Shown: positions 1-64,000 of the stretch, in pieces
Position numbering within the stretch: position 1 is the stretch's first letter
Layout: each line of letters starts with the position of its first letter
Origin: Streptomyces sp. NBRC 110035
GTDB taxonomy: Bacteria; Actinomycetota; Actinomycetes; Streptomycetales; Streptomycetaceae
Assembly (NCBI RefSeq): GCF_000829695.1
Contig: NZ_BBNN01000033.1
Span: forward strand, 84,910 to 148,909
DNA: 64,000 nucleotides
Direction: 5' to 3'
Made by a program: the position numbers and the translations under genes
Notes under the pieces: model-generated
Seen by the model: the letters and a program-made list of their open reading frames with translations, nothing else
What the model was told of the DNA's origin: nothing
Database searches by the model: none

Positions 1-258
1 ACGCCGGACCGCCCCGCGCCTGTCAGGACCGCGATCGCGGAACCGGGCAGTACCGGGAGCAGCACGGTGAACCGCTCGTTCACGATCACCGCCGGCAGGA
101 CTCGGACTCGTACGGCCGCCGCCTCGTCCCGGGCCCCATGTCCCACACGGCTGACGTCCCGACAACGGGCAGCCGGTCACGGAGGGTTCCCATGCCGCAC
201 GGAGGGTTCCGGAAGCTCCCGCGTCCACGTCTCGCCCGCACGACCGGGCCTGCCGGAG
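1..258. other. Gene-free left edge
   Basis: I see no coding region that I can support here. Open frames in this stretch are GC-rich shadows of the ADP-ribosylglycohydrolase gene that ends at 259 on the minus strand. The segment is the 3' flank of that gene, and no clear terminator hairpin was found. Confidence 0.5.
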
Positions 259-1161
259 CTACACCGGCATCCAGTTCGGGAGCGCCTCGACCCGCTCGGC
301 CCACCCGGCGGGCGGTGCCCCGACCTTCCCCGCCGCGATCACCCCGCCCACGATGGCACAGGTGGTGTCGACGTCCCCGCCGACCTGGGCCGTGGTCCAG
401 AAGGCCTCTTCGTAGTCGCCCAGGGCCCGGGCGGCCGACCACAGCGCGAAAGGCACGGTGTCGTGGGCCGTCGTCCGCCGTCCGCACCCCAGTACGGCGG
501 CGACGGTGGCCGCGTCGCCGTAGTCGAACATGTCCCGGGCCCGGCGCAGTCCCGCACCGACCGCACTCCTCCCGGGCACCAGCGCGACGACCCCGTCGAG
601 CAGTGCTTCGGGCCCGGGTGGCCCGCCGGGGGCGGCGGCGAGTGCGGCCGCCGCGGCGACGGCCATCGCGCCGACCACGGCCTCGCGGTGCTGGTGGGTG
701 GGGTAGGCCGAGATCTCGGCCTGGTGGACCGCCTGCTCCGGATCGTCCGCGTACCAGGCGCCCAGGGGCGCGATGCGCATCGCGGCGCCGTTGCCCCAGG
801 AACCCCGGCCGTCGAAGAGTCCGGCGGCGAGCTCGCGCCAGTCACCGCCTTCGCGGACCAGCCGCAGCAGCCGGTTGACCGCGGGCCCGTAGCCACGGTC
901 GAAGTCATGGCGCCGGGCGAAGGACTGCGCGAGGGCGTCCTGGTCGATCCGCCGGTGGTCGGCGAGGACGGCGACGACCGAGCAGGCCATCTCCGTGTCG
1001 TCCGTCCACTGCCAGGAGCCCGGAGGCAGCTCACGGCGCATGAGCAGCGGATAGTTCACCGGGACGAAGAACTGTGAGCCCAGCGCGTCCCCCACGGACA
1101 GTCCGCGCAGGCTGGCCAGGGCGCGGTCGAGGCGCCCGGCGGTGGTGGAGTCAGCGGTCAT
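259..1161 (-). CDS. ADP-ribosylglycohydrolase family protein (DraG-like)
   Basis: This 300-residue protein matches the DraG/ARH family, which hydrolyses the bond between ADP-ribose and a protein or small molecule using two magnesium ions in an all-alpha fold. Visible family motifs are GDALGS near residue 25, WTDDTEMA near residue 52 (canonical WTDDT, metal ligands), GNGAAMRIAPLG near residue 123, and GGDVDTTCAIVGG near residue 262 (canonical GGDTDT, metal ligands). Length is normal for the family and no signal peptide is seen, so it should be cytoplasmic. The start follows a GGCAGGG-like ribosome site. It lies 12 bases downstream of the histidine phosphatase gene on the same strand, so the two are probably co-transcribed. 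The substrate cannot be told from the sequence. Confidence 0.88.
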   Translation of the reverse strand: MTADSTTAGRLDRALASLRGLSVGDALGSQFFVPVNYPLLMRRELPPGSWQWTDDTEMACSVVAVLADHRRIDQDALAQSFARRHDFDRGYGPAVNRLLRLVREGGDWRELAAGLFDGRGSWGNGAAMRIAPLGAWYADDPEQAVHQAEISAYPTHQHREAVVGAMAVAAAAALAAAPGGPPGPEALLDGVVALVPGRSAVGAGLRRARDMFDYGDAATVAAVLGCGRRTTAHDTVPFALWSAARALGDYEEAFWTTAQVGGDVDTTCAIVGGVIAAGKVGAPPAGWAERVEALPNWMPV

Positions 1162-1173
1162 CGCCCTGCCACC

Positions 1174-1833
1174 CTATCCGGTGATCCCGTACGGTTCCGG
1201 CTGCCGCCACTGGTCGAAGGGCCGGTCGAGCGTGTACTTGCCGTCCTGCCCCAGGACGAGCACCCGCATCTCGGCGTTCCCGGGGTTGGACAGCGACTCG
1301 AACTCCGCCACGGTCCAGTGGAACCAGCGCATGCAGAACAGCCGCATGGCAAGGCCGTGCGTCACGATGAGGACGTTCGGCGGGTGGTCGGGGGCCTCGA
1401 AACTGCGGAACAGGCTCTCCAGGAAGCCTCCGACCCGGTCGTAGACGTCAGCACCGGACTCGCCCTGGGCGAAGCGGTAGAAGAAGTGGCCGTACGCGTC
1501 CCGGTACACCTTCTGCAGGCGGACGTCCTTCTGGTCCTGCCAGTTGCCCCAGTCCTGCTCACGCAGTCTCGGCTCCTCACGCACACGTATGCGTCCCGGA
1601 TCGAGACCGAAGGCGCGCAGCGTCTCGTGCGTGCGGCGGTAGGGGGACACGTACACGCTGACCAGTTCCTCACCGAACAGGTCGTGCAGCCGCTTGCCCG
1701 TCTCCTCGGCCTGCCGCCGGCCCCGCTCGGTCAGGGCCAGTGCGTGATCGGGTTCGCGCTCGTAAACGGTGTCGTCAACATTGCCCGTTGATTCACCGTG
1801 CCGGACAAGGACGATGCGCCGTGGTCGTACCAT
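1174..1833 (-). CDS. Histidine phosphatase family protein
   Basis: The 219-residue product begins with IVLVRHGESTGN, the RHG motif that carries the phospho-accepting histidine of the histidine phosphatase / phosphoglycerate mutase superfamily. The second catalytic histidine is in VTHGLAMRLF near residue 155, and the supporting Arg and Glu lie in VSPYRRTHETL near residue 60. Length and fold signature fit a cytoplasmic phosphatase of unassigned substrate; cofactor-dependent mutase activity is not indicated by the sequence. It is the first gene of a likely two-gene unit with the ADP-ribosylglycohydrolase, 12 bases apart. Confidence 0.9.
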   Translation of the reverse strand: MVRPRRIVLVRHGESTGNVDDTVYEREPDHALALTERGRRQAEETGKRLHDLFGEELVSVYVSPYRRTHETLRAFGLDPGRIRVREEPRLREQDWGNWQDQKDVRLQKVYRDAYGHFFYRFAQGESGADVYDRVGGFLESLFRSFEAPDHPPNVLIVTHGLAMRLFCMRWFHWTVAEFESLSNPGNAEMRVLVLGQDGKYTLDRPFDQWRQPEPYGITG

Positions 1834-1939
1834 ACTGAAACCCTAGAACGGCGGACGGCGGACCGAGCACCCGTACGCGCCTCATACGGCACAGGTCACA
1901 CACTTCCTTCGCTTCGGGGCCGTTCTCCACCCCGAAACC

Positions 1940-2623
1940 TCAGACCGTCCAGACCGGCTCCATGTCCACGATGTCCCCCGTGAGCGCCGCGATGTCGGCC
2001 TCCGTCTGGGCACGCAGCGCGAGACGTTCCACACGTTCGGTGCGGTACTTGCCGTGCTCGGCAGCCGACCACCACATCGACAGCACCAGGAACTCATGGC
2101 CGGGGGCCTCACCGAACAGTCCCCGGACCATGCCGGGCGATCCTGCCATCGCCGGGTTCCAGACCTTCTCGTGCATCAGCACGAAATGCTCCGCCCGTTC
2201 CTCGTGGACGCGGCACAGGGCCACTCTCAGCAGGTCGACGTCCGTGAAGCGCGGTTCGAAGCCGGTCTTCACGTCGAAGCGGTGGTCGAACAGCCTGACC
2301 CGGGCGTCCTTGAAGGTGCCCGACTGGGCCGAGGCGAGCCGGTCGTGGGACCGCGCCATGAAGGAGTCGTAGAAGGCGCGGCTCTCCCAGAAGGAGAAGA
2401 CGTGCGCCACGTCCTGTCGTCCCCGGCTCCAGCCCCCGCCCTGTCCACGAAATCCCGGCTCCCCCAGAAGCCCCGCCCACTTCCGCTGTCCCCGTTCGAA
2501 CCCGCGGCGGTCCACCACGGTGCAGCGAATCCACTTGACCAGCACCGCGCCATCGTAAGGCCGCGGGGCGCGGCCCGGTCCTCCTCGGCGGGACTGCTTC
2601 GCCGCACTCATCCGGCCCGGCAT
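1940..2623 (-). CDS. YdbC-like (DUF4937) conserved protein
   Basis: The 227-residue protein has a hydrophilic, basic N-terminus followed by a compact alpha/beta domain beginning VLVKWIRCTV. The sequence resembles the YdbC/DUF4937 group (two tandem antibiotic-biosynthesis-monooxygenase-like ferredoxin folds: HVFSFWESRAFYDSFMARSHD near 95 and HEFLVLSMWWSAAEHGKYRTE near 180). No enzymatic activity is established for this group to my knowledge. The annotated ATG at 2623 has no convincing ribosome site. A GTG at 2545 (Val27, immediately before LVKW) would give a 201-residue protein that starts at the conserved domain. It is divergent from the TerD-family gene, sharing a 59-base promoter region. 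Confidence 0.7.
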   Translation of the reverse strand: MPGRMSAAKQSRRGGPGRAPRPYDGAVLVKWIRCTVVDRRGFERGQRKWAGLLGEPGFRGQGGGWSRGRQDVAHVFSFWESRAFYDSFMARSHDRLASAQSGTFKDARVRLFDHRFDVKTGFEPRFTDVDLLRVALCRVHEERAEHFVLMHEKVWNPAMAGSPGMVRGLFGEAPGHEFLVLSMWWSAAEHGKYRTERVERLALRAQTEADIAALTGDIVDMEPVWTV

Positions 2624-2682
2624 GACAGGATGGACAACCTGCCGGGTTCGCCCGGCAGTTGGACAGCAGCTTCTGAAGGGGC

Positions 2683-3246
2683 ATGACGGTCCCAGGGGGA
2701 AGGGGAAGACTGGTGAACGGCGTCAACAAGGGCATCGGCAAGGTCGAGATCGCGCTGAGGTGGGACCCGAGTCCCGCGGGACAGCCGGCCACCGACCTGG
2801 ATCTCGTCGCCGCGCCCTACCCGGCAAGCGATCCGCACGGTGATCCCTCGTACGTGGTGCACTTCGACAGCCGCTCTCCCGACGGCACGATCCTCCTCAG
2901 CCGGGACAGCAAGGACGGCAAGGGCTTCGGCTTCGACGAGGTCATGATGCTGGAGCTGAACCGGCTCGACGCGCGGTACGCGCGCGTGGTGGTCGGGGTC
3001 GTCATACAGCAGCATCAGGAGCAACGCACCTTCGCCGGCGTGGGCCGCCCCGGCCTGCGCATCCGCGAGGGGTACACCGTCCTGGCCGAGGACGACTTCA
3101 GCGGTGTCCTGGGGGCCACGGCGGCAACGGTCGCCGAGTTCACCCGGGACAGCACCGGCGCCTGGGACTTCCATCCCGGCGTCCAGGGCTTCCAGGGGGA
3201 CCCGCTGACCTTCACCCGCTCCATGGGGGTCACCCGCCGCCCGTGA
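2683..3246 (+). CDS. TerD-family (tellurium-resistance/stress) protein
   Basis: The 187-residue protein fits the TerD/TerE/CABP1 family: KVEIALRWDP near residue 20, SYVVHFDSRSPDGTILLSRDSKDGKG near 65, and DEVMMLELNRLDARYARVVVGVVI near 85 follow the usual beta-sandwich order. Family members bind calcium through conserved acidic residues and occur in stress or surface-associated complexes; this single gene is not part of a ter operon here. The ATG at 2683 has a GAAGGGG site eight bases upstream. A GTG at 2713 with GGGGAAG just before it would remove ten residues and is equally credible. It ends at a strong bidirectional terminator. Confidence 0.8.
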   Translation: MTVPGGRGRLVNGVNKGIGKVEIALRWDPSPAGQPATDLDLVAAPYPASDPHGDPSYVVHFDSRSPDGTILLSRDSKDGKGFGFDEVMMLELNRLDARYARVVVGVVIQQHQEQRTFAGVGRPGLRIREGYTVLAEDDFSGVLGATAATVAEFTRDSTGAWDFHPGVQGFQGDPLTFTRSMGVTRRP

Positions 3247-3297
3247 ACCGGGTCCCGGCCACCGCCGGGTCCCGGTTCGGCGGGAACGGCGGCAGGA

Positions 3298-3341
3298 GAG
3301 GGGAGAGGGGCACCGGCCGAAGCCGGTGCCCCTCTCCCCTC
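3298..3341. terminator. Bidirectional terminator between TerD-family gene and nrdJ
   Basis: A 20-bp stem (3298-3317 with 3322-3341) closes on a CGAA tetraloop; I find no mismatch over the whole stem. It sits between converging genes, 52 bases past the TerD-family stop and 57 bases past the nrdJ stop, and can serve both. A second, weaker hairpin with one mismatch lies just upstream at about 3246-3279. Confidence 0.9.
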
Positions 3342-3397
3342 GTCTCAACCGGTCGCACCGGGCGGGCACGCCCGGGCGAACGGTGTCACGCCCTGTC

Positions 3398-6292
3398 TCA
3401 GCTGCAGCCGCTGGTCGAGCCGCAGCCCTCGCAGATGTAGCAGGAACCGGCGCGCTGCATCTTCGTCCCGCAGGAGAAGCAGAGCGGGGCGTCGGCCTGG
3501 ATACCCAACTGCATCTCGACCAGCTCGGCGCTGGTGTGGGCCTGCTGCGGGGCGGGCTTGGCCGCCTCGGCCCCGGCCTTCGGCGTGGAGACCGCCTTCA
3601 GCTCCTGAGCCGCCCGCGGCGCGGACTGGGCCAGGCCCTCGACGTCCACCTCGTCGTCGGTCGGCTCGTAGGAGCCGGTCTCGAGGTGACGCTGGCGCTC
3701 CTCGGCGGAGTGGATGCCGAGCGCGGAGCGCGTCTCGAAGGGGAGGAAGTCCAGCGCGAGGCGACGGAAGATGTAATCGACGATGGACTGCGCCATCCGC
3801 ACGTCCGGGTCGTCCGTCATACCGGCCGGCTCGAAGCGCATGTTGGTGAACTTCGAGACGTACGTCTCCAGCGGGACGCCGTACTGGAGGCCGACGGAGA
3901 CCGCGATGGAGAAGGCGTCCATCATGCCCGCGAGGGTCGAGCCCTGCTTGGACATCTTCAGGAAGACCTCGCCGAGACCGTCGTCCGGGTAGGAGTTGGC
4001 GGTCATGTAGCCCTCGGCACCACCGACGGTGAAGGACGTGGTGATGCCGGGACGCCCCTTCGGCAGACGCTTGCGGACCGGACGGTACTCGACCACCTTC
4101 TCGACCGCGGCACGGATCGTGTCCTCGGTCCTCTCGGTGATCTCGGCCTTCTCCTTGGTCTTGGCGGAGAGGGGCTGGCCGACCTTGCAGTTGTCGCGGT
4201 AGATGGCGAGCGCCTTGACACCCATCTTCCAGGCCTCGAAGTAGACCTCCTCGACGTCCTCCACGGTCGCCGACTCCGGCAGGTTGACCGTCTTGGAGAG
4301 GGCGCCGGAGATCCACGGCTGGATCGCGGCCATCATGCGGACGTGGCCCATCGCGGAGATGGAGCGCTCGCCCATGGCGCAGTCGAAGACCTCGTAGTGC
4401 TCGTGCTTGAGACCGGGGGCGTCGATCACGTTGCCGTGCTCGGCGATGTGGGCGACGACCGCCTCGATCTGCTCCTCCTGGTACCCCAGACGACGCAGGG
4501 CCTGCGGGACGGTGCCGTTGACGATCTGCATCGAGCCGCCGCCGACCAGCTTCTTGAACTTGACCAGGGCGAGGTCGGGCTCGAGGCCGGTGGTGTCGCA
4601 GGACATCGCGAGACCGATGGTGCCGGTGGGGGCGATGACGGAGGCCTGGGAGTTACGGAAACCGTTCTTCTCGCCGAGGCTCAGCACGTCCTGCCAGGCC
4701 TCGGTGGCGGCCGCCCAGACCGGCGTGTCCAGGTCGTCCATGCGGACGGCCTTGGCGTTCTCGTCGGAGTGCTGCTTCATGACCCGCAGGTGCGGCTGCG
4801 CGTTGCGGGCGTAGCCGTCGTACGGGCCGACGACCGCGGCCAGTTCGGCGGAGCGCCTGTACGACGTGCCGGTCATCAGGGAGGTGATGGCGCCGGCCAG
4901 GGCGCGGCCGCCGTCGGAGTCGTAGGCGTGGCCGGTGGCCATCAGCAGGGCGCCGAGGTTGGCGTAGCCGATGCCGAGCTGACGGAAGGCGCGGGTGTTC
5001 TCGCCGATCTTCCGGGTCGGGAAGTCCGCGAAGCAGATGGAGATGTCCATCGCGGTGATGACCAGCTCGACGACCTTCGAGAAGCGCTCGGCGTCGAAGG
5101 ACTGGTTGCCCTTGCTGTCGTCCTCGAGGAACTTCATCAGGTTCAGCGACGCGAGGTTGCAGGACGTGTTGTCCAGGTGCATGTACTCGCTGCAGGGGTT
5201 CGACCCGTTGATGCGGCCGGACTCCGGGCAGGTGTGCCAGTGGTTGATGGTGTCGTCGTACTGGATGCCCGGGTCGGCGCAGGCCCAGGCGGCCTCGGCC
5301 ATCTTGCGGAAGAGCGCCTTGGCCTCGACCTCCTCGATGACCTCGCCGGTCATGCGGGACGTCAGGCCGAACGTGCCGCCGTCCTGGACCGCCTTCATGA
5401 ACGTGTCGTTCACGCGGACCGAGTTGTTGGCGTTCTGGTACTGGACGGACGTGATGTCGTCGCCGCCCAGGTCCATGTCGAAGCCCGCGTCGCGCAGGGC
5501 GCGGATCTTCTCCTCTTCCTTGACCTTGGTCTGGATGAAGTCCTCGATGTCGGGGTGGTCGACGTCGAGGATGACCATCTTGGCGGCCCGGCGGGTGGCA
5601 CCGCCGGACTTGATGGTGCCGGCGGACGCGTCGGCGCCGCGCATGAAGGAGACAGGGCCGGAGGCGTTGCCGCCGGAGGACAGCAGTTCCTTGGAGGAAC
5701 GGATGCGGGAGAGGTTCAGGCCGGCGCCGGACCCGCCCTTGAAGATCATGCCCTCTTCCTTGTACCAGTCGAGGATCGACTCCATGGAGTCGTCGACGGA
5801 CAGGATGAAGCAGGCGGAGACCTGCTGCGGCTGGGGCGTGCCGACGTTGAACCAGACAGGGCTGTTGAAGCTGAAGATCTGGTGCAGGAGGGCGTAGGCC
5901 AGCTCGTGCTCGAAGATCTCGGCATCGGCGGGGGAGGCGAAGTACTTGTGGTCCTCGCCGGCCTTCCGGTACGTCTTCACGATGCGGTCGATCAGCTGCT
6001 TGAGGCCGGTCTCACGCTGCGGGGTGCCCACGGCGCCGCGGAAGTACTTGCTGGTGACGATGTTGACCGCGTTCACCGACCAGAAGTCGGGGAACTCGAC
6101 GCCGTACTGCTCGAAGTTGACCGAGCCGTCGCGCCAGTTGGTCATGACGACGTCACGACGCTCCCAGGCCACCTCGTCGTAGGGGTGGGCTCCGGGGGAG
6201 GTGTGGATGCGCTCGACCCGCAGTCCCTTGCCGGCCTTGCCGCTGCCCTTGGTCCGGGAACTCCGTGTCGGACCGCTCGCCGTCTCTGTCAT
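3398..6292 (-). CDS. nrdJ: Adenosylcobalamin-dependent (class II) ribonucleotide reductase
   Basis: The 964-residue enzyme reduces ribonucleotides to deoxyribonucleotides with adenosylcobalamin as radical source, so it works with or without oxygen. Class II features are visible: NSPVWFNVG and CFILSVDDSMESI in the N-terminal half, SGAGLNLSRIR near residue 235, NNSVRVNDTF, NPCSEYMHLDNTSCNLASLN near residue 380, and a cysteine-rich C-terminus (CFSCGTK, CYICEGCG) of the kind that shuttles reducing equivalents. I place the start at the ATG at 6292, where GGGAGG lies eight bases upstream; an in-frame extension to 6397 lacks a ribosome site. Length matches other Streptomyces NrdJ proteins. It follows nrdR on the same strand after 157 bases, the usual nrdRJ unit. 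Confidence 0.97.
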   Translation of the reverse strand: MTETASGPTRSSRTKGSGKAGKGLRVERIHTSPGAHPYDEVAWERRDVVMTNWRDGSVNFEQYGVEFPDFWSVNAVNIVTSKYFRGAVGTPQRETGLKQLIDRIVKTYRKAGEDHKYFASPADAEIFEHELAYALLHQIFSFNSPVWFNVGTPQPQQVSACFILSVDDSMESILDWYKEEGMIFKGGSGAGLNLSRIRSSKELLSSGGNASGPVSFMRGADASAGTIKSGGATRRAAKMVILDVDHPDIEDFIQTKVKEEEKIRALRDAGFDMDLGGDDITSVQYQNANNSVRVNDTFMKAVQDGGTFGLTSRMTGEVIEEVEAKALFRKMAEAAWACADPGIQYDDTINHWHTCPESGRINGSNPCSEYMHLDNTSCNLASLNLMKFLEDDSKGNQSFDAERFSKVVELVITAMDISICFADFPTRKIGENTRAFRQLGIGYANLGALLMATGHAYDSDGGRALAGAITSLMTGTSYRRSAELAAVVGPYDGYARNAQPHLRVMKQHSDENAKAVRMDDLDTPVWAAATEAWQDVLSLGEKNGFRNSQASVIAPTGTIGLAMSCDTTGLEPDLALVKFKKLVGGGSMQIVNGTVPQALRRLGYQEEQIEAVVAHIAEHGNVIDAPGLKHEHYEVFDCAMGERSISAMGHVRMMAAIQPWISGALSKTVNLPESATVEDVEEVYFEAWKMGVKALAIYRDNCKVGQPLSAKTKEKAEITERTEDTIRAAVEKVVEYRPVRKRLPKGRPGITTSFTVGGAEGYMTANSYPDDGLGEVFLKMSKQGSTLAGMMDAFSIAVSVGLQYGVPLETYVSKFTNMRFEPAGMTDDPDVRMAQSIVDYIFRRLALDFLPFETRSALGIHSAEERQRHLETGSYEPTDDEVDVEGLAQSAPRAAQELKAVSTPKAGAEAAKPAPQQAHTSAELVEMQLGIQADAPLCFSCGTKMQRAGSCYICEGCGSTSGCS

Positions 6293-6449
6293 GCCGCCTC
6301 CCTGGTACGGGCGAAAACGCCCTGAAGTGCCCCGGTGTTCCCGTGACACGGTGTTTGTCCTGATTGCTGCGGGCGTCCACGCGCGTGTCACCCACAACAG
6401 GTCTTCTCATCGCCGCGGCCCGGCCGCCCCCGGCCGCGGGGCCCGCCGG

Positions 6450-7007
6450 TCAGCCGGCGGGCTGGGCGGGCTCCGGGACCTGGACGGCCCCACCGGAGCC
6501 GCCACTGTCTTCCCGGCCCCCCGCGGCAGCCCTCTCACGGTCTCCGTCGCCCGCGGCGGGGTGCTCCACCTGCCTGAGTTCCGTGATCGCGGCCTCGAAG
6601 TCCTCGAGCGACTCGAACGCCCGGTAGACGGACGCGAACCGCAGATAGGCGACGAGGTCGAGTTCCTGCAGCGGGCCGAGTATGGCCAGCCCCACGTCAT
6701 GGGTGGTCAGCTCGGCACTCCCGGTGGCCCGCACCGCTTCCTCGACGCGCTGGCCGAGCTGCGCGAGCGCGTCCTCGGTGACGGGACGGCCCTGGCACGC
6801 CTTTCGCACACCGTTGATGACCTTGGTACGGCTGAACGGCTCGGTCACGCCGGACCGCTTGACCACCATGAGTGAGCACGTCTCCACGGTCGTGAAACGA
6901 CGGGAGCAGTCGGGGCACTGGCGGCGTCTGCGGATCGACGTGCCGTCATCGGTCGTACGACTGTCGACGACACGGCTGTCGGGGTGCCTGCAGAAGGGGC
7001 AGTGCAT
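6450..7007 (-). CDS. nrdR: NrdR, ribonucleotide-reductase repressor
   Basis: The 185-residue regulator begins [17 protein letters not shown] and continues [17 protein letters not shown], the four-cysteine zinc ribbon that contacts DNA, followed by an ATP-cone domain ([16 protein letters not shown] to about residue 135) that senses ATP/dATP. NrdR proteins repress ribonucleotide reductase genes when dATP is high. The family core ends near residue 155; the last 30 residues are a low-complexity Gly/Ala/Glu tail. I chose the ATG at 7007 because it opens the zinc ribbon and has GGGAGGG upstream; longer in-frame starts add non-conserved sequence. It heads the nrdR-nrdJ unit, with candidate NrdR boxes at 7147-7193. 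Confidence 0.97.
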
Positions 7008-7146
7008 GAAATCCCAACCCTCCCTCGCAGCAGACTCCATGGCCCCACGGGGCCTGTTCGGCCCCGCGAAGCTGCTCCAGCATAAGCGATCTCCGAAGGC
7101 CTCAGGACCGCGGGACCACAACTTCTGGGCAGCTGCCGCAATCCAA

Positions 7147-7193
7147 CCACTAGATGTGGTGATTGGCTCATTCATACACTCCAGCACGCGTGT
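7147..7193 (-). promoter_or_regulatory. Candidate paired NrdR boxes upstream of nrdR
   Basis: On the minus strand, TCACCACATCTAGTGG (7162-7147) matches the NrdR-box consensus aCACwATATCTwGTGt at the CAC, ATCT and GTG blocks. A second, weaker match, ACACGCGTGCTGGAGT (7193-7178), agrees at about 9 of 16 positions. Their centres are 31 bp apart, the three-helical-turn spacing known for NrdR box pairs. They lie 140-186 bases before nrdR. The first box is convincing; the second rests mainly on spacing. Confidence 0.6.
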
Positions 7194-7530
7194 CGTTCGA
7201 ATCCGGGCGCGAGGCACCCGGCCGCCCCTCCTCACGGTGCGCTCACGCGGGACCACGGTGCGGACTCGCGCGACCTCGCGCAGCCCCGGGAAGGCCGCAC
7301 ACGGGGAGATCTCGTGCCCGCCGGAAGGAGACGGCGTGCGACTCCCGAGGAGGCCCGGGAAGAGCCGGGCCGCTCACCGCATCACGCGGCACCCGGTGAC
7401 AGACTGGGCCCCGGTCGGGAGACCGCCGCCCCGGCGGAGGGCACGGCCACGGGGGTTTTCGCCGACGGGGAGAATCGCAGTCAATACACCTCGACGGGCC
7501 ACCACAGAGGGTAATTCGCGTTTTTTCACT

Positions 7531-7544
7531 CGAACGTGTGTTTG
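7531..7544 (+). promoter_or_regulatory. SOS box (LexA operator) upstream of lexA
   Basis: CGAACGTGTGTTTG fits the actinobacterial LexA operator CGAAC-N4-GTTCG with one mismatch in the right arm (GTTTG). It lies 60 bases upstream of the lexA GTG start, consistent with autorepression. Established knowledge: LexA represses its own gene in actinobacteria through this motif. Confidence 0.85.
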
Positions 7545-7604
7545 GCGCAACCTTTCGAAAGCTACTACCGTTGTCCTGCAGGGAGACCATCGAGAGGGGC
7601 CGAC

Positions 7605-8387
7605 GTGACCACCACCGCAGACAGCGCCAGCATCACTGCCCAGGACCGCTCCCAGGGCCGGCTCGAGCCGGCGCATGCGATGAGCGAAGCCACGCAGCAT
7701 CCTGAGGGACAGAAGCGCTCCCTGCCGGGCCGACCTCCCGGCATCCGGGCGGACAGCTCGGGACTCACCGACCGCCAGCGTCGGGTGATCGAAGTCATCA
7801 GGGACTCGGTGCAGCGTCGCGGGTACCCGCCGTCGATGCGCGAGATCGGCCAGGCGGTCGGACTCTCCAGCACGTCCTCCGTGGCACACCAGCTGATGGC
7901 GCTGGAGCGCAAGGGATTCCTGCGTCGCGACCCGCACCGTCCCCGCGCGTACGAGGTGCGCGGCTCCGACCAGGCCACCTCCGTGCAACCCACGGACACC
8001 ACGGGCAAGCCGGCCGCGTCGTACGTACCGCTGGTCGGCCGTATCGCCGCCGGTGGTCCCATCCTCGCCGAGGAGTCGGTCGAGGACGTCTTCCCGCTCC
8101 CCCGTCAGCTCGTCGGGGACGGTGAGCTGTTCGTCCTGAAGGTCGTCGGCGACTCCATGATCGAGGCCGCGATCTGTGACGGGGACTGGGTCACGGTCCG
8201 GCGCCAGCCCGTCGCCGAGAACGGTGACATCGTCGCCGCGATGCTCGACGGCGAAGCCACCGTCAAGCGTTTCAAGCGCGAGGACGGCCATGTCTGGCTC
8301 CTCCCGCACAACGCGGCCTACGAGCCGATCCCCGGCGACGACGCGACCATCCTGGGCAAGGTGGTGGCCGTTCTGCGCCGCGTCTGA
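7605..8387 (+). CDS. lexA: LexA, SOS-response repressor
   Basis: The 260-residue LexA has an N-terminal winged helix-turn-helix ([57 protein letters not shown], residues about 55-110) and a C-terminal self-cleavage domain. The Ala-Gly cleavage site is in [10 protein letters not shown] near residue 147, the nucleophilic serine in [10 protein letters not shown] near 182, and the catalytic lysine in GEATVKRF near 219. RecA-stimulated autoproteolysis therefore looks intact. I place the start at the GTG at 7605, preceded by GAGAGGGG; an earlier in-frame start would overlap the SOS box. The N-terminus is about 50 residues longer than E. coli LexA, as is usual in Streptomyces. Confidence 0.98.
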
Positions 8388-8430
8388 GTCCGCCGCGGGG
8401 ACCGGCCGGTCCGGCCCCGCCCCTGGTCCG

Positions 8431-8462
8431 GGCCCCGGAACCCCTGCGCCGGTTCCGGGGCC
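8431..8462. terminator. Terminator after lexA
   Basis: GGCCCCGGAACC (8431-8442) pairs perfectly with GGTTCCGGGGCC (8451-8462) across an eight-base loop, 43 bases after the lexA stop. There is no U-tract, which is common in Streptomyces. The helicase gene converges from the other side and may use the same hairpin. Confidence 0.8.
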
Positions 8463-8639
8463 CCGCACTGTCCGGGTCGTCCGGCCCTGGGCTGTCCGAT
8501 CCTGTGCTGTCGGGTGCTGCGGTGTCGGTTCACAGCCCGGCCCTCCCCCTCGTGGCCCATGCCGGGCGCCTCGCGCCTTCCGTCCACGCCGGGGCGTGCT
8601 CCTCGCTCCCGGCCCGCTTGTTCCCGGCCCGCCTGCCCC

Positions 8640-10646
8640 TCAGTCCGCCTGGCTCCCGGCCTGCCCTGCCGCCGCGTCGATCGCGGCCAGGGACTTCCGC
8701 ACCTGGTTGCGGTCCGTGGTGAACCAGAAGTCGGGCAGCGAGGCCTTCAGATAGCTGCCGTAGCGCGCCGTCGCCAGTCGCTGGTCCAGGACGGCGACCA
8801 CCCCGCGGTCACCCGTGGCCCGGACGAGGCGACCGGCGCCCTGCGCCATGAGCAGCGCGGCGTGCGTCGCGGCGACCGCCATGAAGCCGTTCCCGCCGGC
8901 GTCCTCCACGGCCTTCTGGCGGGCACTCATCAGCGGGTCGTCCGGACGCGGGAACGGGATCTTGTCCATGACGACCAGCTGGCAGCTGGGGCCGGGAACG
9001 TCGACGCCCTGCCAGAGCGACAGCGTGCCGAACAGGCAGGTCCTCGGATCGGCGGCGAAGTTCTTGATCAGCTCGCCGAGGGTCTCCTCGCCCTGGAGGA
9101 GGATCGGGAACTCCGGAATGCGGGAACGCAGTTCCTCGGCGGCGAGCTGAGCGGCCCGCATCGAGGAGAACAGGCCCAGGGTGCGGCCGCCCGCGGCCTG
9201 GATCAGTTCGGTGAGCTCGTCGAGCATGTCCGCGCGGTCGCCGTCGCGGGCCGGGCGCGCCAGGTGCTTGGCGACGTAGAGAATGCCCTGCCGGGGATAG
9301 TCGAACGGAGAGCCGACGTCGACGCCCTTCCACGGTGGAAGGTCGTCCCCCCCGGCGCCCTCGGGGCCGAGGCCCAGGGAGGCGCCCACGCCGTTGAAGT
9401 CGCCGCCGAGCTTCAGCGTCGCGGACGTCAGGACCACCGAGCGGTCGGAGAAGAGTTTCTCCCGCAGGAGGCCCGAGACCGACATGGGGGCGACGCGCAG
9501 CGAGGCGCCGCTGGGCCGGTATGCGGCTCCGCCGCGGGGCTCGTGGCGCTCGTACCAGACGACATCCCATTCGGAGCCGTTGGTGATGCGCTCGGCCACG
9601 TCGTGCACGCTCTCCACCGAGGCGAGCGCCTGCTTACGGACCGCGTCCTCGTCCTGGACGGACTTGTCACGGGTGGCCCCGATCGCGGAGATGACGGTCC
9701 GGCAGGCGTCACGCAGCGCCATCAGCGCGTACCCGAGGTCCTCCGGGATCTCCTCGAGACGGCCCGGAAGGGCCAGCTCCATCAGGCGTTCGAAGCCTTC
9801 GGCCGCGGTCTGCAGCTGGTCGGCCGCCTTCTCGTCGGCCAGCTTCGCGGCCCGGCGCACCGCGCGGTTGACCTGGCCGGGGGTGAGCTCCCCCGTGGCG
9901 ACTCCGGTGACCCGGGAGACCAGTTCGTGGGCCTCGTCGACGATCAGCACCTCGTGCTGCGGGAGCACCGGCGCACCCTCGATCGCGTCGATCGCCAGGA
10001 GGGCGTGGTTGGTGACCACGACGTCGGCGAGCTTGGCGCGCTCGCGGGCCGTCTCGGCGAAGCACTCCGCGCCGTAGGCACACTTCGTGGCGCCCAGGCA
10101 CTCCCGCGACGACACCGACACCTGGGACCAGGCACGGTCGGAGACGCCCGGGGTGAGGTCGTCCCGGTCCCCGTTCTCCGTCTCGTCCGCCCAGTCGCGC
10201 AGACGCAGCAGGTCCTGCCCCAGCTTGCTGGTGGGGGCGGCCGCCTCGAACTGGTCGAAGAGGCCCTCCTCCTCGTCCTGCGGTACGCCTTCGTGGAGCC
10301 GGTGCAGACACACGTAGTTGGACCGGCCCTTGAGCATGGCGAACTCCGGACGGCGGCGCAGCAGCGGATGCAGCGCCTCCACCGTGCGCGGAAGGTCGCG
10401 CTCGACGAGCTGGCGCTGCAGGGCCAGCGTGGCCGTCGCCACGACGACCCTTTCCCCCTGTGCGAGCGCGGGCACGAGGTAGCCGAGCGACTTTCCGGTA
10501 CCGGTGCCGGCCTGGACCAGCAGATGGGAGGCGTCGTCGATCGCCTCGGCGACGGCTTCGGCCATGGTCACCTGGCCGGGGCGCTCCGTGCCGCCGACGG
10601 CGGTGACGGCAGCGTGCAGGAGTTCGGGGAGTGAGGGCTTCGTCAT
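8640..10646 (-). CDS. DinG/XPD-like ATP-dependent DNA helicase
   Basis: The 668-residue superfamily 2 helicase has Walker A in QAGTGTGKSLGYLVPAL near residue 48 and a DEAH box (LIVDEAHELVSR) near residue 237. Between them a cysteine cluster (RECLGATKCAYGAECF, residues about 180-195, plus an upstream Cys near 108) is placed like the four ligands of the iron-sulfur cluster of XPD/DinG helicases. C-terminal motifs LFGTLSLWQGVDVPGPSC and QGAGRLVRATGDRGVVAVLDQR carry the later helicase motifs. The enzyme should unwind DNA with 5'-3' polarity, by family analogy. It converges with lexA. I saw no SOS box in front of it, so its SOS control is unproven. Confidence 0.93.
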   Translation of the reverse strand: MTKPSLPELLHAAVTAVGGTERPGQVTMAEAVAEAIDDASHLLVQAGTGTGKSLGYLVPALAQGERVVVATATLALQRQLVERDLPRTVEALHPLLRRRPEFAMLKGRSNYVCLHRLHEGVPQDEEEGLFDQFEAAAPTSKLGQDLLRLRDWADETENGDRDDLTPGVSDRAWSQVSVSSRECLGATKCAYGAECFAETARERAKLADVVVTNHALLAIDAIEGAPVLPQHEVLIVDEAHELVSRVTGVATGELTPGQVNRAVRRAAKLADEKAADQLQTAAEGFERLMELALPGRLEEIPEDLGYALMALRDACRTVISAIGATRDKSVQDEDAVRKQALASVESVHDVAERITNGSEWDVVWYERHEPRGGAAYRPSGASLRVAPMSVSGLLREKLFSDRSVVLTSATLKLGGDFNGVGASLGLGPEGAGGDDLPPWKGVDVGSPFDYPRQGILYVAKHLARPARDGDRADMLDELTELIQAAGGRTLGLFSSMRAAQLAAEELRSRIPEFPILLQGEETLGELIKNFAADPRTCLFGTLSLWQGVDVPGPSCQLVVMDKIPFPRPDDPLMSARQKAVEDAGGNGFMAVAATHAALLMAQGAGRLVRATGDRGVVAVLDQRLATARYGSYLKASLPDFWFTTDRNQVRKSLAAIDAAAGQAGSQAD

Positions 10647-11010
10647 AGCGCGACCACCCTACGGCCCGGCACCGACAATCGTGTGCCGACCGCGAGGGCC
10701 GTGGGCCGTGGACGCACAGGTGGGCGCGGCACGAGGTGCGGACGAACACGTTTCCGGTCGGATACGTGTCATCGGGCACCAGGCCCCGGCAGGGAGCCGG
10801 GAGGGCATCGCGGCGGCCGCTCTCCGGCGCGTGTCCAGGCCAGGGAGCTCGTAGCGAAACCGTTGCCGTTCCGGCGGTTGTCCAGCACGGCGAACGCATA
10901 GTGTGTGGTGCCGTTCCCGGTGGTCGTGCAACGGGTCCGGGCTCCGTTCGGGTCCGCGGTGCGAGCACGGCCCACGCACCAAGTTCGTCCATATCAGGGG
11001 GAGTCAGATC
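10647..11010. other. Intergenic region, divergent promoters
   Basis: These 364 bases separate the helicase gene from the divergent serine protease gene and must hold both promoters. Short open frames exist on both strands but have no ribosome site and no recognisable domain. The only motif that I would point to is a loose inverted repeat around 10746-10770 (ACACGT, 12-base spacer, ACGTGT). No terminator or RNA gene was recognised. Confidence 0.4.
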
Positions 11011-12231
11011 ATGCGATCCATACGGCCGTCGTCCACCGGTCACCGAGGTGGGAAGGCGCGCCGCGGCACCTCCCCCGTACTGACCGCCGTCGCGCTCGCC
11101 TCGGTGCTCGCGCTCACCGCTACCGCCTGTGGTGCGGAGGACGACACGGCGGGCGGCGAAGCCTCCGCGACCGCCGCGGCCGGGGACGGCAAGATCCGGA
11201 TCCCGAGCGACGTCGCGGACCGGCTCAAGGAGCACGGGATCGATGTCGACGAGTGGAGGAACGGCGACTGGAAGAACTGGGACAAGGACGACTGGCTGCG
11301 CGAGGCCAACGACTACATCAACCCGATCATCGAGGACCTGTGGGACCCGGACCGCATGCGGGACGCCGAGCAGCCGGACCCGGAGGTCGACGAGAGCGAC
11401 ATCTCCGGTGACCAGGGCGTGACCGACCCGACGCCGGAGCCGGTGCAGGCACAGGCCGTGCCGCCGTCGTACCACGACAACGCCCCCACGGCGGGCAAGG
11501 TGTTCTTCGACTCCCCCGAGGGCACCATGGTGTGCTCCGCGACCGTGGTGCAGGACCCCGCCAATCCGGGGAAGTCCAACATGGTGTGGACGGCCGGGCA
11601 CTGCGTGCACGCCGGCAAGAAGGGCGGCTGGTACCGCAACATCGCCTTCGTGCCGTCGTACAACGACGCGGGCAGGCCGACCGGCGAGTTCGAGGGCGCC
11701 ACCGAGGAGGAGGTCGCTCCGTACGGCGTCTGGTGGGGTGACTGGGCGCAGACCTCCGACCAGTGGATCGAGCAGGGCGGTGCGACCGGCGGTGACGGCG
11801 CCTCGTACGACTTCGCCGTCATCCATGTGACGCCGGAGAAGGGCGGCGACGGCAAGTCGCTGGAGGAGACGGTCGGTTCGGCGCTGCCGGTGGACTTCCG
11901 GGCTCCCGCCGTGCCCGACGTGAAGAGCGTGACCGCGACCGGTTACCCGGCCGGCGAGCCGTACGACGGCCAGACGCTGTTCAGCTGCGAGGACCAGCCG
12001 GGCCGGCTCTCGCTCGGTGCCTCCGACCCGACGATGTACCGCATCGGATGCAGCATGACCGCCGGTTCGTCCGGCGGCGGCTGGGTCGCGGAGGGCTCCG
12101 ACGGCCGGCCGGCGCTGGTGTCCAACACCTCCATCGGCCCGGTGACTTCGGGCTGGCTGGCCGGCCCGCGGCTGGGCGACGAGGCCAAGGGCGTGTACGA
12201 CGCGGTCAGCGACAAGTTCGCCGGCCGGTGA
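11011..12231 (+). CDS. Secreted lipoprotein trypsin-like serine protease
   Basis: The 406-residue precursor starts with basic residues and a hydrophobic stretch ending LTATACGAEDD, a typical lipobox (Cys near residue 33), so the mature protein should be tethered outside the membrane. An acidic, Trp-rich linker (residues about 55-120) precedes a chymotrypsin-fold peptidase with the full triad: His in VWTAGHCVHAG near 195, Asp in SYDFAVIHVTP near 270, Ser in TAGSSGGGWVA near 352. A cysteine pair (SCED, RIGCSM) may form a disulfide. Substrate is unknown; the fold fits trypsin/V8-like enzymes. The ATG at 11011 follows GGGGGAG. Directly downstream is a decayed copy of the same gene. Confidence 0.9.
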   Translation: MRSIRPSSTGHRGGKARRGTSPVLTAVALASVLALTATACGAEDDTAGGEASATAAAGDGKIRIPSDVADRLKEHGIDVDEWRNGDWKNWDKDDWLREANDYINPIIEDLWDPDRMRDAEQPDPEVDESDISGDQGVTDPTPEPVQAQAVPPSYHDNAPTAGKVFFDSPEGTMVCSATVVQDPANPGKSNMVWTAGHCVHAGKKGGWYRNIAFVPSYNDAGRPTGEFEGATEEEVAPYGVWWGDWAQTSDQWIEQGGATGGDGASYDFAVIHVTPEKGGDGKSLEETVGSALPVDFRAPAVPDVKSVTATGYPAGEPYDGQTLFSCEDQPGRLSLGASDPTMYRIGCSMTAGSSGGGWVAEGSDGRPALVSNTSIGPVTSGWLAGPRLGDEAKGVYDAVSDKFAGR

Positions 12232-12288
12232 CCTGGGGCCGCTCCGGCGGCGGACAGCGGCAGGACGTTCCTTCACGGCACCGGGGGT

Positions 12289-12701
12289 CATCGCACCACG
12301 CGTTCCACCGGCAGGTCCGCTCCGCGCCGGCGTGGCCGTCGCCGAGCTCTCGCCGTCACCGGGCTCGTCGCCGCCCTGGCACGCACCGCGACCGCGTGCG
12401 GCGGTTCGGCCGGCGCCGGGGCCGGCGCGAAGAAGCCCGGTTCCGGCACCTCACCGGCCGCGGGCAGCGAGGCCGGTGAGGCCGGGGCCCGGCCGGCCTC
12501 GCGGACCGGCTCAGGGAGCACGGGCTCGATGTCGACGAGTGGAAGGACGGCGGCGGCTGGTTCCGGGGGGGGTGGACGGCGGGGCCGTACGGGTGGCGAA
12601 CACGCCGGTCGGCCCGACCGGCAACACCTGGCTCGCGGGCCCGCAGCCGGGACGCCGAGGCGCTTTACCAGAACACGAGCAGGACCCACGGCGGCCGGTG
12701 A
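12289..12701 (+). pseudogene. Decayed, deleted copy of the adjacent serine protease gene
   Basis: This stretch aligns in blocks with the intact protease gene at 11011-12231 but in changing reading frames. A signal peptide and lipobox-like block (LAVTGLVAALARTATACGG, from about 12349) lies in one frame. ADRLREHGLDVDEWKDG (12501-12551) matches ADRLKEHGIDVDEWRNG of the intact protein but is in a second frame. VANTPVGPTGNTWLAGPQPG (about 12593-12650) matches the C-terminal SNTSIGPVTSGWLAGPRLG in a third. DAEALYQN to GGR and the TGA at 12699-12701 match the intact end DEAKGVYD to AGR in the second frame again. The catalytic core with the triad is missing. A remnant GGGGG site and ATC in place of the start codon are seen at about 12283-12292. 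It is a tandem duplication that has been deleted and frameshifted. Confidence 0.85.
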
Positions 12702-12756
12702 GCACGACGGTACGTGATCAGGGCGCCCGGTGGCCGAGGCGGCCGGTCGTCCGCAC

Positions 12757-12804
12757 ACGCCGACGGCCCGCCCCCTGTCACAGCAGGGTGCGGGCCGTCG
12801 GCGT
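12757..12804. terminator. Strong terminator downstream of hflX
   Basis: ACGCCGACGGCCCGC (12757-12771) pairs with its exact complement at 12790-12804; after one mismatch, CCCTG (12773-12777) pairs with CAGGG (12784-12788), closing a six-base loop. It begins 17 bases past the hflX stop on the minus strand and also faces the protease pseudogene on the plus strand. Confidence 0.85.
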
Positions 12805-12821
12805 CGCCGTGGGCCGCGGAC

Positions 12822-14318
12822 TCAGCCGGCGGCCGGCGTGGGCAGGTACGGCGTGAGCTCCGCCGCCAGTTCCTCGTGCACCCGCACCTTGAGCAGGGTG
12901 CCCTCCGCGGTGTGCTCCTCGGAGATCACCTCGCCCTCGTCGTGCGCGCGGGCCACCAGCTTGCCCTGGGTGTACGGCACGAGTGCCTCGATCTCCACGG
13001 CCGGCCGGGGCAGCTCGTGGTCGAGGAGGGCGAGCAGCTCGTCGATGCCCTGGCCGGTGCGGGCCGAGACCGCGAGGGAGCGCTTCTCCTCCCGCAGCAG
13101 CCGCTGGAGCGTCAGCGGGTCGGCCGCGTCGGCCTTGTTGATCACCACGATCTCGGGTACGCCGGTGGCGCCGACGTCCCTGATCACCTCGCGCACGGCG
13201 GCCAGCTGCTCCTCCGGGACGGGATGCGAACCGTCCACCACGTGCAGGATCAGGTCGGCGTCGCCGACCTCCTCCATCGTGGAGCGGAACGCCTCGACCA
13301 GGTGGTGCGGCAGGTGCCGGACGAAGCCGACCGTGTCGGCCAGCGTGTAGAGCCGTCCGCCCGGCGTCTCGGCCCGGCGCACGGTCGGGTCGAGGGTCGC
13401 GAACAGGGCGTTCTCGACCAGCACGCCCGCGCCCGTCAGGCGGTTGAGCAGCGAGGACTTGCCGGCGTTGGTGTAACCCGCGATGGCGACGGACGGCACC
13501 TTGTTGCGCCGGCGCTCCTGGCGCTTGATGTCGCGGCCGGTCTTCATCTCCGCGATCTCCCGGCGCATCTTCGCCATCTTCTCGCGGATCCGGCGCCGGT
13601 CGGTCTCGATCTTGGTCTCGCCGGGGCCGCGGGTGGCGAGACCGCCGCCCTTGCCGCCGCCCATCTGCCGGGACAGCGACTGGCCCCAGCCGCGCAGCCT
13701 CGGCAGCATGTACTGCATCTGCGCGAGCGCGACCTGCGCCTTGCCCTCCCGGGACTTGGCGTGCTGGGCGAAGATGTCCAGGATCAGGGCCGTACGGTCG
13801 ATGACCTTGACCTTGACGACGTCCTCGAGGTGGATCAGCTGTCCGGGGCTCAGCTCTCCGTCGCAGATGACCGTGTCCGCGCCCGTGTCGAGCACGATGT
13901 CACGCAGTTCCTCGGCCTTGCCGGAGCCGATGAAGGTCGCCGCGTCGGGCTTGTCGCGGCGCTGGGTCACGCCGTCGAGCACGAGGGCGCCCGCCGTCTC
14001 CGCCAGGGCGGCGAGCTCCGCGAGGGAGTTCTCCGCGTCCTGCACGGTTCCCGACGTCCACACGCCGACGAGTACGACGCGCTCCAGGCGGAGCTGACGG
14101 TACTCGACCTCGGTGACGTCCTCGAGCTCGGTGGAGAGGCCGGCGACGCGGCGCAGGGCCGCACGCTCGGAGCGGTCGAGCTGGTCGCCGTCCCGCTCTC
14201 CGTCGATCTCGAGGCTCCAGGCGACGTCCGCTTCCATCAGGGCATCGGCCCGGAGGCCCTCGGGGTAGGTCTGCGCGAGGCGCTTGGTGTCCTGGGAAGG
14301 GGAAGAAGAGGAGGTCAT
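12822..14318 (-). CDS. hflX: HflX, ribosome-associated GTPase
   Basis: The 498-residue protein matches HflX: an N-terminal nucleotide-binding domain (ENSLAELAALAETAG, FIGSGKAEELRDIV, LSPGQLIHLED), a glycine-rich stretch GGGKGGGLATRGPGETKIETDRRRI near residue 225, a coiled-coil linker rich in Arg and Lys, and a C-terminal G domain. G1 is GYTNAGKSSLLN near 283, followed by ATLDPTVRR (G2), DTVGFVRHLPH (G3) and NKADAAD (G4). HflX splits stalled 70S ribosomes and 50S particles under stress, using GTP. The Streptomyces N-terminal extension of about 60 residues is present. It is transcribed alone on the minus strand and ends at a strong hairpin. Confidence 0.97.
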   Translation of the reverse strand: MTSSSSPSQDTKRLAQTYPEGLRADALMEADVAWSLEIDGERDGDQLDRSERAALRRVAGLSTELEDVTEVEYRQLRLERVVLVGVWTSGTVQDAENSLAELAALAETAGALVLDGVTQRRDKPDAATFIGSGKAEELRDIVLDTGADTVICDGELSPGQLIHLEDVVKVKVIDRTALILDIFAQHAKSREGKAQVALAQMQYMLPRLRGWGQSLSRQMGGGKGGGLATRGPGETKIETDRRRIREKMAKMRREIAEMKTGRDIKRQERRRNKVPSVAIAGYTNAGKSSLLNRLTGAGVLVENALFATLDPTVRRAETPGGRLYTLADTVGFVRHLPHHLVEAFRSTMEEVGDADLILHVVDGSHPVPEEQLAAVREVIRDVGATGVPEIVVINKADAADPLTLQRLLREEKRSLAVSARTGQGIDELLALLDHELPRPAVEIEALVPYTQGKLVARAHDEGEVISEEHTAEGTLLKVRVHEELAAELTPYLPTPAAG

Positions 14319-14464
14319 TGGGTCCTTACGTCGATATGTGGAAGGGGATACGCAGGGGCGACGGGGTACTCCTGTCGCCTTTCACAACGCACGGGCCTCC
14401 CGGGAGATTCCCGTGCCCCGCGCCGTGGCGTCCTGATGATGGTGGCACGGCACGGCACGTCTCG

Positions 14465-16096
14465 TCACCGTGTTTGTTCCCGGTTCACGCCTGTTCGATG
14501 CACGGTCGGGGCGGAGCGCCCCGTGGGCTTGTGGGCCACGGACCTCCAGTCCGGGTGGCCGGGCATCGGTGGGGTCCTCACGTCGTGCAGCCAGGCGTCC
14601 AGGAAGCCGGTCAGGTCCCGTCCCGCGGTCTCGGAGGCAAGCTTGACGAAGTCGGCGGTGGAGGCCGTGCCGTCCCGGTGCCGGGTCACCCAGCGCCGTT
14701 CCAGGCGGTCGAACGCGGCGCGGCCGATCTCCTCGCGCAGGGCGTACAGCACGAGCGCGGCACCGTCGTAGACGATCGGCCGGAAGATGCTGATCTTCCG
14801 GCCGGGCCGGGGGGCCTTGGGGGCGGCGGGCGGTCCGCCCGCCGCGCGCCATTGGTCGGATGCCTCGTAGGCGGCCTTCATCCGGGCCTCGAGGGACCGG
14901 CCGGCCCTCTCCTGCGCGTACAGCGCCTCGTACCAGGTGGCGTGGCCCTCGCTGAGCCACAGGTCGGACCAGGTGCGAGGGCTGACGCTGTTGCCGAACC
15001 ACTGGTGGGCCAGCTCGTGCACCATGATCGACTCGACGTACCACGCGGGGCGGGCCGGATCGGTGAAGAGGTCCCGCTCGAAGAGGGACAGCGTCTGGGT
15101 CTCGAGTGCGAAGCCGGTGGAGACGTCGGCCATGAGCAGACCGTACGTCTCGAAGGGGTAGCGGCCGACCCTGGCCTCCATCCAGTCGATCTGGGCGGGG
15201 GTCTTCGACAGCCACGGTTCGAGCCGTTCGCGGTCGGCCGTGGGGACGACGTCGCGCAGCGGCAGCCCGTGCGGGCCGGTGCGGCGCAGGACCGTGGAGC
15301 GGCCGATGGACACCTGGGCGAGTTCGGTGGCCATGGGGTGCCGGGTGCGGTACGTCCAGGTCGTCGTCGACGCGCGGGTGCGGTCGACGTGGATCGGCAG
15401 ACCGTTGGCGACGGCGGTGTGACCGGCGGGTGCGGTGATGCGGAAGGTGAAGAAGGCCTTGTCGGACGGGTGGTCGTTGCACGGGAAGACCAGGTGCGCG
15501 GCGTCGGCCTGGTTGGCCATGGCGAGGCCGTCCGCGGTGCGCACCCATCCGCCGTCACGGCCCTCGGCGGTCACCGGATCGCTGGTGTGACGCACGGCGA
15601 CACGGGTCCGTTCGCCGGCGTCCAGGCCGCCGACGGGGGTGATCACGAGGTCCTCACCGGCGGTGGTGAAGGGGGCGGGGGCGCCGTCCACCTCGACCGA
15701 ATGAACCGTGCCCCGGGCGAAGTCGAGGTTGATCCGCTCCAGGTCCGTGGTCGTCCGGGCGTGGATCGTGGTGGTGGCCCGGAGCGGTGTGTCGTTGGTG
15801 CCGGGGTAGCCGAGGGCGAGGTGGTACGACGTCACGTCGTACCCGGGGTTGCCCAGGTACGGGAAGAGGCGGTCGCCGATGCCCAGCGGCGTGGCGGGGG
15901 CGCTCGCGGCGAGGAGGCAGACGGAGACGGCCGACGCGAGCAGCGCCGCGGACGTCCGCCGGGGACGGCCACGGGGGATCGGCCTGCGGGCGGCCGGGAC
16001 GGGGACGTCCTGACGGCCGGAGGCCGGACCGTGCGGGCCGGCGGGACGCTCGAAGGCCGGTTCCGGGGCAGCGGGGCCGTGGGGGGTGAGCAGCAT
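14465..16096 (-). CDS. Exported M1-family metallopeptidase
   Basis: This M1 (gluzincin) aminopeptidase carries the zinc motif HELAHQWFGNSV with the third ligand Glu downstream in DLWLSEGHATWYE; both are intact. The exopeptidase GAMEN-type motif is not clear: the corresponding segment reads LMADVSTGFALETQT. An N-terminal hydrophobic stretch (RRTSAALLASAVSVCLLAASAPA, residues about 44-67 from the ATG at 16096), preceded by several arginines, suggests export. The start is uncertain: the ATG at 16096 gives 543 residues, a further in-frame ATG at 16213 gives 582, and neither has a strong ribosome site. It is separated from the rshA gene (same strand, upstream) by about 140 bases. Substrates are probably extracellular peptides (inference). 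Confidence 0.85.
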   Translation of the reverse strand: MLLTPHGPAAPEPAFERPAGPHGPASGRQDVPVPAARRPIPRGRPRRTSAALLASAVSVCLLAASAPATPLGIGDRLFPYLGNPGYDVTSYHLALGYPGTNDTPLRATTTIHARTTTDLERINLDFARGTVHSVEVDGAPAPFTTAGEDLVITPVGGLDAGERTRVAVRHTSDPVTAEGRDGGWVRTADGLAMANQADAAHLVFPCNDHPSDKAFFTFRITAPAGHTAVANGLPIHVDRTRASTTTWTYRTRHPMATELAQVSIGRSTVLRRTGPHGLPLRDVVPTADRERLEPWLSKTPAQIDWMEARVGRYPFETYGLLMADVSTGFALETQTLSLFERDLFTDPARPAWYVESIMVHELAHQWFGNSVSPRTWSDLWLSEGHATWYEALYAQERAGRSLEARMKAAYEASDQWRAAGGPPAAPKAPRPGRKISIFRPIVYDGAALVLYALREEIGRAAFDRLERRWVTRHRDGTASTADFVKLASETAGRDLTGFLDAWLHDVRTPPMPGHPDWRSVAHKPTGRSAPTVHRTGVNREQTR

Positions 16097-16238
16097 GGGC
16101 CCACGGCTATCAGCGCGCGCGTGCGCGCTTTCGGCGGCGCGCTCCCGGTTCACCCGACCGGGTGGACCGATGGCCCGGCGGGCACGCCGCCAAGGTGTCC
16201 GGCCGGACGGCACCCGCGGCGTCCGGCACGGACCGCTG

Positions 16239-18458
16239 TCAGGTGCCCTGGGTCTGCGGTGTGGCCCGGCTCACGTCGTACACGCCCGCCACCTTGCGCA
16301 TCGCGCGCATGAGGGTGGGCAGATGGGCGGCGTCCGGCAGCTGCACGGTGTAGGTGTGCCGCACCTGCTGGTGGGTCGGTGGCTCGACGGTCGCGGAGAC
16401 GATCTCGGCGCCTTCCACCGCCATGGCCTCGGTGAGGTCGGCGAGCAGATGCGGGCGGACGAACGATTCGGCGACCAGGGTGACCCGGCACTCGGCGCCC
16501 TCCCCCCAGCGCACGCCGACCTCCGCGCGCCCCGCGGCTTTCATGCGTGCCACGGCGGCGCACTCGGCACGGTGCACGGTGACCGCTCCCCCGCGCACGA
16601 GGAAGCCGGTCACCTCGTCGGGTGGTACGGGCGTGCAGCAGCCGGCAAGCCGTACCGGCGCGCCGGGCCGGTCGGCCAGGACCTGGGCACCGCCGGAGGA
16701 ACCGGGCGCCGCTTCGGGAGCGTGTCCCGCCGGGGGCTCTCCCGTGGCAGGGCGGGGAGCCGGCTGTGCCGCATCGGACCCGGCGCGGTCGTTCCCGACC
16801 GGATCGACCTGACCGACCGGATCGGCGGGGTGGGCGGTCAGCCATCGCTGAATGGCGATCCGGGCGGCCGGGGTGTGGGCGTGCTCCAGCCACTCCCTGG
16901 AGGGCTCGGACGCGGGGTCCTGGCCCATCAGGAGCTGGACGGTGTCCCCGTCCCTCAGCACGGTGCTCAGCGTCGCCAGGCGGCCGTTGACCCGGGCGCC
17001 GATGCACGCGTGCGCGTCCTCGCCGTACTGCGCGTACGCGGCGTCCACACAGGTCGCGCCCTCGGGCAGGCCGATCGTGCCGCCGTCGGGGCGGAACACG
17101 GTGATCTCGCGGTCCTGGGCGAGGTCCTCGCGCAGCGTGGACCAGAACGTGTCGGGGTCGGGCGCGCCGCGCTGCCACTCGAGGAGCCGGGAGAGCCAGC
17201 CGGGCCGGGTCGGGTCGACGCGTTCGCCGTCGCTGGTCGACTGTTCCTCCGCCGGGGCGGCGTAGGGGTTGCCGAGAGCGACGACACCGGCCTCGGCGAC
17301 CTTGTGCATCTGGTGCGTGCGGATGAGGACTTCGACGACCTGGCCGTCGTCGCGCGCGACGGCGGTGTGCAGCGACTGGTAGAGGTTGAACTTGGGGACG
17401 GCGATGAAGTCCTTGAACTCCGAGACGACGGGCGTCATGCAGGTGTGCAGCTCGCCCAGGACGCCGTAGCAGTCGGCGTCCTCGTTCACCAGCACCAGCA
17501 CGCGGCCGAAGTCGGCGCCGCGGAGCCGGCCGCGTTTGCGGGACACGCGGTGCACGGAGACGAAGTGACGGGGACGGATGAGGACCTCGGCGGCGAGGTC
17601 CGCCTCGCGCAGCACCTTGCGCACCTCGTCGGCGACCTCGGCGAGCGGGTCGTCCGCGCGGGAGGCGTTGCGGAGGATCAGCTCACGCGTGTGCTTGTTC
17701 TCCTCGGGACGCAGGATCGCGAAGACCAGGTCCTCGAGTTCCGTCTTGAGCGCCTGGACGCCGAGCCGTTCGGCGAGCGGGATGAGGACGTCCCGGGTCA
17801 CCTTGGCGATGCGCTCCTGCTTCTCGCGACGCATCACCCCGAGGGTGCGCATGTTGTGCAGCCGGTCGGCGAGCTTGATCGACATCACGCGGACGTCGTT
17901 TCCGGTGGCGACGAGCATCTTGCGGAAGGTCTCGGGTTCGGCCGCGGCACCGTAGTCGACCTTCTCCAGCTTGGTGACGCCGTCGACGAGGTAACACACC
18001 TCCTCCCCGAACTGCTCACGTACCTGATCGAGCGTCACCTCCGTGTCCTCGACGGTGTCGTGGAGCAGGGAGGCGGTCAAGGTGGTCGTCTCTGCGCCGA
18101 GTTCGGCGAGGATGAGGGTCACGGCGAGCGGGTGGGTGATGTACGGCTCACCGCTCTTGCGCATCTGCCCCCGGTGCGAGGACTCGGCCAGCAGATAGGC
18201 GCGGCGCAGGGGGTCGAGATCGGCGTCGGGATGATGGGCCCGGTGGGCGTCGACGACATGGCCGATGGCGTCGGGAAGCCGGCCGCGGGAGGCGGGGCCG
18301 AGGAACGCGGCGCGGCCCAGCCGGCGCAGGTCGAGCCGGGAGCGGGCCTTCCTGCGTGTCCCTGCGGGCGTGGCACGACCCGATGGCACGGACCCCGATG
18401 GCACAGACCCTGAGGGCACAGGACCTGGGATCGCAGGTTTCGCGGCCTCCGCATTCAA
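16239..18458 (-). CDS. rshA: RelA/SpoT-family (p)ppGpp enzyme RshA
   Basis: The protein has the long RSH layout: HD hydrolase domain (ITHPLAVTLILAEL, LLHDTVEDTEVT, SIKLADRLHNMRTL), synthetase-like domain (EFKDFIAVPKFNLYQSLHTAV, VVEVLIRTHQMH), TGS domain (ITVFRPDGGTIGLPEGATCVDAAYA), a CC motif (RLAGCCTPVPPDEVTGF) and a C-terminal ACT domain. The hydrolase motifs look intact. The synthetase entry motif RPRHFVSVHRVSRK departs from the usual RPKHYYSIYRKM, and the following GVR segment reads VLV, so synthesis may be weak. I favour a TTG start at 18458 (739 residues), because GGAGG lies six bases upstream; the frame is open to an ATG at 18611 without a ribosome site. Position next to dapF and hflX matches S. 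coelicolor rshA (from memory). Confidence 0.92.
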   Translation of the reverse strand: MNAEAAKPAIPGPVPSGSVPSGSVPSGRATPAGTRRKARSRLDLRRLGRAAFLGPASRGRLPDAIGHVVDAHRAHHPDADLDPLRRAYLLAESSHRGQMRKSGEPYITHPLAVTLILAELGAETTTLTASLLHDTVEDTEVTLDQVREQFGEEVCYLVDGVTKLEKVDYGAAAEPETFRKMLVATGNDVRVMSIKLADRLHNMRTLGVMRREKQERIAKVTRDVLIPLAERLGVQALKTELEDLVFAILRPEENKHTRELILRNASRADDPLAEVADEVRKVLREADLAAEVLIRPRHFVSVHRVSRKRGRLRGADFGRVLVLVNEDADCYGVLGELHTCMTPVVSEFKDFIAVPKFNLYQSLHTAVARDDGQVVEVLIRTHQMHKVAEAGVVALGNPYAAPAEEQSTSDGERVDPTRPGWLSRLLEWQRGAPDPDTFWSTLREDLAQDREITVFRPDGGTIGLPEGATCVDAAYAQYGEDAHACIGARVNGRLATLSTVLRDGDTVQLLMGQDPASEPSREWLEHAHTPAARIAIQRWLTAHPADPVGQVDPVGNDRAGSDAAQPAPRPATGEPPAGHAPEAAPGSSGGAQVLADRPGAPVRLAGCCTPVPPDEVTGFLVRGGAVTVHRAECAAVARMKAAGRAEVGVRWGEGAECRVTLVAESFVRPHLLADLTEAMAVEGAEIVSATVEPPTHQQVRHTYTVQLPDAAHLPTLMRAMRKVAGVYDVSRATPQTQGT
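18372..18429. repeat. Short tandem repeat inside the rshA N-terminus
   Basis: Four imperfect units of about 13-15 bp, each starting GGCAC(A/G), encode the disordered segment PSGSVPSGSVPSG near the N-terminus of RshA. The repeat is in frame, so copy-number change in steps of 15 bp would not disrupt the protein. Confidence 0.6.
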
Positions 18459-18756
18459 TGGGCACCTCCGGCTGCGTTGACCGGCGGACGTGTGCCCAGG
18501 GCGGACTCGGGCTGAGGAGACGGTGTTCGTTTCCCGTCCGGGCCGGTGCTTGATGCTACCGAGCCCAGCATGCGCGACCGACCGCCTCCCGCGGAGCGTG
18601 AAACGGATCACCCCATCGAGCGAAGACCCTCACAGCGGCGATTTCACGCCACGGAGCCGCCGGCGCGCCATGCTCCCGAAGCCCGACCGGGCCCCGCACC
18701 CCACGGATGCGGGTGGCCGGGCCACTCGGCTCTTGGATACCAAGCCGGTACGGGAC

Positions 18757-19650
18757 TCAGCGGGGCAGGTTCTCCAGCCACTCGCTCTCGATCACTCCCT
18801 CCGCGACGATCACCGCCGGCCCGGTCATCTCGACCTCCCCGTCGGGCCGTTCCGTGATCACCAGGGTGCCGCCGGGCACATCCACCGCGTACGTCACCGG
18901 GGTTCCGGTGGCCCGCGGGTCGACGCCGTCCCGGCGGGCCGTGGCCACGGCGACCGCGCAGGCGCCCGTGCCGCACGAACGGGTCTCACCGGCTCCCCGC
19001 TCGTGGACGCGCAGCGCCACGTGTCGCGGCCCCCGGTCGGCCACGAACTCGACGTTGACGCCGTCCGGATAGACCGAGGCGGGGCTGACCGGGGGCGCGG
19101 TGATCAGGTCGCCGGCGTGGTCGAGGTCGTCCACGAAGGCCACGGCGTGCGGGTTGCCCATGTTCACGTTCCGTGCGGGCCAGCTGCGCCCGCCGACGTG
19201 CACGGTGACGCCGTCGTCGGGCAGCAGCGCCCGGCCCATGCCGACGGTGATGTCACCCGCGGCGGAGCCGCTGCCGGACACGGTCTTGGCGATGTGCACC
19301 GCTTTCACGCCCCCGCGCGTGGCGACCGCGATGTCGCCCTCGGTCACATGTCCCGCGCGCTGGAGGTAGCGCGCGAACACACGCACGCCGTTGCCGCACA
19401 TCTCGGCGACCGAGCCGTCGCCGTTGCGGTAGTCCATGAACCACTCGGCCTCGGCCGCCAGGTGCCGCGCCTCGGGGTGTGCCGCGGACCGCACCACGTG
19501 CAGCAGTCCGTCACCGCCGATGCCCGCGCGTCGGTCGCAGAGGGCCGCGACGAAGGCGGGCGGCAGGTCGACGGCGTTCTCGGGGTCCGGGACGATCACG
19601 AAGTCGTTCTCGGTGCCGTGTCCCTTGAGGAAGGCGATCCGCGTGCTCAT
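18757..19650 (-). CDS. dapF: Diaminopimelate epimerase
   Basis: The 297-residue enzyme converts LL- to meso-diaminopimelate, the last step before lysine and a step in peptidoglycan precursor supply. Both catalytic cysteines of this cofactor-free epimerase are present: Cys in AEMCGNGVRVFARYL near residue 84 and Cys in RSCGTGACAVAVA near residue 225. The start MSTRIAFLKGHGTENDFV is the usual DapF opening (KGHGTxNDF). Note for cell-wall chemistry: streptomycetes use LL-DAP in the wall, so this enzyme serves mainly lysine synthesis there (established knowledge). Confidence 0.97.
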   Translation of the reverse strand: MSTRIAFLKGHGTENDFVIVPDPENAVDLPPAFVAALCDRRAGIGGDGLLHVVRSAAHPEARHLAAEAEWFMDYRNGDGSVAEMCGNGVRVFARYLQRAGHVTEGDIAVATRGGVKAVHIAKTVSGSGSAAGDITVGMGRALLPDDGVTVHVGGRSWPARNVNMGNPHAVAFVDDLDHAGDLITAPPVSPASVYPDGVNVEFVADRGPRHVALRVHERGAGETRSCGTGACAVAVATARRDGVDPRATGTPVTYAVDVPGGTLVITERPDGEVEMTGPAVIVAEGVIESEWLENLPR

Positions 19651-19746
19651 CTTCCGATCGTACGGGGTGACCGCGGCACCGCGTACCGGCCACCGCTGCG
19701 CGCGGGAGCCCGCGCGGGGGGGGCGGCGGCGGCGGAGGGGCGGGCC

Positions 19747-20250
19747 TCAGCGGAGGCGGGCGACCCGCCAGACGGCCAGGGCCACCACCGCGGCGACCAG
19801 CACGGCGTAGGCGGCCATCACCCGCCAGTCGGGGCTGCGGCCGGAGCTCCGGGCCGGCAGGCCGGGCCAGGTGTACCCCACCCTGCGGGCGGCCATCATG
19901 CCCCAGCCGGCCGCGCAGGAGCAGATCAGCAGGCCCAGCATGGCGATCACGGCGCCGCTGTCGCCGAAGTCGAAGGCGAGCGGGAACGCGAACATCAGGG
20001 AGCCGACCGCGGCCAGGCCGACGATGGGCGCGAGCTGCCAGAGGCGCAGCCGACGCTGCGGACGCAGCTCGACCTCGACCTCGTCGCCGCCCGCGAACAT
20101 CTCCTCCGGCTCGGGACCGTCGTCGGTCACCTGGCCCTGGGTCTCGTCCGGCCCGTCGGGGCTGAGACGGTCGGGGTCCTGCTCCGGTGCACCCCGCTCG
20201 GTGGTGAGGTGTTCGGTGCCGTGTGCGGTGTCGCGAGGGCCGGCCTCCAT
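19747..20250 (-). CDS. Small integral membrane protein of unknown function
   Basis: The 167-residue product has an acidic, disordered N-terminal half (DETQGQVTDDGPEPEEMFAGGDEVEVEL) and three hydrophobic segments: LWQLAPIVGLAAVGSLMFAFPLAF, AVIAMLGLLICSCAAGWGMMAA, and a C-terminal MAAYAVLVAAVVALAVW. I do not recognise a named family. The start at 20250 is supported by GGGAGGG. It lies between miaA and dapF, all on the minus strand, an arrangement seen in other streptomycetes (from memory). The 96 bases between it and dapF contain a run of eight G residues followed by CGG repeats. Confidence 0.8.
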   Translation of the reverse strand: MEAGPRDTAHGTEHLTTERGAPEQDPDRLSPDGPDETQGQVTDDGPEPEEMFAGGDEVEVELRPQRRLRLWQLAPIVGLAAVGSLMFAFPLAFDFGDSGAVIAMLGLLICSCAAGWGMMAARRVGYTWPGLPARSSGRSPDWRVMAAYAVLVAAVVALAVWRVARLR

Positions 20251-20357
20251 CGCCACGCGCCCTCCCAACTTGGACTCCACTGGTCGATCGAAGCTCGATG
20301 ATGGCACGGCACCGGAGGCCCGGATGACGGCCTGGGCGTCCCGATGCCATGACGTGA

Positions 20358-21296
20358 TCAGGCTGTAACCGGTCGTTCGACCAATGACAGCGCGAGTCGC
20401 GGAAGTTCCGTCAGGTCCGCCGCGGCCCCACTCAACCAGTGCACCCGCGGGTCGCGCCTGAACCATGAATCCTGACGGCGCGCGAAGCGCTTGGTGGCAC
20501 GGACGGTTTCGGCCCGTGCGTCCTCCAGGGTGCACTCCCCGGCGAGCGCGGCGAGCACCTGCTGGTAACCGAGCGCGCGCGAGGCCGTACGCCCCTCGCG
20601 CAACCCCTGCGCCTCCAGTGCGCGCACTTCGTCCACGAGACCCGCGTCCCACATCCGGTCGACCCGGCCGGTGATCCTCTCGTCCAGCTCGGGGCGGGCC
20701 ACGTCGACACCGATCTGGAGGGTGTCGTAGACCGAGTCGTGGCCGGGGAGGTTGGCGGTGAAGGGCAGTCCGGTGATCTCGATCACTTCGAGCGCCCGGA
20801 CGATACGGCGGCCGTTGCTCGGCAGGATGGCCCGCGCGGCCTCGGGGTCGGCGGCGGCGAGGCGGGCGTGCAGCGCGCCGGATCCGCGCAGGGTGAGTTC
20901 GCCCTCCAGGCGCGACCGCACGTCGGGGTCGGTGCCCGGGAACTCGAGATGGTCGACGGCTCCGCGGACGTAGAGGCCGGAGCCCCCGACCAGGACGGGC
21001 CAGCGCCCTGCGGCGAGCAGCGCGTCGATCCGCTCCCGGGCGAGGCGCTGGTACTCGGCGACGGACGCGGTGACGGTCACGTCCCAGATGTCCAGGAGGT
21101 GGTGAGGGACCTCCCCGCGCTCCTCGGGCGTCAGTTTGGCGGTGCCGATGTCCATTCCCCGGTAGAGCTGCATGGAGTCGGCGTTGATGACCTCACCCCC
21201 GAGCTCTCGGGCCAGGAACACGCCCAGATCGGACTTTCCGGCTGCGGTGGGGCCGACGACGGCGATGACCCGGGGGGCGGGGGGTGCGCTGCTCAC
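20358..21296 (-). CDS. miaA: tRNA dimethylallyltransferase
   Basis: The 312-residue enzyme transfers a dimethylallyl group to N6 of A37 in tRNAs reading UNN codons. Visible motifs: P-loop VVGPTAAGKSDLGVFLAREL near residue 13, INADSMQLYRGMDIGTAK near residue 38, HHLLDIWDV near 65, GGSGLYVRGAVDHL near 103, and the C-terminal YQQVLAAL with ATKRFARRQDSWFRRD. The likely start is the GTG at 21296, just before SSAPPAPRVIAVVGP; a longer frame to 21776 adds non-conserved sequence. It acts before MiaB, whose gene lies 1.5 kb upstream on the same strand. Confidence 0.96.
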   Translation of the reverse strand: MSSAPPAPRVIAVVGPTAAGKSDLGVFLARELGGEVINADSMQLYRGMDIGTAKLTPEERGEVPHHLLDIWDVTVTASVAEYQRLARERIDALLAAGRWPVLVGGSGLYVRGAVDHLEFPGTDPDVRSRLEGELTLRGSGALHARLAAADPEAARAILPSNGRRIVRALEVIEITGLPFTANLPGHDSVYDTLQIGVDVARPELDERITGRVDRMWDAGLVDEVRALEAQGLREGRTASRALGYQQVLAALAGECTLEDARAETVRATKRFARRQDSWFRRDPRVHWLSGAAADLTELPRLALSLVERPVTA

Positions 21297-21537
21297 CGGT
21301 CCAGTCTCGCAAACCTCACAGCCGGCCCTCCATCGAGCTGCGTGTCGCGCCGGACAGGGACCCGCGCACATGGCCGGGTTTCGGCCACCGGAGCACCGCG
21401 CGGCAGAGCGGGACCACATCCGCACGGGTACCGTGTGGGGTGGATATGGGCGTTTCAGCATATGAGCCCACACGAATCCCGCACGTATCCCGCATGGCAC
21501 GAGCGCACGTGAACCGCACCGCGAGGGAAGGTGGACC

Positions 21538-21807
21538 ATGGGTCTCCTGGACAACATGAAGGCCAGGCTGGGGCCTGCCAAGGACAAGGTCTCGGACCTC
21601 GCACAGCAGCACGAGGGCAGGATCCAGCACGGGCTGGACAAGGCCGCGAAGACCGCCGACGAGCGGACCAGGGGCAAGTACAGCGACAGGATCCAGAAGG
21701 GCACCGGCAAGGCCAAGGACGCCATGGGCCGGCTCGCACACAAGAACGACCCTGGTGCGGACGCGGGCGGCACCACTCCCCCGGCGGGGCCGCCGCCCGC
21801 TCACTGA
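21538..21807 (+). CDS. Antitoxin-like small protein (Rv0909/MT0933 type)
   Basis: The 89-residue, highly charged, helical protein (GLLDNMKARLGPAKDKVSDLAQQHEGRIQHGLDKAAK...) resembles the small proteins annotated as antitoxins after mycobacterial Rv0909, and ends in a Pro/Gly-rich tail. A strong site GGAAGGTGG precedes the ATG. No toxin gene is adjacent: both neighbours are larger enzymes on the other strand. So the name reflects similarity, not a demonstrated toxin-antitoxin pair; a general stress or DNA-associated role is equally possible. Confidence 0.75.
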   Translation: MGLLDNMKARLGPAKDKVSDLAQQHEGRIQHGLDKAAKTADERTRGKYSDRIQKGTGKAKDAMGRLAHKNDPGADAGGTTPPAGPPPAH

Positions 21808-21823
21808 GTGATGCATCGGCATA

Positions 21824-21862
21824 CGGCCGGGAGCACCGACGGGCATCGGGCGTTCCCGGCCG
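21824..21862. terminator. Possible terminator between converging genes
   Basis: CGGCCGGGA (21824-21832) pairs perfectly with TCCCGGCCG (21854-21862), with a 21-base loop that can fold further. It lies 17 bases past the antitoxin-like gene and 68 bases past the stop of the converging extradiol-dioxygenase-like gene. Confidence 0.5.
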
Positions 21863-21929
21863 ACGGTCGTTTCGGACGGCTTTCTCAGGCCGCCCCCGTG
21901 CCGGGTCCGGCGTCCGGCGGAGCCGGCTG

Positions 21930-22652
21930 TCAGGACCAGGTGGCCACGATGTAGCCCACCCCGTACGGGGCGTCCTCGTACAGCAGCGTGCCCCGGAGAG
22001 CGGGTCCCCCGGCTTCGGCCGCGCCCGCCAGGACCTGCCAGGGAGCCCGGCCGGACGCCTTGAGTACGTGTGCCAGGCCGCCGTCCAGCGCCCCCAGGGC
22101 CGCCGTGTCGGCCGCGCCCAGTGCCCGCGCGGCCTCCGCGTCGAAGGGTGCCGCCCGCTCGTCGAGGTAGCCGGGCGCCTTGAGCGTGCGGCAGGCGCTG
22201 CCGTCGCCCATGACCAGCAGCGCGACACGCTCCGCGCGGGTGGCGATGTCCCGTCCCTCCTCGAGGCACCTCCCGGCCGCGAGGGACTCCCCCACTCCGA
22301 GTCCTTCGACGGGTGCGTCCGCCCACCCTGCCCGCTCCAGCAGCCAGGCGCCCACCGCGAGCGCAGCGGGCAGCTCGCGGCCGGTCGCCGTGTCGCGGTC
22401 CGCTCCGAGCCGTACGTCGGAACCGGCCCCGAAGCCGCGGAAGGACCCCGTGCTGCCCTCCGGGTAACGCTCGGCGTCCACGCCGCCCGGCGCCGGACCG
22501 ACGACCACCAGGAGGTCGGGCCGGGCGGCGGCGAGCACACCGACCGCGTCCGCGCACGCGGCCCGCGCGGCGTCCAGCTCGGGGGCGGCGCCTGTGGCGA
22601 CCTCGGGCACGAGCAACGGCGGACAGGGACAGACTGCGGCGGCGACCATCAT
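21930..22652 (-). CDS. Class III extradiol dioxygenase subunit B-like protein
   Basis: The 240-residue protein begins MMVAAAVCPCPPLLVPEV and contains LLVVVGPAPGG near 50 and VALLVMGDGSACRT near 140, the layout of a LigB-like domain. Typical LigB metal ligands are only partly recognisable: the GDGS segment is present, but a clear early metal-binding His pair is not seen, so catalytic activity is doubtful. Proteins of this kind sit next to miaA and miaB in many actinobacteria (from memory); function is unknown. Two adjacent ATGs (22652, 22649) are possible starts. Confidence 0.75.
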   Translation of the reverse strand: MMVAAAVCPCPPLLVPEVATGAAPELDAARAACADAVGVLAAARPDLLVVVGPAPGGVDAERYPEGSTGSFRGFGAGSDVRLGADRDTATGRELPAALAVGAWLLERAGWADAPVEGLGVGESLAAGRCLEEGRDIATRAERVALLVMGDGSACRTLKAPGYLDERAAPFDAEAARALGAADTAALGALDGGLAHVLKASGRAPWQVLAGAAEAGGPALRGTLLYEDAPYGVGYIVATWS

Positions 22653-22809
22653 GATCGGCAGCGTAGCCCTCGCGGGTCGGCCCGCCGCCACGCCCACCAC
22701 CGCAGCCCGCCCTGCCTGCTCAGCCGCGGCGCGATGCCTGTACGCCCGCACGTTCGTATGCCCGTACGGCGTCCCGGGCGCTGCCCGTGACGCCGTCGGC
22801 CGGCCGGTG

Positions 22810-24327
22810 TCAGTCGCAGCCGCAGCCGCTCGCCACGGCCGGGAGCGGCTCGGGGGCGCCGACCTTCGGCAGGCCGAGCATCACGCCCGCGGGCTGCGCC
22901 GCCTTCTCCGCGTTGCGCTTCTCCCAGGCGTCGCCCGCGCGCGTGCGGCGCACCTGCAGGGCCGGGCCCTCGGCGAGGAGGTGGTGGGGCGCCGCGTACG
23001 TGATCTCGACGGTGACGACGTCGCCGGGACGCACGTCCTGCTCCGGCTTGGTGAAGTGCACCAGGCGGCTGTCCGGGGCACGGCCGGAGAGACGGTGGGT
23101 GGCGCCGTCCTTGCGGCCCTCGCCCTCGGCGACCATCAACTCCGGGGTGCGGCCGACCTGCTTCTTGTTCTCCTCCCAGGAGATCTCCTCCTGGAGGGCG
23201 ACGAGCCGCTCGTAGCGCTCCTGGACGACCTTCTTGGGGATCTGGCCGTCCATCCCGGCGGCCGGGGTGCCCGGACGCTTGGAGTACTGGAAGGTGAAGG
23301 CCTGGGCGAAGCGGGCCTCGCGCACGACGTGCAGGGTCTGCTCGAAGTCCTCCTCGGTCTCGCCGGGGAAGCCCACGATGATGTCGGTGCTGATCGCCGC
23401 GTGCGGGATGGCGGCGCGGACCTTCTCGATGATGCCGAGGTAGCGCTCCTGCCGGTACGAGCGGCGCATCGCCTTGAGGACCGTGTCCGAGCCGGACTGG
23501 AGCGGCATGTGGAGCTGCGGCATCACGTTGGGCGTCTCGGCCATGGCGGCGATGACGTCGTCGGTGAAGTCGCGCGGGTGCGGGGAGGTGAAGCGGACGC
23601 GCTCCAGGCCCTCGACCTTCCCGCAGGCCCGCAGCAGCTTGCTGAACGCCTCCCGGTCGCCGATGTCGGAGCCGTACGCGTTGACGTTCTGGCCGAGCAG
23701 GGTGATCTCCGAGACGCCCTCGGCGACCAGGGCCTCGATCTCGGCGAGGATGTCGCCGGGGCGCCGGTCCTTCTCCTTGCCGCGCAGCGCGGGGACGATG
23801 CAGAAGGTGCAGGTGTTGTTGCAGCCGACGGAGATGGACACCCAGGCCGCGTAGGCGCTCTCGCGGCGGGTCGGCAGCGTGGACGGGAAGGCCTCCAGGG
23901 ACTCGGCGATCTCGACCTGCGCCTCCTCCTGGACGCGGGCGCGCTCCAGGAGGACCGGCAGCTTGCCGATGTTGTGCGTGCCGAAGACGACGTCCACCCA
24001 GGGGGCACGCTGCACGATGGTGTCGCGGTCCTTCTGCGCGAGGCAGCCGCCGACCGCGATCTGCATGCCGGGACGCCGTGCCTTCCTGGGTGCGAGGTGG
24101 CCGAGGTTGCCGTAGAGCTTGTTGTCGGCGTTCTCGCGCACGGCGCAGGTGTTGAAGACGACGACGTCGGCGTCACCGTCGGCGTCCTCGGGGGCCCGGA
24201 CATAGCCCGCGTCCTCCAGCAGCCCGGACAATCGCTCGGAGTCGTGGACGTTCATCTGACACCCGTAGGTGCGTACTTCATAGGTGCGCGTGCCGCCCAC
24301 TGACTGGCTCCGGTCGATGCTGCTCAT
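22810..24327 (-). CDS. miaB: tRNA-2-methylthio-N6-dimethylallyladenosine synthase
   Basis: The 505-residue radical-SAM methylthiotransferase adds the 2-methylthio group to i6A37, following MiaA. The N-terminal UPF0004 domain contributes three cluster cysteines (YGCQMN near residue 24, [10 protein letters not shown] near 59, VGGCLAQ near 92). The radical-SAM motif C-x3-C-x2-C is in [12 protein letters not shown] near 170. A TRAM domain follows ([29 protein letters not shown], about 375-440). The C-terminus GCGCD carries extra cysteines. All expected motifs are intact. The paralogue rimO is elsewhere in the window (51092-52567). Confidence 0.97.
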
Positions 24328-24400
24328 GCCCTACAGGGTAGGCGGTCGACACGACACCCCCGGGACTCCGCCCGCGACCGGCCTCCGCCCGGGCTCCCGC

Positions 24401-24820
24401 TCAGTCGGCCGCCCGGGACTCCGCTCCCGGCCTCCACCCCTGCCGGCGCAGCACCCGGGACACGTCCGGTGCCTCGTAGTGGTCCCCCTTGAGGACCTTG
24501 CCGTCGAAGCGGCGGGCGATCTCGCCGCCGGGGCCGCGCTTGCTCATGTTGGCGCGGTGGATCTCGGAGATCACCGCGTCGAGGTCGATGCCGTGGACGA
24601 GCGCCGTGCCGTGGGCGACGTAGACGACGTCGGCGAGTTCGTGCGCGAGCCGGTCGAGGGGTCCGTGCACCGCCACCTCCGCGACCTCGGCGGCCTCCTC
24701 GGCGAGCAGTTCACCGCGGTGGGCGGCGAGTTCCGGCGGGACCTCGGTCGGTGTCTCCCGCGCGTCCAGCCCGAAGGCGCGGTGGAACTCACGGACGAGG
24801 TCGGCGGGTGAAGCACTCAT
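24401..24820 (-). CDS. MazG-like nucleotide pyrophosphohydrolase
   Basis: The 139-residue protein has the all-alpha NTP-PPase signature: RGELLAEEAAEVAEVAVHG (the E-E-x2-E metal motif) near residue 35 and LAHELADVVYVAHGTALVHGIDL (E-x2-D) near 60. The family hydrolyses nucleoside triphosphates or related phosphoribosyl compounds to monophosphate and pyrophosphate. The C-terminal GGEIARRFDGKVLKGDHYEAPD resembles phosphoribosyl-ATP pyrophosphohydrolase-like proteins. The substrate is not decided by the sequence. It shares an 85-base divergent promoter region with the TAXI gene. Confidence 0.82.
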   Translation of the reverse strand: MSASPADLVREFHRAFGLDARETPTEVPPELAAHRGELLAEEAAEVAEVAVHGPLDRLAHELADVVYVAHGTALVHGIDLDAVISEIHRANMSKRGPGGEIARRFDGKVLKGDHYEAPDVSRVLRRQGWRPGAESRAAD

Positions 24821-24905
24821 GCCGTGACTCTAGAGCCTGTCGCGACCACCTCCGGTACTCTCCCGGCCTGGTCAGAAGAGCGTACGGACTGGCAGGATCG
24901 CCCAT

Positions 24906-25901
24906 ATGTCCATCGCGCTGTCCCGTACCGGCAGGCGCCGGGTCCTGCGGGGCGCGGTCGCCGGCCTCGTGGCGCTCGGGCTGCTGCTGTGGTGGCTGGC
25001 GCCCTGGCGCGAGGATCCGCCGCACGGGTCGGTCACGCTGAGTACGGGGACGCACGCGGGGGTCTACCAGAAGTACGGGGAGCTGCTGCACGCGTCGCTC
25101 GGTACGCACATGCCCGACCTCGAGGTGCGGCTCCGGACCAGCGACGGTTCGCAGGAGAACGTGCGGCGGGTGGCGACCGGGCAGGCGGACTTCGCGATCG
25201 CCGCCGCCGACGCGGTGGAGACGTACAAGCTGGACGGCCGGCCGGGAGCCGGTGAACTGCGCGGGGTCGCCCGTCTCTACGACGACTACGTGCAGCTCGT
25301 GGTCCCGCCCGGATCGGACATCCGCTCCGTCACCGACCTGCGGGGCAAGAGGGTCGCCATAGGGCCGCCCAAGTCGGGTGTGCGGCTCATCGCCAACCGG
25401 GTGCTCAGAGCGGCCGGCATCGACCCGGAGAAGGACATCAGCCCCTCCGCGGACGGCATCGACTCCGGCCCCGGGCGGCTCGGGAAGGGACTCGACGCGT
25501 TCTTCTGGTCGGGCGGGCTGCCCACCGACGGCCTGCGCACGCTGTCCGAGGACGCCGGCCTCCGGTTCGTGCCGATCACGGCCGATCTGGTCGCCGAGCT
25601 GCACGAGCAGGGCGGTGCCACGCGCTACTACCGCGCCACCGACATGCCGGAGTCGGCCTACCCCGGCAGCCAGCACGGCTCGACCATCCCGACGATGGCC
25701 GTGTCCAATCTGCTGATCACACGGGCGGACACGGACCCACGGCTCACCGAGTGGCTGACCCGGATCGTGCTCAGGAGCCGGGACAACATCGGGGCGCACG
25801 TGCACTCCGCCCAGCTCGTCGACGTGCGCACCGCGATCTACACCGATCCGCTCCGGCTGCACGACGGCGCGCGCCGGTACTACCGGTCCGTCAAGCCCTG
25901 A
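24906..25901 (+). CDS. TAXI-family TRAP-type solute-binding protein
   Basis: The 331-residue exported protein has an N-terminal membrane segment (RVLRGAVAGLVALGLLLWWLAPW) and then the TAXI layout: GSVTLSTGTHAGVYQKYGELLH, NVRRVATGQADFAIAAADAVETY, VVPPGSDIRSVTDLRGKRVAIGPPKSGVRLIANRVL, and LDAFFWSGGLPTDGLRTLSED. These proteins bind small organic acids or amino acids for TRAP transporters; no TRAP membrane subunits are encoded nearby. Its position beside gluR/gluK makes glutamate or a related compound a reasonable guess (inference). Its 3' end overlaps the 3' end of the gluK gene by 22 bases. Confidence 0.87.
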   Translation: MSIALSRTGRRRVLRGAVAGLVALGLLLWWLAPWREDPPHGSVTLSTGTHAGVYQKYGELLHASLGTHMPDLEVRLRTSDGSQENVRRVATGQADFAIAAADAVETYKLDGRPGAGELRGVARLYDDYVQLVVPPGSDIRSVTDLRGKRVAIGPPKSGVRLIANRVLRAAGIDPEKDISPSADGIDSGPGRLGKGLDAFFWSGGLPTDGLRTLSEDAGLRFVPITADLVAELHEQGGATRYYRATDMPESAYPGSQHGSTIPTMAVSNLLITRADTDPRLTEWLTRIVLRSRDNIGAHVHSAQLVDVRTAIYTDPLRLHDGARRYYRSVKP

Positions 25902-27313
25902 ACCGTCGCTCCCCCCGTGGGGACGCTCCTGGGCACCGTCACCGTCACTCTCAGCCCGTGCGGCTCGTGCCGGTCGTACGCGATCGAGCCGCCGCCCGCC
26001 GTGAGCAGGGCGCGGGAGATGGACAGTCCGAGGCCGGAGCCCTTGATGTTCTGGTGGCGCGAGCTGCGCCAGAAACGGTCGCCGACGCGGGCCAGCTCCT
26101 CGTCGGTCAGACCGGGGCCCTGGTCGGTGACGACGACGGTGGAGGTGTCCCCGTGGGAGGCGACGGCCACCTCGACGGTCCGGCCCCCGGGCGTGAACTT
26201 CACCGCGTTGTCGATGACCGCGTCCAGCGCGCTGGACAGGGCGACCGGGTCGGCCCATGCCGTGGTCGGCGGGCAGTCCCCGGTCAGCAGGACGCCCTTG
26301 GCCTCGGCGGTGGGCGACCACGCCGCCACGCGTTCGGCGGCCAGGGCGCCGATGTCGGTGATCTCGAGCTGGGCCTCGATGTGCTCGGCCAGCGCCAGGT
26401 CGAGCAGGTCGTCCAGGACCTGTGCCAGACGCCTGCCCTCGGCCTGGACCGAGGCGATCTCCTCGTTGCCCTCGGGCAGCTCCAGGGCGAGGAGTTCGAT
26501 CCGCAGCAGCAGCGCCGAGAGCGGGTTGCGCAGCTGGTGCGAGGCGTCGGCGACGAAGGCGCGCTGCTGCTCCAGCACGCTCTCGACGTTGTCCGCCATC
26601 TCGTTGAACGACCGGGCGAGCCTCCTCAGCTCCGGCGGTCCGCCGGCCACCGCGACCCTGGACTTCAGCCGCCCGGTGGCGATGTCGTGGGTGGTGGCGT
26701 CCAGGACCCGTACGGGCTTGAGCACCCAGCCGGCCAGCCGCAGGGCCGCGCCGACGGCCAGCAGCATCGCGGCCGCCTCGCCCGCCGCGATGACCAGCCA
26801 GCCCCGCAGGATGCGGGACCGCATCTGCCCGGTGGGCGAGTCGGTGACGACGACGGCGACGACGTCACCGTCCCGGATGACCGGCGAGGCCACCACGAGG
26901 CTGCGCCGCTCCCAGGGCCACACCTGCTCGGGGTCGTGGCTGCGGCGGCTGAGCAGCGACTCCTGGAAGGCGTCGCGCACCTCCCCCGTGCCGGGCAGGT
27001 ACCAGTCGTCCGGCGCGTGCGCCATCGGGACGTCGTTGCGGTGGAAGACGCCGGCCCGGATGCCGTACACCTCGTAGTAGCTGTGGAGCTCGCTGCTGAG
27101 GGCCTCCCGGCGCTCGTTGACGTCTCCGGTGCCGGGGTCGGCGGGTTCGGTGACGAACTGGGCGAGGGCCGCGAAGCGTGCCGTGTCGTCGATCCGGTCG
27201 ACGATGACCTGCTGCTGCTGCGCGCCGGCCAGACTGACCGCGAGCGGGACGCCGAGGGCGAGCAGGACGGCCGCCATCAGGACGATGAGCAGGGGCAGCA
27301 GACGTGTGTGCAC
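25880..27313 (-). CDS. gluK: Sensor histidine kinase, probable GluK
   Basis: The 477-residue kinase has TM1 (LLPLLIVLMAAVLLALGVPLAVSLA), a periplasm-side sensor of about 120 residues, TM2 (WLVIAAGEAAAMLLAVGAALRLAGWVL), a HAMP domain, the phosphoacceptor motif ADASHQLRNPLSALLLRIELL (His near residue 258) and an ATPase domain (N box DAVIDNAVKFTPGG, G1 DQGPGLTDEEL, G2 GSGLGLSISRALL). The GTG start at 27313 is 14 bases after the gluR stop, so the two form one unit. Adjacency and divergence to gluABCD match the glutamate-sensing GluR/GluK system of S. coelicolor (from memory); the name rests on that context. The last 22 bases overlap the converging TAXI gene. Confidence 0.88.
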   Translation of the reverse strand: MHTRLLPLLIVLMAAVLLALGVPLAVSLAGAQQQQVIVDRIDDTARFAALAQFVTEPADPGTGDVNERREALSSELHSYYEVYGIRAGVFHRNDVPMAHAPDDWYLPGTGEVRDAFQESLLSRRSHDPEQVWPWERRSLVVASPVIRDGDVVAVVVTDSPTGQMRSRILRGWLVIAAGEAAAMLLAVGAALRLAGWVLKPVRVLDATTHDIATGRLKSRVAVAGGPPELRRLARSFNEMADNVESVLEQQRAFVADASHQLRNPLSALLLRIELLALELPEGNEEIASVQAEGRRLAQVLDDLLDLALAEHIEAQLEITDIGALAAERVAAWSPTAEAKGVLLTGDCPPTTAWADPVALSSALDAVIDNAVKFTPGGRTVEVAVASHGDTSTVVVTDQGPGLTDEELARVGDRFWRSSRHQNIKGSGLGLSISRALLTAGGGSIAYDRHEPHGLRVTVTVPRSVPTGGATVQGLTDR

Positions 27314-27327
27314 CCGGTCGGGCCCGC

Positions 27328-28014
27328 CTAGGCCGCGGGCTCGACGAGCCGGTAGCCGACCCCGCGCACGGTCTCGATCAGGGCCGGCATGCGCAGCTTG
27401 GAACGCAGGGAGGCGACGTGCACCTCCAGAGTGCGCCCGGTGCCCTCCCAGCTGGTCTGCCACACCTCGCTGATGATCTGCTCACGGCGGAAGACGACCC
27501 CGGGACGCTGGGCGAGCAGGGCCAGCAGATCGAACTCCTTGCGGGTCAGCGGGACGACCGCACCGTTCACGCTGACCTGCCGGGTCGGCAGCTCGATGCG
27601 CACGGACCCGATCCGCAGCTCTCCCTCGCCACTGCCGGGGGCGTCCTCCTGGACGGTGCGCCGGCTGACGGCGTGGATCCGGGCGAGGAGTTCGCCGGTG
27701 TCGTAGGGCTTGACCACGTAGTCGTCGGCACCGAGGTTGAGGCCGTGGATGCGGGAGCGCACGTCGGCGCGGGCGGTGACCATGATCACCGGGGTGCCGG
27801 TGCGTTTGCGGATCTTGCCGCACACCTCGTAGCCGTCCTGGTCGGGCAGGCCCAGATCGAGGAGGACGACACCGAAGCCGTCGGGATCGGGGACGAGCGC
27901 CCGGAGGGCCTCCTCACCGCTGCGCGCGTGGGTGACGTCGAAGCCGTGCCGCGCCAGGACGGCCGACAGGGCGGCGGCGACGTGGTTGTCGTCCTCGACG
28001 AGAAGCAGTCTCAT
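27328..28014 (-). CDS. gluR: OmpR-family response regulator, probable GluR
   Basis: The 228-residue regulator starts MRLLLVEDDNHVAAAL and has a complete receiver domain: acidic pair EDD at 7-9, phospho-acceptor Asp in VVLLDLGLPDQDG near 54, Thr/Lys pair in VTARAD and DYVVKPYD. The C-terminal winged helix (LTRKEFDLLALLAQRPGVVFRREQIISEVW, TLEVHVASLRSKLR, IETVRGVGYRLV) is OmpR/PhoB type and should bind tandem direct repeats. It is first in the gluR-gluK unit and divergent from gluABCD; the 285-base spacer contains an OmpR-like 11-bp-spaced repeat. Assignment to GluR is by context. Confidence 0.88.
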   Translation of the reverse strand: MRLLLVEDDNHVAAALSAVLARHGFDVTHARSGEEALRALVPDPDGFGVVLLDLGLPDQDGYEVCGKIRKRTGTPVIMVTARADVRSRIHGLNLGADDYVVKPYDTGELLARIHAVSRRTVQEDAPGSGEGELRIGSVRIELPTRQVSVNGAVVPLTRKEFDLLALLAQRPGVVFRREQIISEVWQTSWEGTGRTLEVHVASLRSKLRMPALIETVRGVGYRLVEPAA

Positions 28015-28215
28015 CCGGTCCCCCTTCGGTTCATCGGCCGTACGATTCGAGTGTGTAGAAAAACGGGTGCACGCGCGTGCGCACCCTGCAGTGACGCCGA
28101 TGAACGAGGACGGCGTCAAGAGGGTTCCGGCTGCTCTTCGGTACCGTTACCCGGCCGGAATGAGCCCTGCTCACCAGCGCTACGACACGTGTCCGACTGC
28201 TATCGGATCGTGATG

Positions 28216-28254
28216 CTCAGATTCCCCTCAGATGTGATGACGCAGGTCTGAGGG
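28216..28254. promoter_or_regulatory. Candidate GluR operator: CTCAGAT direct repeat upstream of gluA
   Basis: CTCAGAT occurs at 28216-28222 and again at 28227-28233, exactly 11 bp apart, the spacing used by OmpR/PhoB dimers. A third, inverted half-site GTCTGAG (28246-28252) follows, so that CCCTCAGA (28225-28232) and TCTGAGGG (28247-28254) form an inverted pair. The array ends 46 bases before the gluA start, in the gluR-gluA spacer. Assignment to GluR is inference. Confidence 0.5.
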
Positions 28255-28263
28255 ATTACTAAT

Positions 28264-28285
28264 GTCCTCCCAAACCGAGGAGGAC
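28264..28285 (+). promoter_or_regulatory. Small hairpin just before the gluA ribosome site
   Basis: GTCCTCC (28264-28270) can pair with GGAGGAC (28279-28285), eight-base loop, ending 14 bases before the gluA ATG. The right arm is GGAGG-rich, so the hairpin could mask or present an upstream Shine-Dalgarno-like sequence. No function is proven. Confidence 0.35.
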
Positions 28286-28299
28286 GGAGCCTGAGAGCG

Positions 28300-29076
28300 A
28301 TGACCGAAGTATCGGTGGCCAAGGAAGATGTGGCCGCGACCGGCGATCTGGTCGTCCTGAAGAGCGTCAACAAGCACTTTGGCGCGTTGCACGTACTCCA
28401 GGACATCGACCTGACGATCGCCCGCGGCGAAGTCGTCGTCGTCATCGGGCCCTCCGGGTCCGGTAAGTCCACCCTGTGCCGCGCCATCAACCGGCTGGAG
28501 ACGATCGACGACGGGTCGATCACGATCGACGGCAAGCCCCTGCCGCACGAGGGCAAGGAGCTCGCCCGGCTGCGGGCCGACGTGGGGATGGTCTTCCAGT
28601 CCTTCAACCTCTTCGCGCACAAGACCGTGCTCGAGAACGTGACGCTGGGCCAGGTCAAGGTCCGCAAGAAGGACAGGAAGGCCGCCGAGGAGCGGGCCCG
28701 TGCCCTGCTCGACCGGGTCGGCGTGAGCTCGCAGGCCGACAAGTACCCCGCGCAGCTCTCCGGCGGCCAGCAGCAGCGCGTCGCCATCGCGCGGGCCCTG
28801 GCGATGGAGCCCAAGGTCATGCTCTTCGACGAGCCGACGTCGGCGCTCGACCCGGAGATGATCAACGAGGTGCTGGAGGTCATGCAGCAGCTCGCCCGCG
28901 ACGGCATGACCATGATCGTCGTGACCCACGAGATGGGATTCGCCCGCTCGGCCGCCAACCGAGTGGTGTTCATGGCGGACGGCCGCATCGTCGAACAGGC
29001 GACGCCGGACCAGTTCTTCAGCAACCCGCGCAGCGACCGTGCCAAGGACTTCCTGTCGAAGATCCTGCACCACTGA
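28300..29076 (+). CDS. gluA: GluA, glutamate ABC transporter ATPase
   Basis: The 258-residue polar-amino-acid ABC ATPase has Walker [19 protein letters not shown] near residue 51, the Q-loop [11 protein letters not shown] near 100, signature [15 protein letters not shown] near 153, Walker [16 protein letters not shown] near 175 and the switch histidine VVTHEMGFA near 208. All are intact. It powers uptake of glutamate by GluBCD; the operon order ATPase, binding protein, two permeases matches gluABCD of Corynebacterium and Streptomyces. The ATG at 28300 is preceded by GGACGGAG. It is probably controlled by the divergent gluR/gluK. Confidence 0.94.
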
Positions 29077-29184
29077 CGTCCTGCGCCCGGCGCTCGGACG
29101 ACGTGCGTCACCGGATGGCCGGGGCCGCATCGCCCCACCCCTGAAACGGGCCGCATCACCTCACCAGTCAAAAGGATGTGCACC

Positions 29185-30033
29185 ATGAAGCTCCGCAAGG
29201 TCACCGCCGCCTCGGCCGCCGTATTCGCCCTCGCCCTGACCGCCACCGCGTGCGGCGGCGAGGACAGCGACGACAGCGGTTCGTCCTCCGCCTCCGGGGG
29301 CGGCGAGAAGATCAAGGTCGGCATCAAGTACGACCAGCCCGGTCTCGGACTGAAGACGCCGGACGGCTCCTTCACCGGCTTCGACGTGGATGTGGCGACC
29401 TACGTCGCCAAGGAACTCGGCTACGAGGCCGACCAGATCGAGTGGGTCGAGACCAAGAGCGCCGACCGCGAGAACGCCCTCGCGCGCGGGGACGTGAAGT
29501 TCATCGCGGCGACCTACTCCATCACCGAGGAGCGCGAGGAGAAGGTCGACTTCGCCGGCCCGTACCTGCTGGCCCACCAGGACCTGCTGGTGAAGGCGGA
29601 CTCGGACATCACCGACGCCACGGACCTGAACGACAAGAAGCTGTGTTCCGTGACCGGCTCGACCTCGGCACAGAACGTCAGCAAGGAGTTCGCCCCGAAG
29701 GCGCAGCTGAGGGAGTACGGCACCTACTCGGAGTGCATCGCCGGCCTGCAGAGCGGCGCCGTCGACGCGGTGACCACCGACGACTCGATCCTCGCCGGCT
29801 TCGCCTCGCAGGAGCAGTACAAGGGCCAGTTCAAGCTCGCCGGTCTGAACCTGAGCAACGAGAACTACGGCATCGGCGTCAAGAAGGGCGACACCGAGAC
29901 CGTGAACAAGATCAACGACGCGCTGGAGAAGATGGTCGGCGACAAGGCCTGGGACGAGGCCGTCGAGGCGAACTTCGGTCCGGCCGAGTACAAGAACGAG
30001 CCGGCCCCGAAGATCGGCGACATCGTTCAGTAG
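29185..30033 (+). CDS. gluB: GluB, glutamate-binding lipoprotein
   Basis: The 282-residue precursor starts MKLRKVTAASAAVFALALTATACGG, a lipoprotein signal with Cys near residue 23, followed by a Ser/Gly linker and a periplasmic-binding-protein type 3 domain (KVGIKYDQPGLGLKTPDGSFTGFDVDVATYVAKELGY, VKFIAATYSITEEREEKVDFAGPYL, CSVTGSTSAQNVSKEF). It should capture glutamate outside the membrane. An ATG at 29176 is in frame but overlaps the AAAGGA ribosome site, so I chose 29185. A 10-bp hairpin follows the stop and may raise gluB mRNA over the permease genes. Confidence 0.94.
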   Translation: MKLRKVTAASAAVFALALTATACGGEDSDDSGSSSASGGGEKIKVGIKYDQPGLGLKTPDGSFTGFDVDVATYVAKELGYEADQIEWVETKSADRENALARGDVKFIAATYSITEEREEKVDFAGPYLLAHQDLLVKADSDITDATDLNDKKLCSVTGSTSAQNVSKEFAPKAQLREYGTYSECIAGLQSGAVDAVTTDDSILAGFASQEQYKGQFKLAGLNLSNENYGIGVKKGDTETVNKINDALEKMVGDKAWDEAVEANFGPAEYKNEPAPKIGDIVQ

Positions 30034-30075
30034 GCCCCCGGGCCGTCCAGTAGTAACGCGGGGTTTCTGAGGCAC

Positions 30076-30105
30076 GCCGCCGTCCGTCGCGATCGGGACG
30101 GCGGC
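30076..30105 (+). terminator. Intercistronic hairpin between gluB and gluC
   Basis: GCCGCCGTCC (30076-30085) pairs perfectly with GGACGGCGGC (30096-30105) around a ten-base loop, 42 bases after gluB. Its place between the binding-protein gene and the permease genes suggests a partial terminator or RNA-stabilising structure, which commonly gives the binding protein in excess over the permeases. Confidence 0.7.
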
Positions 30106-30152
30106 GCGCCGCGTCCGCCACGTACGCCACACACCCGGAAGCGCGGGAGATC

Positions 30153-30830
30153 GTGTTCGACTTCATTTCTGACTATGACGATCCAACCTTGTTGGGCGCC
30201 TTCTGGATGACGGTGAAGCTCACCGTGTTCTCGGGCGTCGGCGCCCTGGTCTGGGGCACCCTGCTCGCGGCGATGCGGGTCAGCCCCGTCCCGCTGATGC
30301 GGGGGTTCGCCACCGCCTACGTGAACATCGTCCGGAACATCCCCCTGACGGTCATCATCGTCTTCACCTCGCTCGGCCTCGCCGACATCTTCCGCATGAC
30401 CATGGGCGCGCCCGAAAACTTCGAGCTCCAGGCCTTCCGCCTCGCGGTGCTCGGTCTGGCCGCCTACACCGCGGCCTTCGTCTGCGAGGCACTGCGCTCC
30501 GGCATCAACACCGTGCCCGTCGGGCAGGCCGAGGCGGCCCGCGCCCTCGGCCTGAACTTCTCGCAGGTCCTCGGCCTGATCGTGCTGCCGCAGGCGTTCC
30601 GCTCGGTCATCGGGCCGCTCGCGAACGTGCTGATCGCGCTGACCAAGAACACGACGGTGGCGGCCGCGATCGGTGTGGCGGAGGCCGCACTGCTGATGAA
30701 GGAAATGATCGAGAACGAGGCGCAGACGCTGCTCATCGGCGCGGTCTTCGCCTTCGGATTCGTGGTACTGACCCTGCCCACCGGCCTGTTCCTCGGCTGG
30801 CTGAGCAAGCGACTGGCGGTGAAGCGGTGA
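30153..30830 (+). CDS. gluC: GluC, glutamate ABC transporter permease
   Basis: The 225-residue membrane protein has about five hydrophobic segments and the binding-protein-dependent EAA loop EALRSGINTVPVGQAEAARALGLNFSQVLGLIVLPQAFRSV, where it contacts GluA. It is of the HisM/GlnP type. The GTG start at 30153 follows GGGAGA. Its stop overlaps the gluD start by four bases (GTGA), indicating translational coupling. Confidence 0.94.
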   Translation: MFDFISDYDDPTLLGAFWMTVKLTVFSGVGALVWGTLLAAMRVSPVPLMRGFATAYVNIVRNIPLTVIIVFTSLGLADIFRMTMGAPENFELQAFRLAVLGLAAYTAAFVCEALRSGINTVPVGQAEAARALGLNFSQVLGLIVLPQAFRSVIGPLANVLIALTKNTTVAAAIGVAEAALLMKEMIENEAQTLLIGAVFAFGFVVLTLPTGLFLGWLSKRLAVKR

Positions 30831-31735
30831 CCTCCGTTCTGTACGACGCCCCCGGCCCCCGGGCCAAACGGCGCAACGTCATCTTCTCGGTCGTGTTCGT
30901 CGCCGTCCTGGCCCTCGCCCTGTGGTGGGTCTACCGGACGATGGACGACAAGGGCCAGCTGGAGTGGGCCCTGTGGAAGCCGTTCACCGAGTCCCCGGCC
31001 TGGACGACGTATCTGCTGCCAGGCCTCGGCAACACCCTCAAGGCCGCCGCGCTCGCCATGATCATCGCCCTTCCCCTGGGCGCGGTCCTCGGCATCGCCC
31101 GCCTCTCCGACCACCGCTGGGTACGGGTTCCCGCCGGCGTCGTTGTCGAGTTCTTCCGGGCCATCCCGGTGCTGCTGCTGATGCTGTTCGCCAACGAGGT
31201 CTACGTCCGCTCCACGGACATCTCCAGCGCCGACCGCCCGCTGTACGCGGTCGTCACCGGTCTGGTGCTCTACAACGCCTCGGTGCTCGCCGAGATCGTC
31301 CGGGCGGGCATCCTCTCCCTCCCCAAGGGCCAGTCCGAGGCGGGTTACGCCATCGGACTGCGCAAGAGCCAGACGATGAAGAACATCCTGCTGCCGCAGG
31401 CCGTCACCGCGATGCTGCCGGCCATCGTCAGCCAGCTCGTCGTCATCGTGAAGGACACCGCGCTGGGTGGTGTGCTGCTCGGTTTCACCGAGCTGCTGAA
31501 CGCGCGCGGCACGCTCGCGGCCAACTACGCCAACGTCATCCCCAGCTTCATCGTCGTGGCGGTCGTCTTCATCCTCCTGAACTTCCTCCTCACCTCCTTC
31601 GCCTCCTGGCTGGAGGCACGGCTGCGCCGCAGCAAGCGCGGCACGGGCGCGGTCCTCGGTGCCGAGGACGTCGAGGAGATGAACGCGGCCGAGGTCGGGG
31701 GCACCCACGAGGCGGGCGGGGACCGCACCGCCTGA
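30827..31735 (+). CDS. gluD: GluD, glutamate ABC transporter permease
   Basis: The 302-residue permease pairs with GluC to form the channel. TM segments start at RNVIFSVVFVAVLALALWWVY, and the EAA loop is present in EIVRAGILSLPKGQSEAGYAIGLRKSQTMKNILLPQAV. It is longer than GluC because of an N-terminal extension with the first TM and a hydrophilic C-terminus (RRSKRGTGAVLGAEDVEEMN) facing the cytoplasm. GTG start overlaps the gluC stop. The operon ends at a 20-bp perfect hairpin 28 bases downstream. Confidence 0.94.
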   Translation: MTSVLYDAPGPRAKRRNVIFSVVFVAVLALALWWVYRTMDDKGQLEWALWKPFTESPAWTTYLLPGLGNTLKAAALAMIIALPLGAVLGIARLSDHRWVRVPAGVVVEFFRAIPVLLLMLFANEVYVRSTDISSADRPLYAVVTGLVLYNASVLAEIVRAGILSLPKGQSEAGYAIGLRKSQTMKNILLPQAVTAMLPAIVSQLVVIVKDTALGGVLLGFTELLNARGTLAANYANVIPSFIVVAVVFILLNFLLTSFASWLEARLRRSKRGTGAVLGAEDVEEMNAAEVGGTHEAGGDRTA

Positions 31736-31763
31736 CGCACGCCCCGCCGTGCGCACGTCGTCC

Positions 31764-31808
31764 GGCATGACGGTGGCCCGCCGTTGCCCGGCGGGCCACC
31801 GTCATGCC
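31764..31808. terminator. Strong terminator of the gluABCD operon
   Basis: A perfect 20-bp stem (31764-31783 with 31789-31808) closes on the loop TTGCC. It starts 28 bases after gluD. The next gene on the plus strand starts 230 bases further on, so this hairpin separates gluABCD from the monooxygenase. Confidence 0.93.
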
Positions 31809-32039
31809 GGGGGCAGGTCCACACCACCGGTGCGAACGAACGGCATGAACCGGACTCCGATGACGAGCAGTCACGTGAGGTGACGCGGCCCGCCCCACTT
31901 CATGATCGCCACCGGCCTTCGGTCACTTGACGCAAGCACCGGCAATAGGTTGCATACGTTCTGTGATCGTGCACCCTGCCCCCTCTTCCTGTTCCTCCTC
32001 GTCCCTCCGGACGTCACTTCGAGCAGGGGGCGTCGCGCC
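31809..32039 (+). other. Leader region of the monooxygenase gene
   Basis: This 231-base spacer (304 bases from gluD, counting the terminator) has no supported gene. It must contain the monooxygenase promoter. A TTGACG at about 31926-31932 could be a -35 element, but no convincing -10 was found at standard spacing. Confidence 0.35.
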
Positions 32040-33719
32040 GTGGACCCGGTGATCATCGTCGGAGCGGGGCCCGTCGGGCTCACGCTCGCCCTGGCGCTGG
32101 CACGTCAGGAGGTGCCCTGCGTGGTCCTCGACGAGGGACCGGGCAAGGACGAACCGCGTCCCGCGCGCTCCGTGGTACTGCGCGAGGACACCACGGAACT
32201 CGTGGAACGACTGACCGGTGCGCCGCTCACCCCCGCCGGTTCGCCCTGGGCCGGATGGCGGTCGATGCGGCGCAAGCAGGTGACACACGAGATCGTCTTC
32301 GACGACGCCGAGCCCGGCCCGGTGCACATCGCCCAGCACGTCCTGACCGGCGCCCTGCGCGCGGCTCTCGCCGGCGAGCGGCTCGTCGAGGTCGTCGCCG
32401 ACAGCCGTCTGGACTCCCTCGAACAGGAGCCCTCCGGTGTCACCGCGCACACCCGCGGCCCCGAAGGCACCTGGTGGCGCGGCAGCCACCTGGTCGGCTG
32501 CGACGGCCCCCGCTCCACCGTGCGCAAGCTCCAGGACATCCGTTTCCCCGGCCGCACGGCGGTGGAGCGTCACGCCGTGGCCGCACTGCGCACGGAACTT
32601 CCCTGGCCCCAGGAGGCGTTACTGCACCGGATGCCGCCGTGGCGCACCTCCGGCCCCTTCGCCGGGGAGATCAGCGCGCGCCCGCTGCCGGACGGCGTGT
32701 GGCGGCTGGACTGGCTGATGCCTCCGGGCAAGGAACTGGTCACCCCCGAACTGCTCCTCGCCCGGGTCCGCGAGACCCTGGCCGGCTGGGCCGAAGGCCC
32801 GACCCCCCCGTACGAACTGCTCGACACCGGGGTCCACACCGTCCACCACCGGCTCGCCCGGCGCTGGCGGTCCGGCCGTGTGTTCCTCGCCGGGGACGCA
32901 GCGCACCTGCTCGGCGCCCTGGGCACGCACGGGCTCGACGAGGGGCTCCGTGACACGGACAACCTCGCCTGGAAGCTTGCCCTGGCCTGGCACCACGGTC
33001 CGCACGAAGCGCTGCTGGACAGCTACCAGACGGAGCGGCGGGCGATCGTCGCCGCCCGGCTGCGCGCCGCCGACCAGGCGTTGCCGCTGGTACGGGGCGG
33101 CAAAGGCCTGCGTTCCTACGTCCCCGGCGCCGCCCGCGGTCATGACGCGTTCCTGGCCGAGGGACATCTGGGACAGGGGACGCTGGGCGCGCCGGGCGTG
33201 CACGCCGACTCGCCCCTGACGCCCCCGCTCCTGGAGGGCGAGGTCCCCGTGGACACGCCGGCCGGCGCGCCGGTCACCGATGTGCGGGTCACGGCGGAGG
33301 ACGGCACCTTCGTCCGGCTGCGGGACCGGCTGGGCCGGGGGGCGCTGCTGGTCGTTCTGATCGCGCCGGGCACCGGGGTGTGGGAGCGCAGGCACTGGGT
33401 GTCCGCCGGGATCATGCCCCGGCTCGCGTCGGCGGTGGCGGCACTCCCGCACCCGGCCGAGCTGCTGGTCGCGGAGAGCTATCCGGGGGCGGCGGCCCAC
33501 ACCGTGCTGCTGGTACGCCCCGACGGGCACCTGGTCACGGCGCTGGGCGGAGTCCGTCCCGGATCCCTGTACACGGCGGCCGAGACGGCGGTCGGCGGAC
33601 CGGCTTCGGCTCAGGCGGGGACGACCGGGGCAGCGACGGGGGCCGCCGGTACGGACACCGGGGCAGGGGCTGGGACGGGAGCGCGGACGGAGACCGGGGC
33701 CGGCGTCAGGTCGCGTTGA
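32040..33719 (+). CDS. FAD-dependent aromatic monooxygenase with a TTA codon
   Basis: The 559-residue flavoprotein belongs to the phenol/PHB-hydroxylase-like group: FAD motif VIIVGAGPVGLTLALALARQ at residue 4, the DG-type motif LVGCDGPRSTVRKL near 160, and the second FAD motif GRVFLAGDAAHLLGALGTHGLDEGLRD near 280. A C-terminal domain (about 430-520) resembles the thioredoxin-like extension of such hydroxylases and is followed by a Gly/Thr/Ala-rich tail. It would hydroxylate an aromatic substrate with NAD(P)H and oxygen; the substrate is unknown. I chose GTG at 32040 with AGGGGGC upstream. Leu194 is encoded by TTA (32619-32621), the only TTA codon I found in the window's genes, so translation should depend on the bldA tRNA. 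Confidence 0.85.
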   Translation: MDPVIIVGAGPVGLTLALALARQEVPCVVLDEGPGKDEPRPARSVVLREDTTELVERLTGAPLTPAGSPWAGWRSMRRKQVTHEIVFDDAEPGPVHIAQHVLTGALRAALAGERLVEVVADSRLDSLEQEPSGVTAHTRGPEGTWWRGSHLVGCDGPRSTVRKLQDIRFPGRTAVERHAVAALRTELPWPQEALLHRMPPWRTSGPFAGEISARPLPDGVWRLDWLMPPGKELVTPELLLARVRETLAGWAEGPTPPYELLDTGVHTVHHRLARRWRSGRVFLAGDAAHLLGALGTHGLDEGLRDTDNLAWKLALAWHHGPHEALLDSYQTERRAIVAARLRAADQALPLVRGGKGLRSYVPGAARGHDAFLAEGHLGQGTLGAPGVHADSPLTPPLLEGEVPVDTPAGAPVTDVRVTAEDGTFVRLRDRLGRGALLVVLIAPGTGVWERRHWVSAGIMPRLASAVAALPHPAELLVAESYPGAAAHTVLLVRPDGHLVTALGGVRPGSLYTAAETAVGGPASAQAGTTGAATGAAGTDTGAGAGTGARTETGAGVRSR

Positions 33720-33720
33720 G

Positions 33721-34230
33721 GTGGTGGCCGCTGACGCCTCGACGGTCGACGAGTTGCTGGAGCGGGCCCGCACGGGCTACGAACGCATCGAGGCGGTCCC
33801 CGCTCGCGAGGCCGCCCGCGACGGGGAGACCCTGCTGAGCGGCATCCGCTGTGCGGCCGCCCTGCACGACCGGGACGGGGCCGGTGCCCGGCGCCCTCGT
33901 CGTCGAGCGCAACGGACGGGAGCGGCGTCTCGGCCTTCCGGGGCAGCCATCGTTTCCCGGGGGCGACCGGCGACCGGCCACGACCTGCGCGGCGTCGTGG
34001 TCTGCGACGAGGGCCTCGTCTCCGGCTTGGCCGCCGAGCCCCTGCCCCGGCTGGAACTCCACCGCGCCACCGGCCTGGTCGGTGGCTTCCCGGCCTGGCG
34101 AGCGGCGGGGCTGCCGGTACGGACGCAGGGCACGGGCCCTCAGTACCCGCCGCCCTCCAGGAACTCCGTGTCCTCGCCCTCCTCCTCCAGCGCCCGGCGG
34201 ACCACGCGCAGGGCGAGGCCCTCGGGGTAG
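33721..34230 (+). pseudogene. Rhodanese-like gene broken by three insertions
   Basis: The N-terminal part (STVDELLERARTGYERIEAVPAREAARDG...RCAAALHDRDG) and C-terminal part (GHDLRGVVVCDEGLVSGLAAEPLPRLELHRATGLVGGFPAWRAAGLPV) read in one frame and match single-domain Streptomyces rhodaneses, including the Cys loop CDEGLVSG. The middle does not. VPGALVVERN reads in the +1 frame from 33884, and SHRFPGAT reads in the +2 frame from about 33945. Removing one C near 33881-33882, one G at 33940-33943, and one copy of the tandem 7-mer GCGACCG (33963-33976) restores a continuous rhodanese. The three insertions total nine bases, so the end is back in frame. The natural stop also seems lost, as the frame runs 90 bases into antisense of recX. 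The original GTG start directly follows the monooxygenase. Confidence 0.8.
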
Positions 34231-34979
34231 CCCTTGCGGGCGAGCATGCCGGCGAGGCGGCGGATCCGCTTGTCGCGGTCGAGTCCGCGGGTGGAGCGCA
34301 GCTTGCGGGCGACGAGCTCGCGCGCGGTGGCCTCTTCCTGTTCGGAGTCGAGCCGGGAGACGGCCGCGTCGATCAGCGTGGAGTCGACGCCCTTGGTCCG
34401 CAGCTCCTGGGCGAGGGCGCGCCGTGCCAGGCCCCGGCCGTGGTGCCGGGACTCGACCCAGGCGTCCGCGAAGGCGCTGTCGTTGATCAGTCCGACCTCT
34501 TCGAACCGGGACAGCACCTCCTCGGCGGCCTCGTCCGGGATCTCCCGTTTGCGCAGGGCGTCGGCGAGCTGCTTGCGGGTGCGCGGGGTTCCGGTGAGCA
34601 GGCGCAGACAGACGGCCCGCGCCCGCTCGACCGGGTCCCCCGCAGACTCCTCCCGCCCGGCCCCCGGTGCGGAGGAGTCGTCCCCGTCCGCCGCGGCCGC
34701 CTCGCCGAAAGCCCGGCGTCGGCGCCCACCGCGCGGCCCGCCGTCACGCGAGCCGCTTCCCCGTGAGCTCCCCGCGCGACGGGCCCCGGTGCCGCCCCTG
34801 CGCCGGGTCCCGCCCGCGTCCTCACCGGAGAAGTCGTCGAAGAGGCCGCCCCCGCCGCCGGGGTCCCCATGTGCCCCGTCACCGCGCGCGGCCGGATCGT
34901 CACCGCTTCCGGCGCCCGTCCCCCGCGGGGCGCCGGAAGCGGTGAACTCGTAGTCGGCCCAGTCGGTTCGTCGGGTCAC
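34140..34979 (-). CDS. recX: RecX, regulator of RecA
   Basis: The 279-residue protein has a C-terminal RecX domain (residues about 115-270: VERARAVCLRLLTGTPRTRKQLADALRKREIPDEAAEEVLSRFEEVGLINDSAFADAWVESR, then GLARRALAQELRTKGVD), built from three-helix repeats that bind along the RecA filament and inhibit it. The N-terminal third is a disordered Gly/Arg/Asp-rich extension, common in Streptomyces RecX. It starts three bases after recA and is co-transcribed with it, so it falls under the same SOS control. The 3' end is overlapped antisense by the degraded rhodanese frame. Confidence 0.95.
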   Translation of the reverse strand: MTRRTDWADYEFTASGAPRGTGAGSGDDPAARGDGAHGDPGGGGGLFDDFSGEDAGGTRRRGGTGARRAGSSRGSGSRDGGPRGGRRRRAFGEAAAADGDDSSAPGAGREESAGDPVERARAVCLRLLTGTPRTRKQLADALRKREIPDEAAEEVLSRFEEVGLINDSAFADAWVESRHHGRGLARRALAQELRTKGVDSTLIDAAVSRLDSEQEEATARELVARKLRSTRGLDRDKRIRRLAGMLARKGYPEGLALRVVRRALEEEGEDTEFLEGGGY

Positions 34980-34982
34980 GGG

Positions 34983-36116
34983 TCAGCTCTTGGCCGCGGC
35001 GGCCCTGGACTTGACGGTCTTGGCCGCCGAAGCCGAGGCCGGGACCGAAGCCGCGGCCGAGTCGGTCGGAGCAGCGGCGCCGGCGGCATCCGCGCTCTTC
35101 TCCCCGGCCGGCTCCTCGGGCTGCACGCCGACGCCCAGCTTCTTCAGGATCTTCTTCTCGATCTCGTTGGCGAGGTCGGGGTTGTCCTTGAGGAAGTTGC
35201 GGGAGTTCTCCTTGCCCTGGCCGAGCTGGTCGCCCTCGTACGTGTACCAGGCACCGGCCTTGCGGACGAAGCCGTGCTCCACGCCCATGTCGATCAGCCC
35301 GCCCTCGCGGCTGATGCCGTGGCCGTAGAGGATGTCGAACTCGGCCTGCTTGAAGGGCGGTGCGACCTTGTTCTTGACGACCTTGACCCGGGTGCGGTTG
35401 CCGACCGCGTCGGTGCCGTCCTTCAGCGTCTCGATCCGGCGGATGTCCAGACGCACCGAGGCATAGAACTTCAGGGCCCGGCCACCGGTCGTGGTCTCCG
35501 GCGAACCGAACATCACGCCGATCTTCTCGCGGAGCTGGTTGATGAAGATCGCGGTGGTCTTGGACTGGTTGAGCGCGCTGGTGATCTTCCGCAGCGCCTG
35601 GCTCATCAGGCGGGCCTGCAGACCCACGTGGCTGTCGCCCATCTCACCCTCGATCTCCGCGCGCGGCACGAGCGCCGCGACGGAGTCGATCACGATGAGG
35701 TCGAGGGCTCCGGAGCGGACCAGCATGTCCACGATCTCCAGCGCCTGCTCGCCGTTGTCCGGCTGGGACAGGATGAGGTTGTCGATGTCGACGCCGAGCT
35801 TCTGCGCGTACTCGGGGTCGAGAGCGTGCTCCGCGTCCACGAACGCGACCTGGCCGCCGGCCTTCTGTGCGTTCGCCACCGCGTGCAGGGTCAGGGTCGT
35901 CTTGCCCGAGGACTCGGGGCCGTAGACCTCGATGACGCGGCCGCGCGGCAGGCCGCCGACACCGAGGGCCACGTCGAGCGCGGTCGACCCGGTGGGGATG
36001 ACCTCGATGGGCTCCTTCGACCGGTCACCCATGCGCATGACCGCGCCCTTGCCGAATTGCCGTTCAATTTGTGCGAGTGCGGCGTCGAGCGCCTTCTCGC
36101 GGTCGTTTCCTGCCAT
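34983..36116 (-). CDS. recA: RecA recombinase
   Basis: The 377-residue RecA has Walker A in [19 protein letters not shown] near residue 65, Walker B in [16 protein letters not shown] near 140, the L2 region [26 protein letters not shown], and the usual start [31 protein letters not shown]. The C-terminal tail is long and rich in Ala, Ser and Lys. It forms the filament for homologous recombination and triggers LexA self-cleavage. The ATG at 36116 has GGTGGA upstream. An SOS box lies 165-178 bases before the start. The upstream member of recA-recX. Confidence 0.99.
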
Positions 36117-36280
36117 GGGTTCCACCCGATTTGCTTGAGTCGATCGCTTCACGTCAATGACGCTAGCGCCTGCCACTGACAACGCGCCCCGACGCACCTC
36201 CAGCCTGTGGACAACCGAAGCCCATTCCTGCCCCAACCGGGTCGAACCGCTCATCTTCGGGCTCCACCGGCACACTCATG

Positions 36281-36307
36281 AGAATAGATGTTCGATTTTA
36301 GTGTCAA
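36281..36307 (-). promoter_or_regulatory. recA promoter region with SOS box
   Basis: On the minus strand CGAACATCTATTCT (36294-36281) fits the LexA operator with a relaxed right arm, as known for recA of streptomycetes. Eight bases upstream of it, TTGACA (36307-36302) is a consensus -35 hexamer, with TATTCT 15 bases downstream as a possible -10, so LexA bound here would block the promoter. Confidence 0.8.
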
Positions 36308-36364
36308 GCGCGCCACCCGGCACTCCCACGAGTCGTTCACCCTCCGGCAACGCCTCCGGCCGAC

Positions 36365-36391
36365 GGTCCGCTCCGTCGGCCGGAGCGGACC
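36365..36391 (-). terminator. Terminator after the AI-2E transporter gene
   Basis: GGTCCGCTCC (36365-36374) pairs perfectly with GGAGCGGACC (36382-36391), seven-base loop, beginning 17 bases past the stop of the AI-2E-family gene. It isolates that gene from the recA promoter. Confidence 0.8.
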
Positions 36392-36408
36392 GCAGCGGTC
36401 CGCGGCGC

Positions 36409-37707
36409 TCAGGAGTCCTCGGCCCCGAGGGGTGCCGGAGCCGGTCGGCGGTCCCAGAGGCGCCGGGCGCGGACGAGGAGGGGCCGCCGCTCTCCGGAAC
36501 CGCCCTCACCGGAGCCGGAACCGCCCTCACCAGGGCCCGTCCTGCGGTGGCCGTGCACGCGGGGGTCGTCGGTGACGTCGTAGCGCTTCACGTACGCGCC
36601 CATGAACGCCTGGAGGGTGGCGACCGCGGGAATGGCGATCAGCGCGCCGACGGCGCCGAGCAGGGCGGTGCCCATGACGACCGAGCCGAAGGCGACCGCC
36701 GGGTGGATGTCGACGGTCCTCGAGGTCAGTTTGGGCTGCAGCACGTAGTTCTCGAACTGCTGGTAGATCACCACGAAGATCAGCACCCACAGCGCGTACC
36801 AGGGGTCGACCGCGAAGGTGATCAGCATGGGCAGGGCGCCCGCCAGATACGTGCCGATGGTGGGGATGAACTGCGACACCAGGCCCACCCACACGGCGAG
36901 CACGGGCGCGTAGGCCACCTCGAGGATCTCCAGCAGCACGTAGTGGGCCATGCCGGAGACCAGCGCCATCAGCCCGCGCGAGTACAGGTAGCCGCCGGTC
37001 TTGTTCACGGCGATCTCCCACGCGCGCAGCACCTCGGCCTGCCGGGCGGGCGGCAGTACGGAGCAGACGGTGCGGCGCAGCCGCGGGCCGTCGGCGGCGA
37101 AGTAGAACGAGAACAGCCCGATGGTCAGCAACTGGAAGAGGCCCCCGAGGACCTGCGTGGAGACGTCCAGGACGCCGGTGGCGCTGTTCTGCACGTAGGT
37201 GCGCAGCCAGTCGGAGCGGAGCAGGCCCTCCTGGATGTCCACCCGCCGCAGCTCGGTGTGGAAGTGCGTGTTGATCCAGTTGATGACGGAGTCGAGGTAC
37301 TCCGGGAAGTCCTCGACGATCTTTATGATCTGCCCCGCCAGCATGGATCCGAGCAGCGTGACGAAGCCCGCCGCCACGACCAGCACCCCCAGGAAGACCA
37401 GGAAGGTGCCCAGCCCCCGGCGCACCCCGCGCCCGGCCATCCAGCTCACCGCGGGTTCGACGGCGAGCGCCAGGAAGAACGCGATGAGAATGTTGATCAG
37501 CAGGCCGGTGAGCTCGTGGAAGGCCCAGCTGCCCAGCTGGAACAGGGCGATCAGCGCGAGCGCGAGCACCATGGCGCGCGGCAGCCAGCGCGGCATGCGG
37601 GAGCCCGGCGGCGGAGCCGCGCCACCCGCCGGAGGGGCTGGGGTCGGCGGCGTGCCTGACGCGGAGGGGTGCTGGGCTGCCTGCCCTGTCTCTTCAGTGG
37701 GTGCCAC
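36409..37707 (-). CDS. AI-2E family transporter (PerM/TqsA type)
   Basis: The 432-residue membrane protein has seven to eight hydrophobic segments, beginning MPRWLPRAMVLALALIALFQLG and ALTGLLINILIAFFLALAVEPAVSWM-like sequence, and the conserved PerM region FIPTIGTYLAGALPMLITFAVDPWYALWVLIFVVIYQQFENYVLQPKLTSRTVDIHPAVAFGSVVMGTALLGAVGALIAIPAVA. The family includes putative quorum-signal exporters and sodium/proton antiporters; the cargo here is unknown. A Pro/Ala-rich N-terminus and Arg/Gly-rich C-terminus face the cytoplasm. The GTG at 37707 is my best start, but its ribosome site is weak. Confidence 0.88.
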   Translation of the reverse strand: MAPTEETGQAAQHPSASGTPPTPAPPAGGAAPPPGSRMPRWLPRAMVLALALIALFQLGSWAFHELTGLLINILIAFFLALAVEPAVSWMAGRGVRRGLGTFLVFLGVLVVAAGFVTLLGSMLAGQIIKIVEDFPEYLDSVINWINTHFHTELRRVDIQEGLLRSDWLRTYVQNSATGVLDVSTQVLGGLFQLLTIGLFSFYFAADGPRLRRTVCSVLPPARQAEVLRAWEIAVNKTGGYLYSRGLMALVSGMAHYVLLEILEVAYAPVLAVWVGLVSQFIPTIGTYLAGALPMLITFAVDPWYALWVLIFVVIYQQFENYVLQPKLTSRTVDIHPAVAFGSVVMGTALLGAVGALIAIPAVATLQAFMGAYVKRYDVTDDPRVHGHRRTGPGEGGSGSGEGGSGERRPLLVRARRLWDRRPAPAPLGAEDS

Positions 37708-37766
37708 GGGCCAAGTCTCGCCCACGCCGGCGGCAGCCGTCTGCCCTCGGCCCGGCTCTGTGACGA

Positions 37767-37961
37767 TCAGCGCCTTTCGCGGGGGACGTTCATCACGGCG
37801 CAGACCACCTGCCAGACGTCCTTGGCCGCCCAGCCGGCCCCCAGCGCCTCGTGCACGGTGCGCCCGCCGAGTTCCGACATGACGTGATCGCGCGCGAAGG
37901 TGTCGGCGCAGCCCGTGCCGAAGTGCTCCGCCATCCGTTCCCAGAAGACCGTCAACCTCAT
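37767..37961 (-). CDS. DUF3046 small protein
   Basis: This 64-residue protein (MRLTVFWERMAEHFGTGCADTFARDHVMSELGGRTVHEALGAGWAAKDVWQVVCAVMNVP) matches DUF3046, a small actinobacterial family of unknown function usually found beside recA. It is cytoplasmic and predicted helical. It lies 59 bases upstream of the AI-2E gene on the same strand. Confidence 0.9.
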   Translation of the reverse strand: MRLTVFWERMAEHFGTGCADTFARDHVMSELGGRTVHEALGAGWAAKDVWQVVCAVMNVPRERR

Positions 37962-38193
37962 GCCCCCCAGTGTCCCGTCCTCGGAGGCGGGGCGGGACGG
38001 CGACCTCCTGCCGGCACCGCTGTGCGCCTACGGTCGGCGCCCTGCCCGCACCCGGACACCGGACCCGCCCGCCCGCCCGGGCCCCGGCGGCCCGCCCGGT
38101 GACGACCGTCGACGCGCTGCGCGCGCTCATGGTGGACGGCCACACGATCGGCCGGCCCGGCACCGCCCGGCCGGTCTGTCCCTCGGCGCCGTC

Positions 38194-38502
38194 TCACCCG
38201 CCGAGGGCCCGGACTCCCGCCGTCACCGCCACGGCCGCCCCGACGACGACCAGGAACGGGGCGCGCAGCACCAGCGCGACGGAGGCGGCCGCGAGCCCCA
38301 CCGCCCGCGCGTCCAGCACGAGCGTCCGTCCGTCGGCGAAGGTCTGCTGGGCGGTCAGGGCGGCGAGCAGGGCGACGGGCAGCAGGGCGGCGAGGCGCCG
38401 GACGAGCGGCCGCTCGAGGGCGCCGGCGGGCACCAGGAGCCCGGCCAGCTTGACGGCGTAGCAGCCGAGGGCGGTCACGCCGACCGCGATCCAGATGTTC
38501 AA
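38194..38502 (-). CDS. AzlD-family branched-chain amino acid exporter subunit
   Basis: The 102-residue, very hydrophobic protein has four predicted membrane spans (MNIWIAVGVTALGCYAVKLAGLLVP, RRLAALLPVALLAALTAQQTF, RAVGLAAASVALVLRAPFLVVVGAAVAVTAGV), the AzlD layout. With AzlC it forms a two-component exporter for branched-chain or related amino acids (family knowledge). Its start overlaps the azlC stop by four bases, so the two are translationally coupled. Confidence 0.88.
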   Translation of the reverse strand: MNIWIAVGVTALGCYAVKLAGLLVPAGALERPLVRRLAALLPVALLAALTAQQTFADGRTLVLDARAVGLAAASVALVLRAPFLVVVGAAVAVTAGVRALGG

Positions 38503-39293
38503 CGGTTCTCCTCCGCCACGTCACCGCGCGCCGGCGCGTCGCGCTGCTCCGGTACGTCGCCGCGCGGTGTGCCGCTGCGGCGGCCCCGGGCCCACAGGAC
38601 GGCCGGTGCCGCGAGGGCGGCCACCAGAACCGGCACACCGGCGGGCAGGACCGGCAGCAGACCGAGTCCCAGCAGGACGGCGAGCCCGGCGACCAGCCGC
38701 TCGGTGCCGGTCCGCAGCATCGGAGCGAGCAGGGCCAGGAAGACCGCGGGGCCGGCCGCGTCCAGGCCCCAGGCGTCGGTGTCCCCGATGGCCTCGGCGC
38801 CCAGCGCGCCGAGCAGGGTGGTGAGGTTCCACAGGACGTACAGGCTGAGCCCGGTGACCAGGAAGCCGATCCGGGCGCTGCGCCGGGTGGGCTGGGCGAG
38901 GGAGACCGCGGCCGTCTCGTCGATGACCCACTGGGCCGCGAACGGCCGCGCCGCGCGCGGGAGGGCCAGCAGCTGGGACAGGCGCAATCCGTAGAAGGCG
39001 TTCCGCACGCCCAGGAAGAACGCCCCGGCGGCGGCCGTGAACGGGCTTCCCCCGGCCGCCAGCGCCCCCACCAGGGCGAACTGGGACGCGCCGGTGAACA
39101 CCAGCAGGCTGAGCGCACAGGTCTGCAGCAGCGTGAGTCCGCTGCCGGCCGAGGTCACCCCGAAGGCGAATCCGGAGAGTCCGACGGCGACCCCGACCCC
39201 CAGGGCGTCCCGGACCACGGCGCCGTCCGGTTTTTCCCCCGGGGCGTCCCCGGCGCGCGCCGCTGCGAGTGCTGTCCGTTGTTCTGCTGCCAC
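38499..39293 (-). CDS. AzlC-family branched-chain amino acid permease
   Basis: The 264-residue permease contains VGLSGFAFGVTSAGSGLTLLQTCALSLLVFTGASQFALVGALAAGGSPF, the hallmark AzlC segment, and FLGVRNAFYGLRL followed by DETAAVSLAQP. It pairs with the coupled AzlD. The start is uncertain: a GTG at 39293 has GGAG almost touching it, and two GTG codons at 39218/39215 lie just before the conserved VRDALGVG. Either way, the gene begins inside the 3' end of the AraC-regulator frame (overlap 64-139 bases), which is unusual. Confidence 0.88.
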   Translation of the reverse strand: MAAEQRTALAAARAGDAPGEKPDGAVVRDALGVGVAVGLSGFAFGVTSAGSGLTLLQTCALSLLVFTGASQFALVGALAAGGSPFTAAAGAFFLGVRNAFYGLRLSQLLALPRAARPFAAQWVIDETAAVSLAQPTRRSARIGFLVTGLSLYVLWNLTTLLGALGAEAIGDTDAWGLDAAGPAVFLALLAPMLRTGTERLVAGLAVLLGLGLLPVLPAGVPVLVAALAAPAVLWARGRRSGTPRGDVPEQRDAPARGDVAEENR

Positions 39294-40159
39294 GCTCCGG
39301 ACGGTAGGCGGAGCGTGCTCCCCGCGTCTTGTACGTTCTTGCGCTCACGCTGGTAGGCGCCCGGCGGCACTCCGACGATCCGGCCGAAGTGGCGGTTCAG
39401 GTGCGGCTGATCGGTGAACCCGACGGCGACGGCGGCCTCCGACGGCAGCGTGCCCGCGTCGAGGAGCCGGCGCGCCCGCCGTACCCGTGCGTCGGTGAGC
39501 CAGGCGTGCGGCGGCATCCCGTAGGTGGCGCGGAAGGCCCGCAGCAGCGCGAACGGGCCGGTGCCGAGTTCGTCGGCGAGTTGCTCCAGCGTCGGCGGCG
39601 CGGCCATCCGTTCCTCGATCAGGGCACGCGCGCGTGCGGCGGTCCGGGCACCGGCCGTGCGCACCCGGCGCCGGGGCAGCGGGCCGCCGTTCAGCCGGAG
39701 CAGCCGGGTCACGGCCACCCTCAGCAGGGTGTCGGCGGCGAGCGCGTTGCCCTCGTCGGTGGCCCGCAGCACCTGGTGCACCAGGCGGACGGTGTACGGG
39801 TCGTCGAGCACCGGTGCCACGAACCCCGGGGTGCCGCGCAGGGTGGTGGTCTCGGCGGCGATGGCCGCGACCGCCTCGGGCGGCGGGTAGAGCGCGCCGT
39901 ACCGCCATCCCTCGGGCACCCCCGCCCGTCCGGTGTGCGGGGTGTCCGGGTTCACCAGCGCGAGTGTTCCGGCGCCCGCGTACTGGTCGGCCCCGCCGTG
40001 GTGGAAGACCTCCACCCCGTCGGCGATGGCGGCGATGACGAAGTTCTCGTGGGTGTGCCGCACGAACGTCTTGCGGATGTAGCGGGCCCGCAGCAGGTCG
40101 ACGCCGGGCAGTTCGGCGTACTGCCAGTGCCGCGCGCGCTCCGTGCCCGTTTCCGCCAT
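39155..40159 (-). CDS. AraC-family regulator, probable activator of azlCD
   Basis: The 334-residue regulator has an N-terminal cupin (ARYIRKTFVRHTHENFVIAAIADGVEVFHHGGADQYAGAGTLALVNPDTPHTG) and a C-terminal pair of helix-turn-helix motifs (PTLEQLADELGTGPFALLRAFRATYGMPPHAWLTDARVRRARRLL and SEAAVAVGFTDQPHLNRHFGRIVGVPPGAYQRERKN, residues about 195-290). The last 45 residues (from VQDAGSTL) are low-complexity and encoded in a second frame over azlC; homologues that I recall end near YQRERKNVQ, so the extension may reflect loss of the original stop. It heads the azlCD unit and probably responds to an amino acid. Confidence 0.85.
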   Translation of the reverse strand: MAETGTERARHWQYAELPGVDLLRARYIRKTFVRHTHENFVIAAIADGVEVFHHGGADQYAGAGTLALVNPDTPHTGRAGVPEGWRYGALYPPPEAVAAIAAETTTLRGTPGFVAPVLDDPYTVRLVHQVLRATDEGNALAADTLLRVAVTRLLRLNGGPLPRRRVRTAGARTAARARALIEERMAAPPTLEQLADELGTGPFALLRAFRATYGMPPHAWLTDARVRRARRLLDAGTLPSEAAVAVGFTDQPHLNRHFGRIVGVPPGAYQRERKNVQDAGSTLRLPSGAWQQNNGQHSQRRAPGTPRGKNRTAPWSGTPWGSGSPSDSPDSPSG

Positions 40160-40256
40160 GCGGCCATTGTCGCGCGCTGTGGACAGCGCTCCCCGCCGGA
40201 CCACGGGACCACGGCACGCAGGGGGCCGGGCATCCGCCCGGCTCACCCCCGTTGAT

Positions 40257-41571
40257 GCTCCTATTGGCTGTCAAGCGGCGGTGAGCCAGTCGCGGTAGGT
40301 GTTGGCGAGGTCGTCGTCTCGGCGGATTCCGCGTTCGAGGGTGGAGATCGTGGCGGGCCAGACTCCGAAGTGGCAGGCCGCTGCGGTGAGGGTGATGTTC
40401 TTCGACTGTCGCAGGGGCCGCAGGTCGGCTGTGTCGGGGCTGGTGACCGTGGTGGTCAGGCAGCGGAACACCTCCCGGGCGATGGCCCGTTTCAGCAGCC
40501 GGATGATCTCCTTTCTTGGTTCGGCCGGCGGCGGTCTGCCGTGCCACATAGTCGCGGGTGCGGGGATCGCTGGACATGCGGACCAGGGCGATGCGGTAGA
40601 GGGCGGCGTTGGCCGCCCGGTCGCCGCCCCGGGACAGGCGATGACGGTTCGTGCGGCCGCTGGAGGCGGGGACCGGGGCGGCTCCGCAGAGGGCGGCGAA
40701 GGACGCCTCGGTCCGCAGGCGTTCGGGATTGCCTCCGGCGGTGACCAGCAGCTGGGCGGCGGTGTCGGGGCCGACGCCGTAGGCGGCCCGCAGGCCGGGG
40801 TTGTGGACGGTGACCTCACTGTCGAGGGCCCGGGTCAGGGCCTGGTGTTCGGCGGTGAGTTCCCTGACGCGCCGGGCGAGGCTCTTCAGCGCGGTGAGGA
40901 CCGCTGTGTGGACCGCGTCCCCGGCCGGTCGCAGCCGGGCCAGGGCGTCGATCCGGTCGGTGCCCTTGAGCTGCCCGAACTTGGCGCGGATGCTCTCGGG
41001 CGCGGTGACGAGGATGTGGGTGATCTGGTTGAGGGCGGCGGTGCGTGCCTTGACGGCGGAGCGGGCGGCGTTGTGCAGGGCGCGTATGCCGGCGACGGTG
41101 TCGTCCTTGGGCGAGCTGGAGGCCCGGCCGGACAGGGCGGCGCGGGCGGCGGCGTAGGCGTCGACGGGGTCGGACTTGCCGATGCGGCGGCGTTCGGCCC
41201 GGTCGGGCCGGTTGACCTCGACGATGTCAAGGCCCGCCGAGCGGGCGGCGCGGGTGAAGCCGGCCCCGTAGGAGGCGGTGCCTTCCACCCCGATCGCCCT
41301 CACGTGGCCGTGGGCGCTGAGGAAGGCCAGGGCCGCGGCGTATCCGGCGGCGGCAGTGGCGAACTCGGCGTCCGCGAGGTGACCGCCGTTGTCGCTGATG
41401 ACCGCGACGTGGACGGTGTCGGCGTGGGAGTCGACCCCGCCGAACACGTACCGGTCCACGGTGTCCTCCGCAGCCTCTGATGTCATGCTGATACTGCCTT
41501 CCCAGCCGAAGGTGGGCGCCGGCCGGGTGGCGCAGACAGGACATTGAAGGGGCTTCTGACCAAGCTCCTAT
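40257..41571 (-). mobile_element. IS110-family insertion sequence
   Basis: The element is about 1.3 kb and carries one transposase gene on the minus strand. Both ends carry the same 8-mer ATAGGAGC in transposase orientation (minus 40264-40257 and minus 41571-41564; GCTCCTAT on the plus strand), in line with IS110 elements, which recombine at a short shared core and lack terminal inverted repeats. The right end sequence GCTTGACAGCCAATAGGAGCATC and left end GATAGGAGCTTGG look like typical streptomycete IS110 ends (from memory). The insertion lies between the AraC-regulator and lhr genes and disrupts neither. About 77 noncoding bases precede the transposase, where IS110 elements encode their bridge RNA. 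Confidence 0.75.
40271..41486 (-). pseudogene. IS110 transposase with a +1 frameshift
   Basis: The N-terminal DEDD (RuvC-like) domain is intact: GVDSHADTVHVAVI, AIGVEGTASYGAGF, RIGKSDPVDAYAAA. The C-terminal Ser domain LCGAAPVPASSGRTNRHRLSRGGDRAANAALYRIALVRMSSDPRTRDYVARQTAAGRTKK is also intact up to about 40515. There the frame breaks: continuing gives GDHPAAETG, while the +1 frame gives the expected EIIRLLKRAIAREVF and a natural C-terminus ending at 40271 (TISTLERGIRRDDDLANTYRDWLTAA). The minus-strand sequence at the break is AAGAAAGGAG, one base longer than expected. Without recoding, the protein reads through into unrelated sequence for some 370 residues. The simplest view is a one-base insertion that inactivates it. 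Confidence 0.85.
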
Positions 41572-41731
41572 CAGGTCATGTTCCGCCCGGCCGGAGCCAT
41601 GAGAACAGGCCCCGGCGGCCGGACAGAACAACGCGAAGACAGCCCAGCAGGACGTCAGTCAGTGCCCGGGTCACGACCACCGGAACCCGAGTATCAGCAT
41701 CAATGTCAGTGCCCGGGTGCAGGATGGACGC
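41572..41731 (+). other. Upstream region of lhr with a 14-bp direct repeat
   Basis: GTCAGTGCCCGGGT occurs at 41658-41671 and again at 41705-41718, 47 bases apart, the second copy ending 13 bases before the lhr start. No gene is supported in this spacer, which abuts the IS110 element. Confidence 0.6.
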
Positions 41732-44700
41732 ATGGTCAGTACTCCGCACCCGGCCCTGGACGGCTTCTCCGCCGCGACCCGCGGCTGGTTCGCGGGTGCG
41801 TTCTCCACGCCCACCGCGGCCCAGGCGGGCGCGTGGCGTGCCCTCCGGGAGGGTTCGGACGTGCTGGTGGTCGCCCCCACCGGCTCCGGCAAGACACTGG
41901 CCGCCTTCCTCGCGGCCCTGGACCAGCTGGCCGCCGCGCCTCCGCCCGCGGACCACCACAAGCGCTGCCGCGTCCTGTACGTCTCCCCGCTCAAGGCCCT
42001 GGCCGTCGACGTCGAGCGCAATCTGCGCAGCCCGCTGACCGGCATCCGCCAGGAGTCCGTGCGCCTGGGGCTGCCCGAGCCCGAGGTGAAGGTCGGGATC
42101 CGTTCCGGCGACACCCCGCCCGCCGAGCGACGGGCCCTGGCCACCCGCCCGCCGGACATCCTGATCACCACCCCGGAGTCCTTGTTCCTGATGCTGACGT
42201 CAGCCGCGCGCGACGCGCTGACGGGCGTCGAGACGGTGATCCTGGACGAGGTGCACGCGGTCGCCGGTACCAAGCGCGGGGCGCATCTGGGGCTGTCCCT
42301 GGAGCGGCTGGACGAGCTGCTGCCCCGGCCGGCCCGCCGTATCGGCCTGTCGGCGACGGTCCGTCCGGTCGACGAGATCGCCCGTTTCCTGTCCCCGCGC
42401 GGCAGGGTGGAGATCGTCCAGCCGGATTCGGGCAAGGAGTTCGACCTGTCCGTCGTGGTCCCGGTCGAGGACCTGGGCGAGCTGAGCGGCTCTCCGGCGG
42501 CGGACGGCGCGGAGGGGGCCGGGGGTGCGGAGCGCCCGTCGATCTGGCCGCACGTCGAGGAGCGGATCGCCGACCTGGTCCAGTCCCACCGTTCGACGAT
42601 CGTGTTCGCGAACTCCCGCCGCCTCGCGGAGCGCCTGTGCAACCGGCTCAACGAGATCGCCCACGAGCGGGCCACCGGCGAGCCCCTGGACGAGCACCAC
42701 TCCCCCGCCGAGCCGATGGGCGGCTCCGGAGCCGCCCGGGGCGCACCCGCCGTCATCGCCCGCGCGCACCACGGCTCGGTGTCCAAGGAGCAGCGCGCCC
42801 AGGTCGAGGAGGACCTCAAGGCGGGCCGGCTGCCCGCGGTGGTGGCCACATCCAGCCTTGAACTGGGTATCGACATGGGTGCGGTCGACCTGGTGGTCCA
42901 GGTGGAGTCGCCGCCCTCCGTGGCCTCGGGGCTCCAGCGGGTCGGCCGCGCGGGGCACCAGGTGGGAGCGGTCTCCACGGGGGTGGTGTTCCCGAAGTAC
43001 CGGGGCGACCTCGTCCAGGCCGCCGTGGTCACCGAGCGGATGCGGACGGGCTCCATCGAGTCGCTGCGCGTTCCCGCGAACCCGCTGGACGTGCTGGCCC
43101 AGCAGATCGTCGCCATGACGGCCATGGACACCTGGCAGTTCGACGACCTCCTGGCGGTGGTCCGCCGGGCCGCGCCCTTCGCCTCACTGCCCGAGTCGGC
43201 CTTCACGGCCGTACTGGACATGCTCGCCGGACGCTATCCCTCCGACGCGTTCGCGGAGCTGCGCCCGCGGGTGGTGTGGGACCGGGTCACGGGCGGGATC
43301 ACCGGCCGTCCGGGGGCGCAGCGGCTCGCCGTCACCTCCGGGGGCACCATCCCCGACCGGGGCCTGTTCGGGGTGTTCCTCGCGGGCTCCGACCCCAGGA
43401 AGGGCGGCGGACGGGTCGGCGAGCTCGACGAGGAGATGGTCTACGAGTCCCGCGTCGGCGATGTGTTCACACTCGGCACCAGTTCCTGGCGCATCGAGGA
43501 CATCACGCGCGACCGGGTGCTGGTCTCCCCGGCCCCGGGTGTGCCGGGCCGGCTCCCGTTCTGGAAGGGCGACCAGCTGGGCCGCCCGCTGGAGCTGGGC
43601 CGCGCGGTGGGCGCCTTCCTGCGCGAGGTCGGCTCGCTGTCTCCGCAGGAGGCACGTCCTCGGCTCCTCGCCGCCGGCCTCGACACCTGGGCCGCGGACA
43701 ATGTGCTGTCCTACCTCGGCGAACAGCGCCAGGCCTGCGGCCACGTCCCGGACGACCGCACGATCGTCGTGGAGCGCTTCCGTGACGAGCTCGGCGACTG
43801 GCGGGTCGTCGTGCACTCCCCGTTCGGCGCCCAGGTGCACGCCCCGTGGGCGCTCGCGCTCGGGGCGCGTCTCTCCGAGCGGTACGGCATGGACGCCCAG
43901 GTGATGCACGCCGACGACGGCATCGTGCTGCGCCTGCCGGACGCCGACCTGATGGGCCTGGACCTGCTCGACCAGGAGCCGGTGCGCGCGGGCACCGAGT
44001 ACGACACGGACCAGGCGCCCCTGGGAGCGTCGGACGTCCTCTTCGACAAGGGGGAGGTCGACCAGGTCGTCACCGACCAGGTGGGCGGCTCGGCGCTGTT
44101 CGCGTCCCGCTTCCGCGAGTGCGCCGCCCGTGCGCTGCTGCTGCCGCGCCGCAGTCCCGGCAAGCGCACCCCGCTGTGGCAGCAGCGTCAGCGTGCGTCC
44201 CAGCTGCTCCAGGTGGCGGGCGGGTTCGGGTCGTTCCCGATCGTTCTGGAGGCGGTCCGCGAATGTCTCCAGGACGTCTTCGACGTCCCCGGGCTCGTCG
44301 AGCTGATGGGCGACCTGGAGTCCCGCAGGGTGCGGCTCGTCGAGGTCACCACCCCCGAGCCGTCCCCCTTCGCCCGCTCGCTGCTGTTCGGGTACGTCGC
44401 CCAGTTCCTGTACGAGGGCGACTCCCCGCTCGCCGAGCGCCGCGCGGCGGCCCTGTCGCTGGACTCGCGGCTGCTGGCCGAACTGCTCGGCCGGGCGGAG
44501 CTGCGCGAGCTGCTCGACGCCGAGGTGCTGGCCGAGCTGGAGCGTGAGCTGCTGTGGCTCACCGAGGACCGGCGGGTCAAGGATGCGGAGGGCGTGGCCG
44601 ACCTGCTGCGCGTGCTCGGCCCGCTCACCGGGGCCGAGCTGGCGGAGCGGGGCGCCGAGCCGCGGTGGGCGGCGGACCTGGTGTCGGCGCGCCGTGCGAT

Positions 44701-46687
44701 CCGGGTCCGCGTCGCCGGCACCGAGCACTGGGCGGCGATCGAGGATGCCGGGCGGCTGCGCGACGCGCTGGGCACGGCGCTGCCGGTCGGTGTGCCGGAA
44801 GCGTTCACCGAACCGGTCAAGGATCCGCTCGGCGACCTGCTCGCCCGGTACGCGCGCACGCACGGCCCGTTCACGTCGGCCACGGCCGCGGCCCGCTTCG
44901 GGCTGGGCGTGGCGGTCACCGAGGGCGCCCTGCAGCGGCTCTCGGCGGCGGGCCGGGTGGTCCAGGGCGAGTTCCACCCGGCCGGGATCGGCCAGGAATG
45001 GTGCGACGCGGCCGTGCTGCGCCGGCTGCGCCGCCGTTCCCTGGCGGCCCTGCGGCACGAGCTGGAACCGGTGCCGCCGGCCGCGCTCGCCCAGTTCCTC
45101 CCCCAGTGGCAGCACATCGGCAAGGGGCACACGCTGCGCGGCGTCGACGGTCTGGTGCGGGCGATCGAGCAGTTGCAGGGCGCCTCCGTGCCCGCGTCCG
45201 CCCTGGAGAAGCTGGTCCTGCCCTCCCGGGTGGCGCACTACGCCCCGGCGATGCTGGACGAGCTCACGGCCACCGGCGAGGTGGTGTGGGCGGGTGCCGG
45301 TTCCCTCCCGGGCAAGGACGGCTGGGTCTCGCTCCACCTCGCGGACGCGGCCGCCCTGCTGCTGCCGCCACCGCACCCCCTGGAGACGACCGCCCTGCAC
45401 CAGTCGGTCCTCGACGCCCTTTCCGGCGGCTACGGGCTGTTCTTCCGCCAGATCGCCGACCAGGTCCGCGCCACCACCCACCCGGAGGCCACCGATCCCC
45501 AGCTGGCCGACGCCGTCTGGGACCTGGCCTGGTCCGGCCGGCTGACCAACGACACGCTCGCCCCCCTGCGCTCGCTGCTGGGCTCGGGCCGCACCGCGGG
45601 CTCCACCGCCCACCGCGCGAAGCGCCCGGCCCCGCGCGGGCGCTACGGCTCGCTCACGGCAGCCGCCCGCGGCACCTCCCGTACCGGCCCTCCGACGGTG
45701 GCCGGTCGCTGGTCGCTGCTGCCGGACCGGGAGACCGATCCCACGGTCCGCGCCCACGCGCTGGCCCGCACCCTGCTCGACCGGCACGGCGTGGTCACCC
45801 GGGGCGCGGTGGCCGCGGAGGGCGTCGAAGGCGGTTTCTCCGCGGTCTACCGCGTGCTGTCGGCCTTCGAGGAGACCGGGCAGGCCCGCCGCGGCTATGT
45901 GGTGGAAGGGCTGGGGGCCGCTCAGTTCGCCATGGACGGCGCCGTGGACCGCCTCCGCGCGGCGGCCAACGCCCTCGACCGGGGCGACGCCCCGCCCGGG
46001 CCCGTCCCGGGGGACTCGTTCGAGGGCGTCCCCTTCGCCGGCGGCACCGATCCCCTCGCTCTGCACGGCTTCACTCCGCCCGTCGATTCCGCCGACGGCT
46101 CTCCCGAGCCCGCACCCGGCCACGACGGCTTCCCGCACCTCCCGGACGGCGGCGGCCGGGCACCGTACCCGCGGCCGTCGCCGGGCGACTACGTCTCCCC
46201 GCGCGACCTCGCCCCGCAGGAGCCCGGCTCCCGGCAGCAGGGGAGGCGCCCGTCGTACGACCCGTTCGCGGGCCGGCGCACCGGCCCCGACCGCGCCCTG
46301 CGGGCCGTGGTCCTGGCCGCCGCCGACCCCGCGAACGCGTACGGGGCGGCCCTGGGCTGGCCCGAGCCCCCGACGGGCGCCGGACACAAGCCGGGACGCA
46401 AGGCGGGTTCGCTGGTGGTCCTCGTCGACGGTGAGCTGACGCTCTACGTGGAGCGCGGCGGCAAGACGGTGCTGGCCTGGCCCGCGGACCCGGACGGCGA
46501 ACCCGCCGACGACCCCCGTCTCCCCGTGGCGGCGGAGGCGCTCGCCGGAGCAGCCCGTGCGGGCTCCCTCGGCACGGTCACCGTGGAGCGGGTCAACGGT
46601 GCCCCGGCCCTGACCTCCCCGCTCGGGACGCTCCTGGAGGCCTCGGGCTTCGTCGCCACCCCCAGAGGTCTGCGCCTCCGCGCCTGA
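41732..46687 (+). CDS. lhr: Lhr-type large ATP-dependent helicase
   Basis: The 1651-residue superfamily 2 helicase has Walker A VVAPTGSGKTLAAFLAALD near residue 50, motif Ia YVSPLKALAVDVERNL, DEVH box VILDEVHAVAG near 172, motif III GLSATVRPVDEIARFL, and the C-terminal RecA motifs SSLELGIDMGAVDLV and LQRVGRAGHQVG. A winged helix and a beta-barrel follow (Lhr core), then the long Lhr C-terminal region. Family members unwind RNA:DNA and DNA forks with 3'-5' polarity and act in DNA repair. It is longer than mycobacterial Lhr because of a Pro/Gly-rich insert near residues 1420-1510. The ATG at 41732 has AGGATGG upstream. The DNA-repair glycosylase gene nei lies directly downstream. Confidence 0.95.
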   Translation: MVSTPHPALDGFSAATRGWFAGAFSTPTAAQAGAWRALREGSDVLVVAPTGSGKTLAAFLAALDQLAAAPPPADHHKRCRVLYVSPLKALAVDVERNLRSPLTGIRQESVRLGLPEPEVKVGIRSGDTPPAERRALATRPPDILITTPESLFLMLTSAARDALTGVETVILDEVHAVAGTKRGAHLGLSLERLDELLPRPARRIGLSATVRPVDEIARFLSPRGRVEIVQPDSGKEFDLSVVVPVEDLGELSGSPAADGAEGAGGAERPSIWPHVEERIADLVQSHRSTIVFANSRRLAERLCNRLNEIAHERATGEPLDEHHSPAEPMGGSGAARGAPAVIARAHHGSVSKEQRAQVEEDLKAGRLPAVVATSSLELGIDMGAVDLVVQVESPPSVASGLQRVGRAGHQVGAVSTGVVFPKYRGDLVQAAVVTERMRTGSIESLRVPANPLDVLAQQIVAMTAMDTWQFDDLLAVVRRAAPFASLPESAFTAVLDMLAGRYPSDAFAELRPRVVWDRVTGGITGRPGAQRLAVTSGGTIPDRGLFGVFLAGSDPRKGGGRVGELDEEMVYESRVGDVFTLGTSSWRIEDITRDRVLVSPAPGVPGRLPFWKGDQLGRPLELGRAVGAFLREVGSLSPQEARPRLLAAGLDTWAADNVLSYLGEQRQACGHVPDDRTIVVERFRDELGDWRVVVHSPFGAQVHAPWALALGARLSERYGMDAQVMHADDGIVLRLPDADLMGLDLLDQEPVRAGTEYDTDQAPLGASDVLFDKGEVDQVVTDQVGGSALFASRFRECAARALLLPRRSPGKRTPLWQQRQRASQLLQVAGGFGSFPIVLEAVRECLQDVFDVPGLVELMGDLESRRVRLVEVTTPEPSPFARSLLFGYVAQFLYEGDSPLAERRAAALSLDSRLLAELLGRAELRELLDAEVLAELERELLWLTEDRRVKDAEGVADLLRVLGPLTGAELAERGAEPRWAADLVSARRAIRVRVAGTEHWAAIEDAGRLRDALGTALPVGVPEAFTEPVKDPLGDLLARYARTHGPFTSATAAARFGLGVAVTEGALQRLSAAGRVVQGEFHPAGIGQEWCDAAVLRRLRRRSLAALRHELEPVPPAALAQFLPQWQHIGKGHTLRGVDGLVRAIEQLQGASVPASALEKLVLPSRVAHYAPAMLDELTATGEVVWAGAGSLPGKDGWVSLHLADAAALLLPPPHPLETTALHQSVLDALSGGYGLFFRQIADQVRATTHPEATDPQLADAVWDLAWSGRLTNDTLAPLRSLLGSGRTAGSTAHRAKRPAPRGRYGSLTAAARGTSRTGPPTVAGRWSLLPDRETDPTVRAHALARTLLDRHGVVTRGAVAAEGVEGGFSAVYRVLSAFEETGQARRGYVVEGLGAAQFAMDGAVDRLRAAANALDRGDAPPGPVPGDSFEGVPFAGGTDPLALHGFTPPVDSADGSPEPAPGHDGFPHLPDGGGRAPYPRPSPGDYVSPRDLAPQEPGSRQQGRRPSYDPFAGRRTGPDRALRAVVLAAADPANAYGAALGWPEPPTGAGHKPGRKAGSLVVLVDGELTLYVERGGKTVLAWPADPDGEPADDPRLPVAAEALAGAARAGSLGTVTVERVNGAPALTSPLGTLLEASGFVATPRGLRLRA

Positions 46688-46963
46688 CCCGGTCCTGCCG
46701 GCCGTTTACGGCCCCACCCGGGGCTGTTCGGTCTGCCCGGTGGATCATTCCGGGTGAACGGGGTGGTGCGCACTCCTCCCGCGCTCGGGCCCACTCGATC
46801 GGGAGGGGCCGGGCCCGGCCCGGGAGTGATCTTCCTCGAGCCGGCTTCCTCCCCTTTGCGGAGAACCGGGCCGGACCCGGCTCACCCCAGCCGGGCAGCC
46901 CCTGCGGCCCGCCCGGCCACGCGCTCCCCCGGACACCCCCCGACGACGTGCCACCCTTGACCC
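46688..46963. other. Intergenic region between lhr and nei
   Basis: No gene is supported in these 276 bases. Close to the lhr stop there is a short hairpin GGCCGT-TT-ACGGCC (46700-46713). The remainder is GC-rich and without repeats that I could recognise; the nei promoter is presumably here. Confidence 0.4.
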
Positions 46964-47764
46964 ATGCCCGAAGGAGACACCGTCCTGCAGGCCGCGGAGC
47001 GGCTGCACAGCGCCCTCGCGGACACGGTGCTGACCCGCAGCGACCTCCGGGTGCCCAGGTTCGCCACGGCCGACCTCACCGGCCGTACCGTCCTGGACGT
47101 CACGCCGCGCGGCAAGCACCTCCTCACCCGCGTCGAGGGCGGTCTGACCCTGCACTCGCACCTGCGGATGGACGGCTCCTGGCGGGTCTACGCGAACGGG
47201 CGGCGCTGGACCGGCGGCCCCACCCACCAGATCCGCGCGATCCTGGGCAACGCCGACCGCACCGCCGTCGGCTACCGCCTGCCTGTCCTCGAACTCCTGC
47301 GGACCACCGACGAGGACCGCGTGGTCGGCCATCTCGGCCCCGATCTCCTCGGCCCGGACTGGGACTCCGCCCTGGCACTGGCCAACCTGCTGCGCGACCC
47401 GGCCCGCCCGCTCGGCGAGGCCCTCCTCGACCAGCGCAACCTCGCCGGTATCGGCAACGTGTACAAGAGCGAGCTCTGTTTCCTGCTCGGCAACACGCCC
47501 TGGCTCCCCGTCGGCGCCCTGCCCGTCGAACGCGCCGCACAGCTGCCCGAACTCGCCAGGAAGCTGCTGGAGCACAACCGCGACCGCCCCGTCCGCAGCA
47601 CCACGGGCCGCCGCGACCAGAACCTGTTCGTCTACGGCCGCGCGGCCCGCCCCTGCCTGCGCTGCCGCACCCCGGTCCGCCGGGCCGACCAGGGCGACGG
47701 CTCCCGCGACCGCCCCACCTACTGGTGCCCCGCCTGCCAGCAGGGCCCGGCCCCCGGCTCCTGA
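46964..47764 (+). CDS. nei: Fpg/Nei-family DNA glycosylase (endonuclease VIII)
   Basis: The 266-residue enzyme begins MPEGDTVLQAAERLH: the mature N-terminal proline and Glu2 are the catalytic pair of Fpg/Nei glycosylases, and the GDTV context is Nei type rather than Fpg (PELPEV). The H2TH region is LLDQRNLAGIGNVYKSELCFL near residue 155. A C-terminal zinc finger is present (CLRCRTPV...YWCPACQQ). It removes oxidised pyrimidines and cuts the abasic site. All catalytic features are intact. No operon partner follows. Confidence 0.95.
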   Translation: MPEGDTVLQAAERLHSALADTVLTRSDLRVPRFATADLTGRTVLDVTPRGKHLLTRVEGGLTLHSHLRMDGSWRVYANGRRWTGGPTHQIRAILGNADRTAVGYRLPVLELLRTTDEDRVVGHLGPDLLGPDWDSALALANLLRDPARPLGEALLDQRNLAGIGNVYKSELCFLLGNTPWLPVGALPVERAAQLPELARKLLEHNRDRPVRSTTGRRDQNLFVYGRAARPCLRCRTPVRRADQGDGSRDRPTYWCPACQQGPAPGS

Positions 47765-47915
47765 ACCGGCGTGAACCGGCGCCCCGAACCGGTATGTGAC
47801 GCCCCGCCAGGTCCCCTCGCCCCTTCCCCGTACGGCAACCGGCCCCTATGGCCCCGCCGTCCGCACCCCTCCGTCACCGGTGCCACCGGCGGCATCGGCA
47901 GCGACGCGGCGGCCT

Positions 47916-48287
47916 TCACCATGGGCCGGATTCCCAGCCCGAGCGGGGGTGTGGCGATGCCCCGGTGACGTCCTCGGGCGAAGTGCCCCCCGGTGAGGGG
48001 GTGGGCGGTGAGTCGCCTCCGGCCGCGATGCCCGCGGCCGGGGCGCCGTCTCCCGCTCTCCGGGGCCGGGCCCGCCGCCACCGCCCGTCCGCCAGGGCGC
48101 CCTTCGCCCGGCCCTTCGGCATGCAGTGCACCGGAATCAGACTCAGTCCCCAGCCACCGGCCGCGAGTGCCGCCTCCCGCACCCCGGCGTCGGGCGCGAG
48201 CAGCAGCCTCGTCGCGGCCCACCACCACAGGGCCCCGAGCCCCAGCACAGCGCCCCGGGCGCCCCAGTGAACCGCCCGCGCCCTCAT
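47916..48287 (-). CDS. Small putative membrane protein of unknown function
   Basis: The 123-residue product has one clear hydrophobic segment (GARGAVLGLGALWWWAATRLLLA) and a second weaker one (REAALAAGGWGLSLIPVHCMP), followed by a basic, Pro/Gly/Ser-rich tail that looks disordered. The ATG at 48287 is supported by GGAGGTGGAGG. I recognise no domain. Codon bias (high third-position GC) holds through the two hydrophobic segments but is less clear in the tail, so the C-terminus is less certain. Confidence 0.6.
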   Translation of the reverse strand: MRARAVHWGARGAVLGLGALWWWAATRLLLAPDAGVREAALAAGGWGLSLIPVHCMPKGRAKGALADGRWRRARPRRAGDGAPAAGIAAGGDSPPTPSPGGTSPEDVTGASPHPRSGWESGPW

Positions 48288-48484
48288 GGCCTCCACCTCC
48301 AGCCGGACGCCGGGAGGCGGCTCACCCGGGCGACCGGGGCGCACCGACGGCACTCGGACGCAGCAGGCGCTTCGCTGGCCGCCGCACCGGTGCTCCCACG
48401 CGTCCCCCGGGCTCCGTATACCTCACGTGCTGCGCACCCGCCCGGCCCGGCTCGCTGCCGCTCAGGGCAGCGCCCGGGGCCACG

Positions 48485-48955
48485 TCACCCGTTCTCGGCC
48501 TGGAACATCCAGTGCTGCTTCTCCAGATCCGCCGTCACCGCGATGAGGAGGTCCTGGCTCACCGGGTCCGCCTCGCCGGTCGCACCGACCCGTTCACGCA
48601 TCCGCGCGATCACCGCGCCCAGCGCGTCCGCCAGGGCGCCCACCGCGACCGTGTCGTCGACCCAGCCCTCGGGTGTCACCCCGATGCCGCTGCCGACGGC
48701 CACCGTGGCGGCACGCCCGTCGGGCGAGACGCCCAGTGCCGCGGCGCGCTCCGCGACGGTGTCGGCGTGTGTCCGCGCGAGGGTCACCACCTCGTCGAGC
48801 TGCAGGTGCACGGAACGGAAGCGCTGCCCGACCACGTTCCAGTGGATCTGCTTCGACACGAGGCTGAGGTCCACCAGGTCGACGAGGGCTCCCTGGAGCG
48901 CCTCGGACACGGTCTTCAGGTTCTCGTCGGACAATGGGCTCTTCACGACGTACAT
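48485..48955 (-). CDS. dpsB: Dps-family ferritin-like DNA-binding protein
   Basis: The 156-residue protein has the Dps ferroxidase motif SKQIHWNVVGQRFRSVHLQLDEVV (residues about 33-57) with His, His, Asp and Glu ligands, and the usual four-helix bundle length. There is no long basic N- or C-terminal tail, so DNA binding by a tail is not expected. Dps dodecamers store iron and protect DNA from peroxide. Position beside clgR suggests the DpsB protein of S. coelicolor (from memory). I chose ATG 48955, five bases after GGAGG; a GTG at 48961 overlaps the ribosome site. Confidence 0.93.
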   Translation of the reverse strand: MYVVKSPLSDENLKTVSEALQGALVDLVDLSLVSKQIHWNVVGQRFRSVHLQLDEVVTLARTHADTVAERAAALGVSPDGRAATVAVGSGIGVTPEGWVDDTVAVGALADALGAVIARMRERVGATGEADPVSQDLLIAVTADLEKQHWMFQAENG

Positions 48956-49170
48956 CCGCACCTCCGTGGCTGGTCCCCCGCATGGTCTCTCGTTCCCTCA
49001 ACCATGGCGGTCACGCCTCGGACCGGCAAACGCACACATGCGCGGGGACCGGAGGAAGCACGGTCCCGGAACGCGGACAGGCGAAACCCCGGCGACGCCC
49101 CTCCGGATCTCCCGGAAGAGCCCCGACCGGGGCCTGTCACACTGTCCCACCGCGCCGGACGGCGACGACG

Positions 49171-49551
49171 TCAGGCGGCGACGACGTCCACCGCTTCGGC
49201 GGGCGCCTTGATGGTCACCCGCTCCGGTGGCACACCGGCCACCGAGACGGAACCCAGCATCGGGCGAACCGGCGTGGGTACGGGTTCGCTGGGGGTCGCT
49301 GCAGCCGACCGGGCCAGCTCGGCGAGGGCGAGTTCGTCGCTCACTTCCCGCATGAGCTCGGACATCCGTACGTCCAGCGCGTCGCAGATCGCGGAGAGCA
49401 GCTCGGAGGAAGCCTCCTTCTGCCCCCGCTCCACCTCGGAAAGATAGCCGAGTGAGACTCGGGCGGACGAGGAGACTTCGCGCAGAGTACGGCCCTGGCG
49501 CTGGCGCTGCCGACGCAGCACGTCACCCAGCAGGCGACGGAGCAAAATCAT
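49171..49551 (-). CDS. clgR: ClgR, XRE-family regulator of clp protease genes
   Basis: The 126-residue protein has an N-terminal helix-turn-helix ([40 protein letters not shown], residues 22-62) nearly identical to actinobacterial ClgR, which activates clpP1P2, clpC and lon. The C-terminus ends VDVVAA. In Streptomyces the C-terminal Ala-Ala of ClgR is a signal for its own degradation by ClpP, a feedback loop, and this is preserved here. It is downstream of cinA in the rimO-pgsA-cinA-clgR order, but after a 90-base gap, so a promoter of its own is likely. Confidence 0.93.
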
Positions 49552-49641
49552 CGGTGGCTCCCTCCTCGGGCCGTGTATCGGGATCCTTCTCGCCCCACCG
49601 TACCGCCTTGCGCCGCGGCCGTGCGGGGAGCGATGTCGTGT

Positions 49642-50205
49642 TCACTCTGGGCTGCAAACATCAAAACCCCCCGTTCCGTTCCGTATCCTGTGTCCGCTCA
49701 TTCCGGGTCTGTTCGCCCGCAAGCCCTCGAGAAGCAGTGCGAGTACGCTCCGTACACTCTCCATACGAATTTCCGCCCGGTCGCCGTTCAACCGCAGGCG
49801 CTCCACTTTTCCGCCACCGGCGGAACCCGAAGCCGCCTCCGGCGGCCCGTTCACGGCCACGTAGACGGTCCCGACCGGCTGTCCGTCCTGGGGGTCCGGG
49901 CCGGCGACGCCCGTGGTCGCGATTCCCCAGTCGGCGCCCAGCGCCTTGCGGACACCGGCCGCCATCTCCGCCGCCACCTGCGGATCCACCGCTCCGCTCC
50001 GCGCCAGCAGGGTGGCGTCGACGCCGAGCAGTTCCCGCTTGAGTTCGGTGGCGTAGGCCGTGACCGAGCCCCGGAAGGCCTTGGACGCCCCGGGGACGGA
50101 GGTGATCTCCGCCGCCACCAGGCCGCCGGTCAGGGATTCCGCGACAGCAAGCGTCATGCCCTTCACGATGAGTAGTCGCACCACTTCGGAGGCGGGAGAG
50201 CTCAC
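49642..50205 (-). CDS. cinA: CinA-type nicotinamide-nucleotide amidohydrolase (PncC)
   Basis: The 187-residue protein is a stand-alone CinA C-terminal domain: GMTLAVAESLTGGLVAAEITSVPGASKAFRGSVTAYATELKRELLGV and GIATTGVAGPDPQDGQPVGTVYVAV. This domain deamidates nicotinamide mononucleotide in pyridine-nucleotide recycling. The N-terminal COG1058 domain of full-length CinA is absent, as usual in actinobacteria. The GTG start overlaps the pgsA stop by four bases (GTGA), so it is translationally coupled to pgsA. Confidence 0.94.
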   Translation of the reverse strand: MSSPASEVVRLLIVKGMTLAVAESLTGGLVAAEITSVPGASKAFRGSVTAYATELKRELLGVDATLLARSGAVDPQVAAEMAAGVRKALGADWGIATTGVAGPDPQDGQPVGTVYVAVNGPPEAASGSAGGGKVERLRLNGDRAEIRMESVRSVLALLLEGLRANRPGMSGHRIRNGTGGFDVCSPE

Positions 50206-51095
50206 GACCGGGTCTCTTCCGACGCGGCCTTCCGCTCCGCGATTCCCTGCCGGCGCAGCACAATGGCCTGTCTCACATAGTCGAGACCGGTCGCAACGGT
50301 GAGCACGACGGCCGCGGCCATCACCCAGAACCGCAGAGTCGCCAGCCACCCCGTCAGCGCCAGCACGTACATGCCGACGGCCACGCCCTGGGTGAGGGTC
50401 TTCAGCTTGCCGCCACGGCTCGCCGGGATCACGCCGTAGCGAATGACCAGAAAACGCAGGAGCGTGATGCCGAGTTCCCGGCCGAGGATGATGCCGGTGA
50501 CCCACCAGGGGAGATCGCCCAGCACGGAGAGACAGATCAGCGCCGCTCCCATGATCGCCTTGTCGGCGATGGGGTCGGCGATCTTCCCGAAGTCGGTCAC
50601 GAGGTTGTAGGTGCGTGCCAGATGCCCGTCGAACAGGTCGGTGATCATGGCGACGGCGAAGGCGGCCCAGGCGAACGAGCGCCAGGCGGGGTCGTCTCCC
50701 CCGTCGGCCAGCATCAGGGCGACGAAGCCCGGGACGAGTACCAGCCGGAGCATGGTGAGCAGGTTGGCGATGTTCCAGACACTGGCCTGGTCGACGGCCG
50801 CCGCCGCGATCTTCCTGCCCCGTGCCGGGTGTCCGTCGCCGTCACGCCCCTCGCCGTCACGCCCCTCGCCGCCCGGAACGTCGTGGGAGTCGCTGTTCGA
50901 CGTACTGCCCGTGACCGGGACGCCGCCCGGAACGCTGCCCGCGGTACTGCCGGTCGCGCTCGCGGAGGCCGGGGTACGGGCCCAGGAGGCCTCACCGCCC
51001 GGAGTCCCGCCGGGCCTCGGACGGCCGGCCGGACTCGCCGCCGCCCTCCTCGCACCGGAGGAGCCTCCCGCCGCCGATGCCGGGACACCCGTCAT
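50202..51095 (-). CDS. pgsA: CDP-diacylglycerol-glycerol-3-phosphate phosphatidyltransferase
   Basis: The 297-residue membrane enzyme carries the CDP-alcohol phosphotransferase motif D-G-x2-A-R-x8-G-x3-D-x3-D as [23 protein letters not shown] near residue 155, with four to six hydrophobic segments around it. It makes phosphatidylglycerol phosphate from CDP-diacylglycerol. The first 95 residues are a low-complexity Gly/Ser/Ala/Arg extension with a DGEGRDG repeat, not part of the enzyme core, so an internal start cannot be excluded. It is coupled upstream to rimO and downstream to cinA by four-base overlaps. Confidence 0.94.
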
Positions 51096-52567
51096 CTGCC
51101 CGCCTCCTCGCTCAGCGCGGGCGAACCCTGGAACAGCGGCTCGGCCACCAGGTCGACACCTTCCGTGCCGACGACCTTCGCCTCGACCATACGACCCTGA
51201 CGCAGACCCGTGCCGCTCGTGAGCAGCACCTGGCCGTCGGTCTCGGGGGCCTGGTGCGCCGCGCGGCCGTACACGCCCTCTCCCTCGTCGACGGACTCCA
51301 CCAGCACACGCACGGTCTCGCCGACCCGCTCCTCGGCGCGCTGCGAGACGAGTTCCTCGGCCAGCCGGGAGACCTGGGCCAGCCGCTCGGCGACGACGTC
51401 CTCGTCCAGCTTGTGCTCGTACGTCGCCGCTTCGGTGCCCTCCTCGTCGGAGTAGCCGAAGACGCCGATGGCGTCCAGCCGCGCGTGGGTCAGGAACCGC
51501 TCGAGCTCGGCGAGGTCGGCCGCGGACTCGCCGGGGAAGCCGACGATGAAGTTGGAGCGCACACCGGCCTCGGGCGCCTTGCTCCGGATGGTGTCGAGGA
51601 GCTCCAGGAAGCGGTCGGTGTCACCGAAGCGGCGCATCGCGCGCAGCACGTCGGGCGCGGAGTGCTGGAAGGAGAGGTCGAAGTACGGGACGACCCCGGG
51701 GGTGGAGGTCAGCACGTCGATCAGGCCGGGGCGCATCTCGGCGGGCTGGAGGTAGCTGACGCGGACCCGCTCGATGCCGTCGACCTCGGCGAGTTCGGGC
51801 AGCAGGGACTCCAGGAGGCGGATGTCGCCGAGGTCCTTGCCGTAGGAGGTGTTGTTCTCGGAGACCAGCATGACCTCCTTCACGCCCTGCTCGGCCAGCC
51901 AGCGCGTCTCGCCCAGCACGTCGCTGGGACGGCGCGAGATGAAGGAGCCGCGGAAGGAGGGGATGGCGCAGAAGGAGCAGCGCCGGTCGCAGCCGGAGGC
52001 GAGCTTCACCGAGGCGACCGGGGTGCCCTCGAGCCGGCGTCGCAGGGGCGCGCGGGGACCGGAGGCCGGGGCGAGGCCCTCGGGCAGGTCCACCGGGCCG
52101 TGCCCCGGAAGCGCGACGGACGCGGCGGACTCCTGCCGCTCGGCAGGGCTGATCGGCAGCAGCTTGCGCCGGTCGCGCGGGGTGTGGGAGGCGTGGATGC
52201 CGCCGTTCAGAATGGTCTGGAGGCGGTCCGAGATGTCGGTGTAGTCGTCGAAGCCGAGCACGCCGTCGGCCTCGGGAAGGGCCTCGGCGAGTTCCTTGCC
52301 GTACCGCTCGGCCATGCAGCCCACCGCCACCACGGCCTGTGTTCTCCCGTGGCCCTTGAGGTCGTTGGCCTCCAGGAGGGCGTCGACGGAGTCCTTCTTG
52401 GCGGCTTCGACGAAACCGCAGGTGTTCACGACGGCGACGTCCGCGTCCTCGGCGTCCTCCACGAGCTGCCAGCCGTCCGCCTCCAAACGGCCTGCGAGCT
52501 CCTCCGAGTCCACCTCGTTACGGGCGCAGCCAAGGGTGACGAGTGCGACGGTGCGGCGATCAGGCAT
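51092..52567 (-). CDS. rimO: Ribosomal protein S12 methylthiotransferase
   Basis: The 491-residue radical-SAM enzyme methylthiolates the conserved aspartate of ribosomal protein S12. The N-terminal domain gives three cysteines ([36 protein letters not shown]). The radical-SAM motif is [15 protein letters not shown] near residue 195. RimO-specific features are the ARNEVDSE opening and the C-terminal TRAM domain ([31 protein letters not shown]). It is the paralogue of miaB (22810-24327). First gene of the rimO-pgsA-cinA unit. Confidence 0.97.
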
Positions 52568-52656
52568 GGACTCAAGACTACTTCGTCCCGCCGACCCCCC
52601 ACGTCGACGGGGTTGGCCGGTCCCGTCGGCGAAGCGCCCCCTGCGATGCCGTGCCG

Positions 52657-53526
52657 CTATCCGGCCTGCGGGTCGCCCTTGGTGTAGGTCAGGCGCTCCA
52701 CGGCGCCCGGCTGCCAGTCGTCCTCGATCTTCTTGCCGTTGACGAAGAGGTCGATCGCACCGGCGTCACCGAGCACCAGGTTGATCTTCGTGCTGTCCTC
52801 GAAGGTCTTGGAGTCGCCCTGCTTGAGCAGTCCGTCGAAGAGCAGCCGGCCGCTGTGGTCCTTGGCGGAGATCCAGCTGCGCCCGTCGGGGGCGCTCACC
52901 TTGACGATCACCTTGTCCTGCGGAGCGGCCGCGATGGCGCTGTCGGAGGGGTCCGGCTCGGGGGCGGCGGGCTTCTCGGACTTGGGGGTGGATGATTCGG
53001 ACGCGCTCGCGGTGGCGTCGCCGTCGGCGACGTTCGCCTCGTCCCCGTCGCCGCCGTTGACCATCGTGAATCCGACGAAGCCGATGACGACGACGATCGC
53101 GGCGACCATGGCGGCGGTCCAGTTGGGGCCGCGCCGCTCGGGACGGATGCGCTCCGCCTCGAACAGAGGGGCGGCCGGGGTGGGCGCCGGGCGGCCGCCG
53201 TGCTCGGCGTCGTACTGGGCGATCAGCGGGGCGGGGTCGAGGTGCACGGCCCGGGCCAGGGTTCGGATGTGGCCGCGCGCGTAGACGTCGCCGCCGCAGG
53301 GCTCGAAGTTGTCCGCCTCGATGGCGTGCACGATGGCGATACGGACCCGGGTGGCGGTGGTGACGTCGTCGACGGTGAGGCCGGCGTCGATGCGCGCCTG
53401 CTTCAGCGCACGTCCGACGGAGGGACGGACTTCCTCGGAGACGTCGTCGGACGCGTGGGACACGTCGGACGCGTCGGACACGTCGTCGAACGGACGCTCG
53501 TCTTCAGGAGAGTTGCCGATGGACAC
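52657..53526 (-). CDS. RodZ-like helix-turn-helix membrane protein
   Basis: The protein has a cytoplasmic helix-turn-helix ([72 protein letters not shown], residues about 40-110), one membrane span ([21 protein letters not shown]), a Ser/Glu/Pro linker and an extracellular DUF4115 beta domain. This is the RodZ/YmfM layout, linked to cell shape in other bacteria. Before the helix-turn-helix, [20 protein letters not shown] is a short acidic repeat. I prefer the GTG at 53526 (before SIGNSPEDE, with AAAGG upstream; 289 residues); a GTG at 53553 would add nine. Confidence 0.85.
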
Positions 53527-53776
53527 GGGGGCGCCTTTCGAGCGTTTAGCCACCTGTGCTGGAGGTTCAGTCTAGGGGGGCGACAGAAGGGTGGGGCAAC
53601 CGGGCGGTAGGACTCCGTACGCCATCGGAAGGGCCCGACACGCCGATGGCGGCACTGCTTTTCGTCGTTTCCCCAAGGTGACGTGCGATCGGGGGAAACG
53701 GTTGCGCGCTGCTCCCTCACGGATGGGTCACGATCGGCCACCCGGGTGCACCGAGCGACGACCGTGTCCCGGCTGC

Positions 53777-56566
53777 CTACCCTTCGGACTCCCCCCGGAT
53801 CACGGCGAGCACGCCATCCAGCTCGTCGGCCTTCACAAGAACGTCACGGGCCTTCGAACCCTCGCTCGGTCCGACGATGTTCCGGGACTCCATGAGGTCC
53901 ATGAGCCGGCCCGCCTTCGCGAAGCCCACGCGCAGCTTGCGCTGGAGCATGGACGTCGACCCGAACTGGGTGGAGACGACCAGTTCGGTCGCCTGGCACA
54001 GCAGGTCGAGGTCGTCGCCGATGTCCTCGTCGATCTCCTTCTTCTGCTTGGTCCCGACGACAACGTCGTCCCGGAAGACGGGCGTCATCTGGTCCTTGCA
54101 GTGCTGGACGACGCCGGCGATCTCCTCCTCGGTCACGAACGCGCCCTGCATGCGGGTCGGTTTGTTCGCCCCCATCGGCAGGAAGAGGCCGTCGCCCTTG
54201 CCGATCAGCTTCTCGGCGCCGGGCTGGTCGAGGATGACCCGCGAGTCCGCGAGGGACGAGGTGGCGAACGCGAGCCGGGACGGCACGTTCGCCTTGATCA
54301 GACCGGTGACGACGTCGACCGAGGGCCGCTGTGTGGCGAGCACCAGGTGGATGCCGGCCGCCCGCGCGAGCTGCGTGATCCGCACGATGGCGTCCTCGAC
54401 GTCCCGCGGGGCGACCATCATCAGGTCGGCCAGCTCGTCGACGATGACCAGCAGGTACGGGTACGGCTGGAGTTCGCGCTCGCTGCCCTCGGGCGGCTTG
54501 GCCCTGCCCTCGCGCACCGCGCGGTTGAAGTCGTCGATGTGCCGGTAGCCGTAGGCGGCCAGGTCGTCGTAGCGGAGGTCCATCTCGCGGACGACCCACT
54601 GGAGGGCCTCGGCGGCCCGCTTGGGGTTGGTGATGATCGGCGTGATCAGGTGCGGGATGCCCTCGTACGCCGTCAGCTCCACGCGCTTGGGGTCGACCAG
54701 GATCATCCGGACGTCCTCCGGCGTCGCCCGCATCATGACCGATGTGATCAGGCAGTTGATGCAGGACGACTTGCCGGAGCCGGTGGCACCGGCGACCAGT
54801 ATGTGCGGCATCTTCGCCAACGAGTGCATGACGTATCCGCCCTCGACGTCCTTGCCGAAGGCGACCAGCATCGGGTCGTCGTCCTCGGCGGACTCCGCGA
54901 GCCGCAGCACGTCTCCGAGGTTGACCATCTCCCGGTCGGTGTTCGGGATCTCGATGCCGACGGCGGACTTGCCGGGGATGGGGCTGATGATGCGTACGTC
55001 GGGGCTGGCGACGGCGTACGCGATGTTCTTCGTCAGCGCGGTGATCCGCTCGACCTTCACGGCCGGGCCGAGTTCCACCTCGTAGCGGGTGACCGTGGGC
55101 CCGCGCGTGAAGCCGGTGACGCGGGCGTCGACCTTGAACTCGGTGAAGACGGTGGTGAGCGAGGCGACGACGGCGTCGTTGGCGGCGCTGCGCGCCTTGC
55201 CGGGGCCACCGCGGGTGAGCAGGTCGAGGGCCGGCAGGGAGTAGGTGATGTCACCGGACAGCTGGAGCTGCTCCGCGCGCGGGGGGAGTTCACGGGGCGC
55301 GGACGGGGTCTTGGTGAGGTCCGGGACACCGGGGTTTGTCTGCTTCCGTTCCTGCTCGGCCGGTCCGCCCTGCTTCGGCGCACTCTGCCTGACGCCCGGC
55401 CTCGGCCTGTCCTGCCGCGCCCCGTCCTGCCGGTCCTGCTGGGGGCGGGCGGCCGGCACCGGCGTCGGGGTGGTCGGCTCGCGGTCGCCCCCACGCACGC
55501 CCTGGGTCAGGTCGGCGACGACCGGTGAGGGCGGCATCCCGTGCAGGACGGCACCGTCGAGCGCGGCGGCGGCCGCGGCGGCCACGTCCACGGCGTCCAT
55601 CGGCCGGTTCGTGTCCGGCTGGGGCACCGCGGACCTGCGCGGCCGGCCGCGGCGCCGGGACAGTGCCTCCTGCTCGGCGAGGTCGGGGTCGTACTCCTGG
55701 GGCGCCGGTCGGCGGCCCCGGCGGCTCGCGGGCAGTGCCTCGCGCCACTGCTCGTCGTAGCGCTCGTCGTCCTCGCCGAACTCCTGCGGCTCGCGGTCGT
55801 GCACGAGCCCCAGCCTGGTGCCGAGCAGCCGCAGTCGCTGCGGAACGGCGTTGACCGGAGTGGCCGTGACGACCAGCAGACCGAAGACTGTGAGCAGCAC
55901 CAGCAGGGGCACGGCGAGCACATCGGTCATGGTGTACGACAGCGGCGTGGCCGCGCCCCAGCCGATGAGCCCTCCGGCGTCCCTTATGGCGTGCATGCCG
56001 TCGCTGCGGGCGGGCGAGCCGCAGGCGATGTGGATCTGGCCGAGCACCCCGATGAGGAGCGCCGACAGGCCGATCACAATGCGGCCGTTGGCCTCCGGCT
56101 TCTCGGGGTGCCGGATGAAGCGCACCGCGACGACCGCGACCAGGATCGGCACCAGCAGGTCGAGCCGGCCGAACGCGCCGGTGACCAGGATCTCCACGAG
56201 GTCGCCGACGGGCCCCTCGAGGTCGGCCCAGGTGCCCGCGGCGACGATGAGTCCGATACCGAGCAGGAGCAGCGCGAGGCCGTCCTTGCGGTGGGCGGGG
56301 TCGAGGTTCCTGGCTCCCTGCCCCATTCCCCGGAAAACCGCTCCGACGGCGTGCGCCAGGCCCAGCCACAGGGCACGCACGAGCCGGTAGAGGCCTCCGG
56401 TCGGGCTGGGAGCCGGTTTGGGCGCGGGCTTCCTCGCCACGGGCTTCCTGGCCGGAGCCTTCTTCGGGGGCGGCTTCTTGGCAGCGGCCTTCTTCGCCGG
56501 AGCCTTCGCGGAAGCAGCCGCCTTCTTCGCGGGCGGCTTCTTGGCTGCGGGGGGACGTGAGGCCAT
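53777..56566 (-). CDS. ftsK: FtsK/SpoIIIE-family DNA translocase
   Basis: The 929-residue translocase has a Lys/Pro/Ala-rich N-terminus (AAKKPPAKKAAASAKAPAKKAA), four to five membrane spans (from LALLLLGIGLIVAAGTW to VLAVPLLVLLTVFGLLVV, residues about 95-240), a disordered linker, and a C-terminal motor. Walker A is ILVAGATGSGKSSCINCL near 590, Walker B LLVIVDELADLMMVAPRDVEDAIVRITQLARAAGIHLVLATQRPSVDVVTGLIKANV. The gamma DNA-recognition domain (LVVSTQFGSTSMLQRKLRVGFAKAGRLMDLMESRNIVGPSEGSKARDVLV) ends the protein. It moves chromosomes through closing sporulation septa. Start ATG 56566 gives the same length as I recall for S. coelicolor FtsK. Confidence 0.97.
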   Translation of the reverse strand: MASRPPAAKKPPAKKAAASAKAPAKKAAAKKPPPKKAPARKPVARKPAPKPAPSPTGGLYRLVRALWLGLAHAVGAVFRGMGQGARNLDPAHRKDGLALLLLGIGLIVAAGTWADLEGPVGDLVEILVTGAFGRLDLLVPILVAVVAVRFIRHPEKPEANGRIVIGLSALLIGVLGQIHIACGSPARSDGMHAIRDAGGLIGWGAATPLSYTMTDVLAVPLLVLLTVFGLLVVTATPVNAVPQRLRLLGTRLGLVHDREPQEFGEDDERYDEQWREALPASRRGRRPAPQEYDPDLAEQEALSRRRGRPRRSAVPQPDTNRPMDAVDVAAAAAAALDGAVLHGMPPSPVVADLTQGVRGGDREPTTPTPVPAARPQQDRQDGARQDRPRPGVRQSAPKQGGPAEQERKQTNPGVPDLTKTPSAPRELPPRAEQLQLSGDITYSLPALDLLTRGGPGKARSAANDAVVASLTTVFTEFKVDARVTGFTRGPTVTRYEVELGPAVKVERITALTKNIAYAVASPDVRIISPIPGKSAVGIEIPNTDREMVNLGDVLRLAESAEDDDPMLVAFGKDVEGGYVMHSLAKMPHILVAGATGSGKSSCINCLITSVMMRATPEDVRMILVDPKRVELTAYEGIPHLITPIITNPKRAAEALQWVVREMDLRYDDLAAYGYRHIDDFNRAVREGRAKPPEGSERELQPYPYLLVIVDELADLMMVAPRDVEDAIVRITQLARAAGIHLVLATQRPSVDVVTGLIKANVPSRLAFATSSLADSRVILDQPGAEKLIGKGDGLFLPMGANKPTRMQGAFVTEEEIAGVVQHCKDQMTPVFRDDVVVGTKQKKEIDEDIGDDLDLLCQATELVVSTQFGSTSMLQRKLRVGFAKAGRLMDLMESRNIVGPSEGSKARDVLVKADELDGVLAVIRGESEG

Positions 56567-56878
56567 GGGGGTGAGGTTACCGGTGGAGACGCCGGTGGAC
56601 ACGCGTGCCAGCCGCTTCACCCGTTCGTGTCGCTTCCGTGGAGGCACCGAACTGACGCGGGGAAGGCCTGTCCGGCGGATCACCTCGGAGGGGACCGGCG
56701 GTCTCTGCCCGGCTGGGGCGAGCGGGGGCGGGTGACGACAACACCCCTGAAGGCACCCCCTGCTCGAAGAACTCGGGAGGGCGGTGCCGGCCCCCCTCGT
56801 GTCTCCGGCCCGATCCGCCGGACAGGCCCTACGGCCCGGAATCGTGCCGGATGAGCCGCACGGCCCGTACGCCGTCGG
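56567..56878. other. Spacer between ftsK and osaB
   Basis: No gene is supported in these 312 bases. Most of the spacer is taken up by a MITE-like segment bounded by a 17-bp inverted repeat (56665-56828, listed separately). The ftsK promoter and any osaB terminator must lie in the remainder. Confidence 0.5.
56665..56828. repeat. MITE-like segment with 17-bp perfect terminal inverted repeats
   Basis: GGCCTGTCCGGCGGATC (56665-56681) is repeated exactly in inverted orientation as GATCCGCCGGACAGGCC (56812-56828). The enclosed 130 bases do not code for a supported protein. I recall similar GGCCTGTCCGGCGGATC ends on small repeats and IS elements in streptomycetes. I see no clear target-site duplication: flanks are GAA on the left and CTA on the right. 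It could instead be a long-range hairpin. Confidence 0.55.
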
Positions 56879-57556
56879 TCAGTTCTGCGACGGCATCGGC
56901 GACGCGCTGCCCGTGCCCGGTTCCAGCGCGTCCAACGCCCGCCGCAACCCCGTGAGCTTGCGCTCCAGATGGGCCGCCGTGGCCACCGCGGCCGCGTCGG
57001 TCGATTCGTCGTTGAGCTGCTTGGACAGGGCCTCGGCCTGTTCCTCCACGGCCGCGAGCCGCGCGGAGAGTTCGGCGAGCAGGCCGGCGGACCCCTTCTG
57101 CTCCCCGGCGTCCTTCTCGTCGCCCTCCAACTGGAGCCGCAGCAACGCCGCCTGCTCCCTCAGCTGGCAGTTCTTCATGTACAGCTCGACGAAGACCGAG
57201 ACCTTCGCGCGCAGCACCCACGGGTCGAACGGCTTGGAGATGTAGTCGACCGCACCCGCCGCGTACCCGCGGAACGTGTGGTGGGGGCCGTGGTTGATCG
57301 CGGTGAGAAAGATGATCGGGATGTCCCGCGTCCGCTCCCGCCTCTTGATGTGCGCCGCGGTCTCGAAGCCGTCCATCCCCGGCATCTGGACATCCAGCAG
57401 GATGACCGCGAAGTCGTCCGTGAGCAGTGCCTTGAGCGCTTCCTCCCCGGACGATGCCCGTACCAGCGTCTGATCGAGCGCCGAGAGGATCGCCTCCAGC
57501 GCCAGCAGATTCTCCGGCCTGTCATCGACCAGGAGGATCTTGGCCTTCTGCACCAT
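56879..57556 (-). CDS. osaB: OsaB, response regulator of osmoadaptation
   Basis: The 225-residue regulator has an N-terminal receiver (KILLVDDRPENLLALEAILSALDQTLVRASSGEEAL; phospho-acceptor Asp in VILLDVQMPGMDGFET near 55; Lys in DYISKPFDPWVL near 107). The C-terminal part has no DNA-binding fold: residues about 115-225 form a charged coiled coil (MKNCQLREQAALLRLQLEGDEKDAGEQ...LSARLAAVEEQAEALSKQLNDES). It should act by protein contacts. Location next to the giant hybrid kinase OsaA matches the osaAB osmotic-stress system of S. coelicolor (from memory). The ATG at 57556 follows GAGGAGG. It is downstream of osaA, separated by 363 bases, so it probably has its own promoter. Confidence 0.92.
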   Translation of the reverse strand: MVQKAKILLVDDRPENLLALEAILSALDQTLVRASSGEEALKALLTDDFAVILLDVQMPGMDGFETAAHIKRRERTRDIPIIFLTAINHGPHHTFRGYAAGAVDYISKPFDPWVLRAKVSVFVELYMKNCQLREQAALLRLQLEGDEKDAGEQKGSAGLLAELSARLAAVEEQAEALSKQLNDESTDAAAVATAAHLERKLTGLRRALDALEPGTGSASPMPSQN

Positions 57557-57919
57557 GGCCCGCCCTCCTCGCCCCGGCTTGGGGCCTCCCCTGTCCGCAG
57601 GTCCCGGGTGGGCACCGGCGGGTGCCGACCCAGAGGGACGGCTCCCTTGCGCCGCCCGTCCTTGTGCCGGTCATCGTAGCCGCACCCCGCCCGCCGACAC
57701 ACCCTGTCACCGTGATGTCACCGGGCATGTAGCAGAAACGCGGAGCGAGACCAGAAGGTTCCCCGGATCCCGTACTTCTACACGACTTCGCGCGTACCGC
57801 GTCGGCAACTCCGCATGAACGGCGAAGCTCCCCTCCACCATCGCACGGCCCCGGCCGCCGCCCTCACACCCCCCTCCCGCGGGGCGCCGCCCTCGCGCCC
57901 CTCCCGCGGGCCGCCACGG
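57557..57919 (-). promoter_or_regulatory. osaA-osaB spacer with direct repeats
   Basis: This 363-base spacer should hold the osaB promoter. TGTCACCG occurs at 57705-57712 and 57716-57723 (plus strand), exactly 11 bp apart and about 150 bases upstream of osaB. Nearer to osaA, CCCCTCCCGCGGG is repeated at about 57871-57883 and 57898-57910. No gene is supported. Confidence 0.4.
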
Positions 57920-63409
<5,490 letters not shown>

Positions 63410-63854
63410 TGTGTCCCTCCCGCAGGGGTCGACCGTTACTGCTGTGCTCGGGTACCACCGCACGGGCGTACCTGTGACTGCTGACTGTGACTGCTTGTAC
63501 TTGCTCTGCTTACTCGTGCACATGCGTGTACTACTGCGATACCTGCCCTGCCTACCGGGGCGCTACCCGGGCGGCCGTGCGTCCGGCCGGAGGGCACCCG
63601 CCCGTCCGGACCTTCGCGACAGCCTGCCCGTCCAGTGTTTCACCCCCGCCGAACCAGGCCATAACAGTTCGGCAGCTTCGCACACCGTCCGCACGCTCCC
63701 GGCCGTCGGACACCTCCCGACGGAAACACGGCGGACCGGCATCCGCTCGGACCGCGAAGGTAAGTAACCTTGCATCCGGCTGTCCAGCCACACCGGTCCG
63801 TCCGGTCTGGGCGGTGGCACGGAGACGAGCGGGCATCGGAGGGCGGCCGCACAC
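63410..63854. other. osaA upstream region
   Basis: No gene is supported in these 445 bases. Notable elements are a tandem 13-bp repeat, CTGTGACTGCT at 63472-63482 and 63485-63495 (plus strand), 63-76 bases upstream of the osaA start, and a short palindrome AAGGT-AAGTA-ACCTT at 63757-63771 about 84 bases before the partial gene at the right edge. The base composition around 63430-63550 is visibly less GC-biased than its surroundings. Confidence 0.45.
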
Positions 63855-64000
63855 ATGACCACCGGACTGATCCCGGGGGAACAGCCCCCGGACCCTCGGC
63901 CGACGAGTGGCCTGCCGCACCAGTGGCGTGAGCCGGTCGGCCATGGGATCATGCCCGTCGAGAACCGGCCGAGGAGTTCTGTGATCACCGCGCGTGCGGC
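63855..64000 (+). CDS. Partial gene at the right edge, function not determined
   Basis: An open frame from the ATG at 63855 runs off the window: the first residues read MTTGLIPGEQPPDPRPTSG and continue HQWREPVGHGIMPVENRPRSSVITARAA. GGAGGG lies eleven bases before this ATG. Two later in-frame starts exist: ATG 63951, and GTG 63981 with GAGGAG four bases upstream, which has the best ribosome site. Too little sequence is present to assign a family. Confidence 0.5.
   Translation, partial: MTTGLIPGEQPPDPRPTSGLPHQWREPVGHGIMPVENRPRSSVITARA

What the first reader, a model, noticed from the sequence alone, without database searches (positions are those of the whole stretch)
40257..41571. IS110 element with a frameshifted transposase and recognisable ends
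Both domains of the IS110 recombinase are present but separated by a +1 shift at about 40515 (AAGAAAGGAG). Both boundaries carry ATAGGAGC. The noncoding stretch before the transposase, where IS110 elements encode the bridge RNA that selects donor and target DNA, is only about 77 nt, much shorter than I recall for the characterised IS621 bridge RNA. Either the RNA extends outside these ends or into the coding sequence, or this is a minimal form. The frameshift could be a dead copy or, less likely, +1 recoding.
Basis: partly seen in the sequence, partly recalled or inferred. Interest (0 to 1): 0.55.

Follow-up and report, generated by a model that had tools for sequence, protein, structure and literature searches.

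The report
RNA-guided transposon homing to DNA-damage promoters
This is a jumping gene of Streptomyces whose predicted guide RNA appears to steer it into the promoters of DNA-repair and related genes; the copy found here sits in such a promoter, but its enzyme gene is broken near the end.

Summary
The IS110 element is real, but its right end was misplaced. It spans 40255-41703 (1449 bp between two 2-bp cores), not 40257-41571; all 14 empty sites inspected fit this. The second ATAGGAGC (41564-41571) is not an end: it lies inside a 217-nt noncoding region (41487-41703) that folds like a bridge RNA, where it is the left donor guide. Both recombinase domains are in one frame. The frame change near 40515 spoils the last helix region and a C-terminal helix-turn-helix-like tail. 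Both copies of this genome have it; a string search found it in no locus from another genome.

Among 62 unique copies, three of the four guides covary with the copy's own flanks or left end. Read towards the gene, the target is TGTCRGTG-N8-TAnnnT, the published PafBC/RecA-NDp DNA-damage promoter motif (PMC5656591). Of 57 copies outside transposase-like coding sequence, 50 have a -10-like box at exactly that spacing, beyond the reach of the guide. Here the copy sits before an Lhr-type helicase gene; the motif also precedes recA and a DinG-like helicase in this window. The mechanism is a known kind. The target class is the new part.

The parts
40255..41703 (-). Whole IS110-group element (between the two 2-bp cores)
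   Evidence: Alignment of copies, 14 of 14 empty sites inspected, coordinates
40253..40254 (-). Right core CA
   Evidence: 2-bp overlap of the two flanks with the empty site
41704..41705 (-). Left core CA
   Evidence: As above
40271..41486 (-). Recombinase (transposase) gene, frame changed within 40505-40520; domains DEDD_Tnp_IS110 and Transposase_20 intact upstream of the change
40274..40513 (-). Out-of-frame C-terminal stretch with helix-turn-helix-like match (HTH_31, E 5.5e-4, below Pfam cut-off)
41487..41703 (-). Left-end noncoding region, predicted bridge RNA
   Evidence: Consensus folds of 49 of 53 distinct relatives' regions: target hairpin 98.7% and donor hairpin 98.3% of cells paired; no Rfam family near its gathering score
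41659..41670 (-). Left target guide (CCCGGGCACTGA), identical to the left target at 41706-41717
41629..41638 (-). Right target guide (CTTCGCGTTG), pairs with core plus right target CAACG... at 40254 downwards
41560..41572 (-). Left donor guide containing ATAGGAGC, matches right end AATAGGAGCAT (40255-40265)
   Evidence: By reading the alignment and coordinates; near-invariant, so not tested by covariation
41542..41548 (-). Right donor guide (TTCAATG), complementary to core plus left end CATTGA
   Evidence: 46 of 51 unique copies exact over 6 nt
41704..41725 (+). Occupied target: TGTCAGTG-CCCGGGTG-CAGGAT, PafBC/RecA-NDp type promoter of the helicase gene
41732..46687 (+). Lhr-type ATP-dependent helicase gene downstream of the target promoter
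   Evidence: NCBIfam NF007284 1664.1 bits, cut-off 1496

Best explanation
It is an IS110-group insertion sequence whose left-end noncoding region encodes a bridge RNA. In intact relatives the recombinase would excise the element as a circle with junction AATAGGAGCAT-CA-TTGATGCTG. The donor loop (LDG/RDG) would hold this junction, and the target loop (LTG/RTG) would pair with a site TGTCRGTG (read towards the gene), recombining at the shared CA/TG dinucleotide. That target is the conserved part of the PafBC (RecA-NDp) DNA-damage promoter, so the family homes to promoters of DNA-repair and related genes. Because the core is duplicated, the gene side keeps TGTCRGTG-N8-TAnnnT and only the weakly conserved leading t is replaced, which should make insertion fairly harmless (inferred). 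The window copy entered the promoter of an Lhr-type helicase gene by this route and its recombinase gene has lost its frame near the C-terminus, so it is probably not autonomous. Shown from sequence: ends, core, guide matches and covariation, fold, target motif. Inferred: RNA expression, recombination steps, mildness of insertion, loss of activity, PafBC control in this organism.
For: Ends and core: 14 of 14 empty sites inspected read TTGTCAG across the junction; two (L141, L147) equal the window's flanks put end to end over CCCCGTTGTCAGTGCCCGGGTGC. Guides, 62 unique copies: LT -5 to -8 match the own guide in 224 of 248 cells, shuffled mean 146.3, maximum 173 of 10,000 shuffles; RT +3 to +6 102 of 152 (mean 73.6, maximum 92; 38 copies); RDG 46 of 51 (mean 28.9, maximum 38). 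Fold. Motif: tTGTCRgtg - 8 nt - TannnT (PMC5656591, passage). xAxxxT occurs at the -10 distance in 55 of 62 copies and in 0-3 at the 17 other offsets that could be scored; 5 of the 55 lie in transposase-like coding sequence, leaving 50 of 57. No covariation at -9 to -16, so the -10 box is not read by the guide. In this window the motif also precedes recA and a DinG-like helicase. Neighbours elsewhere include AlkZ-like, DnaE, DnaN, DnaX, RadA and an Lhr-type helicase.
Against: No RNA, circle or transposition data. 7 of 57 sites outside transposase-like sequence lack the -10 at that spacing. Shuffles ignore the relatedness of copies, so they are not strict tests; positions -1 to -4 and the core hardly vary and say nothing. 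The left donor guide was not tested by covariation. TGTCAGTGS is in most cases already such a promoter in the genus (561 of 912 sites in 9 genomes), so homing may be no more than a frequent sequence being chosen. PafBC control is known to me from mycobacteria, not from this organism. Of 40 neighbour proteins scanned 13 match no family and only 9 are plainly replication, repair, helicase or nuclease proteins. The right target guide pairs imperfectly (+6: 18 of 38; +7 onward no better than shuffled).
Confidence: 0.85

Rival explanations
1. The element simply targets a short sequence that is frequent in Streptomyces; that it is a DNA-damage promoter is incidental, with insertions inside genes removed by selection.
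For: TGTCAGTGS already carries the -10 at N8 in 561 of 912 sites in 9 genomes of the genus, so the guide alone yields mostly promoters. A side branch with guides ATCAC/CAAGG-type sits in Mutator-type transposase genes instead.
Against: Insertions are more often in promoters than that background (35 of 39 against 561 of 912, Fisher p 1.6e-4), but selection would give the same. The guides differ among copies while the promoter class stays the same.
Confidence: 0.4
2. The frame change is programmed +1 recoding and the copy is active.
For: Two copies in this genome at different targets carry it; frame 0 has no stop inside the element.
Against: Found in no locus from another genome. At least 30 of 63 loci were judged intact, single-frame and with the C-terminal motif. 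The two copies share an identical 437-nt 3' block apart from one short gap, so they are not independent.
Confidence: 0.05
3. The frame-changed enzyme is still active because the C-terminal tail is dispensable, or the copy is moved in trans by another IS110 enzyme.
For: Catalytic domains are in frame; IS621 is only 328 aa and aligns to residues 17-345 of an intact 404-aa relative; two copies at two targets.
Against: The change lies in the last conserved helix region (residues 323-345 of the intact relative, rich in invariant positions). The second copy is mosaic and lacks two bases of its left donor guide, as decaying copies would.
Confidence: 0.25
4. The frame change is an assembly or sequencing error.
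For: It lies in an A/G run, and the block shared by both copies could have been given one consensus in an assembly of 89 contigs.
Against: Both contigs carry it with different flanks.
Confidence: 0.1

Closest known systems
IS621 (IS110 group) with its bridge RNA, PMC11208160
   Same: DEDD recombinase plus Tnp domain with conserved serine, long left end encoding an RNA with a target loop and a donor loop, 2-bp core, guides that covary with target and donor (passages); sequence match to 8wt6 and best Foldseek matches (on a model of mean pLDDT 70.1)
   Different: Core CA here, CT in IS621; target is a DNA-damage promoter instead of REP elements; about 60 extra C-terminal residues with an HTH-like motif; inverted repeat AGCATCA/TGATGCT of 7 bp around the core in this copy, where that paper reports 2-3 bp for the IS110 group
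IS1111-group elements and seekRNA, PMC11187229
   Same: RNA-guided site choice, each IS or group with its own target (section 13 read whole, other passages); inverted repeats of several bp near the ends
   Different: Here the RNA lies upstream of the recombinase gene (left end), as in the IS110 group
Mini-circle / IS117 and IS110 of Streptomyces coelicolor (recalled; seen here only as entries in the reference list of PMC11187229)
   Same: Streptomyces, IS110 family (recalled)
   Different: Not compared here

Membership tests
IS110 family (IS110 group) | DEDD RuvC-like domain PF01548 and Tnp domain PF02371 with conserved serine | tested here: met
   P-A-S-S-G invariant in 24 of 24 aligned relatives
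IS110 family (IS110 group) | NCBIfam NF033542 IS110 RNA-guided transposase above cut-off (tested on two intact relatives, not on the window copy) | tested here: met
   174.2 and 160.4 bits against cut-off 140 for L012 and L026
IS110 family (IS110 group) | Long noncoding left end, short right end | tested here: met
   217 nt left, 16 nt right of the stop codon
IS110 family (IS110 group) | Bridge RNA with target-binding and donor-binding internal loops | tested here: met
   By sequence and predicted fold only; no expression data
IS110 family (IS110 group) | Circular intermediate and scarless recombination at a core dinucleotide | tested here: inconclusive
   2-bp core shown by empty sites; the circle is not testable with these tools
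IS1111 group | Guide RNA in the right end, downstream of the recombinase | tested here: not met
   Right end is too short; guides lie in the left end
PafBC/RecA-NDp promoter (target) | tTGTCRgtg - 8 nt - TannnT | tested here: met
   TGTCRGTG-N8-TAnnnT exact in 27 of 62 insertion sites, xAxxxT at that place in 55 of 62, 5 of them in transposase-like coding sequence; the window site has CAGGAT, so it misses the first T
PafBC/RecA-NDp promoter (target) | Induction by DNA damage through PafBC | not testable with these tools
   Own genome has two adjacent WYL-domain genes compatible with pafB-pafC

The most novel reading that the evidence does not exclude
A clade of bridge-RNA transposons has settled on the DNA-damage regulon as its home: it reads the PafBC promoter box, inserts so that the box is rebuilt on the gene side, and may couple its own movement to, or change, the host's DNA-damage response. 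The C-terminal HTH-like tail, beyond the IS621-like core, could be an added DNA- or promoter-reading part. A side branch has been reprogrammed by guide changes to another mobile element's transposase gene.
Probability: 0.3. Interest if true: 0.75.

Novelty: new member of a known kind. Interest (0 to 1): 0.5.

Why it matters
Bridge-RNA elements are each aimed at their own target, but the targets known to me (REP elements, seen in PMC11208160; ends of Tn21-type transposons and attC sites, seen only in reference lists) are repeats or mobile DNA. A family aimed at a regulon's promoter box would be a natural case of RNA-guided homing to a regulatory class. It offers a large natural set of matched guides and targets in Streptomyces, testable in harmless laboratory strains, and bears on how a transposon finds a safe site and whether it rewires DNA repair.

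Tried and rejected
Rejected: the minimal-form idea, because the right end was misplaced. Rejected: 41571 as an end; none of the copies aligned nor the empty sites support it. Rfam: two microRNA matches far below their gathering scores, nothing else up to E 1. The frame change as a family trait: not found in other genomes' loci. Structure prediction of an intact relative was mediocre (mean pLDDT 70.1, pTM 0.39); Foldseek ranks IS621 and ISCro4 chains first, but it says nothing reliable about the C-terminal tail. Searches for earlier reports, open-access library only: 'bridge RNA' + IS110 + Streptomyces (3 papers, none about this by title or by the listed start of the abstract); PafBC + IS110 + 'transposon insertion promoter' (0 papers holding two terms); 'IS110 family' + 'target site' + Streptomyces + promoter (2 papers). 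A RecA-NDp/TTGTC search listed 10 of 3,501 papers, all unrelated. ISfinder could not be searched, and no supplementary file was read.

Rows dropped: of 83 candidates (window included) 81 had a left-end match and 64 also a right-end match. 69 parsed into guides; 5 failed an anchor pattern (L089, L090, L091, L095, L109) and 7 had no recognisable core. 62 were unique. Right targets were read in 38 of 62. Four divergent rows were left out of the fold count, 49 of 53 kept. The automatic parse of the left donor guide failed for most rows, so that guide rests on the alignment. Of 61 neighbour proteins 40 were scanned. The 14 empty sites were picked from matches to the helicase side; 12 of 14 also match the gene on the other side. 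In 'intact' meant 395-420 residues and a tail pattern, so 30 of 63 is a lower bound.

Full report
What is there. The window lies in G000:C57, a genome whose genus is that of the Streptomyces copies found later (57 of the 63 loci are titled Streptomyces). The minus strand holds an IS110-family recombinase gene starting at 41486. Pfam finds DEDD_Tnp_IS110 at residues 17-160 and Transposase_20 at 236-314 in one frame. The frame change near 40515 comes after both domains. What is out of frame is the last conserved helix region and about 60 residues with a weak helix-turn-helix match (HTH_31, E 5.5e-4 for the window stretch, 8.8e-5 and 0.035 for two intact relatives, all below Pfam's cut-off). IS621, 328 aa, aligns only to residues 17-345 of an intact 404-aa relative, so the tail extends beyond the characterised enzyme.

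Ends. Other copies align from about 40252 to 41709-41715 (392 genomes searched, 20 copies and the window). In all 14 empty sites inspected from genomes of the genus, the helicase promoter reads TTGTCAG without interruption. They were picked because they match the helicase side; 12 of 14 also match the gene on the other side. Comparing them with the window flanks leaves a 2-bp overlap, CA on the recombinase strand. The element is therefore 40255-41703.

Bridge RNA. The 217 nt between the left end and the start codon fold into two hairpins with large internal loops. Over 49 relatives the target hairpin has 98.7% and the donor hairpin 98.3% of cells paired, with 4 and 2 pairs changed on both sides. 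In the first loop lie the left target guide (41659-41670) and the right target guide (41629-41638), in the second the left and right donor guides. Over 62 unique copies the variable positions of the left target (-5 to -8) agree with the copy's own guide in 224 of 248 cells, against a shuffled mean of 146.3 (maximum 173 of 10,000). The right target (+3 to +6) agrees in 102 of 152 cells (mean 73.6, maximum 92; 38 copies). The right donor guide agrees with the element's own left end in 46 of 51 (mean 28.9, maximum 38). Shuffles ignore relatedness, and the left donor guide hardly varies, so it was not tested this way. Beyond -8 on the left and +6 on the right there is no covariation. At the circle junction AGCAT-CA-TTGATGCT the ends form an inverted repeat AGCATCA/TGATGCT (read); it is shorter in several relatives. 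PMC11208160 reports 2-3 bp for the IS110 group and 7-17 bp for IS1111 (passages). The RNA's position in the left end puts this element with the IS110 group.

Target. Read towards the neighbouring gene, the insertion sites are TGTCRGTG followed after 8 nt by a -10-like box. PMC5656591 (passages) gives tTGTCRgtg - 8 nt - TannnT as the consensus upstream of LexA-independent DNA-damage genes of Mycobacterium tuberculosis. PMC8223512 (passages) says this RecA-NDp motif extends to other Actinobacteria and that PafBC's motif closely resembles it. xAxxxT at exactly this distance occurs in 55 of 62 unique copies, against 0-3 at the 17 other offsets that could be scored. TGTCRGTG-N8-TAnnnT is exact in 27 of 62. 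Five of the 62 lie in transposase-like coding sequence and fit xAxxxT only by accident: L099 and L129 match Pfam's Mutator transposase, L025 and L031 read the same motif ending ISTITD, L131 only in part (QTISTTTDK; tentative). That leaves 50 of 57. The own genome has 17 perfect TTGTCRGTG-N8-TANNNT sites and none for the reversed control. Inside this window the looser motif occurs three times, with 0.11 expected by chance: before recA (36160-36181), before a DinG-like helicase gene (10656-10677; my naming, Pfam gives Helicase_C_2 and a DEAD match) and at the occupied site. The occupied site belongs to an Lhr-type helicase (NF007284 'ATP-dependent helicase', 1664.1 bits, cut-off 1496). The name Lhr, and that it is DNA-damage-inducible in mycobacteria, are recalled.

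Neighbours elsewhere. Of 61 candidate neighbour proteins other than the window's, 40 were scanned with Pfam. 13 of 40 match no family. 9 of 40 are plainly replication, repair, helicase or nuclease proteins: AlkZ-like glycosylase, DEAD helicase twice, PHP domain (DNA polymerase III alpha), DNA polymerase III beta, an ATPase that NCBIfam calls RadA, DNA polymerase III gamma/tau, endonuclease VII and HNH. The rest are mixed (NADAR, macro, WGR, glyoxalase, hydrolase, Cas3 HD, a transposase and others).

How special is the homing? TGTCAGTGS already carries the -10 at this spacing in 561 of 912 sites in nine genomes of the genus, but in 0 of 20, 17 of 161, 23 of 173 and 7 of 68 in four genomes of two other families. 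The broader TGTCRGTG has it in 112 of 1,004 sites of the own genome. So in Streptomyces the usual guide sequence by itself mostly means 'this promoter class'. Insertions are in promoters somewhat more often still (35 of 39, Fisher p 1.6e-4), which selection could explain. The insertion point leaves TGTCRGTG-N8-TAnnnT whole on the gene side (inferred); only the leading, weakly conserved t changes.

State of this copy. The genome has one more nearly full copy (C56, 91.6% identical) with the same frame change. Apart from short gaps the two are identical over 437 nt at the 3' side and 232 nt at the 5' side, but differ at 118 of about 788 positions (15%) between, 69 of them third codon positions. 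The window's middle is 97.9% identical to a copy from Streptomyces sp. NRRL S-37 (L084), so it is more likely the C56 copy that is mosaic. That copy also lacks two bases in its left donor guide. The frame change was found in no locus from another genome, while at least 30 of 63 loci were judged intact. I read it as recent damage; a still-active truncated enzyme or movement in trans is possible.

Verdict. The target class, the promoter box of the DNA-damage response, is what deserves attention. I found no report of it in the searches listed under Tried and rejected, which cover an open-access library only.

Noticed in passing
L016, L093, L110 (exact ORFs tested); L096, L101, L114, L115 (same kind by reading): Relatives of about 1.75-1.79 kb carry a small antisense ORF between the recombinase and the right end; the three tested match DUF7660 (E 6e-23 to 4e-22). 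Passenger genes in IS110-group elements.
   Followed up: partly
L015, L106, L112; L024, L126: Two further kinds of passenger ORF in relatives of 1.9 to 2.4 kb; none of the five matches Pfam at E 0.01.
   Followed up: partly
L025, L031, L099, L129 (L131 tentative): A branch with changed guides sits in a conserved stretch of Mutator-type transposase genes: looks like natural reprogramming of the target.
   Followed up: partly
window 36160-36181 and 10656-10677 (minus strand): PafBC/RecA-NDp type promoter boxes upstream of recA and of a DinG-like helicase gene.
   Followed up: yes
L041 (G000:C56:15000-26000): The second own-genome copy looks mosaic: identical ends, 15% different middle; a further fragment (76% identical, about 230 bp) lies about 6 kb away at C56:23867-24095.
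   Followed up: partly
G000:C68:85449-86642: Two adjacent WYL-domain genes, candidates for pafB and pafC.
   Followed up: no
window 40253-40279 next to 41686-41705 in the circle: The circle junction would place TTGACA (overlapping the recombinase stop codon) upstream of the left end, with a weak -10 (GATGCT) 18 nt further. A junction promoter is possible, by eye only.
   Followed up: no
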